This document shows, piece by piece, positions 1-64,000 of a stretch of DNA of 64,000 nucleotides. The translations under genes and the position numbers were made by a program. Every line of letters starts with the position of its first letter. Within the stretch, counting starts at the first letter, position 1. Below the pieces are notes generated by a model. It did not search any database, was not told where the DNA came from, and worked only from the letters and a program-made list of their open reading frames with translations. The stretch covers positions 1 through 64,000 of the forward strand of contig CADBDA010000006.1 of the NCBI GenBank assembly GCA_902793295.1, in the 5' to 3' direction. Origin of the DNA: an uncultured Bacteroidota bacterium. Lineage in GTDB: Bacteria; Bacteroidota; Bacteroidia; Bacteroidales; P3.

Positions 1-136
1 CCGAGTTCTTCATTGTACACCTGTCGTGTCTGTGTCTTTTGTCTCATTTTTACTTTTGGTATTGCTCCCAAAAGTGTCAACTTTTTTCAGGTTAAGACAG
101 TCGTATAGCTTGCGACAGTTCAAATATAGAAATGAT

Positions 137-167
137 GGTTTGAGGTCACAATTTGTGACTTCAAACC
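137..167. repeat. 15-bp near-perfect palindrome
   Basis: The left arm 137-151 and right arm 153-167 are reverse complements with one mismatch (a G:T pair in RNA), separated by one base. The core is GTCACAA-T-TTGTGAC. It could be an operator, a recombination site or a coincidence of a relic coding sequence (see finding). No gene starts immediately next to it. Confidence 0.6.
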
Positions 168-454
168 AAAGAAGAGCACCATCCAGTCGACAGAAGTATG
201 TGCAGACAGAGGCTGGTCGGAAACTGATAAAGGATTGTGCATTCAAATAATGTGTAATCCCTTGGCCGTAGTTTGGCCATATTTTTGACGTTTTACTGGA
301 TTTTGATGTGTTATTTGAGTGTATAATAATTCATAAAACACAAAATAACAACTATTTGTACTTAATAGGAAATAATTAAAGCGTTCCTGTTCCGGGCAAC
401 CCCCAAATGTATATTATTTTACAACCAATATTTCTTCATTTGAAAATAATTCCA

Positions 455-462
455 TATCTTTG
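455..462 (+). promoter_or_regulatory. Bacteroidota -7 promoter box TATCTTTG
   Basis: Matches the TAnnTTTG consensus of the Bacteroidota primary sigma factor, 53 bases before the ATG at 516. No good TTTG -33 element is present at the usual spacing, but the box plus the AT-rich leader make this the likely promoter. Confidence 0.6.
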
Positions 463-515
463 CACTTGTAAAAGCAACAAAACAATTTTTCTATAACATT
501 TAATTATAAGTCATT

Positions 516-1568
516 ATGAAAAAGTTATTGGGATTATTCAGTATTATGGCTCTGATGCTGTCCTTTGCCGCATGCGGCGACGACGAGCAGTCGTCCGATG
601 GCAACGACAATAACACCGTCCTTACGGCGACACAAGTCGTTGGCACCTGGGAGTCGAAACTCATCACTGTGAACGACGAGGAGATGGACATCGAGATGCG
701 AATCACCATAAACGCTGACGGTACGGGCTATCTGGACGACCCGAACGATGTGTTCCACTATACCATTAGTGGTATGAACATTATTGTCACGCCGCCAAAC
801 GGTGGCAGCCACACCTTCACCGTCGAGTCGATTACCGAAACAGAAATGATGATGACCGGCACCGTCATCCCTGGTACTGGCCAACAGGCCAGCTTCAAGG
901 GCTGGTTTGCCAAAGTGAACGGAGACAACCCTGGAGGTGGCGACGACCCTGACCCTACCGGTGCCACCTGGGTGGATCTTGGACTCCCCAGTGGACTGCT
1001 GTGGGCTTCGTGCAACGTGGGTGCCACTGCGCCTGAAGAATTCGGCTACTTGTTTGCCTGGGGCGAAACGGTTGTCAAAGACACTTTCTATTGGGGCAGC
1101 TATGAACACGGGTACGGATACCACGAGCTGACAAAGTACTGTAGCGATACGAGTTATGGCCTTAACGGATACTCCGACAACTTGACCACACTTCAGCCTT
1201 ACGACGATGCCGCCACAGTCCATCTTGGCAATGGCGCACGCACACCCAGTAACGAGGATTGGGAGGAGATGGTTGCCAACACCACGCACCAATGGACAAC
1301 CCTGAACAATGTCAACGGATACCTCTTCACTGCACCCAACGGCAACAGCATCTTCCTGCCTGCCGCCGGTATTATTGCGTCTGGAGGTTATCAACCGTAT
1401 GACGCCGGCTACTATTGGTCATCATCGCTCTACACCCCCGAACCCGACTATGCTTATAATTTAAGCTTTGGCGCCACATGGTTCGGAACGGAGGTCGGCT
1501 ATTTACTTACCCATACATACCGATGTATTGGTTTGTCCGTCCGCGCTGTACGCGTCGCCCAGAAATAG
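516..1568 (+). CDS. Surface lipoprotein with FISUMP-like C-terminal domain
   Basis: A 350-residue secreted lipoprotein. Residues 1-20 form a lipoprotein signal peptide ending in the lipobox SFAAC (Cys20). The sequence after Cys20, GDDEQ, is acidic like the known Bacteroidota lipoprotein export signal, so surface display is inferred. Residues about 38-135 look like a lipocalin-type beta domain (VVGTWES start). A GGGDDPDPTG linker follows. Residues about 150-346 match the FISUMP-type domain abundant in gut Bacteroidota: WVDLGLPSGLLWA, FAWGET, the DAA...ARTPSNEDW region, LPAAG, YYWSSS and a C-terminal SVRAV. Function of this domain is not known to me; a binding or substrate-recognition role is often assumed. 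The gene is monocistronic, with a promoter box at 455 and a terminator at 1591. Confidence 0.8.
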   Translation: MKKLLGLFSIMALMLSFAACGDDEQSSDGNDNNTVLTATQVVGTWESKLITVNDEEMDIEMRITINADGTGYLDDPNDVFHYTISGMNIIVTPPNGGSHTFTVESITETEMMMTGTVIPGTGQQASFKGWFAKVNGDNPGGGDDPDPTGATWVDLGLPSGLLWASCNVGATAPEEFGYLFAWGETVVKDTFYWGSYEHGYGYHELTKYCSDTSYGLNGYSDNLTTLQPYDDAATVHLGNGARTPSNEDWEEMVANTTHQWTTLNNVNGYLFTAPNGNSIFLPAAGIIASGGYQPYDAGYYWSSSLYTPEPDYAYNLSFGATWFGTEVGYLLTHTYRCIGLSVRAVRVAQK

Positions 1569-1590
1569 CAATAAAACGATACTACCAGAA

Positions 1591-1622
1591 CAGAGAGAAG
1601 CGGCTGCTTCTCTCTGTTTTTT
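1591..1622 (+). terminator. Rho-independent terminator after FISUMP lipoprotein gene
   Basis: Perfect 10-bp stem (1591-1600 with 1607-1616), loop CGGCTG, followed at once by a six-T run. It sits 23 bases after the stop codon at 1568. Confidence 0.9.
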
Positions 1623-1908
1623 GTGGTTATTACCAACAACAGAATTATTGCTATGTGGTCACCCCCTCCCACCGTTGGATGGGAAAACCTTTGACCATTT
1701 GTTTGTAATTCACTTCACCCTCGGCATGGAGATAGTACCCTGTATCATCGCTCTTGTCGAAGAATTGTTCCATTTGAATATGTCGGTTGTCACATGAGGG
1801 AGGAGGTCATGAACGGGGCTTGCTCGTTAAGACTGGTCGATTATCGTCTTTTGAGGCGGTGGAATGACGTTTTTTGTGTATTTTTGCGGCCGATTATTCT
1901 TTTGGAGC
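1623..1908. other. Intergenic stretch before symporter
   Basis: Nothing recognisable at 1623-1870. Short frames here lack start context and family resemblance. The last 30 bases carry the promoter of the symporter gene. Confidence 0.5.
1879..1886 (+). promoter_or_regulatory. -7 promoter box TATTTTTG for symporter
   Basis: Exact TAnnTTTG match 22 bases upstream of the chosen ATG at 1909. It lies downstream of the alternative ATG at 1864, which argues against that longer start. Confidence 0.6.
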
Positions 1909-3402
1909 ATGCTTACTAGTATTCACATTATAGGCATTTTGGTCACGATAGGGGTGCTCGTCGTCCTGGGCGTTTTGTCAGGAAGGAAGGTGCGCGACGC
2001 CCGAAGTTTTGTTGCAGGGGGCACTGCAGGATCCTGGATGGTGTGTGGTGCCATTCTGGGCACTTTGGTGGGTGGACAATCCACCATAGGCACTGCCCAG
2101 CTGGCCTTCTCGTTCGGCCTTTCGGCATGGTGGTTCACCATTGGTGCCGCCTTGGGTGCCTTGCTGTTGGGGCTGGTCTATGCCAAACCTATCCGCAGCA
2201 GCGGTTGTGTCACCTTGATGGAGATCGTGCGACAGCAGTACGGTCGGAAGGCCGAAACGGTGGGTTCGATACTTTTTCTGGTGGGAATCTTCATCAGTAT
2301 CACTTCGCAGCTGCTCTCGTCGTCGGCCCTGATTACGAGCCTGTCCGGCATACCGACATTCGTGGCGCTCGGCGTCAGTGCCCTGCTGGTAGCCTTGCTG
2401 GTTATTTTTGGCGGCATACGCAGTGCCGGCGCCAGTGGAATAGTGAAGCTGGTGCTGCTCTACATCTGTTCGCTGGCCAGTGGCATCGTGGTGTGGAAAA
2501 TCGGAGGCGGACTTGGTGGAATTGAGCACAGCATAGCGGATGTATATACCACTCCCGGGCTTGCCGAGATGAACGGCATGGACGACCTTGAGAGCATCCA
2601 TCAGCGCTATGGCAACCCTATAGCCCGTGGGCCGCTAAAAGACTTGGGCGGATGTCTGTCGTTGGTACTCGGCGTTGTCTGCACACAAACCTATGCGCAG
2701 GCCATTTGGTCGGCAGCCACCACAGAAAAGGCCCGACGCGGAGCGGTGCTGTGTGCGGCACTTATCCCGTTGATTGGTGCTGCCTGCACCCTTGTGGGCA
2801 TGTACATGCGCGGTCATTATGTGACGTCGGCCGAGATGGAGGCCTTGCGGCAGCAGGGCGAAGTGTTGCCCGAAGGCGTCGGCGTGCTGCAGAATTCCCT
2901 ACAGGCCTTCCCCACGTTTATTTTGACCAACCTTCCCGAGTGGTTGGGCGGCATTGCCCTGGGCACCCTGCTGATCAACGTGCTGGGTTGCGGCAGCGGG
3001 TTGGTGCTCGGAGCCGCCACCATCGTCACACGTGACGTGTGGCGGGTGGACTACAGCAACGGACGTCAGGCACTGCGTGCCATGCGCCTCACGATTGTCG
3101 CCATCCTGCTGTTGGGACTTGCCGTGGCCCACTTTGTGCGCGGTTCGTTCATCAATGATTTGGGCTTCCTTTCGCTCGGATTGCGAGCTGCGGCTTTGCT
3201 GCTCCCCTTGAGTTTCGCCCTGTGGTTGCCCGGTCGTTTCCGTTCGCGGGCTGTCATTCTTTCCATGGTGGCAGGTACGGCGGCTATGTTGGTAGCAGGC
3301 GTCCTATCGTTGGCGCCCGACCCCATGTATTATGGTCTGGCGGCATCGGCTATCGTGCTGTTTTCCACCAACAAGGCAAAGAATATTTCCTTGTCGGATT
3401 GA
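1909..3402 (+). CDS. Sodium:solute symporter (SSS) family transporter
   Basis: A 497-residue inner-membrane protein with about 13 predicted hydrophobic helices. It has the SSS-family N-terminal pattern: a first helix, a charged loop (SGRKVRDARSF), then a glycine/serine-rich segment (GAILGTLVGGQSTIGTAQLAF), where the sodium site is formed in characterised relatives. These proteins couple Na+ entry to uptake of sugars, amino acids, vitamins or organic acids; the substrate here cannot be told. The ATG at 1909 is chosen over 1864 because a promoter box lies between them and TTGGAG precedes 1909. The gene stands alone, convergent with aroE. Confidence 0.8.
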   Translation: MLTSIHIIGILVTIGVLVVLGVLSGRKVRDARSFVAGGTAGSWMVCGAILGTLVGGQSTIGTAQLAFSFGLSAWWFTIGAALGALLLGLVYAKPIRSSGCVTLMEIVRQQYGRKAETVGSILFLVGIFISITSQLLSSSALITSLSGIPTFVALGVSALLVALLVIFGGIRSAGASGIVKLVLLYICSLASGIVVWKIGGGLGGIEHSIADVYTTPGLAEMNGMDDLESIHQRYGNPIARGPLKDLGGCLSLVLGVVCTQTYAQAIWSAATTEKARRGAVLCAALIPLIGAACTLVGMYMRGHYVTSAEMEALRQQGEVLPEGVGVLQNSLQAFPTFILTNLPEWLGGIALGTLLINVLGCGSGLVLGAATIVTRDVWRVDYSNGRQALRAMRLTIVAILLLGLAVAHFVRGSFINDLGFLSLGLRAAALLLPLSFALWLPGRFRSRAVILSMVAGTAAMLVAGVLSLAPDPMYYGLAASAIVLFSTNKAKNISLSD

Positions 3403-3524
3403 TTCGGTCGGCCATTGAATAGATCATGTTTCAGTCGAAGGAGGCGAAACCCAAGAAGACGGGTGGGATGACCGTTCGGGTGTTTTTCACAAACTTTAGG
3501 TGACGACAATGGAGATCGTCGTGG

Positions 3525-4301
3525 TCAGGCCTGCCAGATGGTGTAGGCCATGTCGGCTTGCCGATGCAGCATGGCGAGGCCGTTGGCTGTTGCAGCGCCC
3601 CGTTCGGTGGCGTCGAGTAGGAAACGTGTCCTTTCGGGATTGTATATCAGGTCATAGCACAGATGCTTGGGGGTCAGCACTGCTGGTGTTTTCCAAGGGC
3701 TTTCTTCAGTGTGAGGATACATGCCCACGGGGGTGCAGTTGACGATGAGCAAATGGCTGTCGGCCAGCTGAAAGGCCTCGTCGTAGGCGACGGTATCGAT
3801 GCCCTGTCCGGCATGCTTCAAAGGCGTGCGGCTGACGAACCGATGGGCGATGCCCAACTGGCGTAGCGCCCAGGCAACCGCTTTCGAGGCCCCTCCCGTT
3901 CCCAGTATCAGCGCCTTGCGGTGCCAGTCGCGGAGCAACGGACGTAGCGTTTCGAGAAATGCCGGCGCGTCGGTGTTGTAGCCTATGAGCATCAGTTGGT
4001 TGTCGTGTCGAATCACCTTGACGGTGTTCACCGCCCCGATGGCGGCTGCGGTGGGGTCCACCTCGTCAAGCAGGTGCAGCATTTGCTCTTTGTAGGGAAT
4101 GGTGACGTTGAAGCCGTCCAATTGTAGCTCCTGAACCTTTTGGCGTAGCCCTGCCAGCGAGTCGAGCTCCAGAAGTCGATAGTTGTAGCCGTCGCTCTTC
4201 GAATTGGCAAATTTTGCATCGAAATAAGCTTTCGAAAAGGAGTGCGACAGCTTTTCGCCGACAAGGGCATAGTGATGGTCCGTATGTTCTAGTTGGTTCA
4301 T
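3525..4301 (-). CDS. aroE: Shikimate dehydrogenase
   Basis: A 258-residue enzyme predicted to reduce 3-dehydroshikimate to shikimate with NADPH, in the cytoplasmic chorismate pathway. Substrate-site motifs are present: GEKLSHSFS (15-23), NVTIPYK (65-71, catalytic Lys71) and GAVNT. The catalytic Asp111 lies in GYNTDAPAF. The NADP-binding glycine loop LGTGGASKAV spans about 133-142, and NCTPVGMYP is the conserved C-terminal motif. Length fits the slightly short AroE form common in Bacteroidota. It stands alone, convergent with the symporter gene and divergent from the rhomboid gene; the other aromatic genes are not in the window. Confidence 0.95.
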   Translation of the reverse strand: MNQLEHTDHHYALVGEKLSHSFSKAYFDAKFANSKSDGYNYRLLELDSLAGLRQKVQELQLDGFNVTIPYKEQMLHLLDEVDPTAAAIGAVNTVKVIRHDNQLMLIGYNTDAPAFLETLRPLLRDWHRKALILGTGGASKAVAWALRQLGIAHRFVSRTPLKHAGQGIDTVAYDEAFQLADSHLLIVNCTPVGMYPHTEESPWKTPAVLTPKHLCYDLIYNPERTRFLLDATERGAATANGLAMLHRQADMAYTIWQA

Positions 4302-4380
4302 TGTGAGCGTTTATTGGGCCTTCGATAATGTTTGTTCATATCGTAGGGACAATTAATAAACACAAAAAGATTATTTTTAG

Positions 4381-4388
4381 TATTTTTG
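4381..4388 (+). promoter_or_regulatory. -7 promoter box TATTTTTG for rhomboid-led operon
   Basis: Exact TAnnTTTG match 22 bases before the ATG at 4410, in an AT-rich gap divergent from aroE. No clear -33 TTTG. Likely drives the co-directional run to 11559. Confidence 0.6.
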
Positions 4389-4409
4389 CAGTTTAATTAA
4401 TTATGCGAT

Positions 4410-5297
4410 ATGCAAAAGCAACAAGTTGGAAGTCAGTTTACTCAGTTCCTTAAGAGCGGCAGTCTGCTGTCGATTCTGATTATTGTGAATGTGGCGCTGT
4501 GGTTGCTGTCGCTGCTCTTCCCCCTGGTCGATTATCTCTACGCGTTCCAGCCGGGACGCACCCGTCAGGGGTGGTATGACCTGTTCTCGTTGTCCTCGCA
4601 GTGGGAACTGTTGGTGCGTCGTCCGTGGACATTGCTGACCTACATGTTCTTACATGAAGGCTTCTGGCATCTGCTGTTCAACATGGTGATGCTTTACTTT
4701 GGAGGCCTGATGTGCTGCCGCTACCTGAATGCCAAACGGTTTGCCTGGATCTATTTCCTTGGCGGCATCGGCGGCGGTTTGCTCTATTTGTTGGTCTACA
4801 ACTTGTTTCCGGTGGGTCAGCTGCAGGTGTCGACGATGGTGGGCGCCTCGGCCGCTGTGATGGGCGTGCTGCTGGCGGTGGCCGCTTACGTGCCCAACCA
4901 GGAGGTGGGTTTCTGGATGATACGCACATTCACGGTCAAGATGAAATATCTGGTGTTGGCCTTTGTAGTTATCGATCTGCTCAGCATCCCCATATCGAAT
5001 GCCGGCGGCCACATTGCTCACTTGGGAGGAGCACTGATCGGATTTCTCTTTGTGATGGCGATGCGGTGGCAGCTGCAGCGCCCGGCACGTCCCAAGCGCC
5101 AGCGTATCAAGGTCAAGAAAACCGCCAACTACAAGGCTGCAGCAGGCCGACAGGGGCGTCCGTTGAGCGACGAGGAGTTCAACCGCCGTCGCGCCGACGA
5201 CCAGAAGCGCATCGATGCCATCCTCGACAAGATTTCCAAGTCTGGCTACGACCACCTGAGCAAAGAAGAGAAAGATTTCCTTTTCCGCAAGAGCTGA
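4410..5297 (+). CDS. Rhomboid-family intramembrane serine protease
   Basis: A 295-residue polytopic membrane protein. The rhomboid core is intact: HEGFWHLLFN (His82, His87, Asn91, equivalent to the HxxxxHxxxN oxyanion motif), nucleophile Ser147 in GASAAVMG, and His204 in HIAHLGG as catalytic base. About six hydrophobic helices precede a basic cytoplasmic tail (residues about 222-295) that ends in a short domain, YDHLSKEEKDFL, which I recognise from many Bacteroidota rhomboids (DUF6576-like). It should cleave transmembrane segments of unknown partner proteins. First gene of a likely operon, 34 bases before the next gene. Confidence 0.9.
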   Translation: MQKQQVGSQFTQFLKSGSLLSILIIVNVALWLLSLLFPLVDYLYAFQPGRTRQGWYDLFSLSSQWELLVRRPWTLLTYMFLHEGFWHLLFNMVMLYFGGLMCCRYLNAKRFAWIYFLGGIGGGLLYLLVYNLFPVGQLQVSTMVGASAAVMGVLLAVAAYVPNQEVGFWMIRTFTVKMKYLVLAFVVIDLLSIPISNAGGHIAHLGGALIGFLFVMAMRWQLQRPARPKRQRIKVKKTANYKAAAGRQGRPLSDEEFNRRRADDQKRIDAILDKISKSGYDHLSKEEKDFLFRKS

Positions 5298-5331
5298 GAC
5301 CTCGCACCGGAATGACAAAACAACAACGCAG

Positions 5332-6444
5332 ATGAAGAAAACGCTGAAGATACTATTGCTGATACTGAATTTCGTCGTGCTGGTGCTGATGCTCGGCTCG
5401 ACGATGGCTGGCTGGCGAACGCCGTCCAAAGGTCTGCTGTTCTCGATGATGGGCTATGGCTACCTTTATTTCACGCTAGCCAATGTCTTTTTCGTTGTCC
5501 TGTGGCTCTGTTTGGGCAGCAAGTGGTTTCTGCTGTCGGTGGCTGGCATACTGGTGAGGCTGTCTTTCTTGCCGCTCTATTTCCAAGTGGGCGGCACCGA
5601 AACGCTGGAGGTTGAACCCTCTGAGCGGCAGAATTATGTGAAGCTGATGACCTATAATGTGCACCACTTCCAAGGGGTGGAGATGGATGAAACCATCGCC
5701 GACCAGAATATGCGGCTCTTTTTGGAAATGGTGGATGCCGAAACACCCGATGTGCTGGTGCTGCAGGAATATGTCGGCAAAGGCGACACTGTGCACTTGA
5801 CCGATGCCCTGCACCGGCGCGGCTACACCGGACATGCGTCGGGACACGCCGGCGGCTCGATGAGCGGTGAGGTCATCTTCTCAAAGATGCCCGTGCTGCA
5901 GGTCCACCACATCAGCGAACCCACCATCTTCTATGCCGACTTGCTGCACCAGGACGACACGCTGCGGGTCTTCTGCCTGCACCTGAACTCCTACGGCCTT
6001 GACGACAGCGACCACCAACAACTGCACGACCTGCGCCATGGCACCCTGGACAGCACCACCGGACGCAGCACCTACTACAAATTCAAGCAAACCATTCTGA
6101 AACATGAAGAGGAATGGCAACAGCTGGAACCCTACTTCACCCAGTGGAAGAAGGGCCTGATTGTGGCTGGCGACTTCAACGACCCGCCCGCCTCCTATTT
6201 CTATCAGCAATGCACCAAACTGCTGAAAGACAGCTATTGTGAAGCCGGGCAGGGCTTCAGCACCACCTACCATGGAACCTTCACCCGTCGCCGCAACACC
6301 ATCTTCCCTTCATTCCGTATCGATATGGTGCTGCATTCGCCCCAATTGAAAGCCTGCAGTTATAAACGCCTCAAGGCGGAAATCTCCGACCATTACCCCG
6401 TGGTGGTGGGAATCAAGACTGAGAACCTTGCCGTCCAGAAATAA
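5332..6444 (+). CDS. Membrane-anchored endonuclease/exonuclease/phosphatase-family protein
   Basis: 370 residues. The N-terminus has about three hydrophobic helices (residues 5-25, 35-65, 68-85), followed by an EEP (DNase I-like) catalytic domain. Family signatures: MTYNVHHF near 107, LQEY (Glu metal ligand), AGDFNDPP (Asp/Asn) and ISDHYPVVV (catalytic Asp-His) near the C-terminus. Relatives hydrolyse phosphodiesters in DNA, lipids or inositol phosphates; the substrate is unknown. The catalytic domain probably faces the periplasm. It lies between the rhomboid gene and nth, and its end overlaps a possible upstream start of nth that I did not choose. Confidence 0.85.
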   Translation: MKKTLKILLLILNFVVLVLMLGSTMAGWRTPSKGLLFSMMGYGYLYFTLANVFFVVLWLCLGSKWFLLSVAGILVRLSFLPLYFQVGGTETLEVEPSERQNYVKLMTYNVHHFQGVEMDETIADQNMRLFLEMVDAETPDVLVLQEYVGKGDTVHLTDALHRRGYTGHASGHAGGSMSGEVIFSKMPVLQVHHISEPTIFYADLLHQDDTLRVFCLHLNSYGLDDSDHQQLHDLRHGTLDSTTGRSTYYKFKQTILKHEEEWQQLEPYFTQWKKGLIVAGDFNDPPASYFYQQCTKLLKDSYCEAGQGFSTTYHGTFTRRRNTIFPSFRIDMVLHSPQLKACSYKRLKAEISDHYPVVVGIKTENLAVQK

Positions 6445-6466
6445 CGCATCAAAAACAGCACAAGCC

Positions 6467-7132
6467 ATGAGAACAACCGAACGGTACGCACAACTGATAG
6501 CCTATTTTGAAAAGGCCATGCCCACGGCACAGAGCGAGTTGCATTACGACAACCCTTTCCAGCTGCTGGTGGCCGTGATACTGTCTGCCCAATGCACCGA
6601 CAAGCGAGTCAACATGGTCACACCGGCCCTCTTTGCCGCCTATCCCGACTCGCGCGCTATGGCTGCGGCATCGGTCGACGACATCTATGGCTATATCAAA
6701 TCCGTGTCGTATCCCAACAATAAGAGCCGGCACCTGAAAGGGATGGCCGAGAAGTTGCAGCACGATTTCGGCGGGGTGGTGCCCTCCGACGTGGCCCAGC
6801 TACAGACCCTGCCCGGTGTGGGACGCAAGACCGCCAACGTCATTGCTGCTGTCATCTTCAACCAGTCGGTGATGCCCGTCGACACCCACGTCTTCCGTGT
6901 GTCGGAGCGCATAGGGCTCACCACCCGTTCCAAGACCCCTTTGCAAACCGAGCTGACCCTCGAGAAACATATCCCCGCTGACCGCATTCCCGTGGCGCAC
7001 CATTGGCTCATCCTGCACGGACGCTATGTGTGTACTGCCCGCAGCCCCCACTGTGCGGAATGCGGCATCAGCCACATCTGCCGTTACCATGCTGCCAAGC
7101 AAAAGGCAGCCGCCAAGAAAAGTGAATCCTAA
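6467..7132 (+). CDS. nth: Endonuclease III, DNA glycosylase/AP lyase
   Basis: A 221-residue base-excision-repair enzyme that removes oxidised pyrimidines and nicks abasic sites. The helix-hairpin-helix LPGVGRKTANV spans 115-125, with catalytic Lys121 and catalytic Asp139 in VDTHVFR. These positions are almost the same as Lys120 and Asp138 of the E. coli enzyme. The C-terminal [4Fe-4S] motif C-x6-C-x2-C-x5-C is complete. The ATG at 6467 is preferred over an in-frame ATG at 6428 because the latter overlaps the upstream gene and adds a non-conserved leader. It is 22 bases after the EEP gene and 24 before the VWA gene. Confidence 0.95.
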   Translation: MRTTERYAQLIAYFEKAMPTAQSELHYDNPFQLLVAVILSAQCTDKRVNMVTPALFAAYPDSRAMAAASVDDIYGYIKSVSYPNNKSRHLKGMAEKLQHDFGGVVPSDVAQLQTLPGVGRKTANVIAAVIFNQSVMPVDTHVFRVSERIGLTTRSKTPLQTELTLEKHIPADRIPVAHHWLILHGRYVCTARSPHCAECGISHICRYHAAKQKAAAKKSES

Positions 7133-7156
7133 CCCACCAGAATCTCCCCAGCAATC

Positions 7157-9226
7157 ATGACACTCTCATCCCCGTTGTTTCTGATAGGCCTTGTCGCCGT
7201 TGCCATTCCGGTGATTGTCCACCTGTTCAACTTCCGCCGCTACCGGAAGGTCTATTTCAGCAATGTCGACTATCTGGAGCAGTTGCAAACCGAAACACGT
7301 CGCCAGTCGCGCCTGCGGCAGATGCTGATTTTGGCGGCGCGCATTCTGGCCATCGTCTTCCTGGTTCTGGCTTTTGCCCGTCCGGTGGTGCCCAATCGGA
7401 ACAATCCCCTCAAGACTGGCAGCAGCGATGTGAGCATCTATGTCGACAACTCGTTCAGCATGGAGCGTACCGACGGCAGTGGCACCCTGCTCGAAAAGGC
7501 AAAGACCAAGGCCCGCGAAATCGTCTCCGCCTATGGTCCTACCGACCGCTTCCAGCTGCTCACCAACGACGCTGAAGGGCGCCAGTTCCACTGGCTCAGC
7601 AAGGAGGAGGTGCTGGTGGAAATTGACAATATGGAACTGTCGCCCGTCACGCAGACCTTCTCCTCGATTGCCAACCGCCAGTTCGACTTTCTGCATGGTG
7701 GCAGCGGCAAGAACCGCTACGCCTATCTAATCTCTGATTGCCAGACATCGGTGGCCGATTTCGCCAATTTTCCGAACGATAGCAGCGTCACTGCCATCTG
7801 CGTGCCGCTCGAGTCGAAGGGGTTGAACAATGTCTTCATCGATTCGGTGAGCCTCAATGCACCCGCCTTCAGCGTCGGCAGCAGTGTGGCTGTGGAGGTG
7901 ATGGTGCGCAACGAAGGCGACGAGAGTTTGGAGAAGGTGCCACTGACTCTTTATGTCGACGACAAACAGCGCGCCTTGGCCACGGTCGATCTGCCGGCAC
8001 AAGGCACGGTATCGACCACCATGCACTTCACCCTCGAACATGGTGGCATCGTCGACGGACGCGTCGAGACGACCGATTATCCCGTCACTTTCGACGACAA
8101 ATACTATTTCAGCCTCAATGTCCGCGACCGCATACGGCTGCTTGTGGTCGAAGGGCGTGAACCCAATGAGTACCTGCAGCGCCTGTTTGTCGGCGACTCG
8201 GTGGTGCGCTACCAGTCGCTACAGCTGCAACAGATGGATTTCAGCCGCGTGGCGGAGAACGATGTCGTCATACTCGACGAACTGCCTGCGCTTACCAGCG
8301 GAATGGCGCAAACCCTCCACTCCTTTGTCGAAGAGGGGGGCAGCGTGGTGGTTGTGGCCGGCAGCAAGGCCGACGAGGGTTCCTATAACGAAGCGCTGCG
8401 ACTCTTTGCCGCTCCGCGGCTGTCGGGATGGAACGGCGGACGTGTGGCTGGCGGTGTGGTCAATGTGGAGCATCCGCTCTATCAAGGGGTTTTCGCTGGA
8501 CGCAACGACATCACGGAACTGCCCACCGTGACCGGCTATCACCGACTGGCAGCCGACGGAACCACCCACCGCGAACGTATCATCACGCTGGCCAATGGCG
8601 ACGACTACATCACCGCCACCAGCTGCGGCAGCGGCCGACTGTACCTGATCGCTTCGCCCTTGCGCGACGCCAACAGCGATTTTGTTCGGCAGGCGCTCTT
8701 CGTCCCCACGCTTTACAATATGGCGCTTCTCAGCATCCATCCTACGGCTCCCGCACTGTCGCTCGACGCCAGCGCCCCTGTGCCTTTGGCCGGCCGCTAT
8801 GGCGGCGACGGAGGCAGTGTGAAGCTGCGTGGCAAGGACAACGACTACGAGGAAATACCTGATGTGCGACGAATGGGGTCGGGCAGCAGTCTGGTGCCCC
8901 ATGGCAGCATCCGTGAGGCCGGCAACTACCACCTGGTTGTGGATGGTGAGGCCACCGAGGGACTCTCGTTCAACTATTCGCGGCGCGAGTCGCTTATGCA
9001 ATATCTGAGTCCTTCTGCCGTGGCGCAGTTGATCAAAGACTATCATTTGGACCATTGCAGTGTGGTGGCGCAAGCCGAGAAACCTTTGGACGGCTATCTG
9101 AAGTCGCAGATGGAAGGCCGCCAGCTGTGGCGATGGTGCATCGTTTTGGCATTGCTGATGCTGCTGGCCGAAATCGCCTTGATTCGTTGGCCGGAACGAT
9201 GGAAAACTAAGAAGAACAAAAAATAG
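7157..9226 (+). CDS. BatA-like membrane protein with VWA domain
   Basis: 689 residues. Residues 1-75 are a BatA/aerotolerance N-terminal domain (LIGLVAVAIPVIVHLFNFRR, then a second helix ending VLAFARP). A von Willebrand A domain follows, with the MIDAS motif DNSFS at about 95. After it come beta-rich CARDB-like and glutamine amidotransferase-like regions (about 230-640). A C-terminal transmembrane helix spans about 660-680 with a Lys-rich end. Relatives are found in Bacteroidota next to ABC or MoxR genes; their role in envelope or stress physiology is not settled. It is 6 bases from the ABC ATPase gene. Confidence 0.8.
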   Translation: MTLSSPLFLIGLVAVAIPVIVHLFNFRRYRKVYFSNVDYLEQLQTETRRQSRLRQMLILAARILAIVFLVLAFARPVVPNRNNPLKTGSSDVSIYVDNSFSMERTDGSGTLLEKAKTKAREIVSAYGPTDRFQLLTNDAEGRQFHWLSKEEVLVEIDNMELSPVTQTFSSIANRQFDFLHGGSGKNRYAYLISDCQTSVADFANFPNDSSVTAICVPLESKGLNNVFIDSVSLNAPAFSVGSSVAVEVMVRNEGDESLEKVPLTLYVDDKQRALATVDLPAQGTVSTTMHFTLEHGGIVDGRVETTDYPVTFDDKYYFSLNVRDRIRLLVVEGREPNEYLQRLFVGDSVVRYQSLQLQQMDFSRVAENDVVILDELPALTSGMAQTLHSFVEEGGSVVVVAGSKADEGSYNEALRLFAAPRLSGWNGGRVAGGVVNVEHPLYQGVFAGRNDITELPTVTGYHRLAADGTTHRERIITLANGDDYITATSCGSGRLYLIASPLRDANSDFVRQALFVPTLYNMALLSIHPTAPALSLDASAPVPLAGRYGGDGGSVKLRGKDNDYEEIPDVRRMGSGSSLVPHGSIREAGNYHLVVDGEATEGLSFNYSRRESLMQYLSPSAVAQLIKDYHLDHCSVVAQAEKPLDGYLKSQMEGRQLWRWCIVLALLMLLAEIALIRWPERWKTKKNKK

Positions 9227-9232
9227 AGAAAG

Positions 9233-10192
9233 ATGTTTCTGCTCGAATCACAACATGTGGAAAAGAATTTCGGTTCCTTTCGTGCCCTCGACGATGTCAG
9301 CATCGGCGTGCGCGAAGGCACCATCTTTGGTTTGCTGGGCCCCAATGGAGCCGGCAAAACGACACTGATACGCCTTATCAACCGCATCAGCCGCCCCGAC
9401 AAGGGGGACCTGCTGATAGAGGGGCATCCTATCACCGACGACGATGTGCGCCACATAGGCTACCTTCCCGAAGAGCGCGGCCTGTACAAGAAGATGCGTG
9501 TGGGCGAACAGGCAGTCTATCTGGCGCAGCTCAAAGGATTGAGCCGTCGCGATGCCGTCAGCCGACTGCAGCACTGGTTCGAAAAATTCGAAATCAGCAG
9601 TTGGTGGAACCGCCCTGTCGAGGAACTCTCCAAGGGTATGCAACAAAAGGTGCAGTTTGTGGTCACAGTGCTGCACGAACCGCGCCTGCTTATCTTCGAC
9701 GAGCCCTTCAGCGGGTTCGACCCCGTCAATGCCATGCTGTTGAAGAACGAGATTCTGGCGTTGCGCGACAAGGGAGCCACGGTCATCTTTTCCACCCATA
9801 ATATGGCTTCGGTGGAGGAGCTGTGTGACGACATTGCCCTCATCAACCGTTCGCATGTGGTGTTGGGCGGCGGCGTCGATGCCATACGCCGTTCCTATAG
9901 CAGCAACCAGTTCGAACTGTGTTGTCTGCCGAACAAGGAACGTCAACTCCAGTTGCCCGAGGGGTTCCGCGTCGACAGCCAGCACTGTGATGAAGGTGTG
10001 GAACACTATCTGGTAACCCTGCCCAAAGAGAACAGCGCCAACGACCTGCTATCTGCCGTTTTGCCACAGCGAACGCTGGTGTCGTTCCGCGAGCTGCTGC
10101 CCTCCATGAACGATGTCTTTATACGGACGGTGAGCGACGAAACGCGCTCCGCCGGGAATTGTAACAATCAAAAACCATCTGTAAACCAATAG
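9233..10192 (+). CDS. ABC exporter ATP-binding subunit (NatA-like)
   Basis: 319 residues. Walker A GPNGAGKTT starts near residue 36. The signature is ELSKGMQQK, Walker B is LLIFDEPFSGFDP and the switch His lies in FSTHNM. The C-terminal 90 residues form the DUF4162-type extension seen in NatA-like ATPases. It powers the permease encoded 14 bases downstream. The exported substrate is unknown; NatAB of Bacillus exports Na+, but related pairs move lipids or peptides. Confidence 0.9.
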   Translation: MFLLESQHVEKNFGSFRALDDVSIGVREGTIFGLLGPNGAGKTTLIRLINRISRPDKGDLLIEGHPITDDDVRHIGYLPEERGLYKKMRVGEQAVYLAQLKGLSRRDAVSRLQHWFEKFEISSWWNRPVEELSKGMQQKVQFVVTVLHEPRLLIFDEPFSGFDPVNAMLLKNEILALRDKGATVIFSTHNMASVEELCDDIALINRSHVVLGGGVDAIRRSYSSNQFELCCLPNKERQLQLPEGFRVDSQHCDEGVEHYLVTLPKENSANDLLSAVLPQRTLVSFRELLPSMNDVFIRTVSDETRSAGNCNNQKPSVNQ

Positions 10193-10206
10193 ACACAAAT
10201 ACCATA

Positions 10207-11559
10207 ATGAACAAAATACTGCTTGTCATACGACGCGAATTCCTGACGCGGGTGCGCAAACGCTCGTTTTGGGTGCTCACAGTGCTGGTGCCATTGCTTA
10301 TGGCGGCGCTCTATGCTGTGCCGGTCTACCTCTCGCTGCGCCCGTTGGAACGGTCGGTGGTGCTGGTGGCCGACGAATCGGGCATTTTCGGAGGTATGGA
10401 CCGCGAGGACACGCTGCGCTCCGACAGCCGCTTTGCCTCCACTGACAACGTCAGCTACCGCTATGTGCCCACGCTCGACTATGCCCTGCGCCAGATGGAC
10501 ACTGCCACCGAGGTCACCGCCGTCCTCTATGTGCGCAAACGCGCCAGCGAAGCCATCCCCACCGACGCTTGCCTCTACTACAAGAGCGACATGCCTCCAT
10601 CGAATGTGCGCTACGATGTCGACAGGCAGTTGCAGCGCATCCTGCGCAACCGGTTGCTGCAAGCCCATGGCATTTCCGACGACGAATATGCCCTTATCAG
10701 CAACACCAAAATCAACCTCCGTACCGAAGATTTGGAGACGGGTAGGGAGGCCTTCCTCGATGTGAAGACCGGCCTGGGTTTCGTGCTTGCATTGCTTATC
10801 TATCTGGTCATCTTCATGTTCGGTTCACAGGTGATGCGAGGTGTGGTCGAGGAGAAGTCGAACCGCATCGTCGAGGTTATTGTCTGTTCGGTGAAGCCCT
10901 TCCAGCTGATGATGGGCAAGGTGATAGGCATTGCCATGGTGGGTCTGACGCAGTTCCTGCTATGGGTGATGCTCACCGGAGTGGCGTTGGCTGGCATTCA
11001 AATGAGCAACAGCGAAATGTTCCGTCAGGCGACACAGAAACACAATGTCACCGAGCTGGCCACCAAGGGCGGCGAGGCCGGAGTGCAGATGGATCAGGCC
11101 GCCGAATTTGCCGATGTGCCCCAATTGGTCGAGGGGCTCAGCTCTATCAACTATGGCGTCATTCTGGGTACCTTCCTGTTCTATTTCATTTTCGGCTATC
11201 TGCTCTATGCCACCCTTTTTGCCGCTGCCGGCGCCATGTGCGACAATGATACCGACACGCAGCTCTTCTCGCTGCCGCTCACCATACCGTTGCTGCTCAC
11301 CATTCTGCTGATGCCCGCCATGGTCAATGCTCCGTCGGGCGTGTTGAGCCAGGTGTTCTCCATCATCCCCTTCACGTCGCCGGTGGCCATGATGCTGCGC
11401 ATTCCCTTCGGCGTGCCGCTCAACCAGCTCTACTGGTCGATGGCGCTGCTGGTGGTCTCCTTCCCCCTCTGCACGTGGTTGGCAGCCCGCATCTATCGCA
11501 GCTCCATACTCCGCTACGGCTTGCGTCTGTCGCTGTTCCGCAAAAAGAAAAACAGCTGA
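10207..11559 (+). CDS. ABC-2 type permease (NatB-like)
   Basis: 450 residues. One N-terminal helix (about 20-42) is followed by a large extracytoplasmic domain (about 45-190), then at least five helices between about 185 and 430. This is the NatB/ABC2_membrane_3 layout, with the conserved RRGFLTRVRKR-like start (RREFLTRVRKRSFW) and VEEKSNRIVEV after the second helix. It forms the channel of the exporter with the ATPase encoded just upstream. Last gene of the run that began at 4410. Confidence 0.9.
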   Translation: MNKILLVIRREFLTRVRKRSFWVLTVLVPLLMAALYAVPVYLSLRPLERSVVLVADESGIFGGMDREDTLRSDSRFASTDNVSYRYVPTLDYALRQMDTATEVTAVLYVRKRASEAIPTDACLYYKSDMPPSNVRYDVDRQLQRILRNRLLQAHGISDDEYALISNTKINLRTEDLETGREAFLDVKTGLGFVLALLIYLVIFMFGSQVMRGVVEEKSNRIVEVIVCSVKPFQLMMGKVIGIAMVGLTQFLLWVMLTGVALAGIQMSNSEMFRQATQKHNVTELATKGGEAGVQMDQAAEFADVPQLVEGLSSINYGVILGTFLFYFIFGYLLYATLFAAAGAMCDNDTDTQLFSLPLTIPLLLTILLMPAMVNAPSGVLSQVFSIIPFTSPVAMMLRIPFGVPLNQLYWSMALLVVSFPLCTWLAARIYRSSILRYGLRLSLFRKKKNS

Positions 11560-11584
11560 TAGACACCTCTTGCCACCAACCCCT

Positions 11585-11614
11585 TCGGCCCTGGTGCCGA
11601 TGATACTTTTTTTT
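11585..11614 (+). terminator. Weak candidate terminator after ABC permease
   Basis: Short 5-bp GC stem (11585-11589 with 11596-11600), six bases of spacer, then an eight-T run at 11607-11614. The stem is short, so this is tentative. Confidence 0.35.
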
Positions 11615-11723
11615 CTTTTATAAAAAATTAATAATCATACGATTGTTGGCTTGCTTGTGCGAGGGTGCGAAAAAATAATTTCGCTATTATCCAAAAAGTT
11701 TGTAATTTTACGCCCAGTAAAAA

Positions 11724-13556
11724 ATGAAAGAAAAACGTTGGATAATAAAGCAAGATTATGATATAGAGGTTGTTGAAAAACTAGCGGAATCCCTGGGCGT
11801 GGACAAAATTATTGCCACGCTGCTTGTAGAGCGTGGTGTCACTACTTTTGAGGAAGCCAAACACTTCTTCCGTCCAAGTTTAGACCAACTTCACGATCCG
11901 TTCCTTATGAAGGATATGGACCGTGCTATTGCGCGCATCAATGACGCTATCCGTAAAAAGGAGCGGATGCTGATTTATGGCGACTATGACGTTGATGGCA
12001 CATCGGCCGTGGCGTTGGTCTACTCCTATTTCCACACCCTCCACTACAACATCGACTTCTATATTCCTGATCGCGATACCGAAGGTTATGGCATCTCCTT
12101 CCAAGGTATCGACTACGCCCATCGTACGGGCGTGAAGCTCATCATTGCATTGGATTGCGGCATCAAAGCCGTCGAACAGGCCGACTATGCCAATTCCTTG
12201 GGCATCGACATCATTGTCGGCGACCACCACTTGCCCGGTGAGGTGCTGCCGAACTGCTGTGCCGTGCTCGACCCCAAACGGAGCGACTGCCCTTATCCCT
12301 ATAAGGAACTGTCGGGTTGTGGCATCGGTTTCAAGATTGTGGAGGCCTACATGGAGCAGAAAATCGGTGTGCGTCTTTGCGATTCGTCGTCCGACCTCAC
12401 GCCGGTGCAGAAGAAGAATATGGAGATGCTGAAATTGAAGCTGCTGCGCTATCTCGATCTGGTGGCGGTAAGTATCGCCTCCGACATTGTGCCTATTATG
12501 GGCGAGAACCGTGTTTTGGCGGCTTATGGGCTCAAGGTCATCAACACCCGTCCACGTCCGGGGCTTGAAGCCATTCTAACCTATGGCCACATCGAACCCC
12601 GATCGAAAGAGGACCGTATGGACAATCCGGAGAAAGATTCCTATTTTGAAAAGGATTTGAATATCAGTGATCTCGTTTTCCTTGTAGGCCCACGAATCAA
12701 TGCCGCCGGTCGTATCCATAGCGCGTTCGATTCGGTACGACTGCTGCTTGCCGAGAACATGTCGATCGCTTCCAAATTGGCCGAAGAGATAAACAATTAC
12801 AACAAGGAGCGCAAGGGTCTGGACACCCTGGCTACCGAAGAGGCCAAGAAGCGGCTGGAATCCGACCCCAATTTGTCGCAGCGCCACTCCATCGTCCTGT
12901 TTGGCGAGGACTGGCATCGCGGGGTGGTCGGTATTGTCGCTTCACGACTGGTCGAGGCCTACTACCGTCCTACGATTGTCTTCACCCGCTCCACCGACGA
13001 CCTGTATGTGGGCTCGGCACGTAGCATCAAGGAATTCGATGTCCATGCAGCATTGGAGGAATGCAGCGATCTGTTGGAACACTTCGGCGGACATAAGAGC
13101 GCTGCGGGTGTGTCGCTGAAACCCGAGAATTTTGAACGCTTTGTGGAACGCTTCGAGGAGGTGGTGAGCCGCACCATACCGCCTGAGGCGACAGTGCCCG
13201 AAATTGAGATTGATGCTGTCATCAGCTTCTCGGAACATATCACCCCAAAATTCCTTCGCATACTGAAACAGTTTTCGCCTTTCGGACCCGAAAACAATAT
13301 GCCGGTCTTCTGCACGCGCGATTTGGTCGATACGGGATCGCCTCGCGTGGTGGGCTCCAACCACTTGAAGTTCTCCGCCATCCAGCTCACATCGCGTTCG
13401 CGGGCCTATCCCGCCATCGGCTTCCAGCTGGGCGACAACTACGAACGTGTCAAGCAAGGACAGTCGTTCAGCCTCTGCTATCTGCTGGAAGAGAACTACT
13501 GGAACGGAAAGACCGAAATCCAGTTGAATGTCAAGGACATCAAGTTTGATGCGTAG
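11724..13556 (+). CDS. recJ: Single-stranded-DNA-specific exonuclease RecJ
   Basis: A 610-residue 5'-3' ssDNA exonuclease used in recombination and mismatch/base-excision repair. DHH motifs: DYDVDGTSA (87-95), the ALDCG region, GDHHLPG, and GPRINAAGR before the DHHA1 domain. GGHKSAAG is the DHHA1 signature. A C-terminal OB-like domain follows. Length is close to typical RecJ. A TAATTTTA box (11703-11710, one mismatch to TAnnTTTG) lies 13 bases upstream, so the leader would be very short. Stands alone between two stem-loops. Confidence 0.95.
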   Translation: MKEKRWIIKQDYDIEVVEKLAESLGVDKIIATLLVERGVTTFEEAKHFFRPSLDQLHDPFLMKDMDRAIARINDAIRKKERMLIYGDYDVDGTSAVALVYSYFHTLHYNIDFYIPDRDTEGYGISFQGIDYAHRTGVKLIIALDCGIKAVEQADYANSLGIDIIVGDHHLPGEVLPNCCAVLDPKRSDCPYPYKELSGCGIGFKIVEAYMEQKIGVRLCDSSSDLTPVQKKNMEMLKLKLLRYLDLVAVSIASDIVPIMGENRVLAAYGLKVINTRPRPGLEAILTYGHIEPRSKEDRMDNPEKDSYFEKDLNISDLVFLVGPRINAAGRIHSAFDSVRLLLAENMSIASKLAEEINNYNKERKGLDTLATEEAKKRLESDPNLSQRHSIVLFGEDWHRGVVGIVASRLVEAYYRPTIVFTRSTDDLYVGSARSIKEFDVHAALEECSDLLEHFGGHKSAAGVSLKPENFERFVERFEEVVSRTIPPEATVPEIEIDAVISFSEHITPKFLRILKQFSPFGPENNMPVFCTRDLVDTGSPRVVGSNHLKFSAIQLTSRSRAYPAIGFQLGDNYERVKQGQSFSLCYLLEENYWNGKTEIQLNVKDIKFDA

Positions 13557-13581
13557 TACCGCGTCAAACTGTTACCTATAG

Positions 13582-13611
13582 GGACGGGCGGCGCAATAAA
13601 GTCGCCCGTCC
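13582..13611. other. Strong GC stem-loop between recJ and ettA
   Basis: 9-bp perfect stem (13582-13590 with 13603-13611) with a 12-base loop. No T-tract follows on either side, so it may be an RNA 3' end or processing element rather than an intrinsic terminator. Confidence 0.5.
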
Positions 13612-13642
13612 GTCGTTATAAAAAACAATACATCCGTTTATT

Positions 13643-15310
13643 ATGGCAGACGACAAAAAGATTATTTTCTCGATGGTCGGCGTGGGCAAGCTGATTCCGC
13701 CTAGTCGCCAAATACTGAAAGACATCTATTTGAGCTTCTTTTATGGAGCCAAAATCGGCATTATCGGTCTCAATGGCAGCGGAAAGTCTTCGCTTTTGAA
13801 GATTATTGCCGGTGTGGACAAGGACTATCAGGGCGAGGTGGTTTTCGCTCCAGGATACAGCGTGGGCTACCTTGAACAGGAACCCAAGTTGGACGACACC
13901 AAGACTGTCAAAGAGGTGGTTCAGGAAGCAGTGCAGGACGTGGTCGACTGGTTGAAGGAATACGAGGAGGTTAACAATGCCTTTGCGGAACCCGATGCCG
14001 ACTTCGACAAACTGTGCGAACGCCAGGGCGAATTGACCGAGCTGCTGGAACAGCACGATGCTTGGAACCTCGACAGCCGTCTGGAGCGCGCTATGGATGC
14101 CTTGCGTTGCCCCGAAGAGGACCAGCTGGTCAAGAACCTCAGCGGTGGCGAACGTCGCCGCGTGGCATTGTGCCGTCTGCTGCTTCAGGAACCCGACATC
14201 CTGCTGCTCGACGAGCCTACCAACCACCTCGACGCAGAAAGCATCGAATGGTTGGAACATCACCTGCAGCAATACAAAGGCACCGTCATTGCCGTGACCC
14301 ACGACCGCTACTTCCTCGACAATGTGGCCGGATGGATTCTGGAACTCGATAGGGGAGAGGGTATCCCCTGGCAGGGCAACTACAGTTCGTGGCTTGACCA
14401 GAAGACTCAGCGGCTGGCAATGGAGGAAAAGCAGGAAAGCAAACGTCGCAAGACCTTGCAGCGAGAATTGGAATGGGTACGGATGGCCCCCAAGGCACGT
14501 CATGCCAAGGGCAAAGCCCGTCTGGCAGCCTACGACCGCATGATGAACGAGGACGTCAAAGAGAAAGAACAAAACCTCGAAATATTCATCCCCAACGGGC
14601 CGCGTCTGGGCACCAAGGTGCTCGAGGTGGAGGGCGTCAGCAAAGCCTATGGCGACAAGCTTCTCTACGAGAATCTTACCTTCTCGCTGCCACCGGCTGG
14701 TATTGTGGGTGTCATCGGCCCCAATGGTTGTGGCAAGACGACGTTGTTCCGCTTGATTATGGGCCTCGAAAAGCCCGATACGGGCACCTTCACCGTCGGC
14801 GAGACTGTCAAAATCGGATATGTCGACCAGCAGCATGTGCAGATCGATCCCGAGAAGTCGGTGTGGGAGGTTGTCAGCGAAGGCAACGAACAGATTCAGA
14901 TGGGAGGCCGACTGGTCAACAGCCGTGCGTATATCTCACGCTTCAATTTCAGTGGTAACGACCAGAGCAAAAAGGCCGGCGTGTTGAGCGGCGGCGAACG
15001 AAACAGATTGCATTTGGCCCTGACGCTCAAGAGTGAGGCCAATGTGCTGCTGCTTGACGAACCTACCAACGACATCGATGTCAACACGATGCGCGCCTTG
15101 GAAGAGGGTTTGGAGAATTTTGCCGGATGTGCGGTGGTTATCAGCCACGACCGCTGGTTCCTTGACCGCATCTGCACCCATATTCTTGCTTTTGAGGGTG
15201 ACTCGCAGGTCTACTTCTTCGAGGGTTCCTACTCCGAATATGAGGAAAACCGTAAAAAACGACTCGGCGACGACACGCCACACAGGTTCCACTACAAAAA
15301 ATTGATGTAA
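13643..15310 (+). CDS. ettA: Energy-dependent translational throttle protein EttA (ABC-F)
   Basis: 555 residues with two ABC cassettes and no membrane segments. Cassette 1 has GLNGSGKSS near 42, signature LSGGERRR and DEPTNHLD. Cassette 2 has GPNGCGKTT, LSGGERNR and DEPTNDID. The linker between them (about 240-320) contains the P-site tRNA interaction motif. The N-terminal IIFSMVGVGK and the overall layout match EttA closely, which binds the ribosomal E site and gates early elongation according to ATP/ADP ratio. The second Walker B reads DEPTNDID, as in other EttA proteins. Confidence 0.95.
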   Translation: MADDKKIIFSMVGVGKLIPPSRQILKDIYLSFFYGAKIGIIGLNGSGKSSLLKIIAGVDKDYQGEVVFAPGYSVGYLEQEPKLDDTKTVKEVVQEAVQDVVDWLKEYEEVNNAFAEPDADFDKLCERQGELTELLEQHDAWNLDSRLERAMDALRCPEEDQLVKNLSGGERRRVALCRLLLQEPDILLLDEPTNHLDAESIEWLEHHLQQYKGTVIAVTHDRYFLDNVAGWILELDRGEGIPWQGNYSSWLDQKTQRLAMEEKQESKRRKTLQRELEWVRMAPKARHAKGKARLAAYDRMMNEDVKEKEQNLEIFIPNGPRLGTKVLEVEGVSKAYGDKLLYENLTFSLPPAGIVGVIGPNGCGKTTLFRLIMGLEKPDTGTFTVGETVKIGYVDQQHVQIDPEKSVWEVVSEGNEQIQMGGRLVNSRAYISRFNFSGNDQSKKAGVLSGGERNRLHLALTLKSEANVLLLDEPTNDIDVNTMRALEEGLENFAGCAVVISHDRWFLDRICTHILAFEGDSQVYFFEGSYSEYEENRKKRLGDDTPHRFHYKKLM

Positions 15311-15393
15311 TTGATAGTTGTTGAATTACAGGCGGTTTTATACGGATGTGCTTCGGATTCCATGAAAAAAAACAATGAAATAATATTTTTGTG

Positions 15394-15401
15394 TATCTTT
15401 G
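15394..15401 (+). promoter_or_regulatory. -7 promoter box TATCTTTG
   Basis: Exact TAnnTTTG match 28 bases before the ATG at 15429. A possible TTG start at 15399 lies inside the box and is therefore rejected as a start. Confidence 0.6.
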
Positions 15402-15428
15402 CAAAATAATTCACTAAAAAACAAAACT

Positions 15429-15962
15429 ATGCAAACAAAAAGATTTCTTTTGGGTTTTATTGCCGTAAGTGCAATGCTGTTTGCTGCCTGTGGCAGTGAC
15501 GAAGAGGAGACTCTGACCCTCAATGACAACCAGTTGGCCTTCGACGGAGTGGTTTACAACATGAATACCAATGCTTCGATTGAAAATTATGGCAATGGTG
15601 AATATGCAATCTTCAGTGGCGAAGGAGAAAACCGTGCGTTTCATCTGACTGGCTCGTTTGGAGAAGGTTCCATCAACCAATCGTACAACATTGCTGTACA
15701 CAATCCAGGTGTGCACATGACCGTTGATTTCTTCGGTGAGACGATGACAAGTTTCTCTTTTGACAACCACATGGAAGGATTCTTCGGTGGTATTGAGGGT
15801 GTTGAAAATGTTGAAGGTTCTATTTTCAGTGAAGGCACGTTGACCAATACCTATGATGAAAATGGCTTCAGAGCCTATCTCAAAGGTACGTTGATAAATG
15901 GAAAGAAGATTGAGTTTAAAGTCTTCGTTCCCTTCTCCGAACTGGACGTGATTGGAAGATAG
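15429..15962 (+). CDS. Small lipoprotein with acidic surface-export signal
   Basis: 178 residues (start at 15429). The signal peptide ends in lipobox LFAAC with Cys21. The next residues, GSDEEE, resemble the SDD-type lipoprotein export signal of Bacteroidota, so display on the cell surface is inferred. The rest is a predicted all-beta, lipocalin-like domain without recognised catalytic motifs. Monocistronic: own promoter box and a very strong terminator at 15972. Function unknown. Confidence 0.75.
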   Translation: MQTKRFLLGFIAVSAMLFAACGSDEEETLTLNDNQLAFDGVVYNMNTNASIENYGNGEYAIFSGEGENRAFHLTGSFGEGSINQSYNIAVHNPGVHMTVDFFGETMTSFSFDNHMEGFFGGIEGVENVEGSIFSEGTLTNTYDENGFRAYLKGTLINGKKIEFKVFVPFSELDVIGR

Positions 15963-15971
15963 ACTTTGTTA

Positions 15972-16010
15972 AACGTGCATCACGAAAACCGTGATGCACG
16001 TTTGCTTTTA
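15972..16010 (+). terminator. Strong Rho-independent terminator
   Basis: Perfect 14-bp stem (15972-15985 with 15991-16004), five-base loop AAAAC, then a T-rich tail (GCTTTT). Starts 9 bases after the lipoprotein stop codon. Confidence 0.9.
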
Positions 16011-16021
16011 TAGATAAGGAT

Positions 16022-16759
16022 ATGAAACAGTGGATGCTCGTAGCACTGTTGTTGTCTCCTGTTGCATTGTTGGCGCAGCACAGCCGTCAGTCGTTGACGC
16101 AACCCGACTATGACGACTACAACCTGCGCTTCTGGCCGCGTCAGGTGACGGTGGTGCAGAAGTATGATTCGGGTGACGACAACAACTTCCAGGAGACCTA
16201 CAGCTTTGATTCGGTCGGTCGACTGACGGAGTACCGCAAGCGGGGCTTCGGCGGCGAGCGGGTGACGCTCTATCCGTTGGCCATGAGCGAATCTGACGGA
16301 TGGTGGATCAAGGAGTCGGAGTACTTCCATTTCGACTATGATGGCGATTTGTTGGAGTCGCACCAGTATGACTTGAAAGGGCGGCTATACAGTTCCACGC
16401 ATTATATTTATGCCGAAGGCGGCAATCTGGTAATGACCATCGAGTATATCTACGATTTGGACAGCGGAGTGGTCGCCAAGCGCACCGTGTCGAGCTATGA
16501 CAAGAAGGAACGTCTGGTCTCGGTCTGTCAATATACAGCTGACGAACTGCTGCTCGTCTCCGAGAAACGCAAATACGACCGTCGCGGCAATCTTGTCAAG
16601 AGGGTCCGGACCTTCTACAATGACGAAGAGGCGATTGTCAACACCGAAAAGCGTGTCTATACCTACGACCGCCATGGCAATTGGATTCATTGCCGCTATT
16701 TCCTCAACGGCAAACAGGAATACACGTTGGAGCGTACCATATCTTATTACGGGGAATAA
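16022..16759 (+). CDS. Secreted YD-repeat-like protein of unknown function
   Basis: 245 residues. A cleavable signal peptide (residues 1-19, ending LLAQ) is followed by repeated beta-strand units with the pattern Y-x-Y/F-D-x-x-G-x-L/W. Examples are SFDSVGRLTEY, HFDYDGDLLES, QYDLKGRLYS, SSYDKKERLVS, RKYDRRGNLVK and YTYDRHGNWIH. Such units resemble RHS/YD or MORN-like repeats, common in short secreted proteins of Bacteroidota, but there is no toxin domain. The gene starts 12 bases after a strong terminator and no promoter box is seen, so its expression is unclear. Confidence 0.65.
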   Translation: MKQWMLVALLLSPVALLAQHSRQSLTQPDYDDYNLRFWPRQVTVVQKYDSGDDNNFQETYSFDSVGRLTEYRKRGFGGERVTLYPLAMSESDGWWIKESEYFHFDYDGDLLESHQYDLKGRLYSSTHYIYAEGGNLVMTIEYIYDLDSGVVAKRTVSSYDKKERLVSVCQYTADELLLVSEKRKYDRRGNLVKRVRTFYNDEEAIVNTEKRVYTYDRHGNWIHCRYFLNGKQEYTLERTISYYGE

Positions 16760-16868
16760 TGTCTCCCAAGCCTTCTTTGGACAAGGTAACGAAATGGTAT
16801 AGCGAGGAATAGGTTTGTTGTTGAAAACTATTGATATATTAGGTGCCTGGAGTTGGCGTTTTTTTGTG

Positions 16869-16876
16869 TATTTTTA
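16869..16876 (+). promoter_or_regulatory. Candidate -7 box TATTTTTA for dnaE
   Basis: One mismatch to TAnnTTTG, 34 bases before the dnaE ATG. A T-rich TTTTTTTG run lies just upstream but at too short a spacing for a -33 element. Tentative. Confidence 0.35.
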
Positions 16877-16910
16877 CATCTTCAAACGTTCCTCCTAATA
16901 TTGTCGTAGT

Positions 16911-19900
16911 ATGCCCTATTTCACCCATTTACACGTCCACTCGCACTTCTCTATCCTCGACGGAATGTCGAAAGTGCCCGACCTTATCAGCAAGTGCAAA
17001 AAAAACGGCATGTATGCCATGGCACTTACCGATCATGGCAATATGTTCGGTATCAAGGAACTGGTGGATACGGTAAAGAAGGAGAACGGCAAGGTCAAAG
17101 ACAAAATCAAGGAGCAGGAGGCTGTTCTACACAACGACGGCGCCTCACCCGAGGAAAAACGTGAGGCGGAATACCAGGTGGAACAACTGAAGGAGCAAAT
17201 CTTCAAGCCGATTATCGGAATCGAGGCCTACTGCGCCCACCGAACTCTCTACGACAAGGACGCCAACGTCAAGGAACGTGACCCCGAGACGGGCCGCGAG
17301 CGTATCGCTGACCGTAGCGGCTGGCACCTGATACTGCTGGCAAAGAACAAACAGGGCTACAAAAGTTTGTGCAAGCTCAGTTCGATAGCATTCACCGACG
17401 GCTATTTCTACTCGCCACGTATAGACCACAATGTGTTGGAAAAGTATCATGAGGGGCTTATCTGCTGTTCGGCATGCATCGGCGGCGAAATCCCTCAAAA
17501 AATCATGAAAGGCGACATTGAAGGGGCTGAAGAGGCGGTGCGCTGGTTCAAGAACCTTTTCGGCGACGATTACTATTTGGAGCTACAACGGCACAAGACC
17601 GACAAGCCCAATGCCGCCTACGACACTTATGACAAGCAGCAGCAGGTGAACAAGTATCTGATTGATTTTGCCCGGAAATATGATATCAAGCTGATTGCCA
17701 CCAACGATGTCCACTTTGTGGAGGAGGAACACGGCGAAGCGCACGACCGCCTGATCTGTCTCAGCACGGGCAAGGACTTTGACGACCCTAACCGACTGCA
17801 TTACACCAAGCAGGAATGGCTCAAGTCGCCCGACGAGATGGCCGCCATCTTTGCCGATTTGCCTGAAGCGCTGGAGAACACCCGCGAGATAGCCGACAAA
17901 GTGGAAACCTACAGCATCGACAGCGACCCCATCATGCCGATGTTCGACATCCCGGCATCGTTCGGTTCGGAGGCGGAATATCGCAGCCGCATCAGCGAAC
18001 AGGAACTGTTTGACGAATTTACCCGCAACGAGAAAGGCGAGGTGGTGATGAGCCAGGAGGCTGCCGAGAAGAAGATTGTCAAATTGGGTGGCTACGAGAA
18101 ACTGTACCGTATCAAATTCGAGGCCGACTACCTGTCCAAGCTGGTGTGGGAAGGTGCCCACAAGCGTTACGGAGCTGAGCTGACCGAAGAGCAGCAGGAG
18201 CGCATCACTTTCGAATTGCACACCATCAAGACGATGGGTTTCCCAGGATACTTCCTCATTGTGGCCGATTACATACGAGGTGCCCGCGAGGAGTTGGGAG
18301 TCAGTGTGGGTCCCGGACGTGGGTCGGCTGCCGGAAGTGTGGTGGCCTACTGTCTTTGGATTACCGATATCGACCCACTGAAGTATGACCTGCTGTTCGA
18401 ACGTTTCCTCAATCCCGACCGTATCTCGCTGCCCGATATTGATGTCGACTTCGACGATGCGGGACGCGGCAAGGTGCTGGAATGGATTACAGAAAAATAC
18501 GGCAAAGAGAAAGTGGCCCATATCATCACCTACGGCACTATGGCCAGCAAGTCAGCTATAGCCGATGTGGGACGCATCCAGAAGGTGCCGCTCGGCATCG
18601 TCAACCAAATCAAGAGCTACATTCCCGATAGAGGATTTCCCGACAACATCAAGGACGATAAGGGAAAATCGCCCAAGGTGAACCTCAAGAACTGCTACCG
18701 CTATGTACCCGAGCTTCGGGAAATCATGGAGGGCGACGACGACTCGCTCAAGTCCATGCTCACCTATGCCGAGGAACTGGAGGACACCAACCGCCAGGTG
18801 GGTATCCACGCCTGTGGCGTCATCATCGGTGCCGACGATTTGACGAAATATGCTCCCGTCTGCACCATTAAGGACAAGGAAAGCGGCGAAGATGTGCTGG
18901 TGACCCAATACGATGGCCATGTTGTGGAAACGGTGGGCCTTATCAAAATGGACTTCTTGGGGCTCAAAAACCTTACTATTATCAAGGATGCGCTGTCCAA
19001 TATCAAGAAACGCACGGGCGAGGAAATCGACATCGACCACATACCCATCGACGACGAGAAGACCTACGAGCTGTTTTGCGAGGGCAATACGGTGGGCACC
19101 TTCCAGTTTGAGTCGGCCGGTATGCAGAAATACCTGAGGGAACTGCAACCGCACGTCTTCGAGGACCTCATTGCTATGAATGCCCTCTATCGCCCGGGTC
19201 CTATGGATTACATCCCCGACTTCATCGACCGCAAATTGGGGCGCAAGCCGGTTGAATACGACATTCCCTGCATGGAGAAGTACCTCAAGGACACTTACGG
19301 CATCACCGTCTATCAGGAGCAGGTCATGCTTTTGTCGCGCCAGTTGGCCAATTTCACTCGCGGTCAGAGCGACACCCTGCGTAAGGCTATGGGCAAGAAG
19401 CAGATCGACAAGATGAACGAACTGGAGGTGCTTTTCTACGAAGGTGGTGAGAAAAATGGCCACCCTAAAGAGAAACTGCAGAAGATATGGGAAGACTGGA
19501 AGAAATTTGCCTCCTACGCTTTCAACAAGTCGCACGCCACTTGCTATTCTTGGGTAGCCTATCAGACTGCCTACCTCAAGGCGCATTATCCGGCCGAATA
19601 CATGGCTGCCGTGATGACCTCATCGTTGAGCGATATCACTCGCGTCACCGAACTGATGTCCGACTGCCGCAAAAACAAACTGGAGATTCTGGCGCCCAGC
19701 GTCAATGAGTCGGAACTGAACTTCTCAGTCAACGAAAAGGGACAGATCCGCTTCGGGCTTTGTGCCATCAAGGGTATGGGCGAGGCGGCGTCGCAAGCCA
19801 TCATCAGTGAACGCGAGAAGAACGGCCCTTACAAGGATATTTTTGATTTGCTGGATCGTATCGATATGAAGGCTGTGAATCGCAAAAACCTTGAGGTGCT

Positions 19901-20801
19901 TGTCAAGTCGGGTGCCTTCGACCAGCTGGAGGGGATGCACAGGGCCCAATATATGCACCGCGACGTGCCAAGCGACAATGCACCGACCTATCTCGAGAAG
20001 CTGATCCGTTGGCAGTCACGCAAACAGGAGGCTGCCAGCATGTCACAGATGTCCATCTTCGACATGTCGGACGATATCAAGGCCGAAGACCATCCTCCTA
20101 TTCCCGAATGCGAACCGTGGAGCAGCGTGGAGCAGTGCAACAACGAGAAGGAGGTCATCGGCTTCTACCTCAGCGGACACCCGTTGGACGACTACAAATA
20201 CGAAATGCACAATTTCGCCACTATCGATGTGACCCAACTTCAGGATCTCACACCGCTGCTGGCACGCAGGGAGGTGCGCTTCGGCGGCATCGTGTCGCAA
20301 GCCAGCTTCGGCGTTTCGCAGCGTACGGGTAATCCCTACGGAAGCATCACCATCGAGGACTATGTGGGCAGTTACGAATTGCGCCTGTTTGGCGACGACA
20401 GTGTGAAATACCGCAATTTCTGCGAGAAGGGTCTGTTTGTTTTTGTTCAGGCCGATGTGACCCAACGTACCTACAAGAAGGGTGACGGACAGCTGGCTCA
20501 GATGCCCCCGCGTCTTCAGATACGCAAAATAATCCTCTTGAGCGACGTGCTTAACAATTTCGCAAAAACCATCAACTTCCATATTGATATCGAGCGGTTG
20601 AACGATGCTTTCTGCGAACAGCTGAACAAGATGGTGAAGCAGAACCGTGGCAAGGTTCAGCTGACGGTCAATGTGGAGGATCGCGAACACAACATGTCGT
20701 TGTTCATGTCGTCACCACAGATGCTGGTCGAACCACGACAGTTCGTCAAACTTTTGGAATCGATGCCCGAAGTACACGATATCAGAATCAATGCCAGATG
20801 A
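16911..20801 (+). CDS. dnaE: DNA polymerase III alpha subunit
   Basis: 1296-residue replicative polymerase. N-terminal PHP domain (about 1-300) with an apparently complete metal-site set: HLHVHSHFS, LTDHGN, GIEAY, SACIGGE and NDVHFV. A charged, probably coiled insertion at about 53-98 separates the first PHP blocks. The polymerase core has GPGRGSAAGS (from 467) and the catalytic PDIDVDF (508-514; Asp511 and Asp513). The tail region has helix-hairpin-helix and OB segments (about 1000-1200). The protein is longer than the E. coli subunit mainly through the PHP insertion and C-terminus. Its last codon overlaps the next gene by four bases (ATGA), indicating translational coupling. Confidence 0.97.
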   Translation: MPYFTHLHVHSHFSILDGMSKVPDLISKCKKNGMYAMALTDHGNMFGIKELVDTVKKENGKVKDKIKEQEAVLHNDGASPEEKREAEYQVEQLKEQIFKPIIGIEAYCAHRTLYDKDANVKERDPETGRERIADRSGWHLILLAKNKQGYKSLCKLSSIAFTDGYFYSPRIDHNVLEKYHEGLICCSACIGGEIPQKIMKGDIEGAEEAVRWFKNLFGDDYYLELQRHKTDKPNAAYDTYDKQQQVNKYLIDFARKYDIKLIATNDVHFVEEEHGEAHDRLICLSTGKDFDDPNRLHYTKQEWLKSPDEMAAIFADLPEALENTREIADKVETYSIDSDPIMPMFDIPASFGSEAEYRSRISEQELFDEFTRNEKGEVVMSQEAAEKKIVKLGGYEKLYRIKFEADYLSKLVWEGAHKRYGAELTEEQQERITFELHTIKTMGFPGYFLIVADYIRGAREELGVSVGPGRGSAAGSVVAYCLWITDIDPLKYDLLFERFLNPDRISLPDIDVDFDDAGRGKVLEWITEKYGKEKVAHIITYGTMASKSAIADVGRIQKVPLGIVNQIKSYIPDRGFPDNIKDDKGKSPKVNLKNCYRYVPELREIMEGDDDSLKSMLTYAEELEDTNRQVGIHACGVIIGADDLTKYAPVCTIKDKESGEDVLVTQYDGHVVETVGLIKMDFLGLKNLTIIKDALSNIKKRTGEEIDIDHIPIDDEKTYELFCEGNTVGTFQFESAGMQKYLRELQPHVFEDLIAMNALYRPGPMDYIPDFIDRKLGRKPVEYDIPCMEKYLKDTYGITVYQEQVMLLSRQLANFTRGQSDTLRKAMGKKQIDKMNELEVLFYEGGEKNGHPKEKLQKIWEDWKKFASYAFNKSHATCYSWVAYQTAYLKAHYPAEYMAAVMTSSLSDITRVTELMSDCRKNKLEILAPSVNESELNFSVNEKGQIRFGLCAIKGMGEAASQAIISEREKNGPYKDIFDLLDRIDMKAVNRKNLEVLVKSGAFDQLEGMHRAQYMHRDVPSDNAPTYLEKLIRWQSRKQEAASMSQMSIFDMSDDIKAEDHPPIPECEPWSSVEQCNNEKEVIGFYLSGHPLDDYKYEMHNFATIDVTQLQDLTPLLARREVRFGGIVSQASFGVSQRTGNPYGSITIEDYVGSYELRLFGDDSVKYRNFCEKGLFVFVQADVTQRTYKKGDGQLAQMPPRLQIRKIILLSDVLNNFAKTINFHIDIERLNDAFCEQLNKMVKQNRGKVQLTVNVEDREHNMSLFMSSPQMLVEPRQFVKLLESMPEVHDIRINAR

Positions 20802-21673
20802 AACAAATCAGACTCACCACTCCCGTTGTGCCCGATGCTGCACCCTTTTCCATTGGCCCGACCGACAGCTGCTTGCTGATGGGGTCGTGTTTCACCGAGA
20901 ATATCAGCACACGGCTGGAAGCGGCAGGATTTGACATCCTCACCAATCCGTTTGGCATCAGCTACAATCCGCTTTCGATGGCCGATGCTGTCGAACGCAT
21001 CCTCGATGGTCGCGGGGTGGGGGAGACCCAACTGGTGGAGCGCGATGGCTTGTGGCACTCGTGGTTGCATCATGGCTCTTTTTCACGCCATACGAAGGAA
21101 GCGTGTCTGTCGGCATGCAATGAGAGCCTAAGTGCCGGTCATGCGTTTCTGGATGCGTGCCAAGTGGTCATGTTCACATTCGGATCTGCATGGCACTATC
21201 GGCTGCAGCGTGACGGCTCTGTGGTGAACAATTGTCACAAGGTGCCTGCCGATGCTTTCTCTTGCCGTTTGGCGACGGTCGACGAGGTGGTGGAATCTTG
21301 GCTGCCGTTGCTGGAACGGCTGCACATGATGGGAAAACGGGTGCTTTTCACTGTCAGCCCTGTGCGTCATGGCGCCTATGGAGCCCATGGCAACCAGTTG
21401 GGCAAGGCGGTGCTGCTGCTGGCTGTCGAACGCCTGCGTGCTGCCCTTGGCTCTTCCCCATCGTGGTTCTATTATTTCCCGGCCTACGAAATCATGATGG
21501 ACGAGCTGCGCGACTACCGTTTCTATGCCGACGACTTGCTGCACCCTTCCTCCATGGCGGAGGAAATCATCTGGCAGCGCTTCCAGCAGGTGCTGATGAC
21601 TCCACAAGCGTGCGACCTCGTTGCATGCAATGAGAAACATGCCCGACAGCAGGCTCATCGACCGCTGCATTGA
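20798..21673 (+). CDS. GSCFA domain protein, SGNH-like fold
   Basis: 291 residues, cytoplasmic by sequence. It belongs to the GSCFA family named after its N-terminal motif, here MGSCFTEN (Cys31). Other conserved spots are NPFGISYNP, TFGSAWHY, VSPVRH and YADDLLHPS (Asp246, His249). The order GSC ... GSA ... DxxHP resembles SGNH-hydrolase blocks I, III and V, with Cys where the nucleophilic Ser of GDS would be (inference). Activity is not known to me. It overlaps dnaE by ATGA and is followed 48 bases later by ddl, so it is probably cotranscribed with both. Confidence 0.8.
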   Translation: MKQIRLTTPVVPDAAPFSIGPTDSCLLMGSCFTENISTRLEAAGFDILTNPFGISYNPLSMADAVERILDGRGVGETQLVERDGLWHSWLHHGSFSRHTKEACLSACNESLSAGHAFLDACQVVMFTFGSAWHYRLQRDGSVVNNCHKVPADAFSCRLATVDEVVESWLPLLERLHMMGKRVLFTVSPVRHGAYGAHGNQLGKAVLLLAVERLRAALGSSPSWFYYFPAYEIMMDELRDYRFYADDLLHPSSMAEEIIWQRFQQVLMTPQACDLVACNEKHARQQAHRPLH

Positions 21674-21721
21674 ATTGACCCTTTGCAAGAACAAATTAAA
21701 AACTCCAATAAATATACTGCA

Positions 21722-22735
21722 ATGAAGAACATAGCATTAGTAATGGGAGGCTTCTCCGGCGAACACCAGATATCGATCAATAGCGGATGTCAGGTGTACG
21801 ATTCGCTCGACAAAACGAAATACAATGTCTATAAGATAGTTGTTGGCGATTATAGTGGTGACACTATCGACCGACAGGTGTGGTACTGGCTGGCCGACGA
21901 CGACAGTCACCATCCGCTCGACAGGAGTGATTTCACTGTGACGGAGAACGGCCACAAGGTGCATTTCGACCTGGCTTTCATTATCATTCATGGCAATCCC
22001 GGCGAGAACGGTGTCATGCAGGGCTACTTCGACCTGTTGGGTATCAAATATACCACATGTGGTTTCTACACATCGTCGCTGACGTTCAACAAGGGCTACT
22101 GCAACCCAGTAGTGCGCAGTTTCGACATCGTCAATGTGGCTCGTTCGGTGCTGCTCTACAAGGTTCCCTCCGACATCGCTCATACACCTGTGACAGAACT
22201 GCACTACCCGCTGTTTGTCAAACCCGCCGCAGGCGGAAGTAGCGTGGCCACTACCAAGGTCAAAACACCCGATCAGCTCATGCCGGCCATCGAGTTGGCT
22301 TTTACAGAGGATCGTCAGGTGCTGGTGGAAGAATGCATCAACGGTCGCGAGTTCGACTGTGGTGTGATGAAAATCAAGGGGAAGAAGTATGTTTTCCCCG
22401 TCACTGAAATTATTCCGCTGGGTGAACATGAATTCTTCGACTATGCCGCCAAATACGACGGATTCTCCAACGAGGTGACCCCCGCAGAGGTGGACGAGGC
22501 CATTTCTACCCAGATTCAAGAGGTGTCGTCGCGGCTCTATGACCTGCTGGACTGTCGTGGAGTGGTCCGTTTCGACTATATCTATGACGTGGAGAAACAG
22601 CAGCTTTTCTTCCTGGAGGTGAACACCATTCCGGGACAGAGCGCCGAAAGCATCGTGCCCAAGCAGGCACGTGCCATGGGAATCTCTACGGCCCAACTCT
22701 ACGAAATGATAATTGAAGACGCTTTGGAAGGTTGA
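21722..22735 (+). CDS. ddl: D-alanine--D-alanine ligase
   Basis: 337 residues. Joins two D-Ala with ATP to make the peptidoglycan dipeptide. The N-terminal motif MGGFSGEHQIS is typical, HGNPGENG holds the D-Ala-binding region, and KPAAGGSSVATTKV is the ATP-grasp loop. EVNTIPGQS and the preceding D/E residues form the metal site. The ATG at 21722 is chosen because conserved sequence starts there; an in-frame upstream start at 21683 adds a non-conserved leader. Probably expressed from the dnaE-GSCFA transcript, as no promoter box is seen in the gap. Confidence 0.95.
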   Translation: MKNIALVMGGFSGEHQISINSGCQVYDSLDKTKYNVYKIVVGDYSGDTIDRQVWYWLADDDSHHPLDRSDFTVTENGHKVHFDLAFIIIHGNPGENGVMQGYFDLLGIKYTTCGFYTSSLTFNKGYCNPVVRSFDIVNVARSVLLYKVPSDIAHTPVTELHYPLFVKPAAGGSSVATTKVKTPDQLMPAIELAFTEDRQVLVEECINGREFDCGVMKIKGKKYVFPVTEIIPLGEHEFFDYAAKYDGFSNEVTPAEVDEAISTQIQEVSSRLYDLLDCRGVVRFDYIYDVEKQQLFFLEVNTIPGQSAESIVPKQARAMGISTAQLYEMIIEDALEG

Positions 22736-22778
22736 CAGTTAGTGAATCAAGAATATAATGTTGTAAACGATAATTATC

Positions 22779-23309
22779 ATGCAAAACGAAGTATTGAAGT
22801 CCTTATGTCAGCGGCGCAGTGTCCGCTCCTATAAACCCGATCAAATCACCGACGAGGAGCTGAAGGCAGTCCTCGATGCCGGTACCTATGCCCCTACTGG
22901 TAAGAACTATCAGGACCCGTGGATTGTAGCGGTTCAGAATCCAGACATCATTGCGCAGCTTGTGCGTATGAATGCTGCGGTGATGGGTACCGACACCAAT
23001 CCTTACTACGACGCACCCACTATCGTCCTGGTGTTCGCTTCCCGCCCGGACAAGTGGCCCAACGGCGTTTGCGACGCCGCCTTGGTGCTCGGCAATATGA
23101 TGAATGCGGCTCATGCTGTCGGATTGGGTTCTTGCTGGATTAATAGGGAACGCGAAATGTTCGACACCGACGAGGGCCGCGAACTGATGCGTCAGTTCGG
23201 ATTGCCCGACGGACTGATGGGCGTGGGTAGCATATCGTTGGGCTATCCTGCCAAACCGCTTCCGCCAGCACGTCCTCGTAAAGAGCACTACTATCGAATT
23301 GTGAAATAG
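22779..23309 (+). CDS. Nitroreductase-family FMN oxidoreductase
   Basis: 176 residues. Short nitroreductase with the FMN-binding start RRSVRSYKPDQ, then APTGKNYQDPW, and the glycine-rich GSCWINRE and GVGSISLGYPAK near the C-terminus. Expected to use NAD(P)H to reduce nitro compounds, quinones or similar; the physiological substrate is unknown. It lies 43 bases after ddl on the same strand and ends before the TonB-like gene, which has its own upstream gap. Confidence 0.85.
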   Translation: MQNEVLKSLCQRRSVRSYKPDQITDEELKAVLDAGTYAPTGKNYQDPWIVAVQNPDIIAQLVRMNAAVMGTDTNPYYDAPTIVLVFASRPDKWPNGVCDAALVLGNMMNAAHAVGLGSCWINREREMFDTDEGRELMRQFGLPDGLMGVGSISLGYPAKPLPPARPRKEHYYRIVK

Positions 23310-23489
23310 ATTGCCGACAACCTTTTTTCACCGCTTTTATTATGGCTCGCTATCAGCACTTTTGGTGGCACGAAAACATTTTTTTTACAATTTGTTGTTG
23401 ATAATTCAAAAAAAGTAGTAATTTAGCAGTGTGAAAAGGTGGACTTAAAAGTCTGTGAGAGTTAGTGTAAATAATTAAAAAATAATAAT

Positions 23490-24179
23490 ATGGAAGCAAA
23501 AAAAACAAAGAAGGCAGACCTTGAAAAAAGAAAAGGTTTGTTCCTTGAAATCGGATTGGTTTCGATTCTTGCTGTCGTTTTGGTGGCTTTCAACCTTAGA
23601 AGCACCGACAAAAAAGATTCCGGTTTGAAGGCTACCGCCATTCAGGCAGAAATCCAGGAGGAAATTATCCAAACGGAAGAAGAACAGAAACCGCCAGAAC
23701 CGGAACCCGAACAGCCCGAACCCGAGGTGGCTACTGAGGTTAAGGTGATCGATAACGATGCCCAGTCGGACAACGAGCTTAACGTTGTTGAGGCTTTCGA
23801 CGAGACCAAACCTGTCGAAGCTGTTCCTGTTTCTGCCGAGCCTGAAAAAGAGGAAGCTGAAGAGGAAATCTTCGTGTTCGTGGAAGAGGAAGCCTCTTTC
23901 CCGGGAGGTGTCGATGCCCTCTATGCCTATCTTAACAAGAATCTGCAGTATCCTGAGCTGGCCCGCGAAAGTAATATCAGCGGTACCGTAGTTATCAAGT
24001 TCGTCGTCGAGAAAGATGGCTCCATCACCAGAGCGTCCATCCTTCGTGAAATCGGCGGTGGCTGCGGTAAAGAGGCTCTGCGCGTAGTCAAGGGCATGCC
24101 CAAGTGGAAACCTGGCAAGCAGAGCGGTCGCGCTGTGCGTAGCGAGTTCACCCTCCCCGTTCAGTTCGAACTGCATTAA
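23490..24179 (+). CDS. TonB-like energy transducer
   Basis: 229 residues. A single N-terminal transmembrane helix (about 18-36) is preceded by a Lys-rich cytoplasmic start. Next is a Pro/Glu-rich periplasmic spacer (about 66-78, PPEPEPEQPEPEV) and an acidic stretch. The C-terminal TonB domain (about 135-229) has the family pattern FPGGVDALYAYLNKNLQYPE, then GTVVIKFVVEKDG and the final WKPGKQ. It passes proton-motive force from ExbBD to TonB-dependent outer-membrane receptors, which are not in this window. A weak promoter candidate is TAATTTAG at 23419. The gene ends in a strong terminator. Confidence 0.9.
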   Translation: MEAKKTKKADLEKRKGLFLEIGLVSILAVVLVAFNLRSTDKKDSGLKATAIQAEIQEEIIQTEEEQKPPEPEPEQPEPEVATEVKVIDNDAQSDNELNVVEAFDETKPVEAVPVSAEPEKEEAEEEIFVFVEEEASFPGGVDALYAYLNKNLQYPELARESNISGTVVIKFVVEKDGSITRASILREIGGGCGKEALRVVKGMPKWKPGKQSGRAVRSEFTLPVQFELH

Positions 24180-24201
24180 TTCCATTCTTAATGTAAACTT
24201 T

Positions 24202-24228
24202 AAGGCGGACAATCTGTTCGCCTTTTTT
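24202..24228 (+). terminator. Terminator/possible attenuator between tonB-like and ABC-F genes
   Basis: 10-bp stem (24202-24211 with 24215-24224, one G:T pair), loop ATC, and a T-run through 24228. The ABC-F start codon is only 8 bases further, leaving no room for a promoter after it (see finding). Confidence 0.85.
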
Positions 24229-24236
24229 GATTTGTA

Positions 24237-26180
24237 ATGATTTCTGTCAATAACCTGTCCGTCCAGTTTACAGGTGTCAACCTGTTCGACGACGTCACTT
24301 TCAATATCAACGACCGGGACCGTATCGGTTTGGTGGGCAAAAACGGCGCCGGCAAGTCTACGCTGCTGAAAATCCTATGCCACCAACAGGAACCTGAAAC
24401 GGGAACTATCGTCATCGCCTCCGGCCAGACGGTGGGCTATCTGCCACAGGAGATGGTGCCCGAGGGTATGGGTACAATCATCGATGTGACCCTGACGGCT
24501 TTCGACCAAATTGACGCTTTGGAGCACCAGCAGGAACAGCTGTCGGCCGAAGTGGCTGAACGCACCGATTACGAAAGCCAGGACTATGCTCGTCTGCTGG
24601 GACGTCTGCACGAGGTAACGGAGCAGATTGCTATGCTGGGTGGCGGCAACCGTCGCGAACAGGCGGAGAAGGTGCTGCTGGGATTGGGCTTCCGTCATAG
24701 CGATTTCACAAGGCTTTTGGCGGAGTTCAGCGGCGGCTGGCAAATGCGTGTCGAACTGGCCAAATTGCTATTGAAACATCCCGATTTCTTGCTGCTCGAC
24801 GAACCGACCAACCACTTGGATATTGAATCCATACAGTGGTTGGAGAACTACCTATCCACCTATGTGGGCGCCGTAGTGCTGGTATCGCACGACCGCACTT
24901 TTCTGGATAATATCACCAAGCGTACCATCGAGATCACGGCAGGAAAGATATACGATTATAAGGTGCCCTATTCCGAATATGTCGTTCAGATGCAGGAACG
25001 ACGCGCCTCCCAAATGGCGTCGCTGACCAACCAGCAGCGTCAGGTGGCGCAGATTGAGGCTTTCATCGAACGCTTCCGCTACAAGGCTACCAAATCGAAA
25101 CAGGTGCAGTCGCGCATCAAGATGCTTGAAAGAATGGATAAAATAACGGTCGATGAGGTCTCCACCGAGAGCATCCGTTTCCAGTTCCCACCGGCACCGC
25201 ATAGCGGCAAGATAGTGCTGGAAGCGTCGCATTTGGGCAAAGCCTATGGCGATAACCAGGTGTTCGCCAATGTCGACTTTCTGGTGACAAAGGGCGCCAA
25301 ACTGGCCTTCGTGGGACGCAACGGCGAGGGCAAATCCACTCTTGCCAAAATTATTGTGGGCGAGCTGAACGACTATGAAGGTGGTTTCCGCTTGGGACAG
25401 GGTGTCCAGATTGGTTACTACGCGCAGAATCAAGCAGCCATGCTCGATGGCGAGAAGACGGTCTTTCAAACCATCGATGATGCTGCCTTTGGCGACATCC
25501 GACCCAAGATACGTAACATCTTGGGTTCGTTCCTGTTCGACAACGACGACATCGACAAGAAGGTCAAAGTGCTGTCGGGTGGTGAAAAGGCTCGTTTGGC
25601 ATTGGCCAAGTTGTTGCTGACCCCGTCAAACTTGTTGGTGCTCGACGAGCCGACCAACCACCTGGATATGGACTCCAAGGATGTGTTGAAAAACGCCTTG
25701 CTACAGTATACGGGTACGTTGATTGTCGTCTCGCACGACCGCGACTTTCTGCAGGGATTGACTGACGCCCTATTCGAATTCCGCGATGGCGCGGTGCATG
25801 AGTTCAAGGGCGACATCTTCGAATTTCTTGACTATCGCCGTATGGAGCATCTCAAAGAACTTGAGACGGCAAAGAAGAAACAGGGTTCGGAGACTGTAGC
25901 ACAAACGGTGTCGCAAAACAAATTGAACTACCAGCAGGCGAAAGAACGCGAACGTGAGTTGCGCCGCCTACGAGGTGCAGTGGAGCGTATCGAACAGGAG
26001 ATTGGCGATTTGGAACAGTCTATTGCCGAAAAGGAAGCCCTGCTATCGGCCGGGAGCGAACAGACGGTGTCTGATGGGTCTTTCTATGCCGACTATCAGG
26101 CATTGAAGGACAAATTGGACGAGCGTATGGCGGCATGGGAGGATGCGACGGTGGAACTGGAGAATTTCCAAAACTCGTAG
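24237..26180 (+). CDS. ABC-F family ATPase, Uup/YheS-like
   Basis: 647 residues, two ABC cassettes, no membrane helices. Cassette 1 has GKNGAGKST, signature EFSGGWQMR and DEPTNHLD. Cassette 2 has GRNGEGKST, LSGGEKARL and DEPTNHLDM. The inter-cassette linker (about 245-310) is long and charged, the ribosome-contacting P-site motif in this class. The C-terminus (about 545-647) is a predicted coiled coil rich in Glu/Arg/Lys. It most likely acts on ribosomes (assembly, stalling or antibiotic protection) rather than transport. It differs from EttA by the C-terminal extension. The start codon sits directly behind the tonB-like terminator. Confidence 0.85.
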   Translation: MISVNNLSVQFTGVNLFDDVTFNINDRDRIGLVGKNGAGKSTLLKILCHQQEPETGTIVIASGQTVGYLPQEMVPEGMGTIIDVTLTAFDQIDALEHQQEQLSAEVAERTDYESQDYARLLGRLHEVTEQIAMLGGGNRREQAEKVLLGLGFRHSDFTRLLAEFSGGWQMRVELAKLLLKHPDFLLLDEPTNHLDIESIQWLENYLSTYVGAVVLVSHDRTFLDNITKRTIEITAGKIYDYKVPYSEYVVQMQERRASQMASLTNQQRQVAQIEAFIERFRYKATKSKQVQSRIKMLERMDKITVDEVSTESIRFQFPPAPHSGKIVLEASHLGKAYGDNQVFANVDFLVTKGAKLAFVGRNGEGKSTLAKIIVGELNDYEGGFRLGQGVQIGYYAQNQAAMLDGEKTVFQTIDDAAFGDIRPKIRNILGSFLFDNDDIDKKVKVLSGGEKARLALAKLLLTPSNLLVLDEPTNHLDMDSKDVLKNALLQYTGTLIVVSHDRDFLQGLTDALFEFRDGAVHEFKGDIFEFLDYRRMEHLKELETAKKKQGSETVAQTVSQNKLNYQQAKERERELRRLRGAVERIEQEIGDLEQSIAEKEALLSAGSEQTVSDGSFYADYQALKDKLDERMAAWEDATVELENFQNS

Positions 26181-26240
26181 CGGCTGCGCCTTTCTGCGAC
26201 GATAACCAAAACTATTAATTACTGCAAAAAAAACGGACTC

Positions 26241-26603
26241 TTGGCACAACATAACGACTTTGGAGTAGACGGCGAGACCATGGCACGCCGCTACTTGGAA
26301 CAACACGACTACGAAATCTTGGAGACCAATTGGCGTTCAGGCCATTTGGAAGCCGATATTATTGCGTTCAAGGACCATCGCATCGTATTTGTGGAAGTGA
26401 AAACAAGAACAAAAGATGAATTTGGCGATCCCGAATCGTTTGTCGATCGCAAAAAGCAGAAGGCTTATATCCGTCTGGCCAATGCTTATATTTTGCAGCA
26501 TGACCGTACGGAAGAGGCACGGTTTGATATCATTTCGGTGATTGCCAACAAGGAGGGCGTCACCATCAAACATCTGCCAGGCGCCTATTCCACCATCGGC
26601 TGA
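26241..26603 (+). CDS. YraN family (UPF0102) protein, TTG start
   Basis: 120 residues. A small nuclease-like fold protein with family motifs GETMARRYLE, ILETNWR, LEADIIA and VFVEVKTR. These resemble the D/E-x-K core of restriction-type and Holliday-junction resolvase folds; cellular role is not established. The TTG at 26241 is the only start that keeps the conserved GVDGETMARRYL block: an in-frame stop lies at 26217 and the next ATG (26280) would delete half of the block. Last gene of the plus-strand run, convergent with the flavoprotein gene. Confidence 0.85.
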   Translation: MAQHNDFGVDGETMARRYLEQHDYEILETNWRSGHLEADIIAFKDHRIVFVEVKTRTKDEFGDPESFVDRKKQKAYIRLANAYILQHDRTEEARFDIISVIANKEGVTIKHLPGAYSTIG

Positions 26604-26648
26604 GGCTTGTAGCCCGACGCCGTATTGGGTCTTGTGTGAATATGGGGG

Positions 26649-27884
26649 TTAGACATTTTCTCCTGCCGCGTGTCCTGTCGTGAAGGCCAGTTGCAAGTTG
26701 TATCCTCCTGTGTCTGCATCCAGGTCAAGCACCTCTCCGGCCAGGTAAAGTCCTTTCACCAGACGTGATTCCATGGTTTTGGGATTGACCTCTTTCAGGC
26801 TTACGCCGCCTTGAGTGACGATGGCCTCCTCGAAGCCTCCCGTTCCTGTCAGTTCAAAGGTGAAATCCTTGAGGAACATCAGCAGTCGGCGACGTTCCTC
26901 TCCGTTGATCTGGTGCAGTCGTTTGAATTGGGCAATTCGTAGATGCTGCAGGGCCAGCGGTATCATTTCGGCAGGAAGCCACATGCGCAGCGCGTCGTGG
27001 AATAGTCGGTTCCCATTGCTGTTCAGGTCGTTGATCAGTCGTTTGTCAAGGGTGGCGGTCTCAACGGCTGGTTTCAAGTCCAGATGTGCCTTGACGATTT
27101 TCCCTTCGTGCAGAGGGCCTGTGGCTATGCGGCTTGCGGAGAGTACGATGGGACCACCAATGCCTTTCTCGGTGAAGGTGAGCTCACCGAAATGTTCGCT
27201 CAGCTGGCGGCCGTTTTCGTCAGTCAGTCGCAGTTTGACGTTTTTCAAAACAAATGCCACGAGTTCTTGTGGTATCTTCAGATCGCAATGCAGTTGAACC
27301 AATGCGGGGCGGCGTGGGCTGACGCTGTGTCCGGCAGCAGTGGCCATCTGGTAACCGTCGCCGGTGGATCCTGTCAGGGGATAGCTCATGCCGCCAGTGG
27401 CCAGAACAGTGGATTCGGCACGAAGTGTGGTCCCATCGGCACAACGCACACCGTGGCAGACACCCTCTTCGATGAGGAGTGATTCGACACGGCAGTTTTT
27501 GCGAATGGTGATGTTGGACATCTGCTCCAACTTTTGAATCAGTGCCAGAAAGATGTCCAGCGACTTGCCACTCTGTGGGTAGACGCGTTCGCCGCGCTCT
27601 ACAACCAAGGGAACGCCCAGCGCTTCGAACAGCTCCATCAATTCTTTGTTGAAAAAGGTGGAGAAGGAATTGCGCATGAAACGGGAATCTGATCCCACAT
27701 GGGTGAGAAAATCTTTTAGTGTGGCGGTGTTAGTGAGGTTGCAACGACCTTTGCCTGTGATGCGCAGTTTGCGACCGGGCTGGTCCATCTTCTCCAGCAG
27801 CATCACCTGTCGGCCGCGTTGGCCAGCGTAGAGTGCGGCCATCATGCCGGCGGCGCCAGCTCCTACAATGATTACGTCGGTCAT
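26649..27884 (-). CDS. YhiN/HI0933-type flavoprotein oxidoreductase
   Basis: 411 residues. N-terminal FAD-binding Rossmann motif GAGAAGMMAALYA, then the family hallmark PGRKLRITGKGRCNLTN (about 36-52). A second dinucleotide region is ATGGMSYP. The C-terminus has GLYLAGEVLDLDADTGGYN, also diagnostic. The family is widespread, with FAD bound but reaction uncertain (some annotated as aminoacetone oxidases). It is 12 bases downstream of the universal stress protein gene on the same strand, so the two are probably cotranscribed. Confidence 0.88.
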   Translation of the reverse strand: MTDVIIVGAGAAGMMAALYAGQRGRQVMLLEKMDQPGRKLRITGKGRCNLTNTATLKDFLTHVGSDSRFMRNSFSTFFNKELMELFEALGVPLVVERGERVYPQSGKSLDIFLALIQKLEQMSNITIRKNCRVESLLIEEGVCHGVRCADGTTLRAESTVLATGGMSYPLTGSTGDGYQMATAAGHSVSPRRPALVQLHCDLKIPQELVAFVLKNVKLRLTDENGRQLSEHFGELTFTEKGIGGPIVLSASRIATGPLHEGKIVKAHLDLKPAVETATLDKRLINDLNSNGNRLFHDALRMWLPAEMIPLALQHLRIAQFKRLHQINGEERRRLLMFLKDFTFELTGTGGFEEAIVTQGGVSLKEVNPKTMESRLVKGLYLAGEVLDLDADTGGYNLQLAFTTGHAAGENV

Positions 27885-27896
27885 GTCGATTCTTTG

Positions 27897-28730
27897 CTAT
27901 CTGGCGATGTCTCCGATATCTTCAGGATGAATACAGAGAACCGGAATCTGCGAATTGTGGACAATCTGTTGGGCGTTGGTGCCTAGGAATAGGCGCGCCA
28001 GCAAACGGTCTTGTTCGGTATTGATAACCACCAGGTCGGCGTTGATTTTGGTGGCGTATTCCAGTACGGTTTTGGAGTAGTTCTCGTAGCGGCGTCCGCA
28101 GCTGGTGTAGGGGATGTCCTCTTTGGCAAAGTACTGCTCCACCTGTTTCAGGTAGGTGCGCAGCGTCAGTGCGTCTTGGGCGGTTTCGAGTAGCCCGAGA
28201 ATGTGGACTTGTGAACCGAAAATGCGTGCCATTTGGGCGGCCGGACCTACCTTCTGTCGCGAATTGGCATTCACGCGGATGGGTACGACAATATGTTCCA
28301 GTTTTTTGTGGAAGTCAAAGCCTTCACGAATTGTGAGGGTGGGGCAGGGGGCTTCTTGGACAATCCGGACGGCGGTGCTGCCCATCCAGTATTTCTCGAA
28401 TCCCGAAGCACCATTGGTGCCGATGACTATCATTGGAGCTTCTTCGTTGCGGGCTTCTTCGGCAATGCAGTTGGCTACCTTGCCGCTCAATATGGCCCAT
28501 TCAATCTTGCCATGCTTCATGTCGGGCTGGTGCTTGTCACACAATTGCTGCAATTTCTCTTCGGCCAGATGTTCTGTCGTCTCTAACTGCTCGCCTGAAA
28601 GCAGTTTCTTCTCTTTCTTGATCCACAACAGGCGAATGTTGGTCTGCAACTTGTTGGCAATGTCAACAGCTATCTCTAGGGCCACGTATGATCCCTTCGA
28701 AAAATCGGTACCTACAATAACTGATTTCAT
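27897..28730 (-). CDS. Tandem universal stress protein
   Basis: 277 residues, two Usp domains. Domain 1 (about 1-140) starts VIVGTDFSKGS and carries the ATP-binding pattern G-x2-G-x9-G-S (GTNG ... GST). Domain 2 (about 145-277) starts HIVVPIRVN and lacks an obvious copy of that loop, so one domain may bind ATP and the other be degenerate. Usp proteins accumulate under starvation or stress; mechanism is unclear. First gene of a two-gene minus-strand unit. Confidence 0.88.
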   Translation of the reverse strand: MKSVIVGTDFSKGSYVALEIAVDIANKLQTNIRLLWIKKEKKLLSGEQLETTEHLAEEKLQQLCDKHQPDMKHGKIEWAILSGKVANCIAEEARNEEAPMIVIGTNGASGFEKYWMGSTAVRIVQEAPCPTLTIREGFDFHKKLEHIVVPIRVNANSRQKVGPAAQMARIFGSQVHILGLLETAQDALTLRTYLKQVEQYFAKEDIPYTSCGRRYENYSKTVLEYATKINADLVVINTEQDRLLARLFLGTNAQQIVHNSQIPVLCIHPEDIGDIAR

Positions 28731-29125
28731 GGTGCGTCGGTCTTTGATTATTATTTTGACAACGACGATTGGTGTATATTATTGTATATTATATGCACTT
28801 TTCAAAAAAAAGTATGTGTTTTTTTTCTGAATGCGCCCAAAAAGCTGTCGGATGTTGCTCTTGTAATCTGAAATAAAGGTCGGATTGCATCCTGTCAAGG
28901 GACGCAAACCTGTGGAATGGTGTAATGGTATTCCGTCATTTGTCCTTGCTGCAACAGGTGAAAAATCATCGCATTGTCGAAGGTTTTGCACTGCATCTGT
29001 ATCCGTTTGAAAAGATTTTTTTGTGGTTTGCAAATTTAAGCGTAACTTTGCATCGCTTTTGGTGTGCGATGATTTGCTCGAATTGCACCAAATGCTTGAA
29101 ATGCTAATATCGTTTATACTATCGC
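28731..29125. other. Divergent intergenic region usp / ruvB
   Basis: Contains the ruvB promoter (29020-29050). An AT-rich segment at 28740-28815 probably carries the minus-strand promoter for the usp gene, but I find no exact TAnnTTTG match there. Nothing else is recognisable at 28816-29015. Confidence 0.5.
29020..29050 (+). promoter_or_regulatory. ruvB promoter, TTTG-N19-TAACTTTG
   Basis: Full match to the Bacteroidota consensus: TTTG at 29020-29023, 19-base spacer, TAACTTTG at 29043-29050. Transcript would start near 29056, giving a leader of about 70 bases. Confidence 0.8.
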
Positions 29126-30154
29126 ATGAATGACAATCTAGACCCTACCGGCAACACCCAAAGCGCCCGCGAACGCGAAGTGGAAAGAGCCCTGCGACCT
29201 AAGGTCTTCGACAACTTCGCCGGCCAGCAGCAGGTGCTCGACAACCTGCGCATTTACGTGCAGGCTGCCAAAAACCGTGGCGAATCGCTCGACCACGTAC
29301 TGCTCCACGGACCTCCGGGATTGGGCAAAACAACGCTTTCGCATATCATTGCCAACGAACTGGGTGTCAGTCTTAAGATGACATCCGGGCCTGTGCTCGA
29401 CAAGCCTGGCGACTTGGCTGGCTTGCTTACCTCGCTGGGACAGAACGACGTGCTTTTCATCGACGAAATCCACCGCCTCTCGCCCATCGTCGAGGAATAC
29501 CTCTATTCTGCCATGGAGGACTACCGTATCGACATCATGATCGAGTCGGGCCCTGCTGCACGTAGCGTCCAGCTCAACCTAAAGCCCTTTACCCTCATTG
29601 GCGCCACCACACGCAGCGGTATGCTTACTGCGCCTCTGCGCGCCCGCTTCGGCATCACCTGTCGACTGCAGTACTATGACGCACCCACGCTGACCAAGAT
29701 CGTTAACCGATCGGCCGAACTGCTGGGTGTCAAAATCACTAGCGAGTCGGCACTCGAAATAGCACGCCGCAGCCGCGGCACTCCGCGTATTGCCAACCTG
29801 TTGTTGCGCCGTGTGCGCGACTTTGCGCAGGTCAAGGGCGACGGTACCATCACACTCGACATAGCCCGCTATGCCCTCCAGGCCCTCAACGTCGACCGCA
29901 ACGGCCTCGACGAGATGGACATCCGCATTCTTTCGACCATCATCGACAAGTTCAAGGGTGGCCCCGTGGGCCTCAACACCATAGCCACCGCTGTCGGCGA
30001 AGAGGCTGGCACCATCGAAGAGGTCTACGAGCCCTATCTCATTCAGGAAGGCTACATTATGCGCACACCCCGCGGCCGCGAAGTGACACCGCTTGCCTAC
30101 CAACACCTGGGAAAAATCAAATACAACGGCAACCAACAGACATTGGATATTTAA
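29126..30154 (+). CDS. ruvB: Holliday junction branch-migration helicase RuvB
   Basis: 342 residues. AAA+ motor that drives branch migration with RuvA. Walker [11 protein letters not shown] (61-70), Walker [11 protein letters not shown], sensor 1 GATTRSGML, arginine finger PLRARFG, and the C-terminal winged-helix domain with [12 protein letters not shown]. Length and motifs are standard. RuvA and RuvC are not in the window. It has its own canonical promoter. Confidence 0.97.
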
Positions 30155-30242
30155 CAATTCTGGTCCTATAAGACCTATCAGTTCTAAGGACTGCTTTTAG
30201 GCCCTTCGTATGTCGTTTTTCGGACAGATGCGTTGTTTTATT

Positions 30243-30273
30243 TTTGCCATATAAAATAATTGTCGTATTTTTG
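30243..30273 (+). promoter_or_regulatory. hutI promoter, TTTG-N19-TATTTTTG
   Basis: TTTG at 30243-30246, exactly 19 bases, then TATTTTTG at 30266-30273. The -33 TTTG is itself the end of another TATTTTTG (30239-30246), so two overlapping start sites about 27 bases apart are possible. Leader to the ATG is about 80 bases. Confidence 0.75.
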
Positions 30274-30360
30274 CTAAAAATTTCGTTGCTGAAATATTCG
30301 CAAAATAATTGCTATTATAGCGTTTTATTTAATGCTGAAAACAAAGAAGATATAGATTAT

Positions 30361-31614
30361 ATGCTTACACTTGTCAAGAATATCAAGCAGTTGGTGCAGG
30401 TCGAGAGTGGCCGGCCAAAGTTGCGCGCCCAAGGTAAGGAGATGGCGCAGATGGAAATCGTCAAGGATGCCTACCTTATCATCGAGGACGAAAAAATCAA
30501 AGCTTTTGGAAAGATGGAAGAGTTTGGAAAATCTCAATTTTCAAACCTTAACTTCCAACTCACTGTCGACGCCACGGGTCGACTGGTCTTCCCTTCGTTC
30601 TGCGACTCGCACACGCATCTCGTCTATGCCAACTCTCGCGAGTTGGAATTTGTCGATAAAATCCGTGGACTCAGCTATGAGGAAATAGCCAAACGTGGGG
30701 GCGGCATCCTCAACTCGGCCAAAGCCACTGCAGCGGCCTCAGAGGATGAACTCTACGAACTGGCTCAACAGCGCCTTGACGAGGCGATGCGTCTTGGCAC
30801 CGGTGCCATCGAAATCAAGAGTGGTTACGGCCTCTCAACTGAAAGCGAGCTGAAATTGCTGCGCGTCATCCGTCGACTGAAAGAGAACTCGCCAATGACC
30901 ATTAAGTCTAACTTTCTCGGCGCTCACGGCATACCGATGGAATATCGCGGACACCAGGAGGACTATGTCGACCTTGTCATCAATGAAATGATACCGCGTG
31001 TGGCGGCTGAAGGTTTGGCCGATTTCATAGATGTATTCTGCGACAAGGGCTTCTTCACCGTCGAGGACACCGCCCGCATCCTCGAGGCAGGCATCAAATA
31101 CGGTATGCGTCCCAAGATTCACGCCAACGAGATGGCCGTCTCGGGCGGCGTGCAGGTGGGTGTGAAATACAATGCTATCTCTGTCGACCACCTGGAACAG
31201 ATGGGCGATGCCGAAATCGAGTGCCTGAAGGGCACCGACACCATGCCTACCATTCTTCCGGGTTGCGCCTTCTTCCTCAACTTGCCTCTCTCTCCGGCTC
31301 GTCAGATGATCGAAGCGGGCTTGCCAGTGGCAATGGCATCGGACTACAACCCTGGAACCTCTCCGTCAAACAATATGCAGCTTGTCCTATCGATGGCTTG
31401 CATCCGCTATCGACTCACGCCCGAAGAGGCCTTCAACGCCACAACCCTCAACACCGCATACGCTATGGGCGTTAGCAATGAGGTGGGCACCATCGCCGTC
31501 GGCAAACGTGCCAATTTCTACATCACCAAGCCTATTTCGAGTCTGGAATATATGCCTTACTCCTTTGGCGAAAACAAGGTGGAATCGGTGTTCCTTAACG
31601 GCAAACGCATCTGA
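30361..31614 (+). CDS. hutI: Imidazolonepropionase
   Basis: 417 residues (ATG at 30361; a longer in-frame start at 30244 would overlap the promoter). Amidohydrolase-fold enzyme that opens imidazolone-5-propionate to N-formimino-glutamate in histidine degradation. Metal and substrate motifs: [13 protein letters not shown] (His84, His86), [21 protein letters not shown] and DYNPGTSPS. None of hutH, hutU, hutG or ftcD is near, so the pathway, if complete, is dispersed. First gene of a hutI-lolD-rlmB run. Confidence 0.95.
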
Positions 31615-31628
31615 AAACAAGGACGGCT

Positions 31629-32285
31629 ATGGCTATGATTCAGGTAGAACATCTGTACAAATCCTACGGTTCGCTGGAGGTGCTGAAGGATATCAATCTT
31701 TCGGTCGAAGAGGGCGAGGTGGTGTCGATTGTGGGCGCTTCGGGCGCCGGCAAGACCACATTGCTGCAAATCATCGGCACTCTCGACCGTCCCGACAAGG
31801 GTAATGTGTCTATCGATGGCACATCGCTGGCTCGCATGAGCGACCGCGAATTGTCCCGCTTCCGCAATCGCCATATTGGTTTTGTTTTCCAGTTTCATAA
31901 TCTGCTGCCCGAATTCACGGCGCTCGAGAATGTCTGTATGCCGGCCATGATTGCTGGACGCTCACTCGAGGAGGCTTCGAAGGATGCCATGGAGATTCTG
32001 GATTTTTTGAATCTGAGAGATCGGGCTCCTCACAAACCGTCACAGCTCTCTGGCGGCGAACAGCAACGGGTGGCAGTGGCTCGGGCGTTGATCAACCGCC
32101 CTGCGGTAGTGCTGGCCGACGAGCCGTCGGGCAATCTGGATTCAGGCCATGCCAAAGAACTCCACGAACTTTTTTTCCGACTACGGGAACAGTATCATCA
32201 GACTTTCGTCATTGTCACCCACAACAATGAGTTGGCAAACATGTCGGATCGTCAGGTCACCATCAAGGATGGTCGCAACTATTAA
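31629..32285 (+). CDS. lolD: LolD-like ABC transporter ATPase
   Basis: 218 residues. Walker [10 protein letters not shown], signature [15 protein letters not shown], Walker [13 protein letters not shown], switch His in VIVTHNNE. This is the LolD/MacB-type ATPase pattern. LolD with LolCE releases lipoproteins from the inner membrane for transfer to the outer membrane; no LolCE-like permease is nearby, which is common in Bacteroidota. It is 14 bases after hutI; a second ATG at 31635 is an equally possible start. Confidence 0.82.
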
Positions 32286-32314
32286 GTGTTTAACGCTAGA
32301 TTCTGTAAAACTGC

Positions 32315-33181
32315 ATGATAAAAAAGAAAGATTATAGCCCCGCCGAAAATCGGCCAAACCGCAGCAATTACGCCACCAACAATCGTTTTCATCAGAAGAA
32401 AAGTGAAGGTGGTGAAAACCAATCGTTTCACGTGAAACACCCCAAAGAATCGAAACTGCAGCTCGTTTGTGGTATTCGTCCTGTCATGGAGGCGATAGAT
32501 GCTGGAAAACAAATTGACCGTATTCTGATGCAGTCGAATTTGGAGGGTGCTTTGGCTCAGGAACTTAAGTCGAAAGCGCGCACGGCCAATCTGCCGGTGC
32601 AGTTCGTCCCGGCCGAGAAGTTGAACCGCATGACCGAAAGCAACCATCAGGGTGTGGTGGCAGTGGTGTCTCCAATCGTTTTTTATGATTTTATGGAATT
32701 GCTGCAACGTCTTGTGGATGAGGAAAAAACACCATTTGTTCTGATGCTTGACCATATTACCGATGTGCGCAATTTGGGTGCCATCGTCCGCACGGCGGAA
32801 TGTGCCGGTGTCGATGCTGTTGTGGTCCCCGATCATGGAAGCGCCCAGGTCAACGAGGATGCTATCAAGACTTCATCGGGCGCTTTGTTGCGTATGCCCA
32901 TGTGCCGCGAGTCAAACTTGAAAACGGCGGTTAATGTGGCCAAACAGTATGGTCTGCAGGTCTGTGCCGCAACAGAAAAAGGGGCAACCGACTATCTTGA
33001 GGTCGATTTCACCCAACCGACCCTGCTGGTCATGGGCGCTGAGGATTCCGGCATTTCGCCCGAACTGCTGCGCATGGCCGATGTGCCTGCCAAACTGCCT
33101 ATCCACGGTGAGGTCCAGTCGCTCAATGTCTCGGTGGCGGCTGCGGTATTCATGTACGAAATGTTGCGCCAGCGCCGATAG
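32315..33181 (+). CDS. rlmB: RlmB-type 23S rRNA 2'-O-ribose methyltransferase (TrmH family)
   Basis: 288 residues. A basic, Asn/Gln-rich N-terminal extension (1-45) precedes a substrate-binding domain (VCGIRPVMEAI start) and a SPOUT catalytic domain with knot motifs LDHITDVRNLGAIVRTAE, LVMGAEDSGIS and SLNVSVAAAV. The family methylates ribose of G2251 in 23S rRNA (RlmB) or related sites; exact target is inferred. Ends in a strong terminator at 33226. Confidence 0.88.
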   Translation: MIKKKDYSPAENRPNRSNYATNNRFHQKKSEGGENQSFHVKHPKESKLQLVCGIRPVMEAIDAGKQIDRILMQSNLEGALAQELKSKARTANLPVQFVPAEKLNRMTESNHQGVVAVVSPIVFYDFMELLQRLVDEEKTPFVLMLDHITDVRNLGAIVRTAECAGVDAVVVPDHGSAQVNEDAIKTSSGALLRMPMCRESNLKTAVNVAKQYGLQVCAATEKGATDYLEVDFTQPTLLVMGAEDSGISPELLRMADVPAKLPIHGEVQSLNVSVAAAVFMYEMLRQRR

Positions 33182-33225
33182 TTGCTGCTTGGCACCAATT
33201 GCTGTCCGAAAGACTCCAAACTATG

Positions 33226-33259
33226 CCGACAAGGATCATTCCTTGTCGGATTTTTTTTG
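33226..33259 (+). terminator. Rho-independent terminator after rlmB
   Basis: Perfect 10-bp stem (33226-33235 with 33240-33249), loop TCAT, followed by an eight-T run. Confidence 0.92.
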
Positions 33260-33447
33260 TTTTTTTAACATTCCTTTTTCGTCTTTTTGTAGGAAAAACG
33301 ACACTAATATCACAATTCTAAAACTGTCGTAGTGGCATTGTTTGCTAAAGTAAATGCTAAGTAATTTCAAGTTGTTAAAAATAAAATAATTATGTTGTTT
33401 TGAAGTGCAAAAAATGAAAAAATTCTTTCGTGTATTTATTTTTTGTG

Positions 33448-33455
33448 TAAATTTG
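33448..33455 (+). promoter_or_regulatory. -7 promoter box TAAATTTG for giant protein gene
   Basis: Exact TAnnTTTG match. A TTTC (33426-33429) at 18 bases upstream is a near-match to the -33 TTTG. Leader to the ATG is about 85 bases. Confidence 0.6.
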
Positions 33456-33545
33456 TAAGTTCTTTTCACAATATCAACCCGTTCTGAAAGGGAGGGTTGG
33501 TTTTGTGCAATATACTAATAATGAAAATTATATAAATATATTAAT

Positions 33546-36500
33546 ATGAAAAAAAGGTCATTGCTACTCGGTCTGATTTCTCTGTTTTTGGCTTTTTCGG
33601 CCAACGCTCAGATCGTCACTAAGTACCAACAGGGATTTGAAACGGGCGAACCCGTCTCGTATCAGGTCACCTCTGGATCGGCAAGTCCGATTACGTCTCT
33701 GTACTCCTCGGGCAGCCGTTCGTTAAAAATGCAGCATGGAGCCACTGAAACCATTGTGCTCCTGGATACGCTTGACTTTACAGATAACGCCAGCTATACG
33801 GCCTATTATCTGGAGTTCATGCACATCTGCGATGTCGACCCGCTGACTTGTGCGTCGGCAACTGATGTGGCTATCATCGAGGTGATGCACCCCGGCGAAA
33901 GCAACTGGCATACACTGACCGACCAGGATTGCGACTTCACTTGGGGCGGTGGTAGTACTCACTTCCGCGACTACAGCTCCTACTCGCAGCGCGCTTACGA
34001 CCAGTGGATGGGCTCCGCAACCTCCAACACTTGGTGGAAACGCGAACGTTTCAGATTGGCCAACCGCATCAACGATGTGTCTGACCTCTCTCAGCGCAAA
34101 CTGCTGGTCCGCTTCCGTCTGAAACCTCGCACTGCTGCCGGTGCAACCAACTCCGGTTGGTATCTCGACAACATCACGGTCAAGTGCAGCCCCGAGTCGA
34201 TGGCCCTCCCCGTTGCCAAAATGATTGCTTACCCCGATGCTATGTCCTATCCGTGCAGTCGCGCCACCCGCATCGAGGTTGACCTGACCACCTCGGTGGC
34301 CGCCGGCATGTGCAACGACTCGGTCTATATCGACTACCAGTTGGGCCGCTTGGCTCCTATTCGCCGCATGACTATGACGCCGGTTCCTGGCCACGCGGGC
34401 CGCTACCGCTCCTTCATCCCCTTCTGCGGCTACGACACCGTCGTCTACTGGCGTATGGTTGCTATGGACAATACCGTGAACCACAACAAGACAACCTTCC
34501 CTCTTGATGAGTCGGGATGGCAACAGTATAAGAGTGTCCGTGGCGTCGAAGCTTTCCAGGAATTGGGTATTTGGAATACCGACCAGCCATCGTTGCCATC
34601 CAGCAACATCTTCCCGTTCCCCAACAAAGGTCTGCACAAAAGCCAAATGAGCTATAGCCAGGCGGAACTGCAAGCTGCAGGCTATGGCCCGGGTGCCATC
34701 ACCCAAATCCGATTCCCGGCCCGCTCGTCGGTGGTGAACTCCAACCACCAGCGTTTCGTCGTCGAAATGCGTAACATACCCAATGATTATGCCCTCCATG
34801 TGGATAACAAGTTCAACACAGAATACCATCGCACGGTTTACGACTCGTCTCTGAGTATCACCCAGAACTCGGGTACCTTTGGTATCATCAATTTCCAAGA
34901 TACGTTCTACTATGCCGGTGATGGACTGATGGTGACCATCACCTCGAAAAACACCACACAGAACCCTGCGGCACTAAGCGTTTCTACCTACACCTTCCCA
35001 GGCAATACATTGGGAACGCTCTATAAGAACTATGATTACAACTTGGGTAGCGACTTCGACCCGTTCAATAGTGCTTATTTCATGAATGGCGGTCGCGAAG
35101 CTCAGCGTCCTAGTTTCATGTTTAATGCCAACAAGAATATGCCACTGCTCTACGACTGTGGCATCAGTGGTTTTGTCACGCCCAACGACTCGGTGACCGC
35201 CAATGCGGTCGGCAACAACGATGTCACGGTGACGCTTAAAAACTACGGCGCCCAGCCCATCAATGCGGTACGTATCTACTACAGTGTGGATAATGGATCT
35301 GCCCAGTATTATGACTGGACGGGCACGCTGGCTGGCGGCGCCTCCACCAGTGTCACAATCAATACCACCCAAACCTATTCGGCTGGCTACCATGAAATGC
35401 TGGCATGGGTGGACGACTCGGTGACCACTGCCGGAATGCGCTACCGCGACCACGAACCGCTTAACGATACGCTGTGGACCCGCTTTGTGGCTTGTGACGG
35501 ACCGATGAGCGGTACCCGCTATGTGGGCGGCTCCACTCCCGACTATCAGTCGCTCGAGAAATTCCTCTATGCGGTCAGCCTTTGCGGTATCAATGGTCCG
35601 TTGACCGTCAAATTGGCTCCGGGCACCTATCGCCCTGTGGTATTCCCTTCCATTCCGGGAACGTCGGCAAGCAACTACGTCCTCTTCGAGCCGAGCAACA
35701 ATACTGGAAACAACAGCGTCATATTCGAGGCTTTGAACGATGCAAATACAACCATCACCCCATATCTGGTCAATTTGCAGCAGGCCAACCATATCCGCTT
35801 CAATAGAATTACCTTCAACAGCAGCGTGTCTGTGTCCAATGCGGCAAATTATCAGGTGCGTTTGGGTATCAACAGTACTGGTTGCCAGTTCAACAATTGT
35901 GACTTTCTTGAGGGCGGCAATAACGCCAACTTGTCGTATACCGTTGCTACTGCGTTGCTCTATTCTGGCGGCTGCGACTCCCTGACCGTAACCAATTGCC
36001 AGTTCTCTCGTGGTAGAGCAGGTATTAGTCTTGTGGGTCCCGCTGTCGACAATATGGCACACGGTAGTTATATCTATGGCAACAAATTCCTGCACCATGG
36101 TGTCAACGGTGTCATCATCCGCAATCAGGTGGGCACGGTTGTCGACAGCAACAGCTTCGACGATGTCTACGCCAACTCCAGCTACGTCATCTTGCTACAA
36201 GACTGCGCTGGTCCGACTAAGGTGACGCGCAACACGGTTTACGTCACTTCGGGCGCCTCCTGTCTCGGTGCCACCGGTTTCAACGGCTATGCCACCGACA
36301 ATGCGCTCATCGCTAACAATATGCTGGTGTCGAATGACGACGGTACCAGCAACATGTTGACCACCCCGCTCAATATCATCAACGCCGAATACACCAGGGT
36401 GCTCAACAACTCCATCAAGTTGGTGGCTCCTACACGTAGCGGTATCGCTGCCGCCACTTTCGGTGGTACGGCTATTAACAATAGTATGTTCTATAACAAC

Positions 36501-39500
36501 ATCGTTGCTTGTTTCGATACTGTCAATTTCGCCTTCAACTACATTCCTTCAACTAACGCTACTAATTATATTGGATACAATATTTATTATACTCGCGGAC
36601 CTATCCTCAACAAGTACGATGGTATTAACTGCCTGGCGCTTTCCAACTGGCAAGGTCACTACCCGTCGGATGCCAATTCACTGCAGGTGGATCCCGCCTA
36701 CCTCAACTCGACCAATACCGACCTGCGCTCCTACAGCCAGAATGTGAAGGGCCATGGTATGCACTTCGACCAGGTGACCGATGATATTTATGGCACCGAA
36801 CGCGACAGTGTGGCTCCCTGTATCGGTGCTTTCGAATTCTCGGCACTGCCTTACGACTTTGAGGTGATCGAGTTCATTGAACCTTTCGATGCTTATTGCG
36901 ATGCACCTTCGGCTGCTCCTATCAAGGTGGTCATCAAAAACAGCGGTATCAATGCTTATGACCCTGCCAACCAGACAATCCCGCTACAGTTGAGCTACTC
37001 CCGCACGGCTACTCCGGGTTCGATGGTTCCTGGCTTCTCGGGTATGGTGTCGGTCAACAGGGTGATTCCGGCCACCGATACCATCATCTTCAACACGGGT
37101 GTCACATTACCGTTCCTGCCCAATGGTTTGAACGATAGCACCTATCATCTTACTGTGTGGTTATCCTCACAGATCGACCCCAACCCGGCCAACGATACGA
37201 GCAGCACTACCGTGACCGCCCGCTATCATGCTCCGGCTCCGTCCAATGTCCAGGTCAATGCTAGCTACGGTGTGAACACTCCGGTAACGGCAAACGGCGG
37301 TTTGCAGACTTGGTACTCCAATGTCTATACCTCCAGCACTAGCCACCAGTCGGAGGTCTACTGGTTCACCAGCCCCACCAGCACAGAACCCATCTGGCGC
37401 GGACAGACCTATGTCACTGACCCGCTCTATACCGATACCACCTTCTATATTCGCCAGAAACGTGACTACCCCCTGGTTAAAATCTCTGAGGTGCAGCTTA
37501 AAAACAACATGCCGGGCGTGACATACCCCATGCCGCTGTGGATGAACGGTTCTACCGCAATGGCAGTTGAGTTGACCAACGTCGGTGACTATCCTGCCAA
37601 TCTGAAAGACGACTCGATCTATACCGTCAGCGGTACTTCGTCACTCAACAATAAATTCTACAAATTCCCCGATGTGACCATCCAACCTGGCCAGACGATC
37701 GTGTTGCAATATCGTAGCAGCATCAGTGTCGACTCTGCCGTGACGCTGGGTACGGCGACCATATCTCCCCAACTCACCGCCAATTTCGCCATCATTTATA
37801 AGAGCAAAGGCGTTATCATGGATGCTGTGGCTTTCAACGGCGTCACCACTCAAAACCAGTGGAACAACGCTCAGGTTCCCAACTACGTTTGGGCTGGCGA
37901 GGGTATCACCATCCCCGACACGGTCCAAACGGCTGGTGTCATCCGCACAGGATGGCCTACCGGTGGTACCCCGTCCAATAGCCGTCAGTATTGGTCACTG
38001 GCCGGAGACAACAACAAAATGACTCTGGGAACGACCAATAGCAACTTGATCCGCTTTGTCGATAATGGCTGTGAAGGCGATGTGGCTACGGTCCATATCC
38101 ATCTGATCAATCTGCCCGATGTCGACTTGGTGGTCGATAGTCTGGATGTGGCTTCGGGTTGCGGTCTGGGCATCGACACGCTTAGCGTGATGGTCTACAA
38201 CCGTGGCGCGTTGCCTAGCAACCAGGTGGTGATCCATTATGAGGCTGTCTCCAACCCGCTCTTCCCGGGCCAATCAATCGCTTTGCAGACTTGCAGCGAT
38301 ACTATCGCTAATATTCCGGGCGCTGCCACCTCGCTGCTTCATACCTTCTCGACCCCGCTCGATTTTACGGTCAGCCAGGGTTCTGTTAACTTCTCTCTCC
38401 GTGTGTGGGTAGAAAAGAACACCAATGATAATACGAACTTCAACGATACTTCCTATGCCGAATTCGTCTCCTCATTCACTCCCGGCATTCCCAATGTGTA
38501 TGGCTATGACACGGTGAATTACGGTGGACGCGCAGTGCTGCAGGCTATTGCCACCAACGACTCGTTGGCTTGGTATGACAGCAATATGCAGCCGCTCGAC
38601 ACGACGAATGTGTTCGTCTCTGACTATCTCTATGCTGACGACACTTTCTATGTCACTTCGTTCGGTACTCGCGAAAATCTGCTGCATGTTGGCCAGTTGG
38701 CTTCGCTCAACAGCGCCACGGCATATCCCTCGCCCTACAACCCCAACAAGAAATTCATCAAGGAACAGTATCTCTTTACTGCTCAGGATTTGATCAACGC
38801 CGGTCATGGCGCTGGTCCGATCAATTCTGTTTCGTTCTACCTCGACACGATTGTCGCTTCGGCCGGAACCATGACCTTCACTGACTATGTGGTCTCGATG
38901 GGTACCACTACCAACGATATTTTTGCCAACAACCACGACTGGCAGCCGGTGACTACATTCAGCACTATCGACACCCTGACGCTGAGCAACAGCACTCGCG
39001 GTTGGATCAAACATGTCTTTGATAGCGTTTTTGTGTGGGACGGCACGTCAAATATTGTGGTTCAAGTGACCCGCGCCATCGATCCTAACATCACTCAGGG
39101 TGCCCGTACCCGCTATACAGCCGCTGGCAATAACAAGGTGCTCTACAAAAATGGTACCACTTCGCTTGTGAACAGCACTGACAACGGCTCGCGTAGCCCC
39201 AACCGTCCTGATATCCGCTTCGGTTTCGTTGACTTTGGCTGCGAGGGTCCGGCCAAACCGGTGTATGTGACTATCGTGGGTATGCCTCCTGCAGATGCTG
39301 CTCTGTCGCTGCCCGATGGCAACGACACGGTAACCTATTCCTCTTGTGGCAATATCAATATCGATATGAAGTTGAGCAATTTTGGTACGGCTCCTATTTC
39401 TGCTTACACTGTCAACTATTGGATCGATGGTGTGGCAGGTTCCTATGCGGGTTCCAGTTCCGTGGCTTCCCACCAGTCGGCTACGGTAACCATCGCGCAG

Positions 39501-42500
39501 CCTTCGCTCACTCCGGGACGCCACTTCATCAAGGCTGTAGTCTCTGTTGCCGGCGATACCGTGCCTACCAACGACACCGTGACGAACCTCATCAACGTGC
39601 GTTTTTGCGCCGGTACCTACACGATTGGCTCCACGGGCTTGTTCCCCGATTTCACCACTGCTATCGATACGTTGGTCAATGCAGGTATTGATGGCCCCGT
39701 GGTGTTCTCAGTCCAGAACGGCACCTACCAAGAACAATTGAGCTTGGGCGCAGTTGATGGCTCATCTGCTACCAATACCATCACCTTCCGTAGCGCTTCG
39801 CGCAACAGCGACGATGTGATATTGAGACATACTCCGGCCAATGGCTCGAACTATGTGCTCAGCATCGATGGCGCCAGTTTCGTGGCATTCGAACATATTA
39901 CCCTCTACAGTACGGGCGCCACTTATTCTAATGTGGTCGATGTGGCCAATAGCCGTAACATCCACTTCACAGGCGATGTGATCCGTGTGAAGGGTACGGT
40001 GAACAATACCAATGGCAATGGCGTTATCATTGGCGAAGGCGTCAATTTCCTCTATATCGACAGCTGTGTGATCGATAGCGGCTACTGCGGTGTGCGTAGC
40101 ACTGTTAGCGCTATGGGTCTCACCGAAGGAGTCTTCATCAATAACAACAGCATCCAGAACTTCCTCTCGCAGGGTATTGCCTTGCGCAAGGTGAACGATG
40201 TGTATGTGGTACACAACCAAGTGCGTTCGGGCGTCAATATCAACAACCGTTCGCTCACGGGTATCTTCATTGCCGAACATAACGGACCGGTGTCTGTCGA
40301 ACGCAACAATGTGGTGCTGAGCGATAACCGTTCGGGTGGAAAGCAGTGTATCAAGCTGGTTAACATCAACGGATCCAATGCCACCAGAAGCCATGTCTAC
40401 AACAATATGGCAGCTTCCTATGGCTCGGCTACCGCCGGTCAGACCTCGTGCGGCATCTGGATCGACAGCTCTTCGTGGATTAATGTTTACTACAACACTT
40501 GCCAGGTGTATGCTGGTTTGACAAATGCAGCTGCTGGTACGCGTGCTTTCAGCGTTGAAACGACAAGTTCGGGCATCTACGCTATGAACAACCTCTTTTC
40601 CAACATCAGCCGCGGCTATGCTTTCTATGTGAAACAGGCTGCCAATATCGGCAATACCAACTATAATAACTATTGGACCAACTCTTCGAGCCGTCTTGCT
40701 TTCTGGAGCGGTACGGAATGTGCTTCCTTCGAGGAATTGCAGGCTGCAGACGGTATGGATGTCAACTCGGTCCACAAACAGACCTACTTCATCTCCAATG
40801 AAGACCTCCACCTCTCGGTCGGTACCTTCTGCGAATTGGCTCAGTACAACACCGAGGTGCCTGTCGACATCGACGACACCATTCGTCCGCAGATTCCTAA
40901 CCCCTGTATGGGTGCCCACGAATTCCAGCGTTCCACCCACAATGTGGCTGTGCTTGACGTGCTGGAACCGACAATCGATATCGAATTGGGCGTGACCGAC
41001 AACATCGAGGGCGATCCCTTGAAGGTGAAGGTGAAATTGATGAACGATGGTACTTCTACCGAAAACAACGTTGTGTGGTGGGCCGAAATCCTCAACGCTT
41101 CGCCGGCCTTGACTTCGCCGCAGCGCACTATCGAAGAAATCATGCCGCAGGAGGAGGTCTACGACTCTACTGTCATCAATATGCCTATTGGCATTATCGA
41201 TACGCAGTATGTCGTCATCCACCTGGAACTGCTCAACGATGCCGTTCCTGAAAACAACACATTGGTAGCACCCTTCTTCCTCGACCCGGCCTTCAACATC
41301 AAGACCGACTCGGTGACGGTGTTCAAGGGCGATGGCTGCCGTAAACAGGAAACCCCTGTGTCGGTCAACTTCAAGAATGTGGGTCGCAAACCTATTGCAG
41401 CTGGTACTGTCGTCAGCATCGGCTTCCAAGCGGTTCTCGGCACTACGGGTGTCACGGTCTCCACGCTGCCTGTCCAGTGGGTCGAAAATGCCACCATTCC
41501 TTACGACATCGAAGTAAACGCTTCAGGTACGCTCAATTTCACTACCATGGCTAACCTCTACCCGACGGGAATCCATAAGGATATCAATGTCCGTTGCCGT
41601 GCCTGGGCTACCCATCCCCACGACCAGAAACCGTTGAACGACACGAGTACTTTCATCACTGTGCCGTCCAAGTTCACTCCTGAGGCTCCGGTGGGAATCA
41701 ATCTCCAAATACCTTATGCTACTTGGGATACAATCTTCGCTTCGGAAACAAACCAGGATCCGGTCAACAACAATGATATCCATCGCCCCATTCGTTGGCA
41801 TCGCGATTCGACCGACGTTCCTTTCTACAGCCCCAACAATTATGCAACGTCATGCTGGTGGGAAACTCCTCAGTACTTCCACGATTCCACCTACTACCTC
41901 AGCTGCATCAGCAATTCGGGTTGCACCAGCTACTACAGCCCGGTCCACGTGATGCTGAATCCTCGTGTGCCGGTCGATATGGCTGTGCTCAATGTGGTGG
42001 AACCGCAGCCTCGCATGGTCTACATGCTCGACGACTCGGTCAAGATTTCGCTTATCAACTATGGCTCGCAGCCTGTGTCCAATATCCCTGTTGTCTACCA
42101 GCTGTTCAGCCCGACCAATGTGCTGTTGCAGGAAGTGCGTGAGATCTGTCCCGTCACTATCCAGCCCGACCAGGTGTATGTCTACAAGTTCGACTCCCTG
42201 ATCCATATTCCGCAATGGTCGTACAATTCCTATCGCATCCGCACATGGACGGACATGACCAACGAGAATGTCCGTTTGAACGATACCCTGCGCGGTGGAT
42301 ATCAGTTCCAGGCTGTTCCTGACAATGAATACACCATCGCTGGCATCAGCGCTAAAACGGGTCTTGATATCACTCGCGTGGCATTCAGTTCGCTCGACAA
42401 CAATATCGCGCCCGTGGGCTTCACCTATCTGAATTTTGTCAATGCTACCAATTCGACTGCAAACATTGGCTTGGGCGACATGGTGTTGACTGAGGCTGGT

Positions 42501-45479
42501 GCCATCGCTACTCCCAGCTTGATTTACGACGGCGTTCAGGATTATGGTGGCAGTGTTTCCATGCAGGGTGTCGGTCAGCTCCGCGCATTGCATGTGGTCA
42601 AGGGTACCAACGATACCATGATTGTGGAATGCGCCAACACTGACCGTTCGAACGATTACAGCACCGGCGGTTGGCTGACTGTCTTCATCGACCAAGATCG
42701 TGATGGCTTCTTCTCGTTCTTCCCTGAAGAAATCGGCGATTCGCTCAACTATAGCTATCCCTACACCGAGATTGTCTACCACGACAGTATCAAGAGTAAC
42801 ACCCCGCTAAGATTCCCCTTCACCATCCCCGAAACCATGCGTACGGGTTACACCCGCATGCGTGTCATGCTGAATCAGGCTGCGGTGCATCCTACGTCCT
42901 CTTATAAGACAATGCAGTTCGGTCAGGTTCAGGACTACCTGCTCTATGTCGAGGATCGTCCGACCGATGTCGATATCTGTGCCGCTCGTATCGATTCGCC
43001 CACCAGTCAGTTCATCGGCGGCCACACAGGCCTTGGTGGCGATACTGCTGTGACGGTACGCTTCCGTATGGCCAACAAGGGCGCTTTGGCAATCAACTCT
43101 GCGGTTATCACTTACCAGTTTATCCATCCCGATTCCAATGAGGGTGCGCAGACCCTGCAATGGGCCGGTACGCTCGACAAGGGCGCCAGTGTCTCTGTCG
43201 CGTTGCCGCCGCATGTATTCCCAGTGGGTACCACCGAATTGATGATCGTGGTCTCCGCTGCGGGCGACACCAATGCGACCAACGACACGCTCATCTACCA
43301 GTTCCACCGCTCCAAAGTGCTGACACTGATCTACAGAGAACAGTTCGAAGAACAGGATATATGGTTCGCTCCTCGTGGCAACTCGGCCTACACTCAAAAC
43401 GTATGGCAGCGCGGCTACCCGCAAAAAGTCAATATCATGGCTTGTGTCAGCGACTCGAATGTGTGGGCTACCAATTTGAACGGCTATATCAACACCTATC
43501 AGACGGGTACCCGTAGCATTCTCTACACGCCTATCATCGATATCTCGACCATCAAGGCGGATACGATGACCATTTGGGTGGCTACCGACATGCCTGAAGG
43601 CCATCTGTTGAATATTGAGTATTGTGACTATCTCGGCCGTTGGAATGTGATGGGCTCTGCCAACGACAGCAACTGGTATAATGTTGCTGGTGGCTGGGGC
43701 GATGTCAGTTCAGGCTATGGCTACTCACAGTTCAGTTTCCCGATCTCGAAGGTGAGCGGTAACTTCCAGCAATACGTCCAGTTCCGCTTCATCTATAGTG
43801 CCACGACCGAATCGCAGGCTTGCGATGGTGCTGCTTTCGACGACCTGATCATCGGTCGCCAACGCCGCAATATCGATGCCAGCGTCGTCGATATCATTTA
43901 TCCTACCGAACCGCGTTTCGGACAGATAATCAATCCTACGGTGATCCTCTACAATCATGGCTACGATACGCTCTACAATGTGCCGCTGGCTTACATGCCC
44001 TATGGCTCCTTCCTGCCTAAGACGGGCACTTTCGAAGGCGTCCTGCTCCCGCGTGGTACGGCGACCTACACCTTCCCGACTCCGTTTGTGGTCATGAACG
44101 ACTTCCCCGACACCTTCACCATCTGCTCTTTCACCACAATCAATATGGATATGTATCGTGACAATGATACCGTCTGCAAGGAGTTCTACCTGACCCCACT
44201 TGACAATGATATGGCTATGGTCAGCTTCCTCTCTCCGATGCAGCGCGTCATTGCTGGTGATTCGATCCAGGTGTCTACACGTCTGCGTAACTATGGACAG
44301 GCTCCGGTGCAGTCGGCTCAGGTGACTTACGTTATCAATGAAGATTTCTCAGTGACCGAAACCATCGACTTCGAGGAGGCTTTGGGCCATCCGCTGGGTT
44401 CGTTCGAGTATTTCAACTATACCTTCCACGACAAATTCAGGGCTACCATGGGTCTCATGAACCTGACTGCCTATGTGGCTATGGCCAACGATGACTATCT
44501 GTTCAACGATACTATCATCCTCGATTTGAATGGAATCTCGGCTATCACCGACCTCCAAGCCACCGATATCGTCGTCGATACGTCCGACCACTACTACACG
44601 GTGATCCAGCTTACAATTGACAATGTGGGCGCTCGCGCTGTCTCTGACTTTGACGCCGGATTCTGGTACTACAACGATACCAACCGCATCGTGAAGGCTC
44701 ACATCCATCTCGATCCTCCGCTGGCGGCACTCTCCCGACTCTACTATCGTTTCGACACCTTGCTGCCTCATCATGCCGAACTCTATCGTAACGTTGTCGC
44801 CTACGTCCATGTGGATGGCGATAATGATATGAGCAACGATACTACGACTCGTATCGTGACGCAGACATTCGACATGATGGCTGTTCAGGTCGAGGTAGAG
44901 GAAAATCGTGAAGAGGATTGCAACGTGCGTTTGCGTATTGAGAATATTGGAAATAGGGTCTTCGCCAACTCTATGGATATCTTTGCCACCATCAACGGTA
45001 CGTCAATCCGTCGTATGCAGATTCGTCCGGTGGTGCCTCCGGGAGAGACCTTCGTGTTCACTTTCCCGGACAAGGTGCCGAAGAGCCCCACTCGTACCTA
45101 TTCTGGTTACGGCCGTGTGGTTTGCCAGGGCGACAAGAATCCTGACAACAACGAAACGAGCGACATTGTTGTGTTGAACTATTTCGAACCCGACGGTATT
45201 CCTGTGGCTCCCTCCAAGAATGGTATGGTGCTGCAGCAGAACTACCCCAACCCGTTCAACAACACCACTCGCATCGACTTCTTCCTGCCTTTCAGCGGTC
45301 ATGTCAGCTTCTTTGTGATGGACGAGATGGGCCGTCTGGTCTTCCAGCGGAACGACAGCTATAGTGCTGGCGACCACTCCATCGACTTCAACGACGCTTC
45401 GCTGCCGTCGGGTGTCTACTACTACGGCATCGAGATGAACGGCGAACGCTTGATGCGAAAGATGGTTCTGAAACGCTGA
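33546..45479 (+). CDS. Giant secreted mosaic protein with T9SS type A sorting domain
   Basis: 3977 residues. Signal peptide 1-21 (ends SANA-Q). MAM/jelly-roll-like N-terminal module (about 24-220). Right-handed beta-helix-like regions at about 658-1099 and 2021-2460. Lamin-tail-like module about 1312-1512. GEVED-like module about 2915-3138 (DQDRDGFFS ... FGQVQDYLLYV). A second jelly-roll-like module at about 3260-3450. About twelve CARDB-like modules begin NxG (near 566, 1133, 1553, 1945, 2500, 2611, 2839, 3177, 3470, 3582, 3693, 3800), several ending NDT. The C-terminal 80 residues are a T9SS type A sorting domain (QNYPNPFNNTTRI ... GVYYYGIE ... KMVLKR). It is expected to cross the outer membrane through T9SS and stay on the surface or be released. 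No catalytic motif is evident; adhesion or a structural role is inferred. It is 32 bases from tilS. Confidence 0.88.
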   Translation: MKKRSLLLGLISLFLAFSANAQIVTKYQQGFETGEPVSYQVTSGSASPITSLYSSGSRSLKMQHGATETIVLLDTLDFTDNASYTAYYLEFMHICDVDPLTCASATDVAIIEVMHPGESNWHTLTDQDCDFTWGGGSTHFRDYSSYSQRAYDQWMGSATSNTWWKRERFRLANRINDVSDLSQRKLLVRFRLKPRTAAGATNSGWYLDNITVKCSPESMALPVAKMIAYPDAMSYPCSRATRIEVDLTTSVAAGMCNDSVYIDYQLGRLAPIRRMTMTPVPGHAGRYRSFIPFCGYDTVVYWRMVAMDNTVNHNKTTFPLDESGWQQYKSVRGVEAFQELGIWNTDQPSLPSSNIFPFPNKGLHKSQMSYSQAELQAAGYGPGAITQIRFPARSSVVNSNHQRFVVEMRNIPNDYALHVDNKFNTEYHRTVYDSSLSITQNSGTFGIINFQDTFYYAGDGLMVTITSKNTTQNPAALSVSTYTFPGNTLGTLYKNYDYNLGSDFDPFNSAYFMNGGREAQRPSFMFNANKNMPLLYDCGISGFVTPNDSVTANAVGNNDVTVTLKNYGAQPINAVRIYYSVDNGSAQYYDWTGTLAGGASTSVTINTTQTYSAGYHEMLAWVDDSVTTAGMRYRDHEPLNDTLWTRFVACDGPMSGTRYVGGSTPDYQSLEKFLYAVSLCGINGPLTVKLAPGTYRPVVFPSIPGTSASNYVLFEPSNNTGNNSVIFEALNDANTTITPYLVNLQQANHIRFNRITFNSSVSVSNAANYQVRLGINSTGCQFNNCDFLEGGNNANLSYTVATALLYSGGCDSLTVTNCQFSRGRAGISLVGPAVDNMAHGSYIYGNKFLHHGVNGVIIRNQVGTVVDSNSFDDVYANSSYVILLQDCAGPTKVTRNTVYVTSGASCLGATGFNGYATDNALIANNMLVSNDDGTSNMLTTPLNIINAEYTRVLNNSIKLVAPTRSGIAAATFGGTAINNSMFYNNIVACFDTVNFAFNYIPSTNATNYIGYNIYYTRGPILNKYDGINCLALSNWQGHYPSDANSLQVDPAYLNSTNTDLRSYSQNVKGHGMHFDQVTDDIYGTERDSVAPCIGAFEFSALPYDFEVIEFIEPFDAYCDAPSAAPIKVVIKNSGINAYDPANQTIPLQLSYSRTATPGSMVPGFSGMVSVNRVIPATDTIIFNTGVTLPFLPNGLNDSTYHLTVWLSSQIDPNPANDTSSTTVTARYHAPAPSNVQVNASYGVNTPVTANGGLQTWYSNVYTSSTSHQSEVYWFTSPTSTEPIWRGQTYVTDPLYTDTTFYIRQKRDYPLVKISEVQLKNNMPGVTYPMPLWMNGSTAMAVELTNVGDYPANLKDDSIYTVSGTSSLNNKFYKFPDVTIQPGQTIVLQYRSSISVDSAVTLGTATISPQLTANFAIIYKSKGVIMDAVAFNGVTTQNQWNNAQVPNYVWAGEGITIPDTVQTAGVIRTGWPTGGTPSNSRQYWSLAGDNNKMTLGTTNSNLIRFVDNGCEGDVATVHIHLINLPDVDLVVDSLDVASGCGLGIDTLSVMVYNRGALPSNQVVIHYEAVSNPLFPGQSIALQTCSDTIANIPGAATSLLHTFSTPLDFTVSQGSVNFSLRVWVEKNTNDNTNFNDTSYAEFVSSFTPGIPNVYGYDTVNYGGRAVLQAIATNDSLAWYDSNMQPLDTTNVFVSDYLYADDTFYVTSFGTRENLLHVGQLASLNSATAYPSPYNPNKKFIKEQYLFTAQDLINAGHGAGPINSVSFYLDTIVASAGTMTFTDYVVSMGTTTNDIFANNHDWQPVTTFSTIDTLTLSNSTRGWIKHVFDSVFVWDGTSNIVVQVTRAIDPNITQGARTRYTAAGNNKVLYKNGTTSLVNSTDNGSRSPNRPDIRFGFVDFGCEGPAKPVYVTIVGMPPADAALSLPDGNDTVTYSSCGNINIDMKLSNFGTAPISAYTVNYWIDGVAGSYAGSSSVASHQSATVTIAQPSLTPGRHFIKAVVSVAGDTVPTNDTVTNLINVRFCAGTYTIGSTGLFPDFTTAIDTLVNAGIDGPVVFSVQNGTYQEQLSLGAVDGSSATNTITFRSASRNSDDVILRHTPANGSNYVLSIDGASFVAFEHITLYSTGATYSNVVDVANSRNIHFTGDVIRVKGTVNNTNGNGVIIGEGVNFLYIDSCVIDSGYCGVRSTVSAMGLTEGVFINNNSIQNFLSQGIALRKVNDVYVVHNQVRSGVNINNRSLTGIFIAEHNGPVSVERNNVVLSDNRSGGKQCIKLVNINGSNATRSHVYNNMAASYGSATAGQTSCGIWIDSSSWINVYYNTCQVYAGLTNAAAGTRAFSVETTSSGIYAMNNLFSNISRGYAFYVKQAANIGNTNYNNYWTNSSSRLAFWSGTECASFEELQAADGMDVNSVHKQTYFISNEDLHLSVGTFCELAQYNTEVPVDIDDTIRPQIPNPCMGAHEFQRSTHNVAVLDVLEPTIDIELGVTDNIEGDPLKVKVKLMNDGTSTENNVVWWAEILNASPALTSPQRTIEEIMPQEEVYDSTVINMPIGIIDTQYVVIHLELLNDAVPENNTLVAPFFLDPAFNIKTDSVTVFKGDGCRKQETPVSVNFKNVGRKPIAAGTVVSIGFQAVLGTTGVTVSTLPVQWVENATIPYDIEVNASGTLNFTTMANLYPTGIHKDINVRCRAWATHPHDQKPLNDTSTFITVPSKFTPEAPVGINLQIPYATWDTIFASETNQDPVNNNDIHRPIRWHRDSTDVPFYSPNNYATSCWWETPQYFHDSTYYLSCISNSGCTSYYSPVHVMLNPRVPVDMAVLNVVEPQPRMVYMLDDSVKISLINYGSQPVSNIPVVYQLFSPTNVLLQEVREICPVTIQPDQVYVYKFDSLIHIPQWSYNSYRIRTWTDMTNENVRLNDTLRGGYQFQAVPDNEYTIAGISAKTGLDITRVAFSSLDNNIAPVGFTYLNFVNATNSTANIGLGDMVLTEAGAIATPSLIYDGVQDYGGSVSMQGVGQLRALHVVKGTNDTMIVECANTDRSNDYSTGGWLTVFIDQDRDGFFSFFPEEIGDSLNYSYPYTEIVYHDSIKSNTPLRFPFTIPETMRTGYTRMRVMLNQAAVHPTSSYKTMQFGQVQDYLLYVEDRPTDVDICAARIDSPTSQFIGGHTGLGGDTAVTVRFRMANKGALAINSAVITYQFIHPDSNEGAQTLQWAGTLDKGASVSVALPPHVFPVGTTELMIVVSAAGDTNATNDTLIYQFHRSKVLTLIYREQFEEQDIWFAPRGNSAYTQNVWQRGYPQKVNIMACVSDSNVWATNLNGYINTYQTGTRSILYTPIIDISTIKADTMTIWVATDMPEGHLLNIEYCDYLGRWNVMGSANDSNWYNVAGGWGDVSSGYGYSQFSFPISKVSGNFQQYVQFRFIYSATTESQACDGAAFDDLIIGRQRRNIDASVVDIIYPTEPRFGQIINPTVILYNHGYDTLYNVPLAYMPYGSFLPKTGTFEGVLLPRGTATYTFPTPFVVMNDFPDTFTICSFTTINMDMYRDNDTVCKEFYLTPLDNDMAMVSFLSPMQRVIAGDSIQVSTRLRNYGQAPVQSAQVTYVINEDFSVTETIDFEEALGHPLGSFEYFNYTFHDKFRATMGLMNLTAYVAMANDDYLFNDTIILDLNGISAITDLQATDIVVDTSDHYYTVIQLTIDNVGARAVSDFDAGFWYYNDTNRIVKAHIHLDPPLAALSRLYYRFDTLLPHHAELYRNVVAYVHVDGDNDMSNDTTTRIVTQTFDMMAVQVEVEENREEDCNVRLRIENIGNRVFANSMDIFATINGTSIRRMQIRPVVPPGETFVFTFPDKVPKSPTRTYSGYGRVVCQGDKNPDNNETSDIVVLNYFEPDGIPVAPSKNGMVLQQNYPNPFNNTTRIDFFLPFSGHVSFFVMDEMGRLVFQRNDSYSAGDHSIDFNDASLPSGVYYYGIEMNGERLMRKMVLKR

Positions 45480-45511
45480 TACCACTGCGTTCAAAAAATA
45501 GGATTCTAATC

Positions 45512-46846
45512 ATGCTGAATCGTTTTTTGGACTATATCCGCAAGGAGCACTTGATTGCCTCTGGGCAGCAGGTGCTCCTTGCTGTCAGTGGCGGTCGCGA
45601 CTCGGTGGCAATGGCGTCGCTGATGGCTCGTAGCGGCAATCCGTTTGCCATTGCCCATTGCAACTTCCATTTGCGGCCGGGCGACTGCGACCGCGACGAG
45701 GCTTTTGTGCGTGCCCTTGCCGAACGGCTGGGGGTGCGTTGTTTCGTGGCTCAGTTCGACACATTGGCCCTTGTCCGCTCCGAACGGCTTTCGGTCGAGG
45801 AGGCGGCACGCAATTTGCGCTATGCCTTCTTCGACGAGGTGATGGATCGCGAGGGGTTCGATTGTGTCGCCACAGCCCATCATCGTGACGATGCTGTCGA
45901 GACGTTTTTCATCAATTTGCTGCGCGGAGCTGGTATTGGTGGCCTGCATGGCATCCTTCCTCGCAACGGGCGTGTGGTGCGTCCGATGCTCTGCTTCTGT
46001 CGCGACGAGATCGACGCTTATGTGAAATCGCAGAAGTTGGATTTTGTGGAGGATGTCACCAACGCGGAGCCGCTCTATCTGCGCAATCGTATCCGGCTGC
46101 AGTTGCTGCCCTTGCTGCGTTCGCTGTCGCCGTCGTTCGATGCAACGATGCAGGGCAATTTGGAACACTTGCGCGAGGCGGATGCGCTCTATCGGCAGGC
46201 GGTGGATCGGGCTTGTAAGGAGGTGCTCATCCACGAGGGAGATGGCTTCCACTTGGATATCACAGCTTTGCAAAAACAGACTGCACCGGCTACCATTCTT
46301 TTTGAACTGCTGCGTCCTTTCGGTTTTTCATCGGCCATGATGCCTCAGATTGTCGATTCGCTCGACGGACAGAGTGGTGCGGTCTTCCTTTCACCTACCC
46401 ATCGGTTGCTTAAAGACCGCCAATCGTTGTTGCTGTTGCCTCTCGATGGGGATTCCGATGGTGATGCCTCCTTTGAATTGCAGCCACAGTGTCGGTCGAT
46501 AGAGCATCCGCTGCCGATGCGTTTCGATTGCCTCCCTGTGGGCGAATGCCGACTGAAGGTGCCCCCCCAGAAGGCTTGCTTTGACTACGACAGGTTGCGG
46601 TTTCCGCTGCATCTGCGTCGTTGGCGTATGGGCGACCGTTTCCGTCCGTTTGGCATGAGGGGGTCGCGCTTGGTCAGCGACCTGTTGGTCGATGCCAAAC
46701 TGAGTCGTGAGGCGAAAAAGAAGGTCTGGCTGTTGTGCGATGCCGACGACCGTATCCTCTGGGTGGTCGGATTGCGTGCGGCGTCGGTGGCGTCAGTGGA
46801 TGGCTCGACATGTCGCGTTTTTACTGCTGCAATCAGTAACTCATGA
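45512..46846 (+). CDS. tilS: tRNA(Ile)-lysidine synthetase
   Basis: 444 residues. Converts C34 of the CAU-anticodon tRNA(Ile) to lysidine so that it reads AUA; normally essential. The PP-loop SGGRDS (26-31) is intact. HCNFHLRPGDCDRDE and ATAHHRDDAVETFFINLLRG follow the family consensus, and a C-terminal substrate domain (about 370-440) has LRRWRMGDRFRPFGM. The stop codon region overlaps the convergent plug-protein gene by 14 bases. Confidence 0.95.
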   Translation: MLNRFLDYIRKEHLIASGQQVLLAVSGGRDSVAMASLMARSGNPFAIAHCNFHLRPGDCDRDEAFVRALAERLGVRCFVAQFDTLALVRSERLSVEEAARNLRYAFFDEVMDREGFDCVATAHHRDDAVETFFINLLRGAGIGGLHGILPRNGRVVRPMLCFCRDEIDAYVKSQKLDFVEDVTNAEPLYLRNRIRLQLLPLLRSLSPSFDATMQGNLEHLREADALYRQAVDRACKEVLIHEGDGFHLDITALQKQTAPATILFELLRPFGFSSAMMPQIVDSLDGQSGAVFLSPTHRLLKDRQSLLLLPLDGDSDGDASFELQPQCRSIEHPLPMRFDCLPVGECRLKVPPQKACFDYDRLRFPLHLRRWRMGDRFRPFGMRGSRLVSDLLVDAKLSREAKKKVWLLCDADDRILWVVGLRAASVASVDGSTCRVFTAAISNS

Positions 46847-48101
46847 TTTCTTTCAATCCAACCAGCCGGTCGTAGCGTGCGCTGGGCATGCGCAGATATA
46901 CGTATATCGTGTAGCTGTTGGCGGTCATGTAGTGGTCGCCCTCCAGGGTGGCGGTGAGCCCTTCGGTTTCGCCTGTGGGCAGAAAGAGCAGCTCGTAGGC
47001 ATAGTATCCCTGTTTCAGCAACATGCGTTTGGTGTAGGCTTTGTATTCTTTGTTCCATTCCATGCGGCTGGCGTCGTCGAGCCGCCATTGGGTCAGGTCG
47101 CCCACAATGTGGATGCTGCCGTTCAGGAAGGGGCGTTCCATGGGAAGGCTGAAGTTGACCCACACATAGTCGGCTTCGATTTGGGGATTGTTGTGGTCGC
47201 GGATGTTGATTTTCATGCCGCCGTTGAGGCTGGAATATTGGGTGTAGACTTTTCCCGACCGGTCTTCTTCCGGTTGTAGAAAGGCGAAGTTTTCCCCTCC
47301 CCATTGTTCGATGCGTTGCACGTGGTACATAGCCGCCCACATGTTGCTCAGGTCGAAGTATCGGAAGCAGTTGCCGCCGGGGAAAACATTGGCCGATTTC
47401 CATCGGTACATCATCATGCTGCCCGAAAAGCTGTCGAAGGGCAGCGTCCTGTAGAGGTCGGTGCGGCGATTCTGCTGCAGCACGACGCTATAGTAATCGG
47501 ATTGCATGGGCAGGTAGCTGCCGCTGCGCGGGCTGATGCCGACCGCGACTTCCTGGTCGCGATGGATGTTGCCGTAGCCGCCTGAGGGCTTGGAGACGGT
47601 GGCTTCTATGGCCGTGAGGTCCTCGACAACGCAGAAACGACGTGTGATGAGTATGCTGTCGGGATGGTCGTTGGGAAACACTTCCAGCAGATAGTTGCCC
47701 GAGGCCAGAAAACGGCTGTATGCATCGGGTATGGGCTGGTAGTAGTTCACGTATTCGACGCGGGTGTTGAACGAGAACTGGTAGTTCTCAATCAGCCCTT
47801 CCTCTCGTCCGCTGATGAACTCGCCGGGCGTCAGGTCGTCAATCTGCCAGTCGTAGGTGCAGTGGCGTATGCGGTAGCGCAAATCGTGGGGCTGCGGCCA
47901 GAGGATGTCGAAACGGAGCATCAGCTGCTCTGTGTCGTCTCCAGGGGCGCCCATGCGTATAATGGGCCGTTCCATCTCGATGTCGCTTCGGGTCAGAAAG
48001 ACGCTTTTTATCTCGTCGTTCCAAATGGAATCGGTGGCTATCTGGCTGAAAGCAACGCAGAAAGCATGGACCATGAGGGCGATGGCTAGCATTTTTTTCA
48101 T
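46833..48101 (-). CDS. T9SS plug protein (DUF5103)
   Basis: 422 residues with an N-terminal signal peptide (MKKMLAIALMVHAFCVAFSQ). The rest is beta-rich with the family landmarks LRFDILWPQPHDLRYRIRHC, YDWQIDDLTPGEF and the middle YFDLSNMW. It belongs to the family described as the periplasmic plug of the T9SS translocon, which blocks the empty Sov/SprA channel. The ATG at 48101 is chosen over an in-frame ATG at 48128 because the promoter box lies between them and signal-peptide features start at 48101. It converges with tilS, overlapping by 14 bases. Confidence 0.85.
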   Translation of the reverse strand: MKKMLAIALMVHAFCVAFSQIATDSIWNDEIKSVFLTRSDIEMERPIIRMGAPGDDTEQLMLRFDILWPQPHDLRYRIRHCTYDWQIDDLTPGEFISGREEGLIENYQFSFNTRVEYVNYYQPIPDAYSRFLASGNYLLEVFPNDHPDSILITRRFCVVEDLTAIEATVSKPSGGYGNIHRDQEVAVGISPRSGSYLPMQSDYYSVVLQQNRRTDLYRTLPFDSFSGSMMMYRWKSANVFPGGNCFRYFDLSNMWAAMYHVQRIEQWGGENFAFLQPEEDRSGKVYTQYSSLNGGMKINIRDHNNPQIEADYVWVNFSLPMERPFLNGSIHIVGDLTQWRLDDASRMEWNKEYKAYTKRMLLKQGYYAYELLFLPTGETEGLTATLEGDHYMTANSYTIYVYLRMPSARYDRLVGLKEIMSY

Positions 48102-48105
48102 GCTG

Positions 48106-48113
48106 CAAAAGTA
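48106..48113 (-). promoter_or_regulatory. -7 promoter box TACTTTTG, start-proximal
   Basis: On the minus strand TACTTTTG is an exact TAnnTTTG match. The -7 box ends 4 bases before the ATG at 48101, so the predicted transcript would start at or next to that ATG (see finding). Confidence 0.6.
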
Positions 48114-48198
48114 CCAAAAAATCTTCACTCACGTACATTTCTCTCCCCAGAATATACCAAATTCGCTTTTTTGCAGTTATCTTAAAAAAATACATCCA

Positions 48199-48870
48199 AT
48201 GAATCTTGCACTGATAGGATACGGAAAAATGGGCCATGCCATCGAATCGTTGGCGCTGGAACGTGGTCATGCAGTAGTCTGCACGATCGACAATATTCAA
48301 GAATGGGAATCCAAGCAGGACTTGTTGCGTCATGCCGATGTGGCGGTCGAGTTCACCATGCCGTCCATTGCGGCCGACAATATTCGGCGTTGTCTTAATG
48401 CGAACATCCCCGTGGTTTGCGGCACAACCGGCTGGTACGACGCCTACGACGATGTCGTTGCTCTCTGCCAGACCAAACAGGGTGCGCTGTTCACTGCCAC
48501 CAATTTCAGTATTGGAATGAATATCATGTTTGCCTTGAACGAGCATTTGGACCGCTTGATGGCCAACCTTCCGGAATACCGCGTGGGAATCACCGAAATC
48601 CACCATATCCACAAGCTTGATGCCCCCAGTGGCACGGCAATAACCCTGCGGCAGCAGATCCATCGTGACGATGTGCCTATCGAGTCGATTCGCGAAGGCG
48701 AGGTTCCTGGCACCCATACGGTGCGCTACGACAGCGAAATCGACACCATCAGCCTGACCCACGAGGCGCATAGCCGCAAGGGGCTAGCCTTGGGCGCCTT
48801 GCTTGCTGCCGAATTCCTGAAGGACCGAAAGGGGGTCTTCACAATGAAGGATATGCTTGCTATGAATTGA
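48199..48870 (+). CDS. dapB: 4-hydroxy-tetrahydrodipicolinate reductase
   Basis: 223 residues. NAD(P)H-dependent step of the diaminopimelate/lysine pathway. N-terminal dinucleotide motif GYGKMGHAIE, then CGTTGW, and the catalytic/substrate block EIHHIHKLDAPSGTA with its His-His and Lys. Short DapB form, as usual in Bacteroidota. ATG at 48199 is chosen because the conserved N-terminus starts there; a longer frame runs far upstream into the opposite gene. 11 bases from the fucosidase gene. Confidence 0.95.
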   Translation: MNLALIGYGKMGHAIESLALERGHAVVCTIDNIQEWESKQDLLRHADVAVEFTMPSIAADNIRRCLNANIPVVCGTTGWYDAYDDVVALCQTKQGALFTATNFSIGMNIMFALNEHLDRLMANLPEYRVGITEIHHIHKLDAPSGTAITLRQQIHRDDVPIESIREGEVPGTHTVRYDSEIDTISLTHEAHSRKGLALGALLAAEFLKDRKGVFTMKDMLAMN

Positions 48871-48881
48871 TTTGTTATCTG

Positions 48882-50360
48882 ATGATGTCGCTGCCGAACT
48901 GTCGATTGTTACGATGGCCTCTGGGCTTTGCCCTGATGTCGCTGGTCGTATTGTTTTGCGGTTGCCGCTCGGTGCGTCCGCCCGAGCCTTTCGGTGCGTG
49001 TCCTTCTCCCGCTCAGTTGCAGTGGCAGCGCATGGAGATGAATATGTTTTGCCATTTCGGGCCCAATACCTTCACTGGGCGCGAGTGGGGTGACGGCCGT
49101 GAACCGGATTCGCTGTTTCAGCCTTTGGCGCTCGATTGTCGCCAATGGGCAGCCGTCGCTAAGGCTGCCGGTATGCGGGGCATTATCCTTACGGCCAAAC
49201 ACCACGATGGGTATTGCCTGTGGCCAACCCGAACGAGTGTTCACTCGGTGTCGGCTAGTCCGTGGCGCAATGGGACGGGCGACGTCCTGTCGGAACTGCG
49301 TCGGGCGTGCGATGCTTACGGCCTTTCAATGGGTGTCTATATATCTCCTTGGGATCGCAATCATCCCGCCTATGGTACGTCCGGCTACAACGATGTCTTC
49401 GCGGCTACGCTTAGTGAGGTGCATCAGGCCTACGGACCGCTTTTCGAGCAGTGGCTTGACGGCGCCAACGGCGAAGGGCCCGACGGCAAACGTCAGCGCT
49501 ACGACTGGCCCTTGTTCCACCGGTCGGTCTATGCGTTCAGTCCCCAGGCGGTCATCTTCAGTGATGTCGGACCAGGATGCCGCTGGGTGGGCAACGAAGA
49601 GGGTAGGGCAGGGGAGACTTGCTGGTCCACCCTCAACACCGAAGGCTTTGCGCCTGGTGCCGAGGCACCGCCGACTGATACCCTTGGCCACGGCAATTGC
49701 AGAGGTTCCCACTGGGTACCTGCCGAAGTTGATGTCAGCATTCGTCCTGGCTGGTTCTATCACGACAGCGAACAGCCCAAGTCTTTGCAGCGACTGCTCG
49801 AAATCTATTATGCCAGTGTGGGACGCAATGCGTTGCTTCTGCTCAATGTCCCACCCGATCGTAGGGGCCTGATACCGGCATCCGATTCGCTGCGTCTGGT
49901 GGAATTCCGTGCGGCGCTCGATACCATCTTTGGTGTCGATTTGGCGGCTGGCGCCATGGCCGAAGCCTCCCATGTGCGGGGCTGCAAGTCAGCGTTGTAT
50001 GGCCCGCAACACTTGTTGGACACTACCTACCATAACTATTGGGCTGTAGACGATTCGGCTTGTTCACCCGTCGTGACACTCTCCTTCCCCCATCTGGTCA
50101 CATTCAATCGTGTCATGCTGCAAGAGTATATCCCGTTGGGCCAACGGGTGGAGTCCTATCATCTCGACTACCAGTCCGCCGACGGATGCTGGCATCCGCT
50201 TGCCGAGGCCACCACCATCGGCTACAAACGCATCCTTCTGACCCCCACAGTTACAGCCCGCGCAGTTCGGCTCACTATCGATCGTTCGCTAGCCTGCCCC
50301 ATCATCAACCGCCTGGCGTTGTTCAGGGACACTGTTTACACCCCTCCTGTCAGTGATTGA
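48882..50360 (+). CDS. GH29 alpha-L-fucosidase lipoprotein
   Basis: 492 residues. Exported lipoprotein with Arg-rich start, hydrophobic stretch and Cys28 in FCGC as likely lipid site; no acidic export signal follows (CRSVRPPEP). GH29 catalytic region: FCHFGPNTFTGREWG, ILTAKHHDGYCLWPT and the nucleophile Asp in EQWLDGANG. The C-terminal about 130 residues (from DSACSPVVTLSFP) form a discoidin-type carbohydrate-binding domain, as in many fucosidases. Releases terminal fucose from glycans; not in a visible PUL. Start: ATG at 48882 (or 48885); the TTG at 48867 is less likely. Follows dapB by 11 bases. Confidence 0.9.
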   Translation: MMSLPNCRLLRWPLGFALMSLVVLFCGCRSVRPPEPFGACPSPAQLQWQRMEMNMFCHFGPNTFTGREWGDGREPDSLFQPLALDCRQWAAVAKAAGMRGIILTAKHHDGYCLWPTRTSVHSVSASPWRNGTGDVLSELRRACDAYGLSMGVYISPWDRNHPAYGTSGYNDVFAATLSEVHQAYGPLFEQWLDGANGEGPDGKRQRYDWPLFHRSVYAFSPQAVIFSDVGPGCRWVGNEEGRAGETCWSTLNTEGFAPGAEAPPTDTLGHGNCRGSHWVPAEVDVSIRPGWFYHDSEQPKSLQRLLEIYYASVGRNALLLLNVPPDRRGLIPASDSLRLVEFRAALDTIFGVDLAAGAMAEASHVRGCKSALYGPQHLLDTTYHNYWAVDDSACSPVVTLSFPHLVTFNRVMLQEYIPLGQRVESYHLDYQSADGCWHPLAEATTIGYKRILLTPTVTARAVRLTIDRSLACPIINRLALFRDTVYTPPVSD

Positions 50361-50378
50361 CCACTTGAGGTGGAGGAT

Positions 50379-50402
50379 GAGACCCAATCATGGTTGGGTT
50401 TC
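50379..50402 (+). terminator. Weak hairpin after fucosidase gene
   Basis: 9-bp stem with one G:T pair (50379-50387 with 50394-50402) and loop TCATGG, 18 bases after the stop. Poor T-tract, so terminator function is uncertain. Confidence 0.4.
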
Positions 50403-50501
50403 AATTAACATGAAAGGAAATGATTTCTTGTTTTTGCAACAGCATGTCGTTCAATGGTGTATGGTCTGGCAGCATCATGGCATGGCAAAATGCGGGTCCT
50501 C

Positions 50502-51425
50502 TTATTGTGCGGCACGACGGGCGCGAAGCGCCATGTTGCGGCGTAGGGCTTCGCGGTAGAGCGATATTTCCAGCCTATGATAATTCCCTTCAATGCCAAT
50601 GAGTGGCAGCATGTAGTCATTTTTAGTATAGCCTTCGACAAGCGTTAGCAATGATGCGGTGTCGAGACTCACAGTGACAGTATCGCCATTATATGTTAGC
50701 TGGGCAGGTGTGGCATCGGTACGCCAGTTGGCGGGATTGATGGCCATACGGTTGCCGTCGCTGAGCATCGGAATGGCACAATCGGGCGAGCGGACGCTGT
50801 TATAGCAGATGGTCACACCGAGGTCGGCGCTGTCTTTTGCGGGTCTGAAATGCTTGCTGGCGCTAAGGTCGTCTTCGGTCACTTTCCACCCTATCACGTA
50901 GGCGGCTACCATTCGGCCGTAGGCATCATCGTCCATCGCCTTGAGCAATTCCACCACGGCGGCTGCTCCCTGGCTGAAACCGGCCAAAATGAAGGGCCGA
51001 CCACCGTTGAGGTGCTCGATGTAATAATGGAAAGCTTGTATCACATCGCCCATGGCCAGCGGCATGCGCGCCGCTACCAAACTGTCGCTGGTGAATGTTT
51101 CCATGGTGCATTGGCGATAGTAGGGTGAGTAGAAATTAAGGTCGCCGGCCAGCAGATGATCCACGCCTTGCATTTCGCCTAGCAGCAGCTCTTGGATGCT
51201 GTCGGCGTGGATATTGGCGTAATGTTGTACTTTGCCGTCGGCTGTGTAATCGCTGGTTTCTGTGGAGGTGATGTAGAAAATGTCGACATCGGCACCGCGG
51301 TCCACCACGAACCATTGCGCCGTGTCCGCATAGTCGGGTGCGGCGGGAACGGCATCGCGATGACAGCAGGCTCCTGCCATCAGGACAACTGTCAGACAGC
51401 AGAGAAGGCTTTTGAAAAGTGTCAC
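50502..51425 (-). CDS. DUF3089 alpha/beta-hydrolase-like lipoprotein
   Basis: 308 residues from a GTG at 51425. This start leaves a two-base gap after the TAG of the upstream gene and gives a lipoprotein signal peptide (LMAGAC, Cys20). The serine-hydrolase elbow is GFSQG (Ser151), with D and H partners unassigned. The family (DUF3089) has no confirmed substrate; esterase or peptidase activity is plausible. Other conserved areas: DVDIFYI, NFYSPYYRQ and IGWKVTEDDL. Translationally coupled to the upstream secreted protein. Confidence 0.75.
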   Translation of the reverse strand: MTLFKSLLCCLTVVLMAGACCHRDAVPAAPDYADTAQWFVVDRGADVDIFYITSTETSDYTADGKVQHYANIHADSIQELLLGEMQGVDHLLAGDLNFYSPYYRQCTMETFTSDSLVAARMPLAMGDVIQAFHYYIEHLNGGRPFILAGFSQGAAAVVELLKAMDDDAYGRMVAAYVIGWKVTEDDLSASKHFRPAKDSADLGVTICYNSVRSPDCAIPMLSDGNRMAINPANWRTDATPAQLTYNGDTVTVSLDTASLLTLVEGYTKNDYMLPLIGIEGNYHRLEISLYREALRRNMALRARRAAQ

Positions 51426-51427
51426 TG

Positions 51428-51979
51428 CTACTTCTTTTTGGGATGCAGTTTCTTGTCGACGTTCAAGCCCCAGCGGAGCTGCTTGACGGTCGATTTGTTT
51501 ATGTAAGATTCGCCTTCGCGTTTGCCACTGGTGAAGTAGAACCACAGCCGTTTGCCGCCCAGCATTTTCTTGGTCACTTCGCAGATCACGGTGATGTCCT
51601 TGCCCAGTCGCTCGCCTCCAGTGGTCGTACGGGCGTTCATCTCAACGATGGTGCCGGCATCCTTGTCGAAAAGTGCCAGAATCGAATCGAGTGTGGCAAA
51701 GGCTGCTTCGCGGTCGGCGCCGAGCCAGATACAGGCCTCGTCGAAAATGCTGAAGGAGGATTCGGTTCGTGGCGTGGTCACGGTCAGAATCTCCATCTCG
51801 TGGGCTACACTCAGGTAATAGCCATAGGTTCCGTCGTCGTCGATATAGGTAAAGATGCTGTATACTTCATTGTTGTGGGTTATTTCGGTCGATTCGTAAC
51901 GAACACCGGCTACCTCATTCTGTGCCACTACGGGTAGCACGGTCAGAAGCACAGCAAGGCAGATAATTAAGCGTTTCAT
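51428..51979 (-). CDS. Secreted protein of unknown function
   Basis: 183 residues from the ATG at 51979 (the in-frame start at 52060 lies in the promoter). Signal peptide MKRLIICLAVLLTVLPVVAQ. The mature part has an alternating beta pattern without catalytic motifs I recognise; it ends in a basic KKLHPKKK tail. The TAG stop lies two bases from the GTG of the DUF3089 gene, so the two are probably one transcript and may act together. Confidence 0.65.
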   Translation of the reverse strand: MKRLIICLAVLLTVLPVVAQNEVAGVRYESTEITHNNEVYSIFTYIDDDGTYGYYLSVAHEMEILTVTTPRTESSFSIFDEACIWLGADREAAFATLDSILALFDKDAGTIVEMNARTTTGGERLGKDITVICEVTKKMLGGKRLWFYFTSGKREGESYINKSTVKQLRWGLNVDKKLHPKKK

Positions 51980-52345
51980 GGCTATTGTTTGCAATTTTGA
52001 TTGAATAAATTGATTAATTGTTTGATTTTTAGATTGTCTGTTTTGTTGTTTCTTTTGCAAAAATACGTATTTTCTTCAAATTGCCAAAATATTTTGTCTT
52101 GAATATGGTTTTGAGAGGTTGCGCACTGCTTGAGGAAAACCAATTCCATATCGTTGTTGCGGTTAGGCAATTCTCGCGGTACCCGTTCCTTTTTGATGCG
52201 GTGCACTAGGAAAACAGGCGATTGCCTGCAACAGGAAAAGGTTCCCTTTTAATCCGTTCGGCATCGGGTGGCGCATAATCGTAGAGGTGGCCGGAGCCAA
52301 TGGCGACTGTCTGATCATTGTCTTTATTCAAGTGAGGCAAAAGTG
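51980..52345. other. Intergenic region between CDF gene and secreted-protein gene
   Basis: Carries the promoter at 52057-52088. Two short minus-strand frames (51982-52206 and the end of 52206-52958) contain peptide-like segments with no recognised family; the first runs through the promoter and is not credible as a gene. See finding. Confidence 0.4.
52057..52088 (-). promoter_or_regulatory. Promoter for secreted protein / DUF3089 pair, TTTG-N20-TATTTTTG
   Basis: On the minus strand TTTG at 52088-52085 is followed by a 20-base spacer and TATTTTTG at 52064-52057. Start point near 52051 gives a leader of about 72 bases before the ATG at 51979. Confidence 0.75.
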
Positions 52346-53245
52346 TTACACCTGTTGCGCTTTTTTGTAGGGTTCGACGTGGAGGGTGATGTGGGTGTGT
52401 TCGCCGAACCGATGTTTCAGCGCTTGTTCTACTTCGCAGGTGCGTGCATGTGCTGTGCATAGCGGCAGGTCGCCATCCATGCGGATGTGCAGTTCGATGG
52501 CGATATGGTTGCCGATGCGGCGCGTGCGCAGATGGTGAGGGTCGTGTATATCGGGGAAAGATTCCACAACCGCCAGAATCTCCTGTTCCACGTCGTCGGA
52601 AAGCGATGCCTCCAGCAATTCTGCCAGGCCTTGAGCCGTCAGTTTGTAGGCCACGTGGAGAATGAAAAATGCAACGACAATGGAGGCTATGGGGTCCAGT
52701 ACCGTCCAACGGTCGCCTAGCAAGATGGCCCCGCCGATTCCCACCAGTGTTCCAAGCGAAGAGAGGGCGTCGCTGCGATGGTGCCAGGCATTGGCTTCGA
52801 CGGCAGGCGACTGCAGTTTGTGCCCTCGTCGAACGGTGTATTGGTATACAGCCTCTTTCAGCACCACCGACACTACCGCAGCCCACAATGCCAACCAGCC
52901 TGGAGCTTCCAGATGGGCACCATGCATCCATTGCCAAAGGGCCGCACCGCCATGCCATCCTATTCCCACACCCACTGTTGCCAATGCCAGGCCGATAAGC
53001 GTGGTGGCTAACGTCTCAAATTTGCCGTGGCCGTAGTCATGGCTGCGGTCCTCGGGCTTGCCGCTGATGTGGACAAAGAACAGCACGACGGCGTCGGTCA
53101 GCAGGTCGGACAGCGAATGGACAGCATCGGCTGTCATGGCGGCACTATGTCCCACGATGCCGGCGACAAACTTGAACACTGTCAGCAACACATTGGCCAT
53201 GCTGCCCACCAGCGTAACCTTGAATATTTCACGTTCGCGCTTCAT
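52346..53245 (-). CDS. CDF-family divalent metal exporter
   Basis: 299 residues, about six helices in 1-210 and a cytoplasmic C-terminal domain (211-299). Transmembrane metal ligands: HSLSD in helix 2 and HHRSD in helix 5, both HxxxD, which is the Zn2+-type pattern; FieF of E. coli has Asp instead of the first His. The C-terminal domain has DPHHLRTRRIGNH and HIRMDG as in other CDF dimers. Predicted to export Zn2+ (possibly Fe2+/Co2+/Cd2+) by proton antiport. Confidence 0.88.
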   Translation of the reverse strand: MKREREIFKVTLVGSMANVLLTVFKFVAGIVGHSAAMTADAVHSLSDLLTDAVVLFFVHISGKPEDRSHDYGHGKFETLATTLIGLALATVGVGIGWHGGAALWQWMHGAHLEAPGWLALWAAVVSVVLKEAVYQYTVRRGHKLQSPAVEANAWHHRSDALSSLGTLVGIGGAILLGDRWTVLDPIASIVVAFFILHVAYKLTAQGLAELLEASLSDDVEQEILAVVESFPDIHDPHHLRTRRIGNHIAIELHIRMDGDLPLCTAHARTCEVEQALKHRFGEHTHITLHVEPYKKAQQV

Positions 53246-53326
53246 TGCCTCTTGTAACGTGAATAGCTACGGGTATATTGTATCATAGGGCTATTATATC
53301 TTGAGATAACGTCTGGCTATGGTAGA

Positions 53327-53360
53327 CAAAAAAAGTTGCACCCACACGGATGCAACTTTT
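53327..53360 (-). terminator. Rho-independent terminator after lipoprotein gene
   Basis: Perfect 10-bp stem (53351-53360 with 53331-53340 read on the minus strand), loop of ten bases, then a T-rich run on the minus strand. Located 30 bases after the stop at 53390. Confidence 0.85.
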
Positions 53361-53389
53361 CTGTTTGCAAATCGAACTTGTTGGTCCGA

Positions 53390-53794
53390 TTATTTGACGC
53401 GGTGGAAGGTTACTTTATCCAAACCAAGCATTTCTACTGCTTGTGCATCGTCGACTAACATCGTGTAGGTGTCTGCACCCTTATCGTAGGTCAGGTTCAT
53501 ATTACCGTCGGACTCATAAATGGTCAGGTTCTGATCGTTGTCGAGGGTGTAGGCAAAGTTATCCAGCATGCTTTCAGTTCTGCCCATGAAAGTAATATCA
53601 ATGCCAAACTGGAGAGAGTCTTGCGAAAGCACGTTCATGTTCAGATCAAAAGAACCGGTCTGGCCCATGTAGCTGATGGCGTTGGTGGAATTCCATTTGC
53701 TTCCCACGAAGCTTTCCTGTTCGTCATCGCTGCCGCAGGAAACTGCGAAGAGGGTCATGAAGGCAATAGCTGCCATTGCAAAAAATTTCTTCAT
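53390..53794 (-). CDS. Small lipoprotein with acidic surface-export signal
   Basis: 134 residues. Lipobox FAVSC (Cys20), then GSDDEQE, an acidic stretch matching the SDD-type export signal, so surface location is inferred. The remainder (about 30-134) is a small lipocalin-like beta domain (FVGSKWNS start). No enzymatic motif. It lies 54 bases downstream of the M49-like peptidase gene and ends in a strong terminator, so it may be in the same transcript. Confidence 0.7.
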   Translation of the reverse strand: MKKFFAMAAIAFMTLFAVSCGSDDEQESFVGSKWNSTNAISYMGQTGSFDLNMNVLSQDSLQFGIDITFMGRTESMLDNFAYTLDNDQNLTIYESDGNMNLTYDKGADTYTMLVDDAQAVEMLGLDKVTFHRVK

Positions 53795-53848
53795 AATGAT
53801 TTTTTTTTTGGTTAATAAAAAGGATTGTTTTACTTTTTCTTCTTTATA

Positions 53849-55486
53849 TTAGAGTCCCAGCACTTTGGCACCCTGTTTGTAGACGATGTCGCGCGGAATT
53901 TTGGCGTCGCGGATGGCATCGAGGTCTTTCTGCAATTCGGCGCTAATCTTGCCGTTCTTGTCGCTGTAGGACTTGGCAGCAGCCATGTCGCCTTCGCCTT
54001 CCATTGCGATGATGATGGCAGCCCAGCCGCGAGCGGCCTCACGTGCTTTCTCCACATTGATCACATATTTGCCTTGGGCATTGCGGGTGAAAGCACCATG
54101 CTCTTTGAAGTAGTTGTAGCACATGATGTTGGCTACGCCGTGAGCCTCGGTGGCACCGAAACGAACCGAGCGCAGAATGCCGGCAATGAAGGTGATGTAG
54201 TTCTGGTTGATAGTGGTGTTGGTGATCAGGCCGCGCTCAATCAGCTGTTCAGTAAGGAACAGACCGCAGACGTCGGCTTTGGCCTCTTCCCAAGCGCTGT
54301 ACTGGGCGCCGAGAGCCTGGCGGCAGGGAATGCCAGTGGTGACGGTGTTCTTGATGCCAAGTCCATGAGCCACCTCATGGTAGCAGGTGTTGCCGAAGAA
54401 GGCGTTGAAGGTCACGCTGTCCACTTGTTCGTCGCAGACCATCAACTTGGCGATGGGAATCATGATGTTGTCGAATTTGGCCTTCATGGCGTTTTTCAGT
54501 TGCAGACGGCGGCTGCCTTTGGCCAGCTGCACGCGTTCGTCGTTGGGCAGATTGATGGCGATGGTCTTGGAGCCGGCATTGCAGTCGCCACCGTAGTATA
54601 CCACATCGTAGACATTGATGTCGCAGTCGGTGCCGGGCACTTCTTTCTTGTATTTTTCGTCGCAGGGCAACAGTTTCTGCATTTCGGGCAGCATGGCGGC
54701 AAACTTGCTGAGGTCGTTGCTCCACTGCTCATCCTTGATAAGCACGTAGGCTTCCTGAGAGCATTTCAGACCGTGAAGGGCATCGTCGTAGTTCTCGATG
54801 GGTCCGACTACGAAGTCCAGTTTGCTGTCTTTCATGTCCATCCACACCATGTCGCTGTTGAAGTAGTCGTCGGTGCGGAAAGCTTCGCGACGGGCGATGA
54901 GGTATTTCTTCAGACCTTCGTTTTCGGCCAGTCCGATGGCTTTCTCGAGCAGTGCGTCGACCTTGGCCAGCTGTTCCTTGTAGGCTTCGTGGTAGGGCAG
55001 CACATAAAGTTTGCCGTTGGCATCGCGGCGAATGACGCTGTACTGGCTATTTTTCAGCGTGTCTTCCAGCGCGTCGAATTCGGCCTTGGTCATGTCAACA
55101 GGGTAGAAGTTGGCACCCTTGGGACGTTCGCCGTAGCCGGGAACAAAGGGTTTCTCGGAATCCAAACGGTCCCATGCTCCGTACTGTATGTTGGCAAAAG
55201 CGCGGATGGCGGGGTCGCTGAGGGTGTCGAGGGCCTTGCGGTTTTCGTTGCCGAAGTACTGGTCCCAGTAGATTTCGTCCATGATTTCGCTGATTTGGAT
55301 GAAAATCTTCACCAGCTCTTTCTCGTTGGGCGAGAGGTTTTTGATAAGGTCGGAGGTTAGTTCGAATTCGGCGTATTCATCCACCTTCTGCTGGATGTCC
55401 GAAGTGGCAGTCTGCTGCTTGTTACCTTTGCATCCGACTGCCATAAACATGCTTGCTGTCATAGCAATTAAGAATATTTTTTTCAT
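53849..55486 (-). CDS. M49-like metallopeptidase lipoprotein (DPP III family)
   Basis: 545 residues. Lipoprotein signal with Cys19 (AVGC); the next residues KGNKQQ are not acidic, so it probably stays on the periplasmic side. The zinc motif is HEVAH (370-374), i.e. HEXXH rather than the HEXXGH of typical dipeptidyl peptidase III, followed by EEAKAD (400-405), which matches the second M49 motif EExxAD/E. It should cleave N-terminal dipeptides from oligopeptides. Shorter than the about 700-residue eukaryotic enzymes. Other features: PYHEAYKEQL (168-177) and VVYYGGDCNAG. Confidence 0.78.
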   Translation of the reverse strand: MKKIFLIAMTASMFMAVGCKGNKQQTATSDIQQKVDEYAEFELTSDLIKNLSPNEKELVKIFIQISEIMDEIYWDQYFGNENRKALDTLSDPAIRAFANIQYGAWDRLDSEKPFVPGYGERPKGANFYPVDMTKAEFDALEDTLKNSQYSVIRRDANGKLYVLPYHEAYKEQLAKVDALLEKAIGLAENEGLKKYLIARREAFRTDDYFNSDMVWMDMKDSKLDFVVGPIENYDDALHGLKCSQEAYVLIKDEQWSNDLSKFAAMLPEMQKLLPCDEKYKKEVPGTDCDINVYDVVYYGGDCNAGSKTIAINLPNDERVQLAKGSRRLQLKNAMKAKFDNIMIPIAKLMVCDEQVDSVTFNAFFGNTCYHEVAHGLGIKNTVTTGIPCRQALGAQYSAWEEAKADVCGLFLTEQLIERGLITNTTINQNYITFIAGILRSVRFGATEAHGVANIMCYNYFKEHGAFTRNAQGKYVINVEKAREAARGWAAIIIAMEGEGDMAAAKSYSDKNGKISAELQKDLDAIRDAKIPRDIVYKQGAKVLGL

Positions 55487-55689
55487 CTGATATTTATTAA
55501 TGGATTTCTTCTATTTTTCGTTTGTTGTGGTAGGAACCTTCAATTCAGGGACCTTCTAAAGGCGCTGGCTGTCAGTTTGACTTTAACGATTATGTTCTGT
55601 TTTTATTATAAGGATACAAAAAAATAGGCTGCTGTTCGTTGGCGGATGTGGCGATTGACAGTTCGAATATGGAGTTCGTCAACATTCGC

Positions 55690-56373
55690 CTATAGGAAAT
55701 GGTAGGCGACTTGGCATCCGATTTTGTAGGGTTTGACATATAGTTCGTGTGAGTCGACATTGAGCATGTCAGTGACGCCCCAGTCCACGCACAAATGCAC
55801 TTGCCAGTGGGAGGCGAATTCATATCCTACCGACAGGGAGATGCCTGCGTTGAAGTCGTTCATGGCAAAACGGGGTTCTCCGGTTCGAGGGTCGTTGGCG
55901 ATGATTCGGGTGAAAGGATTCTCCAGGGTGCCGTCACCGCCGATGCTGCTGCCCAAAATGAAGTGTGAGTATGGGCCTGCCGCAAAAAGCCATGTGCCTT
56001 TTTTGCTTGCCAGCCGATAGCAGACCGGCATACGGATGCCGATGCTGTAGGTGGTAAGGGCGTTGTCGTCCCCGTTGGTCTCGGCGTGAATGCGTTCCAG
56101 TGCGCCCTCGGCTGCCAGCTGGAGACTCCATTGACGGGTGATATGGTATTCAAGATAGGCTCCTGCACTGACGCCCATGCCGGCATGGGTGCGGTCGGGT
56201 GCGTCGGTGGTGTTGTCCAGACTGATGCGACAATCTGTAAGCGACGGTCCGGCAGTTATTCCCCAACTGACGTACTGTATGTTCTCGTCTGTGTAGTCGT
56301 CGGTCTGTGATGCTGCCATCCATGGCAATCCCATCGCAAGCAGCAGCAGTATAGTATGGAGTATATGTTTCAT
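55690..56373 (-). CDS. Outer-membrane beta-barrel protein
   Basis: 227 residues. Signal peptide ends WMAASQ. The mature part has alternating hydrophobic strands with aromatic girdles (WGITAGPSL, YLEYHITRQWSLQLAAEGAL, GYEFASHWQVHLCVDWGV) and the terminal PYKIGCQVAYHFL, as in PorT/OMP_b-brl barrels. Probably an eight-stranded barrel. Located 20 bases from the DUF5686 gene, likely cotranscribed. Function not assignable. Confidence 0.75.
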   Translation of the reverse strand: MKHILHTILLLLAMGLPWMAASQTDDYTDENIQYVSWGITAGPSLTDCRISLDNTTDAPDRTHAGMGVSAGAYLEYHITRQWSLQLAAEGALERIHAETNGDDNALTTYSIGIRMPVCYRLASKKGTWLFAAGPYSHFILGSSIGGDGTLENPFTRIIANDPRTGEPRFAMNDFNAGISLSVGYEFASHWQVHLCVDWGVTDMLNVDSHELYVKPYKIGCQVAYHFL

Positions 56374-56393
56374 GTCTGAGTTAGGTTTTAATG

Positions 56394-58997
56394 TTAGATG
56401 GTGAATCGGAATTCGATGCGGAAAAAGCCTTTCTGTTTGGAGGTGAGGTCAGCGTCGTAGGAGAGTCGCCGCACGTAGTCTATGCGGATAAATTTGAGGA
56501 TGTTCTCGATGCCGACACTATATTCCATATATGGCTCATTTCCTAGTGGCGAGGTGTTTTCGGGCAGCTTGAAGAGGCCGGCGGCATTCTCTACCAGGGG
56601 GTTGTTCTTGGACGAGAGTCCGCCGTAGAGGATGTTGAACCCTACCACTTCGCGCAGACGCAACCGTTTGATGAGTGGTATGTTGTTCAGTATCCATCCT
56701 TTCAGGTGGTAGGTGGCAAAGAGGGCTGCATATTGGTCCACAACAAATTCCATGGGTTTCATGGTGTTGAAAGCGTTGGACGAGAGAAAGATATTGTCGT
56801 TGCCATTGGGGAAGCAGAGGCGCGGGTAGGGCACTCGGTTCCACACCATACCCGACTGCAGGCGTGCGTCGATATGACCGAAGGCTCCTAGCCAAAAGCG
56901 TTTCTCGGCAGTGAAATCGGTGCGTTGGTAGCGGAATCCGCCTTCCATTAGTCCGATACGGTGGGTCAGACTGATGGTGGGGGCGTCTTTCTTCAGGTTG
57001 ACCATGCCGGCGCTGCCGGGACGTTTACTGTCGGGACTGCGGTTGGGGCTGAAACTGATCTTGCCCATCCATTCGGCTTCGGCGAAATGGTCTACGGGCT
57101 TCAGACTACCGTCGTCCTGATACTGAAGGTATTCCAATGTTCCGGCGGGTTCGTAGCGGCGGGTGGCCAGCCAGGTGTCGATGCTGATGTGGCTGGGCCA
57201 TTGTTTCCGCAGTCGTAGCACGCCTTGGGCCACGTATTGCAGCTTGTGGGGTCGGTCGTTCGACATCAGTATGTTGTCGCGATCGAAATTGTCGAAGGCT
57301 TGTCCGGGCGCTTCCAGTTCGTAGCTTGCTGTGGCGCTCCACCAGCTGAGGGGTGATTCGTGGGAGTGGTGCTCCTTGTCGTCGAAGGTGTGGATGAACG
57401 AGGCGTTGAATTTGGGCCGTTTGTCTCGGAAACCGTAGGCCATATAGCCTTCCACGAAATTGCGTGGACTCAATGCTGCGGTGGTCATACCGCCCAGACG
57501 CAGTCGCCAGCCTTCTTCGTGATTGTGGCTCAGAATGTTGTAGATGGGTCCAATGTCGAATCGACTGCTGTCGCGTTTGGAGGCAGTGGGAATATAGCCC
57601 GAGACGGTGATCTCTGCCACTTTACGCATGGTCTGGAATTCCGGCAGTCGTGCCAGCTCGTATCTCAGGCTGTCGATGACGGTTTCTTTGGCTGTCAGTT
57701 CGATGGGGCGCAGCCGGTTCCATTCTTTTCGGCGCATCTTGGTTTTGGGCAGGCTGGCGGTGTTGTTGAGTGGCGAGAAGAGGCTGTCGGGCAGCAACTT
57801 GGCCGTGTCTGTAAGGTCATAGTTGTGATAGATGCGAACTTGGTGGGCATAGACTTCTTGCAGCCTCTTGTGGATGTAGAGGCGTCCGTAGGTGTCGCAG
57901 CGGTCGGGGATGTAGCGTGGCGGTTGGTCAACCGAATCGCTCGGCTGTTTGAAGAAGGATTGGGTGATGGTCAGGTCTCGGACAAAATTTAAGTTGACGT
58001 GGGGCGACACATTCATGCTGTAGCGGATCACGGCATAACTGCTGTCGAGTGCTATGCACATCTGACCGGTAAAACCATAGCTGCGCACGTTGGCGGGCAC
58101 AAAGGAGAGTTCAACGCAGGGAATGCCCTCCACTTCGAGTGTGTCGGTGATGTAATACTTGTAGAAGGTGGTCGCCAAGGTGGTGTTCAATGGTCCGGTA
58201 AAGTGATTCAGCATCACTTCAATCTCGTTGTCATAAATGTCGATGGGGACAAACATTTCGCTCAGGCTGGCATCAATTCCTTCTTGTCCTAGCACCTGGT
58301 CCACGCCTTCCATTCGGCGGGCGGTGAGCAGCGTTCGGTTTTGGCGGGGTCGACGCCGATAGGACTGCTGCATCATGATTTCGCGCATCGAGATGGTCAG
58401 AATCGGCGTGGCGTCAAAGGGCGTCATGTCGATATATTTCTCAAGGAAATTGAGTTTGCGCCAGATTCGTTTGTTCTCGAAATCGGGATGGAAATCGTCT
58501 AGTGCCAGCGTGGTCTTCTCGTACACGTCGCGTCGGTAGCGGTCGAACGACTGAAGGCGGTTGTGATCTTTGTGGTCGATGACTTGGCGTACCAGGTCTA
58601 CTGCAGGGTTGTTGCGACGGCGGTAACGGTTGCGTTCTTTGCGCGAAGCAGTCACAACAACTTCCTGCATGACGGTGCTTTTTGGCTGTAGCGCCACCTT
58701 GGCGTTGCGTTTGAATGTACCGACTTCAATGGTCATCTCCTGTGGCTGATAGCCCATCATCTGGAAACGCAACTGTGTCGCCCCTTGGGTGTTGGAGACG
58801 CTGAAGCGTCCATCCATATCAGTCGATGTGCCGCAATTGGTTCCGACGAAGCCGACTTGTACAAAGGGCAGGGGCTCGCCTGTGGCGGCGTCTGTAACCT
58901 TGCCTTGAAGTCCGGTGGTGGGTGTTTGGGCACAAATGCGAGTGGCTGCTGTCAGAATGAGTAGCAGTATTGCGAAATGATGAAACGTTCGGTACAT
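56394..58997 (-). CDS. DUF5686 protein with carboxypeptidase-regulatory-like domain
   Basis: 867 residues. Signal peptide ends RICAQ. Residues about 28-110 are a CarboxypepD_reg-like (CNA-B/TonB-receptor plug-type) Ig domain: GLQGKVTDAATGEPLPFVQV and YQPQEMTIEV. The rest (about 115-867) is DUF5686, a long beta-rich outer-membrane region with Bacteroidota-wide conservation, ending in RIEFRFTI as an outer-membrane C-terminus. It may be a barrel or a barrel-associated protein; substrate unknown. The CarboxypepD_reg domain resembles those of SusC-type receptors but TonB-box and plug motifs were not found. Confidence 0.8.
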   Translation of the reverse strand: MYRTFHHFAILLLILTAATRICAQTPTTGLQGKVTDAATGEPLPFVQVGFVGTNCGTSTDMDGRFSVSNTQGATQLRFQMMGYQPQEMTIEVGTFKRNAKVALQPKSTVMQEVVVTASRKERNRYRRRNNPAVDLVRQVIDHKDHNRLQSFDRYRRDVYEKTTLALDDFHPDFENKRIWRKLNFLEKYIDMTPFDATPILTISMREIMMQQSYRRRPRQNRTLLTARRMEGVDQVLGQEGIDASLSEMFVPIDIYDNEIEVMLNHFTGPLNTTLATTFYKYYITDTLEVEGIPCVELSFVPANVRSYGFTGQMCIALDSSYAVIRYSMNVSPHVNLNFVRDLTITQSFFKQPSDSVDQPPRYIPDRCDTYGRLYIHKRLQEVYAHQVRIYHNYDLTDTAKLLPDSLFSPLNNTASLPKTKMRRKEWNRLRPIELTAKETVIDSLRYELARLPEFQTMRKVAEITVSGYIPTASKRDSSRFDIGPIYNILSHNHEEGWRLRLGGMTTAALSPRNFVEGYMAYGFRDKRPKFNASFIHTFDDKEHHSHESPLSWWSATASYELEAPGQAFDNFDRDNILMSNDRPHKLQYVAQGVLRLRKQWPSHISIDTWLATRRYEPAGTLEYLQYQDDGSLKPVDHFAEAEWMGKISFSPNRSPDSKRPGSAGMVNLKKDAPTISLTHRIGLMEGGFRYQRTDFTAEKRFWLGAFGHIDARLQSGMVWNRVPYPRLCFPNGNDNIFLSSNAFNTMKPMEFVVDQYAALFATYHLKGWILNNIPLIKRLRLREVVGFNILYGGLSSKNNPLVENAAGLFKLPENTSPLGNEPYMEYSVGIENILKFIRIDYVRRLSYDADLTSKQKGFFRIEFRFTI

Positions 58998-59069
58998 GTG
59001 GAGAGATTCAGTTAGTGCTGATGGAGTGGGGGTAGTCGTTGGCAGCTGTATAGTGGGGTCGGCAGGTGC

Positions 59070-59798
59070 CTATTGTAACATGGCTCTGTAGGATTCCACT
59101 TTCTTCTCCAGCTCCTGAAGGGCATTTTGCGATTCGCTGGCGCGTTTTTCAAGGTCGGCTTTCTTCTCGCTGTTTTTGTTCACCGACGACTCCAATTTGG
59201 CGTTTTTGTCTTCCAAATCCTTGATTTTGCCTTGCAATTTCTCGATGTCCTTTTGGTTGGAGGCCATCTTAGCTTGGTCAGAATTGATGTTTTTGTTCAG
59301 TTTCTCCAAATCGGAACTGGCGTTTTTATATTCTTTCTGAGCCTTTTTCAGATCCTTCTCCGACTGGGCTAGCATCTCCTCGGCTTCTTGACGTTTCACC
59401 TGCTTGATCAAGTCTTCCAGATAACGGCGGACATACGAATCGGAGATTTTGTCGGCAATGTTCATCGGCATGGCACAGAGGGTGACGACGGTTACTTTGT
59501 CCGAACGTCGGCCGGATTCCTCAATCTTGACGTATAGGTTGACCGGTACAGTGGCGATTTCTGGAACGACCTGCTCAAGGCTGGCAATGTATCCCTCGCT
59601 CTTGGTAGTGCTCAGTTTAGAATTTTTCAGTTTTTGGTTGAGTGCATTCTGAACTGTCTTGACATCCTGTGGCATCGAGACAATGAAACCTGGTACGGTC
59701 TGTACTCCGATTTTTAGAACGGTATCCTGCACTTCTTGTGCTTTGAGTCCGGCAACCATAAGAATTGAAAGGGTCAGTAAAGCGATTTTTTTTATCAT
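59070..59798 (-). CDS. Secreted coiled-coil protein of unknown function
   Basis: 242 residues. Signal peptide ends GLKAQ. Residues about 20-130 form a compact domain (VPGFIVSMPQD, VPVNLYVKIEES) and residues about 125-240 are an almost continuous Glu/Lys/Ser-rich heptad-like coiled coil (KKAQKEYKNASSDLEKLNKN, DKNAKLESSVNK). The coil may mediate oligomerisation. Has its own promoter (59861-59893) divergent from the beta-barrel gene. Confidence 0.7.
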   Translation of the reverse strand: MIKKIALLTLSILMVAGLKAQEVQDTVLKIGVQTVPGFIVSMPQDVKTVQNALNQKLKNSKLSTTKSEGYIASLEQVVPEIATVPVNLYVKIEESGRRSDKVTVVTLCAMPMNIADKISDSYVRRYLEDLIKQVKRQEAEEMLAQSEKDLKKAQKEYKNASSDLEKLNKNINSDQAKMASNQKDIEKLQGKIKDLEDKNAKLESSVNKNSEKKADLEKRASESQNALQELEKKVESYRAMLQ

Positions 59799-59860
59799 GA
59801 CGGTAATATTTTAATGATTAACAATCGAATATAATGTCTTTTATTCTATAATTATAATTG

Positions 59861-59893
59861 CAAAAATACATTTTTTTTTACTTCTTTTCCAAA
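59861..59893 (-). promoter_or_regulatory. Promoter for coiled-coil protein, TTTG-N21-TATTTTTG
   Basis: On the minus strand TTTG (59893-59890) precedes TATTTTTG (59868-59861) by 21 bases. Leader to the ATG at 59798 is about 55 bases. Confidence 0.65.
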
Positions 59894-59911
59894 AAAATGA
59901 AACATAAATCA

Positions 59912-59943
59912 TTTGTCTACGTAAAATAATTTGTCTATTTTTG
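59912..59943 (+). promoter_or_regulatory. Promoter for beta-barrel protein, TTTG-N20-TATTTTTG
   Basis: TTTG (59912-59915), 20-base spacer, TATTTTTG (59936-59943). Leader to the ATG at 60043 is about 95 bases. It is back-to-back with the minus-strand promoter, whose -33 element lies only 18 bases away. Confidence 0.75.
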
Positions 59944-60042
59944 CAGAAAGAATGGTGATTACATGATTTATGGAATAATTTGTTCATTGAGCAGATAATC
60001 AATTTGTTATCGGATAAACTCTAAATTTTAAAACATACAAAA

Positions 60043-60648
60043 ATGAAAAAAGTAGTTACATTATTTGCCCTCGCAGTTGCTATGCTTACTGCCGGCAGTG
60101 CAAAAGCACAGTTGAATCTTCATCTGGGTTACATGCCCGAAACTTTCACCACAGAAATTAACGGCAACAGCAGTGACGTCTCCATGGACGGTTTCTTTGT
60201 CGGTGGTGACTACATGATGAATCTGACGGGTGACCTCAACCTCTCTCTTGGCCTGCAGGTCCGTTACAACATGAGTTCTGAAACTGTTGCTACAATCGAG
60301 ACAAAATCCAGCCAGCTGCTGCTCGATGTTCCTATCCTTTTCAACTATGGTTTCCCTCTTGGCAGTGATTTCAAACTCTCTGCCTTCGTCGGCCCCACCA
60401 TCTCTTTCGCTGTTATGGGTAAAAGCAAAGTTACCATCCTCGGTACTGAAACTGAAACTGACTGGTACGAAAACGATGACAACTATTCCCGTTTGAATGT
60501 TTATGGCACAGTTGGTCTCTCCCTCTGCTACAGAGGTCAGTATCGTCTCTTTGGCGGCTACAACTTGGGTCTGCTCGATCTTGACAAATCTGACAACACC
60601 AAGTTCACCAGCGGCGGTCTTTTCGTCGGCCTCGGCATTGGTCTCTAA
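60043..60648 (+). CDS. Outer-membrane beta-barrel protein
   Basis: 201 residues. Signal peptide ends AKAQ. The mature part is strongly amphipathic beta (GYMPETFTTEI, LGLQVRYNMS, LDVPILFNYGFPLGSDFKLSAFVGPTI, VGLSLCYRGQYRLFGGYNLGL), the pattern of OMP_b-brl/PorT-type eight-stranded barrels, ending GLGIGL. Substrate or role unknown. Own promoter and a strong terminator, so it is monocistronic. Confidence 0.8.
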   Translation: MKKVVTLFALAVAMLTAGSAKAQLNLHLGYMPETFTTEINGNSSDVSMDGFFVGGDYMMNLTGDLNLSLGLQVRYNMSSETVATIETKSSQLLLDVPILFNYGFPLGSDFKLSAFVGPTISFAVMGKSKVTILGTETETDWYENDDNYSRLNVYGTVGLSLCYRGQYRLFGGYNLGLLDLDKSDNTKFTSGGLFVGLGIGL

Positions 60649-60670
60649 TCAGATTCCTTACAAATTATAT

Positions 60671-60706
60671 AGGGAGGGAAACAGTCTTGTTTCCCTCCTT
60701 TCTTTT
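60671..60706 (+). terminator. Rho-independent terminator after beta-barrel gene
   Basis: Perfect 11-bp stem (60673-60683 with 60688-60698), loop GTCT, then a T-rich run. Confidence 0.9.
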
Positions 60707-61011
60707 TGTCCTTACATCTTGTCCTTACAGCATCACTTCTCAGAACTTTTACGGCAATAGCCCCCATAACTTATACTACTTGGCTTCCATAACCCTTACA
60801 GCAATACTTTCCCGTATATAGCAACGCGGTTTCATATCCTTTGGCGACAGCATTCCGCGTCCATACATAATGCCTTTTTTGTTTCCTTGCGGTAATACCT
60901 TCCGGTCGCCATGTGTCATTATAATCCCATTTCCTTGCAATGACTCTTTTTCGTCGTCTCTTAACTTGCAGGCGTTAGATTTGCATGATTTTATGTCGTT
61001 GCCTTTCCCGT

Positions 61012-61048
61012 ACAAAAAATAGGGTGACTCACACGAGCCACCCTATTT
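61012..61048 (-). terminator. Rho-independent terminator of hydrogenase operon
   Basis: Perfect 10-bp stem (61017-61026 with 61039-61048) followed on the minus strand by a T-run (A6 at 61014-61019 of the plus strand). Located 42 bases after the stop of the hydC-like gene. Confidence 0.88.
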
Positions 61049-61089
61049 GGTGTATTCGTAGCAGGAGTTACACCTGCCAGAGTTTCGTC

Positions 61090-61566
61090 TTATTTGTACT
61101 CGGCGATGATAGCGGGTATTTGGTCGGGGGTCAGACGGCCGTAGACCTTCTCGCCAATCATGGCTACAGGTGCCAGACCGCAGGCTCCAACGCAACGCAG
61201 CGTGTTCAAAGAGAACTTGCCGTCGGCAGTGCATTTGCCGATTTCGACGTTCAGTTCGCGAGCAAAAGCGTCGAGAACCTTCTCAGCACCACGCACATAG
61301 CATGCCGTGCCCAAGCAGACATCGATAGGATGTTCGCCCTTGGGCTCCATGGTGAAGAAACTGTAGAAGGAAACGATACCGTATACACGCGATACGGGGA
61401 TATTCAGTTCGTGGGCAACGACTTCCTGCACTTCAGCGGGAAGATAACCAAATTTGCCCTGAACCTGGTGGAGGACATTGATAACCTCACCAGCTCTGTT
61501 ACCAAAGGATTTAGCAATCTCTTTGATGGTATTGACTTTATCTTCAGATAACTTGATATTTGCCAT
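61090..61566 (-). CDS. hydC: NuoE-like [2Fe-2S] subunit of electron-bifurcating hydrogenase (HydC)
   Basis: 158 residues. Thioredoxin-like [2Fe-2S] domain with ligands Cys84, Cys89, Cys125 and Cys129 (CLGTAC and CVGAC), plus the upstream helical part (LHQVQGKFGYLP). In the HydABC/Hnd hydrogenases this subunit relays electrons near the NAD(H)-flavin subunit. It lies downstream of the hydrogenase gene and closes the operon, with a terminator after it. The assignment to HydC rests on the neighbours; the same fold occurs in respiratory complex I NuoE. Confidence 0.88.
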   Translation of the reverse strand: MANIKLSEDKVNTIKEIAKSFGNRAGEVINVLHQVQGKFGYLPAEVQEVVAHELNIPVSRVYGIVSFYSFFTMEPKGEHPIDVCLGTACYVRGAEKVLDAFARELNVEIGKCTADGKFSLNTLRCVGACGLAPVAMIGEKVYGRLTPDQIPAIIAEYK

Positions 61567-61596
61567 TGTATTTTGGTTTTTAGTGATTCGTGATTC

Positions 61597-61660
61597 GTGA
61601 ATAGTGAATTGACAAATGACAGCGTCAGTATCGATTCACTATTCACTTGTCACTATTCAC
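61597..61660. repeat. 13-bp inverted repeat with extra copy between hydA and hydC
   Basis: The left arm 61597-61609 pairs perfectly with 61634-61646 (core GTGAATAGTGAAT). A further CACTATTCAC copy at 61651-61660 and GATTCGT repeats before the left arm extend it. It lies in a 102-base gap inside the operon and has no T-tract. Confidence 0.75.
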
Positions 61661-61668
61661 AGTATTAT

Positions 61669-63435
61669 TTACTTTGTTGCCTCCAGTTTGTCGCTGCGGT
61701 CGAAATAGTGGGTGTGCAGCTGTTCGTGGCTGAGGTGGCCGCAAGGTTCGCCATAGTATTCCTTGTAGATGGCAATGACCTCGGGGTTCTCGTGGCTCTT
61801 ACGGATGGGCTTGCCAGCATCTTCGCGGTAGATGGCTTCCATACGTTTGCGGATGATGTTGCTGTCGCCGTGGTGATAGGGCTGGCCAGCGCCGCCGATA
61901 CAACCACCGGGGCAAGCCATAACCTCGACGAAGTGGTATCCGTTGGGGTTGCCGTTGCGAACCTCTTCCATAATCTTGCGAGCGTTGCCAAGGCTGTAAG
62001 CCACAGCAATCTTCAGCGGGAAGCCGTCGAAATCGATGGTGGCTTCCTTGATGCCCTGGAATCCGCGGGTTTCTTCGAAGTCGATCTTGGGCAGTTTCTT
62101 GCCGGTGTGGACTTCGTAAGCGGTACGGAGAGCTGCCTCCATCACACCACCAGTGGCACCGAAGATGACAGCAGCACCAGTCGACTGGCCGAGCGGACTG
62201 TCGAAGTCCTCTTCAGGCATGTCGTTCAGGTTGAGGTTGCACTGACGGATCATGTGAGCCAATTCACGTGTGGTCAGCGAGAAGTCCACGTCGCGGTTGC
62301 CGTTGACGCTGAGTTCTTCACGAGCCAACTCGCTCTTCTTGGCCAAGCAGGGCATGATAGAAACGACAACGAGATCTTCGCGTTTCACACCCAGTTTCGG
62401 TGCCAGGTAGTTCTTGGCAACAGCGCCGAACATACCCTGGGGCGACTTGGCGGTCGAAGGATATTCAAGCAGATCGGGGAAGTTCTTCTCGTAGAAGGCG
62501 ACCCAAGCGGGGCAGCAGGAGGTGAACATAGGCAGTTTGACCTCTTCGCCTGCGAGGGCTTTCTTCAGGCGGCCGAGGAGCTCGGTGCCTTCTTCCATGA
62601 TGGTGAGGTCTGCGCTCCAGTCAGTGTCGTACACCTGGTCGAAACCAAGACGACGGAGGGCGGCAGCCATTTTTCCGGTGACAATTTCGCCGGGTTTCAT
62701 GCCGAACTCTTCACCCAGAGCCACGCGGACTGCGGGAGCGGTCTGGACAATGACTTTCTTGGTAGGATCGGCAATGGCCTTGAGGACATCGCTGATGTTG
62801 TCGACGAGGGTGAGGGCTCCAACGGGGCACACTTGAACGCACTGGCCGCAGTTGATGCAGCTGCTGTCACCAAGGTTCTGTTCGAAGGCGGGAGCAACAA
62901 CAGCCTGGAAGCCACGGTTGACACCGCTCAGAGCACCAGCAGTCTGGAATTTGTTGCACATGGTCTCGCAACGACGGCACATGACGCATTTGTCCATGTC
63001 GCGATACACGCTGAGGGTGCTGTCCTTACGATAAGTGGAGGTCGCACCTTTGAAGGGAATTTCCTTGATGCCGAGACGTTTGGTGAGGCTCTGGAGTTCG
63101 CAGTCACCATTCTTCTCGCACTGCAGACAGTCGTTCGGGTGGTCGCTGAGAATCAGCTCAACAACGGTTTTGCGGGCGTTGATAACGCGTGCGCTGTGGG
63201 TCAGCACTTCCATGCCTTCCATTACATCGGTGGCGCAAGCAGGGGCCAGGTTGCGGCGGCCTTTCACTTCGACCACGCAGACACGGCATCCGCCGGGTTT
63301 GTTTTCAAAATTCATCCCATCGAGCTCGAAATGGCAGAGCGTGGGGATATCGATACCGTTCATGCGGGCAGCCTTGAGAATAGTGGTGCCTTCGGGAACT
63401 TGAATCGCTTTATTATCTATTGTGAGATTAATCAT
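61669..63435 (-). CDS. hydA: [FeFe] hydrogenase catalytic subunit (HydA/HndD type)
   Basis: 588 residues, cytoplasmic. N-terminal [2Fe-2S] domain (Cys34, Cys50, Cys53, Cys67), then a His-ligated [4Fe-4S] (His99, Cys103, Cys106, Cys112) and two ferredoxin-type [4Fe-4S] motifs (CVMCRRC and CINCGQC). The H-cluster motifs are TSCCPAW (305-311), MPCLAKKSE and MACPGGCIGGAGQP. The C-terminal SSU-like region ends near EHLHTHYF-type sequence (EQLHTHYF). It reduces protons or oxidises H2. With NuoE- and NuoF-like neighbours it resembles trimeric, NAD/ferredoxin electron-bifurcating enzymes. Maturases HydEFG are not in the window. Confidence 0.95.
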   Translation of the reverse strand: MINLTIDNKAIQVPEGTTILKAARMNGIDIPTLCHFELDGMNFENKPGGCRVCVVEVKGRRNLAPACATDVMEGMEVLTHSARVINARKTVVELILSDHPNDCLQCEKNGDCELQSLTKRLGIKEIPFKGATSTYRKDSTLSVYRDMDKCVMCRRCETMCNKFQTAGALSGVNRGFQAVVAPAFEQNLGDSSCINCGQCVQVCPVGALTLVDNISDVLKAIADPTKKVIVQTAPAVRVALGEEFGMKPGEIVTGKMAAALRRLGFDQVYDTDWSADLTIMEEGTELLGRLKKALAGEEVKLPMFTSCCPAWVAFYEKNFPDLLEYPSTAKSPQGMFGAVAKNYLAPKLGVKREDLVVVSIMPCLAKKSELAREELSVNGNRDVDFSLTTRELAHMIRQCNLNLNDMPEEDFDSPLGQSTGAAVIFGATGGVMEAALRTAYEVHTGKKLPKIDFEETRGFQGIKEATIDFDGFPLKIAVAYSLGNARKIMEEVRNGNPNGYHFVEVMACPGGCIGGAGQPYHHGDSNIIRKRMEAIYREDAGKPIRKSHENPEVIAIYKEYYGEPCGHLSHEQLHTHYFDRSDKLEATK

Positions 63436-63548
63436 TGTTCTATTTTTATTTTTGTTGATAAGTTGATCGGTCGATATGTTTTATGAGATGAGGTCTTGTT
63501 TTCCTGTTGTATCCGCATTAGACATATGAACGTATCAACAATTATACA

Positions 63549-64000
63549 TTAATGAATAGAGATGGCACCGAATTTACAGTTGTTGATGCAGGCTCCGCAC
63601 TTAATACACTTGGTGCTGTCGATAACCATCGAAGCCAGTTTGTGTCCAGGAGCGGTATATTCGGTACGGCTGATTGCCTCGACGGGGCATCCCTTGGCGC
63701 ACTTGCCGCAGCCGATGCACTTCTCGCGGTCGATGACATAGCTCATGAGTTTCTTGCAGACACCGGCACGGCATTTCTTGTCGACGACGTGCTCCACGTA
63801 TTCGTCCCAGAAGTTGTCGAGGGTCGAAAGAACGGGGTTGGGCGAGGTCTGACCAAGACCGCAAAGAGCGGTGTCCTTGATGACGGCTGCCAGGTTGCGG
63901 AGCTCGGTGAGGTCCTCCATGGTGCCGCGACCGTCGGTGATTTTCTCAAGGATTTCGCAGAGGCGTTTGTTACCGATACGGCAGGGAGAGCACTTGCCGC
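63549..64000 (-). CDS. hydB: NuoF-like flavoprotein subunit of hydrogenase, C-terminal part (HydB), truncated
   Basis: The frame continues past the window end, so only the C-terminal 150 residues are seen. They include the NuoF [4Fe-4S] motif GKCSPCRIG with later Cys, then the helical EDLTELRNLAAVI segment, and a C-terminal two-[4Fe-4S] ferredoxin domain (CIGCGKCAKGCP and CIKCGACINNC). The ferredoxin extension is typical of HydB/HndC rather than complex I NuoF. The missing N-terminus should hold the FMN and NAD(H) sites. It precedes hydA on the same strand by 113 bases. Confidence 0.88.
   Translation of the reverse strand, partial: GKCSPCRIGNKRLCEILEKITDGRGTMEDLTELRNLAAVIKDTALCGLGQTSPNPVLSTLDNFWDEYVEHVVDKKCRAGVCKKLMSYVIDREKCIGCGKCAKGCPVEAISRTEYTAPGHKLASMVIDSTKCIKCGACINNCKFGAISIH

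Follow-up and report, generated by a model that had tools for sequence, protein, structure and literature searches.

A giant predicted T9SS cargo protein with near-constant module number and order in a family of uncultured Bacteroidales

Locus and module map of the giant

The window analysed here, a stretch of 64,000 nucleotides from an uncultured Bacteroidales bacterium, contains a giant gene for a predicted T9SS type A cargo protein, which occupies one open frame without interruption (33546..45479, + strand, 3,977 aa). It is flanked by two neighbours conserved by synteny, rlmB upstream (32315..33181, +) and tilS downstream (45512..46846, +). The first-pass annotation of this DNA had itself raised a split of the frame as a concern. 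Since uninterrupted single frames of 3,826-4,178 aa occur in about 50 independent genomes, a frameshift, an assembly error or a fused-gene artefact could be ruled out and was rejected as an explanation. The same annotation called the size extreme for the window and placed the giant next to a T9SS plug gene. In the genus the size is not extreme, as other frames there reach 6,806 aa. We found that tilS sits between giant and plug and that the two lie on different contigs in the sister-genus genomes checked, so that proximity to plug says little about the function of the giant. Together with the T9SS-positive genomes that lack the giant (below), this led us to reject linkage to plug as a guide to its function, and the significance implied for this neighbour is unsupported. 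An alpha-L-fucosidase family protein that also carries an F5/8 type C domain is encoded at 48867-50360, two genes from plug. A search of a plasmid collection gave no match.

The protein resolves into 23 modules: twelve CARDB-like modules, two MAM-like modules, two beta-helices, three Ig_7 domains, a lone n3 domain, an FN3-like segment, a GEVED region and the sorting tail. All features given here lie on the + strand. Behind the signal peptide (33546..33608; MKKRSLLLGLISLFLAFSANA before Q) come MAM/choice-of-anchor-like module 1 (aa 22-221, 33609..34208), which has no Pfam match of its own, the FN3-like segment n2 (aa 222-341, 34209..34568), a putative fold assignment for a segment that matched no database family, and the first copy of n3 (aa 343-535, 34572..35150). 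These are followed by CARDB module 1 (aa 533-650, 35142..35495), beta-helix 1 (aa 648-1101, 35487..36848), CARDB module 2 (aa 1102-1226, 36849..37223), an Ig_7 domain that encloses a lamin-tail domain (aa 1222-1518, 37209..38099), CARDB module 3 (aa 1519-1643, 38100..38474), a second Ig_7 domain that encloses another copy of n3 (aa 1640-1914, 38463..39287), CARDB module 4 (aa 1915-2018, 39288..39599) and beta-helix 2 (aa 2015-2463, 39588..40934). The C-terminal half continues with CARDB modules 5 (aa 2464-2575, 40935..41270) and 6 (aa 2579-2705, 41280..41660), the third Ig_7 domain (aa 2703-2808, 41652..41969), CARDB module 7 (aa 2808-2926, 41967..42323), the GEVED region (aa 2923-3150, 42312..42995; Pfam core 3044-3133), CARDB module 8 (aa 3149-3256, 42990..43313) and MAM/choice-of-anchor-like module 2 (aa 3250-3440, 43293..43865). 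CARDB modules 9-12 stand in tandem (aa 3440-3550, 3553-3662, 3663-3772 and 3773-3888; 43863..45209) before the T9SS type A C-terminal sorting domain (aa 3889-3977, 45210..45476).

Relationships among the modules

The modules were compared in an alignment of 42 full-length orthologues (41 fetched, plus the window protein), cut into 23 segments that were run against one another as profiles (hhalign). The twelve CARDB segments matched each other at 67-100% probability, mostly at ≥95, and scored 0-10% against all other segments, three values apart (two of 35-36%, one of 16%). By this profile comparison, the twelve CARDB-like modules are one family. Pairing was also obtained for the two MAM-like modules (96%), the two beta-helices (100%), the three Ig segments (96-98%) and the first n3 with the segment at 1640-1914 (100%). 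Direct matches to Pfam CARDB (PF07705) in a scan of the whole protein cover three stretches only, and the other modules were joined to these through profile-profile comparison. Pfam CARDB E-values were 5.6e-4 for module 1 and 0.001 for module 4. The earlier estimate of about twelve CARDB-like modules is thereby borne out at exactly twelve, and the possibility it had weighed against itself, domain searches that find no such repeats, did not materialise, as Pfam found CARDB and the profiles joined all twelve.

The interleaved beta-helix, lamin-tail and GEVED modules that had been read from the letters are likewise backed by Pfam in the giant, in its orthologues or in both. GEVED (PF20009) was matched at 2.2e-10 and 1.4e-12, the lamin-tail domain (LTD) at 6e-6 together with its Ig_7 host, and Ig_7 also in the second and third Ig segments. 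A scan of 27 orthologues recovered LTD in 20/27, Ig_7 in 21/27 (the domain with the lamin-tail insert) and 15/27, Beta_helix in 4/27 (beta-helix 1) and 3/27 (beta-helix 2), InhA-like_MAM in 2/27 (MAM-like module 2), CARDB in 26/27 (the C-terminal region, modules 9-12) and the sorting tail in all 27. Searching PDB sequence profiles with the modules of the giant gave a single match, between beta-helix 2 and a solved cell-wall-anchored surface protein (3zpp, E 8e-6). NCBIfam matches of the giant to T9SSA_dep_M6i and M36 were discarded, as they reflect merely the shared sorting tail. No Pfam or NCBIfam model matched n3 (aa 343-535), and with its two copies in the giant we regard it as a candidate new domain family. 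It also appears in other large proteins of the genus, where secondary matches fall on query residues 1672-1928, that is, on the second copy.

Two short motifs had been proposed to mark the repeats. N.G occurs at 566, 1132, 1552, 1945, 2500, 2611, 2838, 3177, 3470, 3582, 3693 and 3800, within one residue of all twelve places suggested, but N.G alone is not enriched (28 in the giant vs 22.9 ± 4.3 in shuffles). NDT, by contrast with its shuffles, is enriched (13 vs 1.9 ± 1.3, maximum 8 in 1,000 shuffles) and, as had been noted, often closes the segments: 10 of the 12 CARDB modules end in it, with module 5 ending in NNT and module 12 in NNE. In the orthologues, both motifs rank with the best conserved columns. 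Structure models were of low confidence, with a mean pLDDT of 47 for CARDB4-betahelix2-CARDB5 (4-row alignment) and of 38 for MAM2-CARDB9-12-CTD (2-row alignment). Within the former, the core of CARDB module 4 reached a pLDDT of 72-79 and was placed near 2l0d and 3idu by Foldseek at a non-significant E of 0.02-0.05; Foldseek with the low-confidence model as a whole returned nothing below E 0.001.

Conservation, inheritance and loss

We searched 59 genomes of the genus with 2,985 residues of the giant; the full-length matches run from query residue 1 to about 2,960. A full-length, co-linear giant was present in 48 of the 59 genomes, in frames of 3,891-4,039 aa, and fragments were present in three more. 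One contig (G053:C52:1989-5087) holds a second, partial copy of the N-terminal quarter at 61% identity, which may represent duplication or contamination. Within the family, the giant was found in most genera (g2, g3, g4, g5, g10 and g12), and no full-length copy was found in g6, g7, g8, g9 and g11. The 42 aligned giants measure 3,959 ± 61 aa, while their identity to the window protein ranges from 75% down to 25%. Profiles built from the genus only recovered the module string MFNCBCICICBCCICGCMCCCCT in distant orthologues, with an N to I change of label where n3 was caught by the Ig(n3) profile, and missed one module in each of five distant proteins. Conservation is evenly spread along the whole chain. 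The first-pass annotation had asked whether module order is conserved in relatives, and a single order holds down to 25% identity. Judged from these alignments, the number and order of modules are almost unchanged across the whole family, a constancy that is unusual because long surface proteins normally vary quickly between species.

The giant precedes tilS in the genus, in g2 and in g5, and comes after rlmB in all cases where that gene was identified. Identity of the giant to the window copy runs close to that of tilS (e.g., 58 and 58, 45 and 48, 37 and 42). Trees of its N-part and C-part have 12 of 14 splits in common. Of the 11 splits with good support in the rlmB+tilS tree, each of the two contains 10, and distances in one part correlate with those in the other (r = 0.98); on account of these matching splits and distances, module shuffling is not seen. 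By synteny and phylogeny, the giant is an old, single-copy, vertically inherited orthologue.

In three genomes (G014, G041 and G050), rlmB is directly joined to tilS and the giant is absent. These three and G038 group in a single clade (support 1.0) that sits within giant-bearing lineages, for which reason one clean loss is the simplest account. The genomes of this clade retain plug as well as 51-67 sorting tails of type A. Since one clade lost the giant and kept the T9SS, the giant would be a cargo of the system and not part of its machinery; among these relatives it is not present wherever the T9SS is, as machinery would be. Four further genomes without the giant (G010, G032, G042 and G055) are less complete, miss tilS as well and are uninformative on loss. 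Two members of the loss clade carry, beside lolD and on its ruvB side, a pair of ORFs whose ends resemble T9SS tails (1018/891 and 684/682 aa; L076 6935-12060 and L077 6872-11609).

As comparators, we took two further giants from the genus, one of 5,396 aa (G016) and one of 4,424 aa (G046), and searched the same 59 genomes with their N-terminal 2,950 aa. Neither had a full-length relative in any other genome, and their partial matches lie in frames of 574 to 6,806 aa. Because these two comparators are without full-length relatives, fixed architecture is not general to the giants of the genus. The longest frames with partial similarity to them measure 6,805 and 6,806 aa (G011:C4 and G039:C25).

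Outside the family, profiles A1 and A2 detected no full-length orthologue among the genomes searched, 295 from the order and 247 from the class. Other families of the order do have related giants (L079-L086), which measure 3.3-3.8 thousand residues, with several per genome in G220, G283 and others. These giants share a near-identical module order and the same end cassette, CARDB-GEVED-CARDB-MAM-CARDB-CARDB-CTD, and differ from the window giant in their multi-copy genomes, a variable number of beta-helix/Ig units and fewer C-terminal CARDB modules. The nearly identical order in these families suggests that the module grammar probably predates the family; single copy and a fixed number of modules are, in this comparison, features of the giant's own family.

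Predicted export, proposed role and alternatives

Read from its sequence and conservation, the giant begins with a Sec signal peptide (a signal peptide had also been noted in the first reading), and the MKK...AQ pattern is kept in its orthologues with Q22 invariant. Its tail scores above the curated cut-offs for both TIGR04183 (26.6 vs 23 bits) and PF18962 (31.2 vs 27 bits), which confirms the T9SS type A sorting domain, and the tail is recovered in 27/27 orthologues. The same genome encodes a plug protein (309 bits), a PorU sortase (945 bits vs a cut-off of 420) and about 50 type A sorting tails. Taken together, the giant is by every testable sequence feature a T9SS type A cargo and is probably exported to the cell surface. 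Like the type A cargo of P. gingivalis type, it has a signal peptide, a type A domain and PorU in the genome; it differs from such cargo in being very large and in having no peptidase or other enzyme domain. The description of the protein as a rod-like surface cargo thus stands with respect to cargo, while the rod is the most likely shape on domain content only, the structure models being of low confidence.

We favour, at a probability of roughly 0.55, a reading in which the giant is a surface rod of fixed length with a C-terminal anchor, displaying its beta-helix and MAM-like modules as candidate ligand-binding sites. As judged from the protein families, Sec would export the giant and the T9SS would carry it across the outer membrane, where PorU would remove the C-terminal domain and link the protein to anionic LPS with its N-terminus pointing outward, as described for type A cargo (PorU cleavage, then A-LPS linkage; PMC10202324). 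The CARDB, Ig_7 and GEVED modules would act as spacers; with domains of typical size, the estimate for the fully extended rod is on the order of 100 nm. Ligands, most likely glycans or other surface polymers, would be bound by the two beta-helices and the two MAM/jelly-roll-like modules, held at fixed intervals, and through this binding the protein would attach to a host, to a fibre or to another cell. That modules keep the same number and order suggests a need for correct spacing and a target that is old and stable, not one under immune or phage pressure. A more far-reaching version can be offered only tentatively: the giant could be a single-polypeptide surface ruler of 23 modules, with strong purifying selection on its length and module order throughout the family and with multi-copy variants elsewhere in the order. 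If so, there would be a class of giant surface proteins that behaves like a housekeeping gene and not like a variable adhesin.

Among known systems, the giant resembles the fibrillar adhesins (Monzon, Bateman and co-workers; PMC8286594, PMC9210967) in its long multidomain chain, its repeated Ig-like stalk, its GEVED domain, which was defined in fibrillar adhesins (PMC10952558), and its anchor of the T9SS-tail type, Por_Secre_tail being counted as a cell-surface anchor (PMC8286594). It is threonine-rich as they are (9.2% T), and its 12 CARDB and 3 Ig_7 modules would serve as repeated stalk domains. Fibrillar adhesins, however, are described as evolving fast and varying in repeat number ('periscope proteins'; PMC8286594, PMC9210967), and this variable stalk, typical though not strictly defining, contrasts with the fixed number and order in the giant. 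No known adhesive family was recognised among the Pfam matches over the whole protein, as judged independently of the published 27-family list, and its beta-helices and MAM-like modules are candidate adhesive domains only. With neither a recognised adhesive domain nor a variable stalk, the giant should not be filed as a proven fibrillar adhesin. CshA-type adhesins also carry a single GEVED domain in a multi-domain surface protein (PMC10952558). The CshA ligand-binding domain NR2 is reported to have a downstream GEVED as its constant partner (PMC10952558), whereas the giant has no NR2-like match and a CARDB module plus an unassigned stretch precede its GEVED. Our literature search found no paper that links CARDB with the T9SS.

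Enzymes that degrade polysaccharides are also found among beta-helix families. Polysaccharide processing, with the beta-helices as lyase- or esterase-like catalytic modules and the rest of the chain as carbohydrate-binding parts and spacers, would accommodate the two right-handed beta-helices, the weak scores of a few orthologues against CBM_2/CBM_3 and the nearby alpha-L-fucosidase gene. Yet no enzyme family was matched in the giant or in the 27 orthologues, the invariant beta-helix residues are mainly structural (Asn, Gly, Phe and Cys), and the enzymes that Foldseek matched were non-significant hits obtained with a poor model, so we consider this reading improbable. Slightly better placed, though still unlikely, is a surface coat in which many copies of the rod, packed laterally, form a layer or matrix as thick as their fixed length dictates, binding of outside ligands being secondary. 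The even conservation of a chain that keeps its length and order at 25% identity, the single copy, vertical inheritance and the known service of the T9SS in S-layer formation (PMC10202324) all agree with a coat, but the several related giants of differing length per genome in other families fit a set of adhesins better, and one clade lost the giant outright.

A role as an accessory T9SS or gliding part, comparable to that of SprB, is suggested by the very large size of this predicted T9SS-exported protein and by the plug gene two genes downstream. The SprB and RemA gliding adhesins of Flavobacterium johnsoniae, which we compared by description and not by sequence, are likewise giant or large surface proteins exported by the T9SS. 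SprB, however, has a type B tail and needs SprF (PMC10202324), whereas the giant has a type A tail and is dispensable in a T9SS-positive clade. As giant-less genomes retain plug and about 50 sorting domains, and plug and giant lie on separate contigs in the sister-genus genomes checked, such a role is largely refuted and we give it very little credence. Least credible of all is the view of the giant as an ordinary mosaic adhesin that evolves fast and seems conserved only because the genomes sampled are closely related. Most of the relatives searched do belong to one genus, but length and order hold while identity drops to 25-28%, and two other giants have no full-length relative in the same 59 genomes, a comparison that refutes it.

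The usual view of giant modular surface proteins is that they are lineage-specific adhesins subject to rapid shuffling. Returning to the fixed-length binding rod that we prefer, the first-pass description of the giant was right on its main points, and the giant is more interesting for its constancy than for its size: about 4,000 residues keep 23 modules in order down to 25% identity, both halves track the species tree, and the protein is lost only as a whole. With such constancy one can ask what determines how long a surface rod is and how its modules are ordered, and can search for an old ligand common to a large group of uncultured Bacteroidales. For the annotation of proteins now merely labelled 'T9SS sorting domain-containing', the giant also offers a domain template in which at least one unannotated domain occurs twice.

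One possible partner candidate lies beside the giant in other genera. A small secreted protein of about 145 aa, with the pattern 'SCQIIET.IKD..Y.NFTI.G.GYLSY', adjoins or lies near the start of the giant in g3, g4 and g10 and is kept there (L059 2938-3402; L062 3095-3520; L060 16239-16700; L065 16123-16557; L066 15987-16424; L069 2781-3218; L071 16526-16960).
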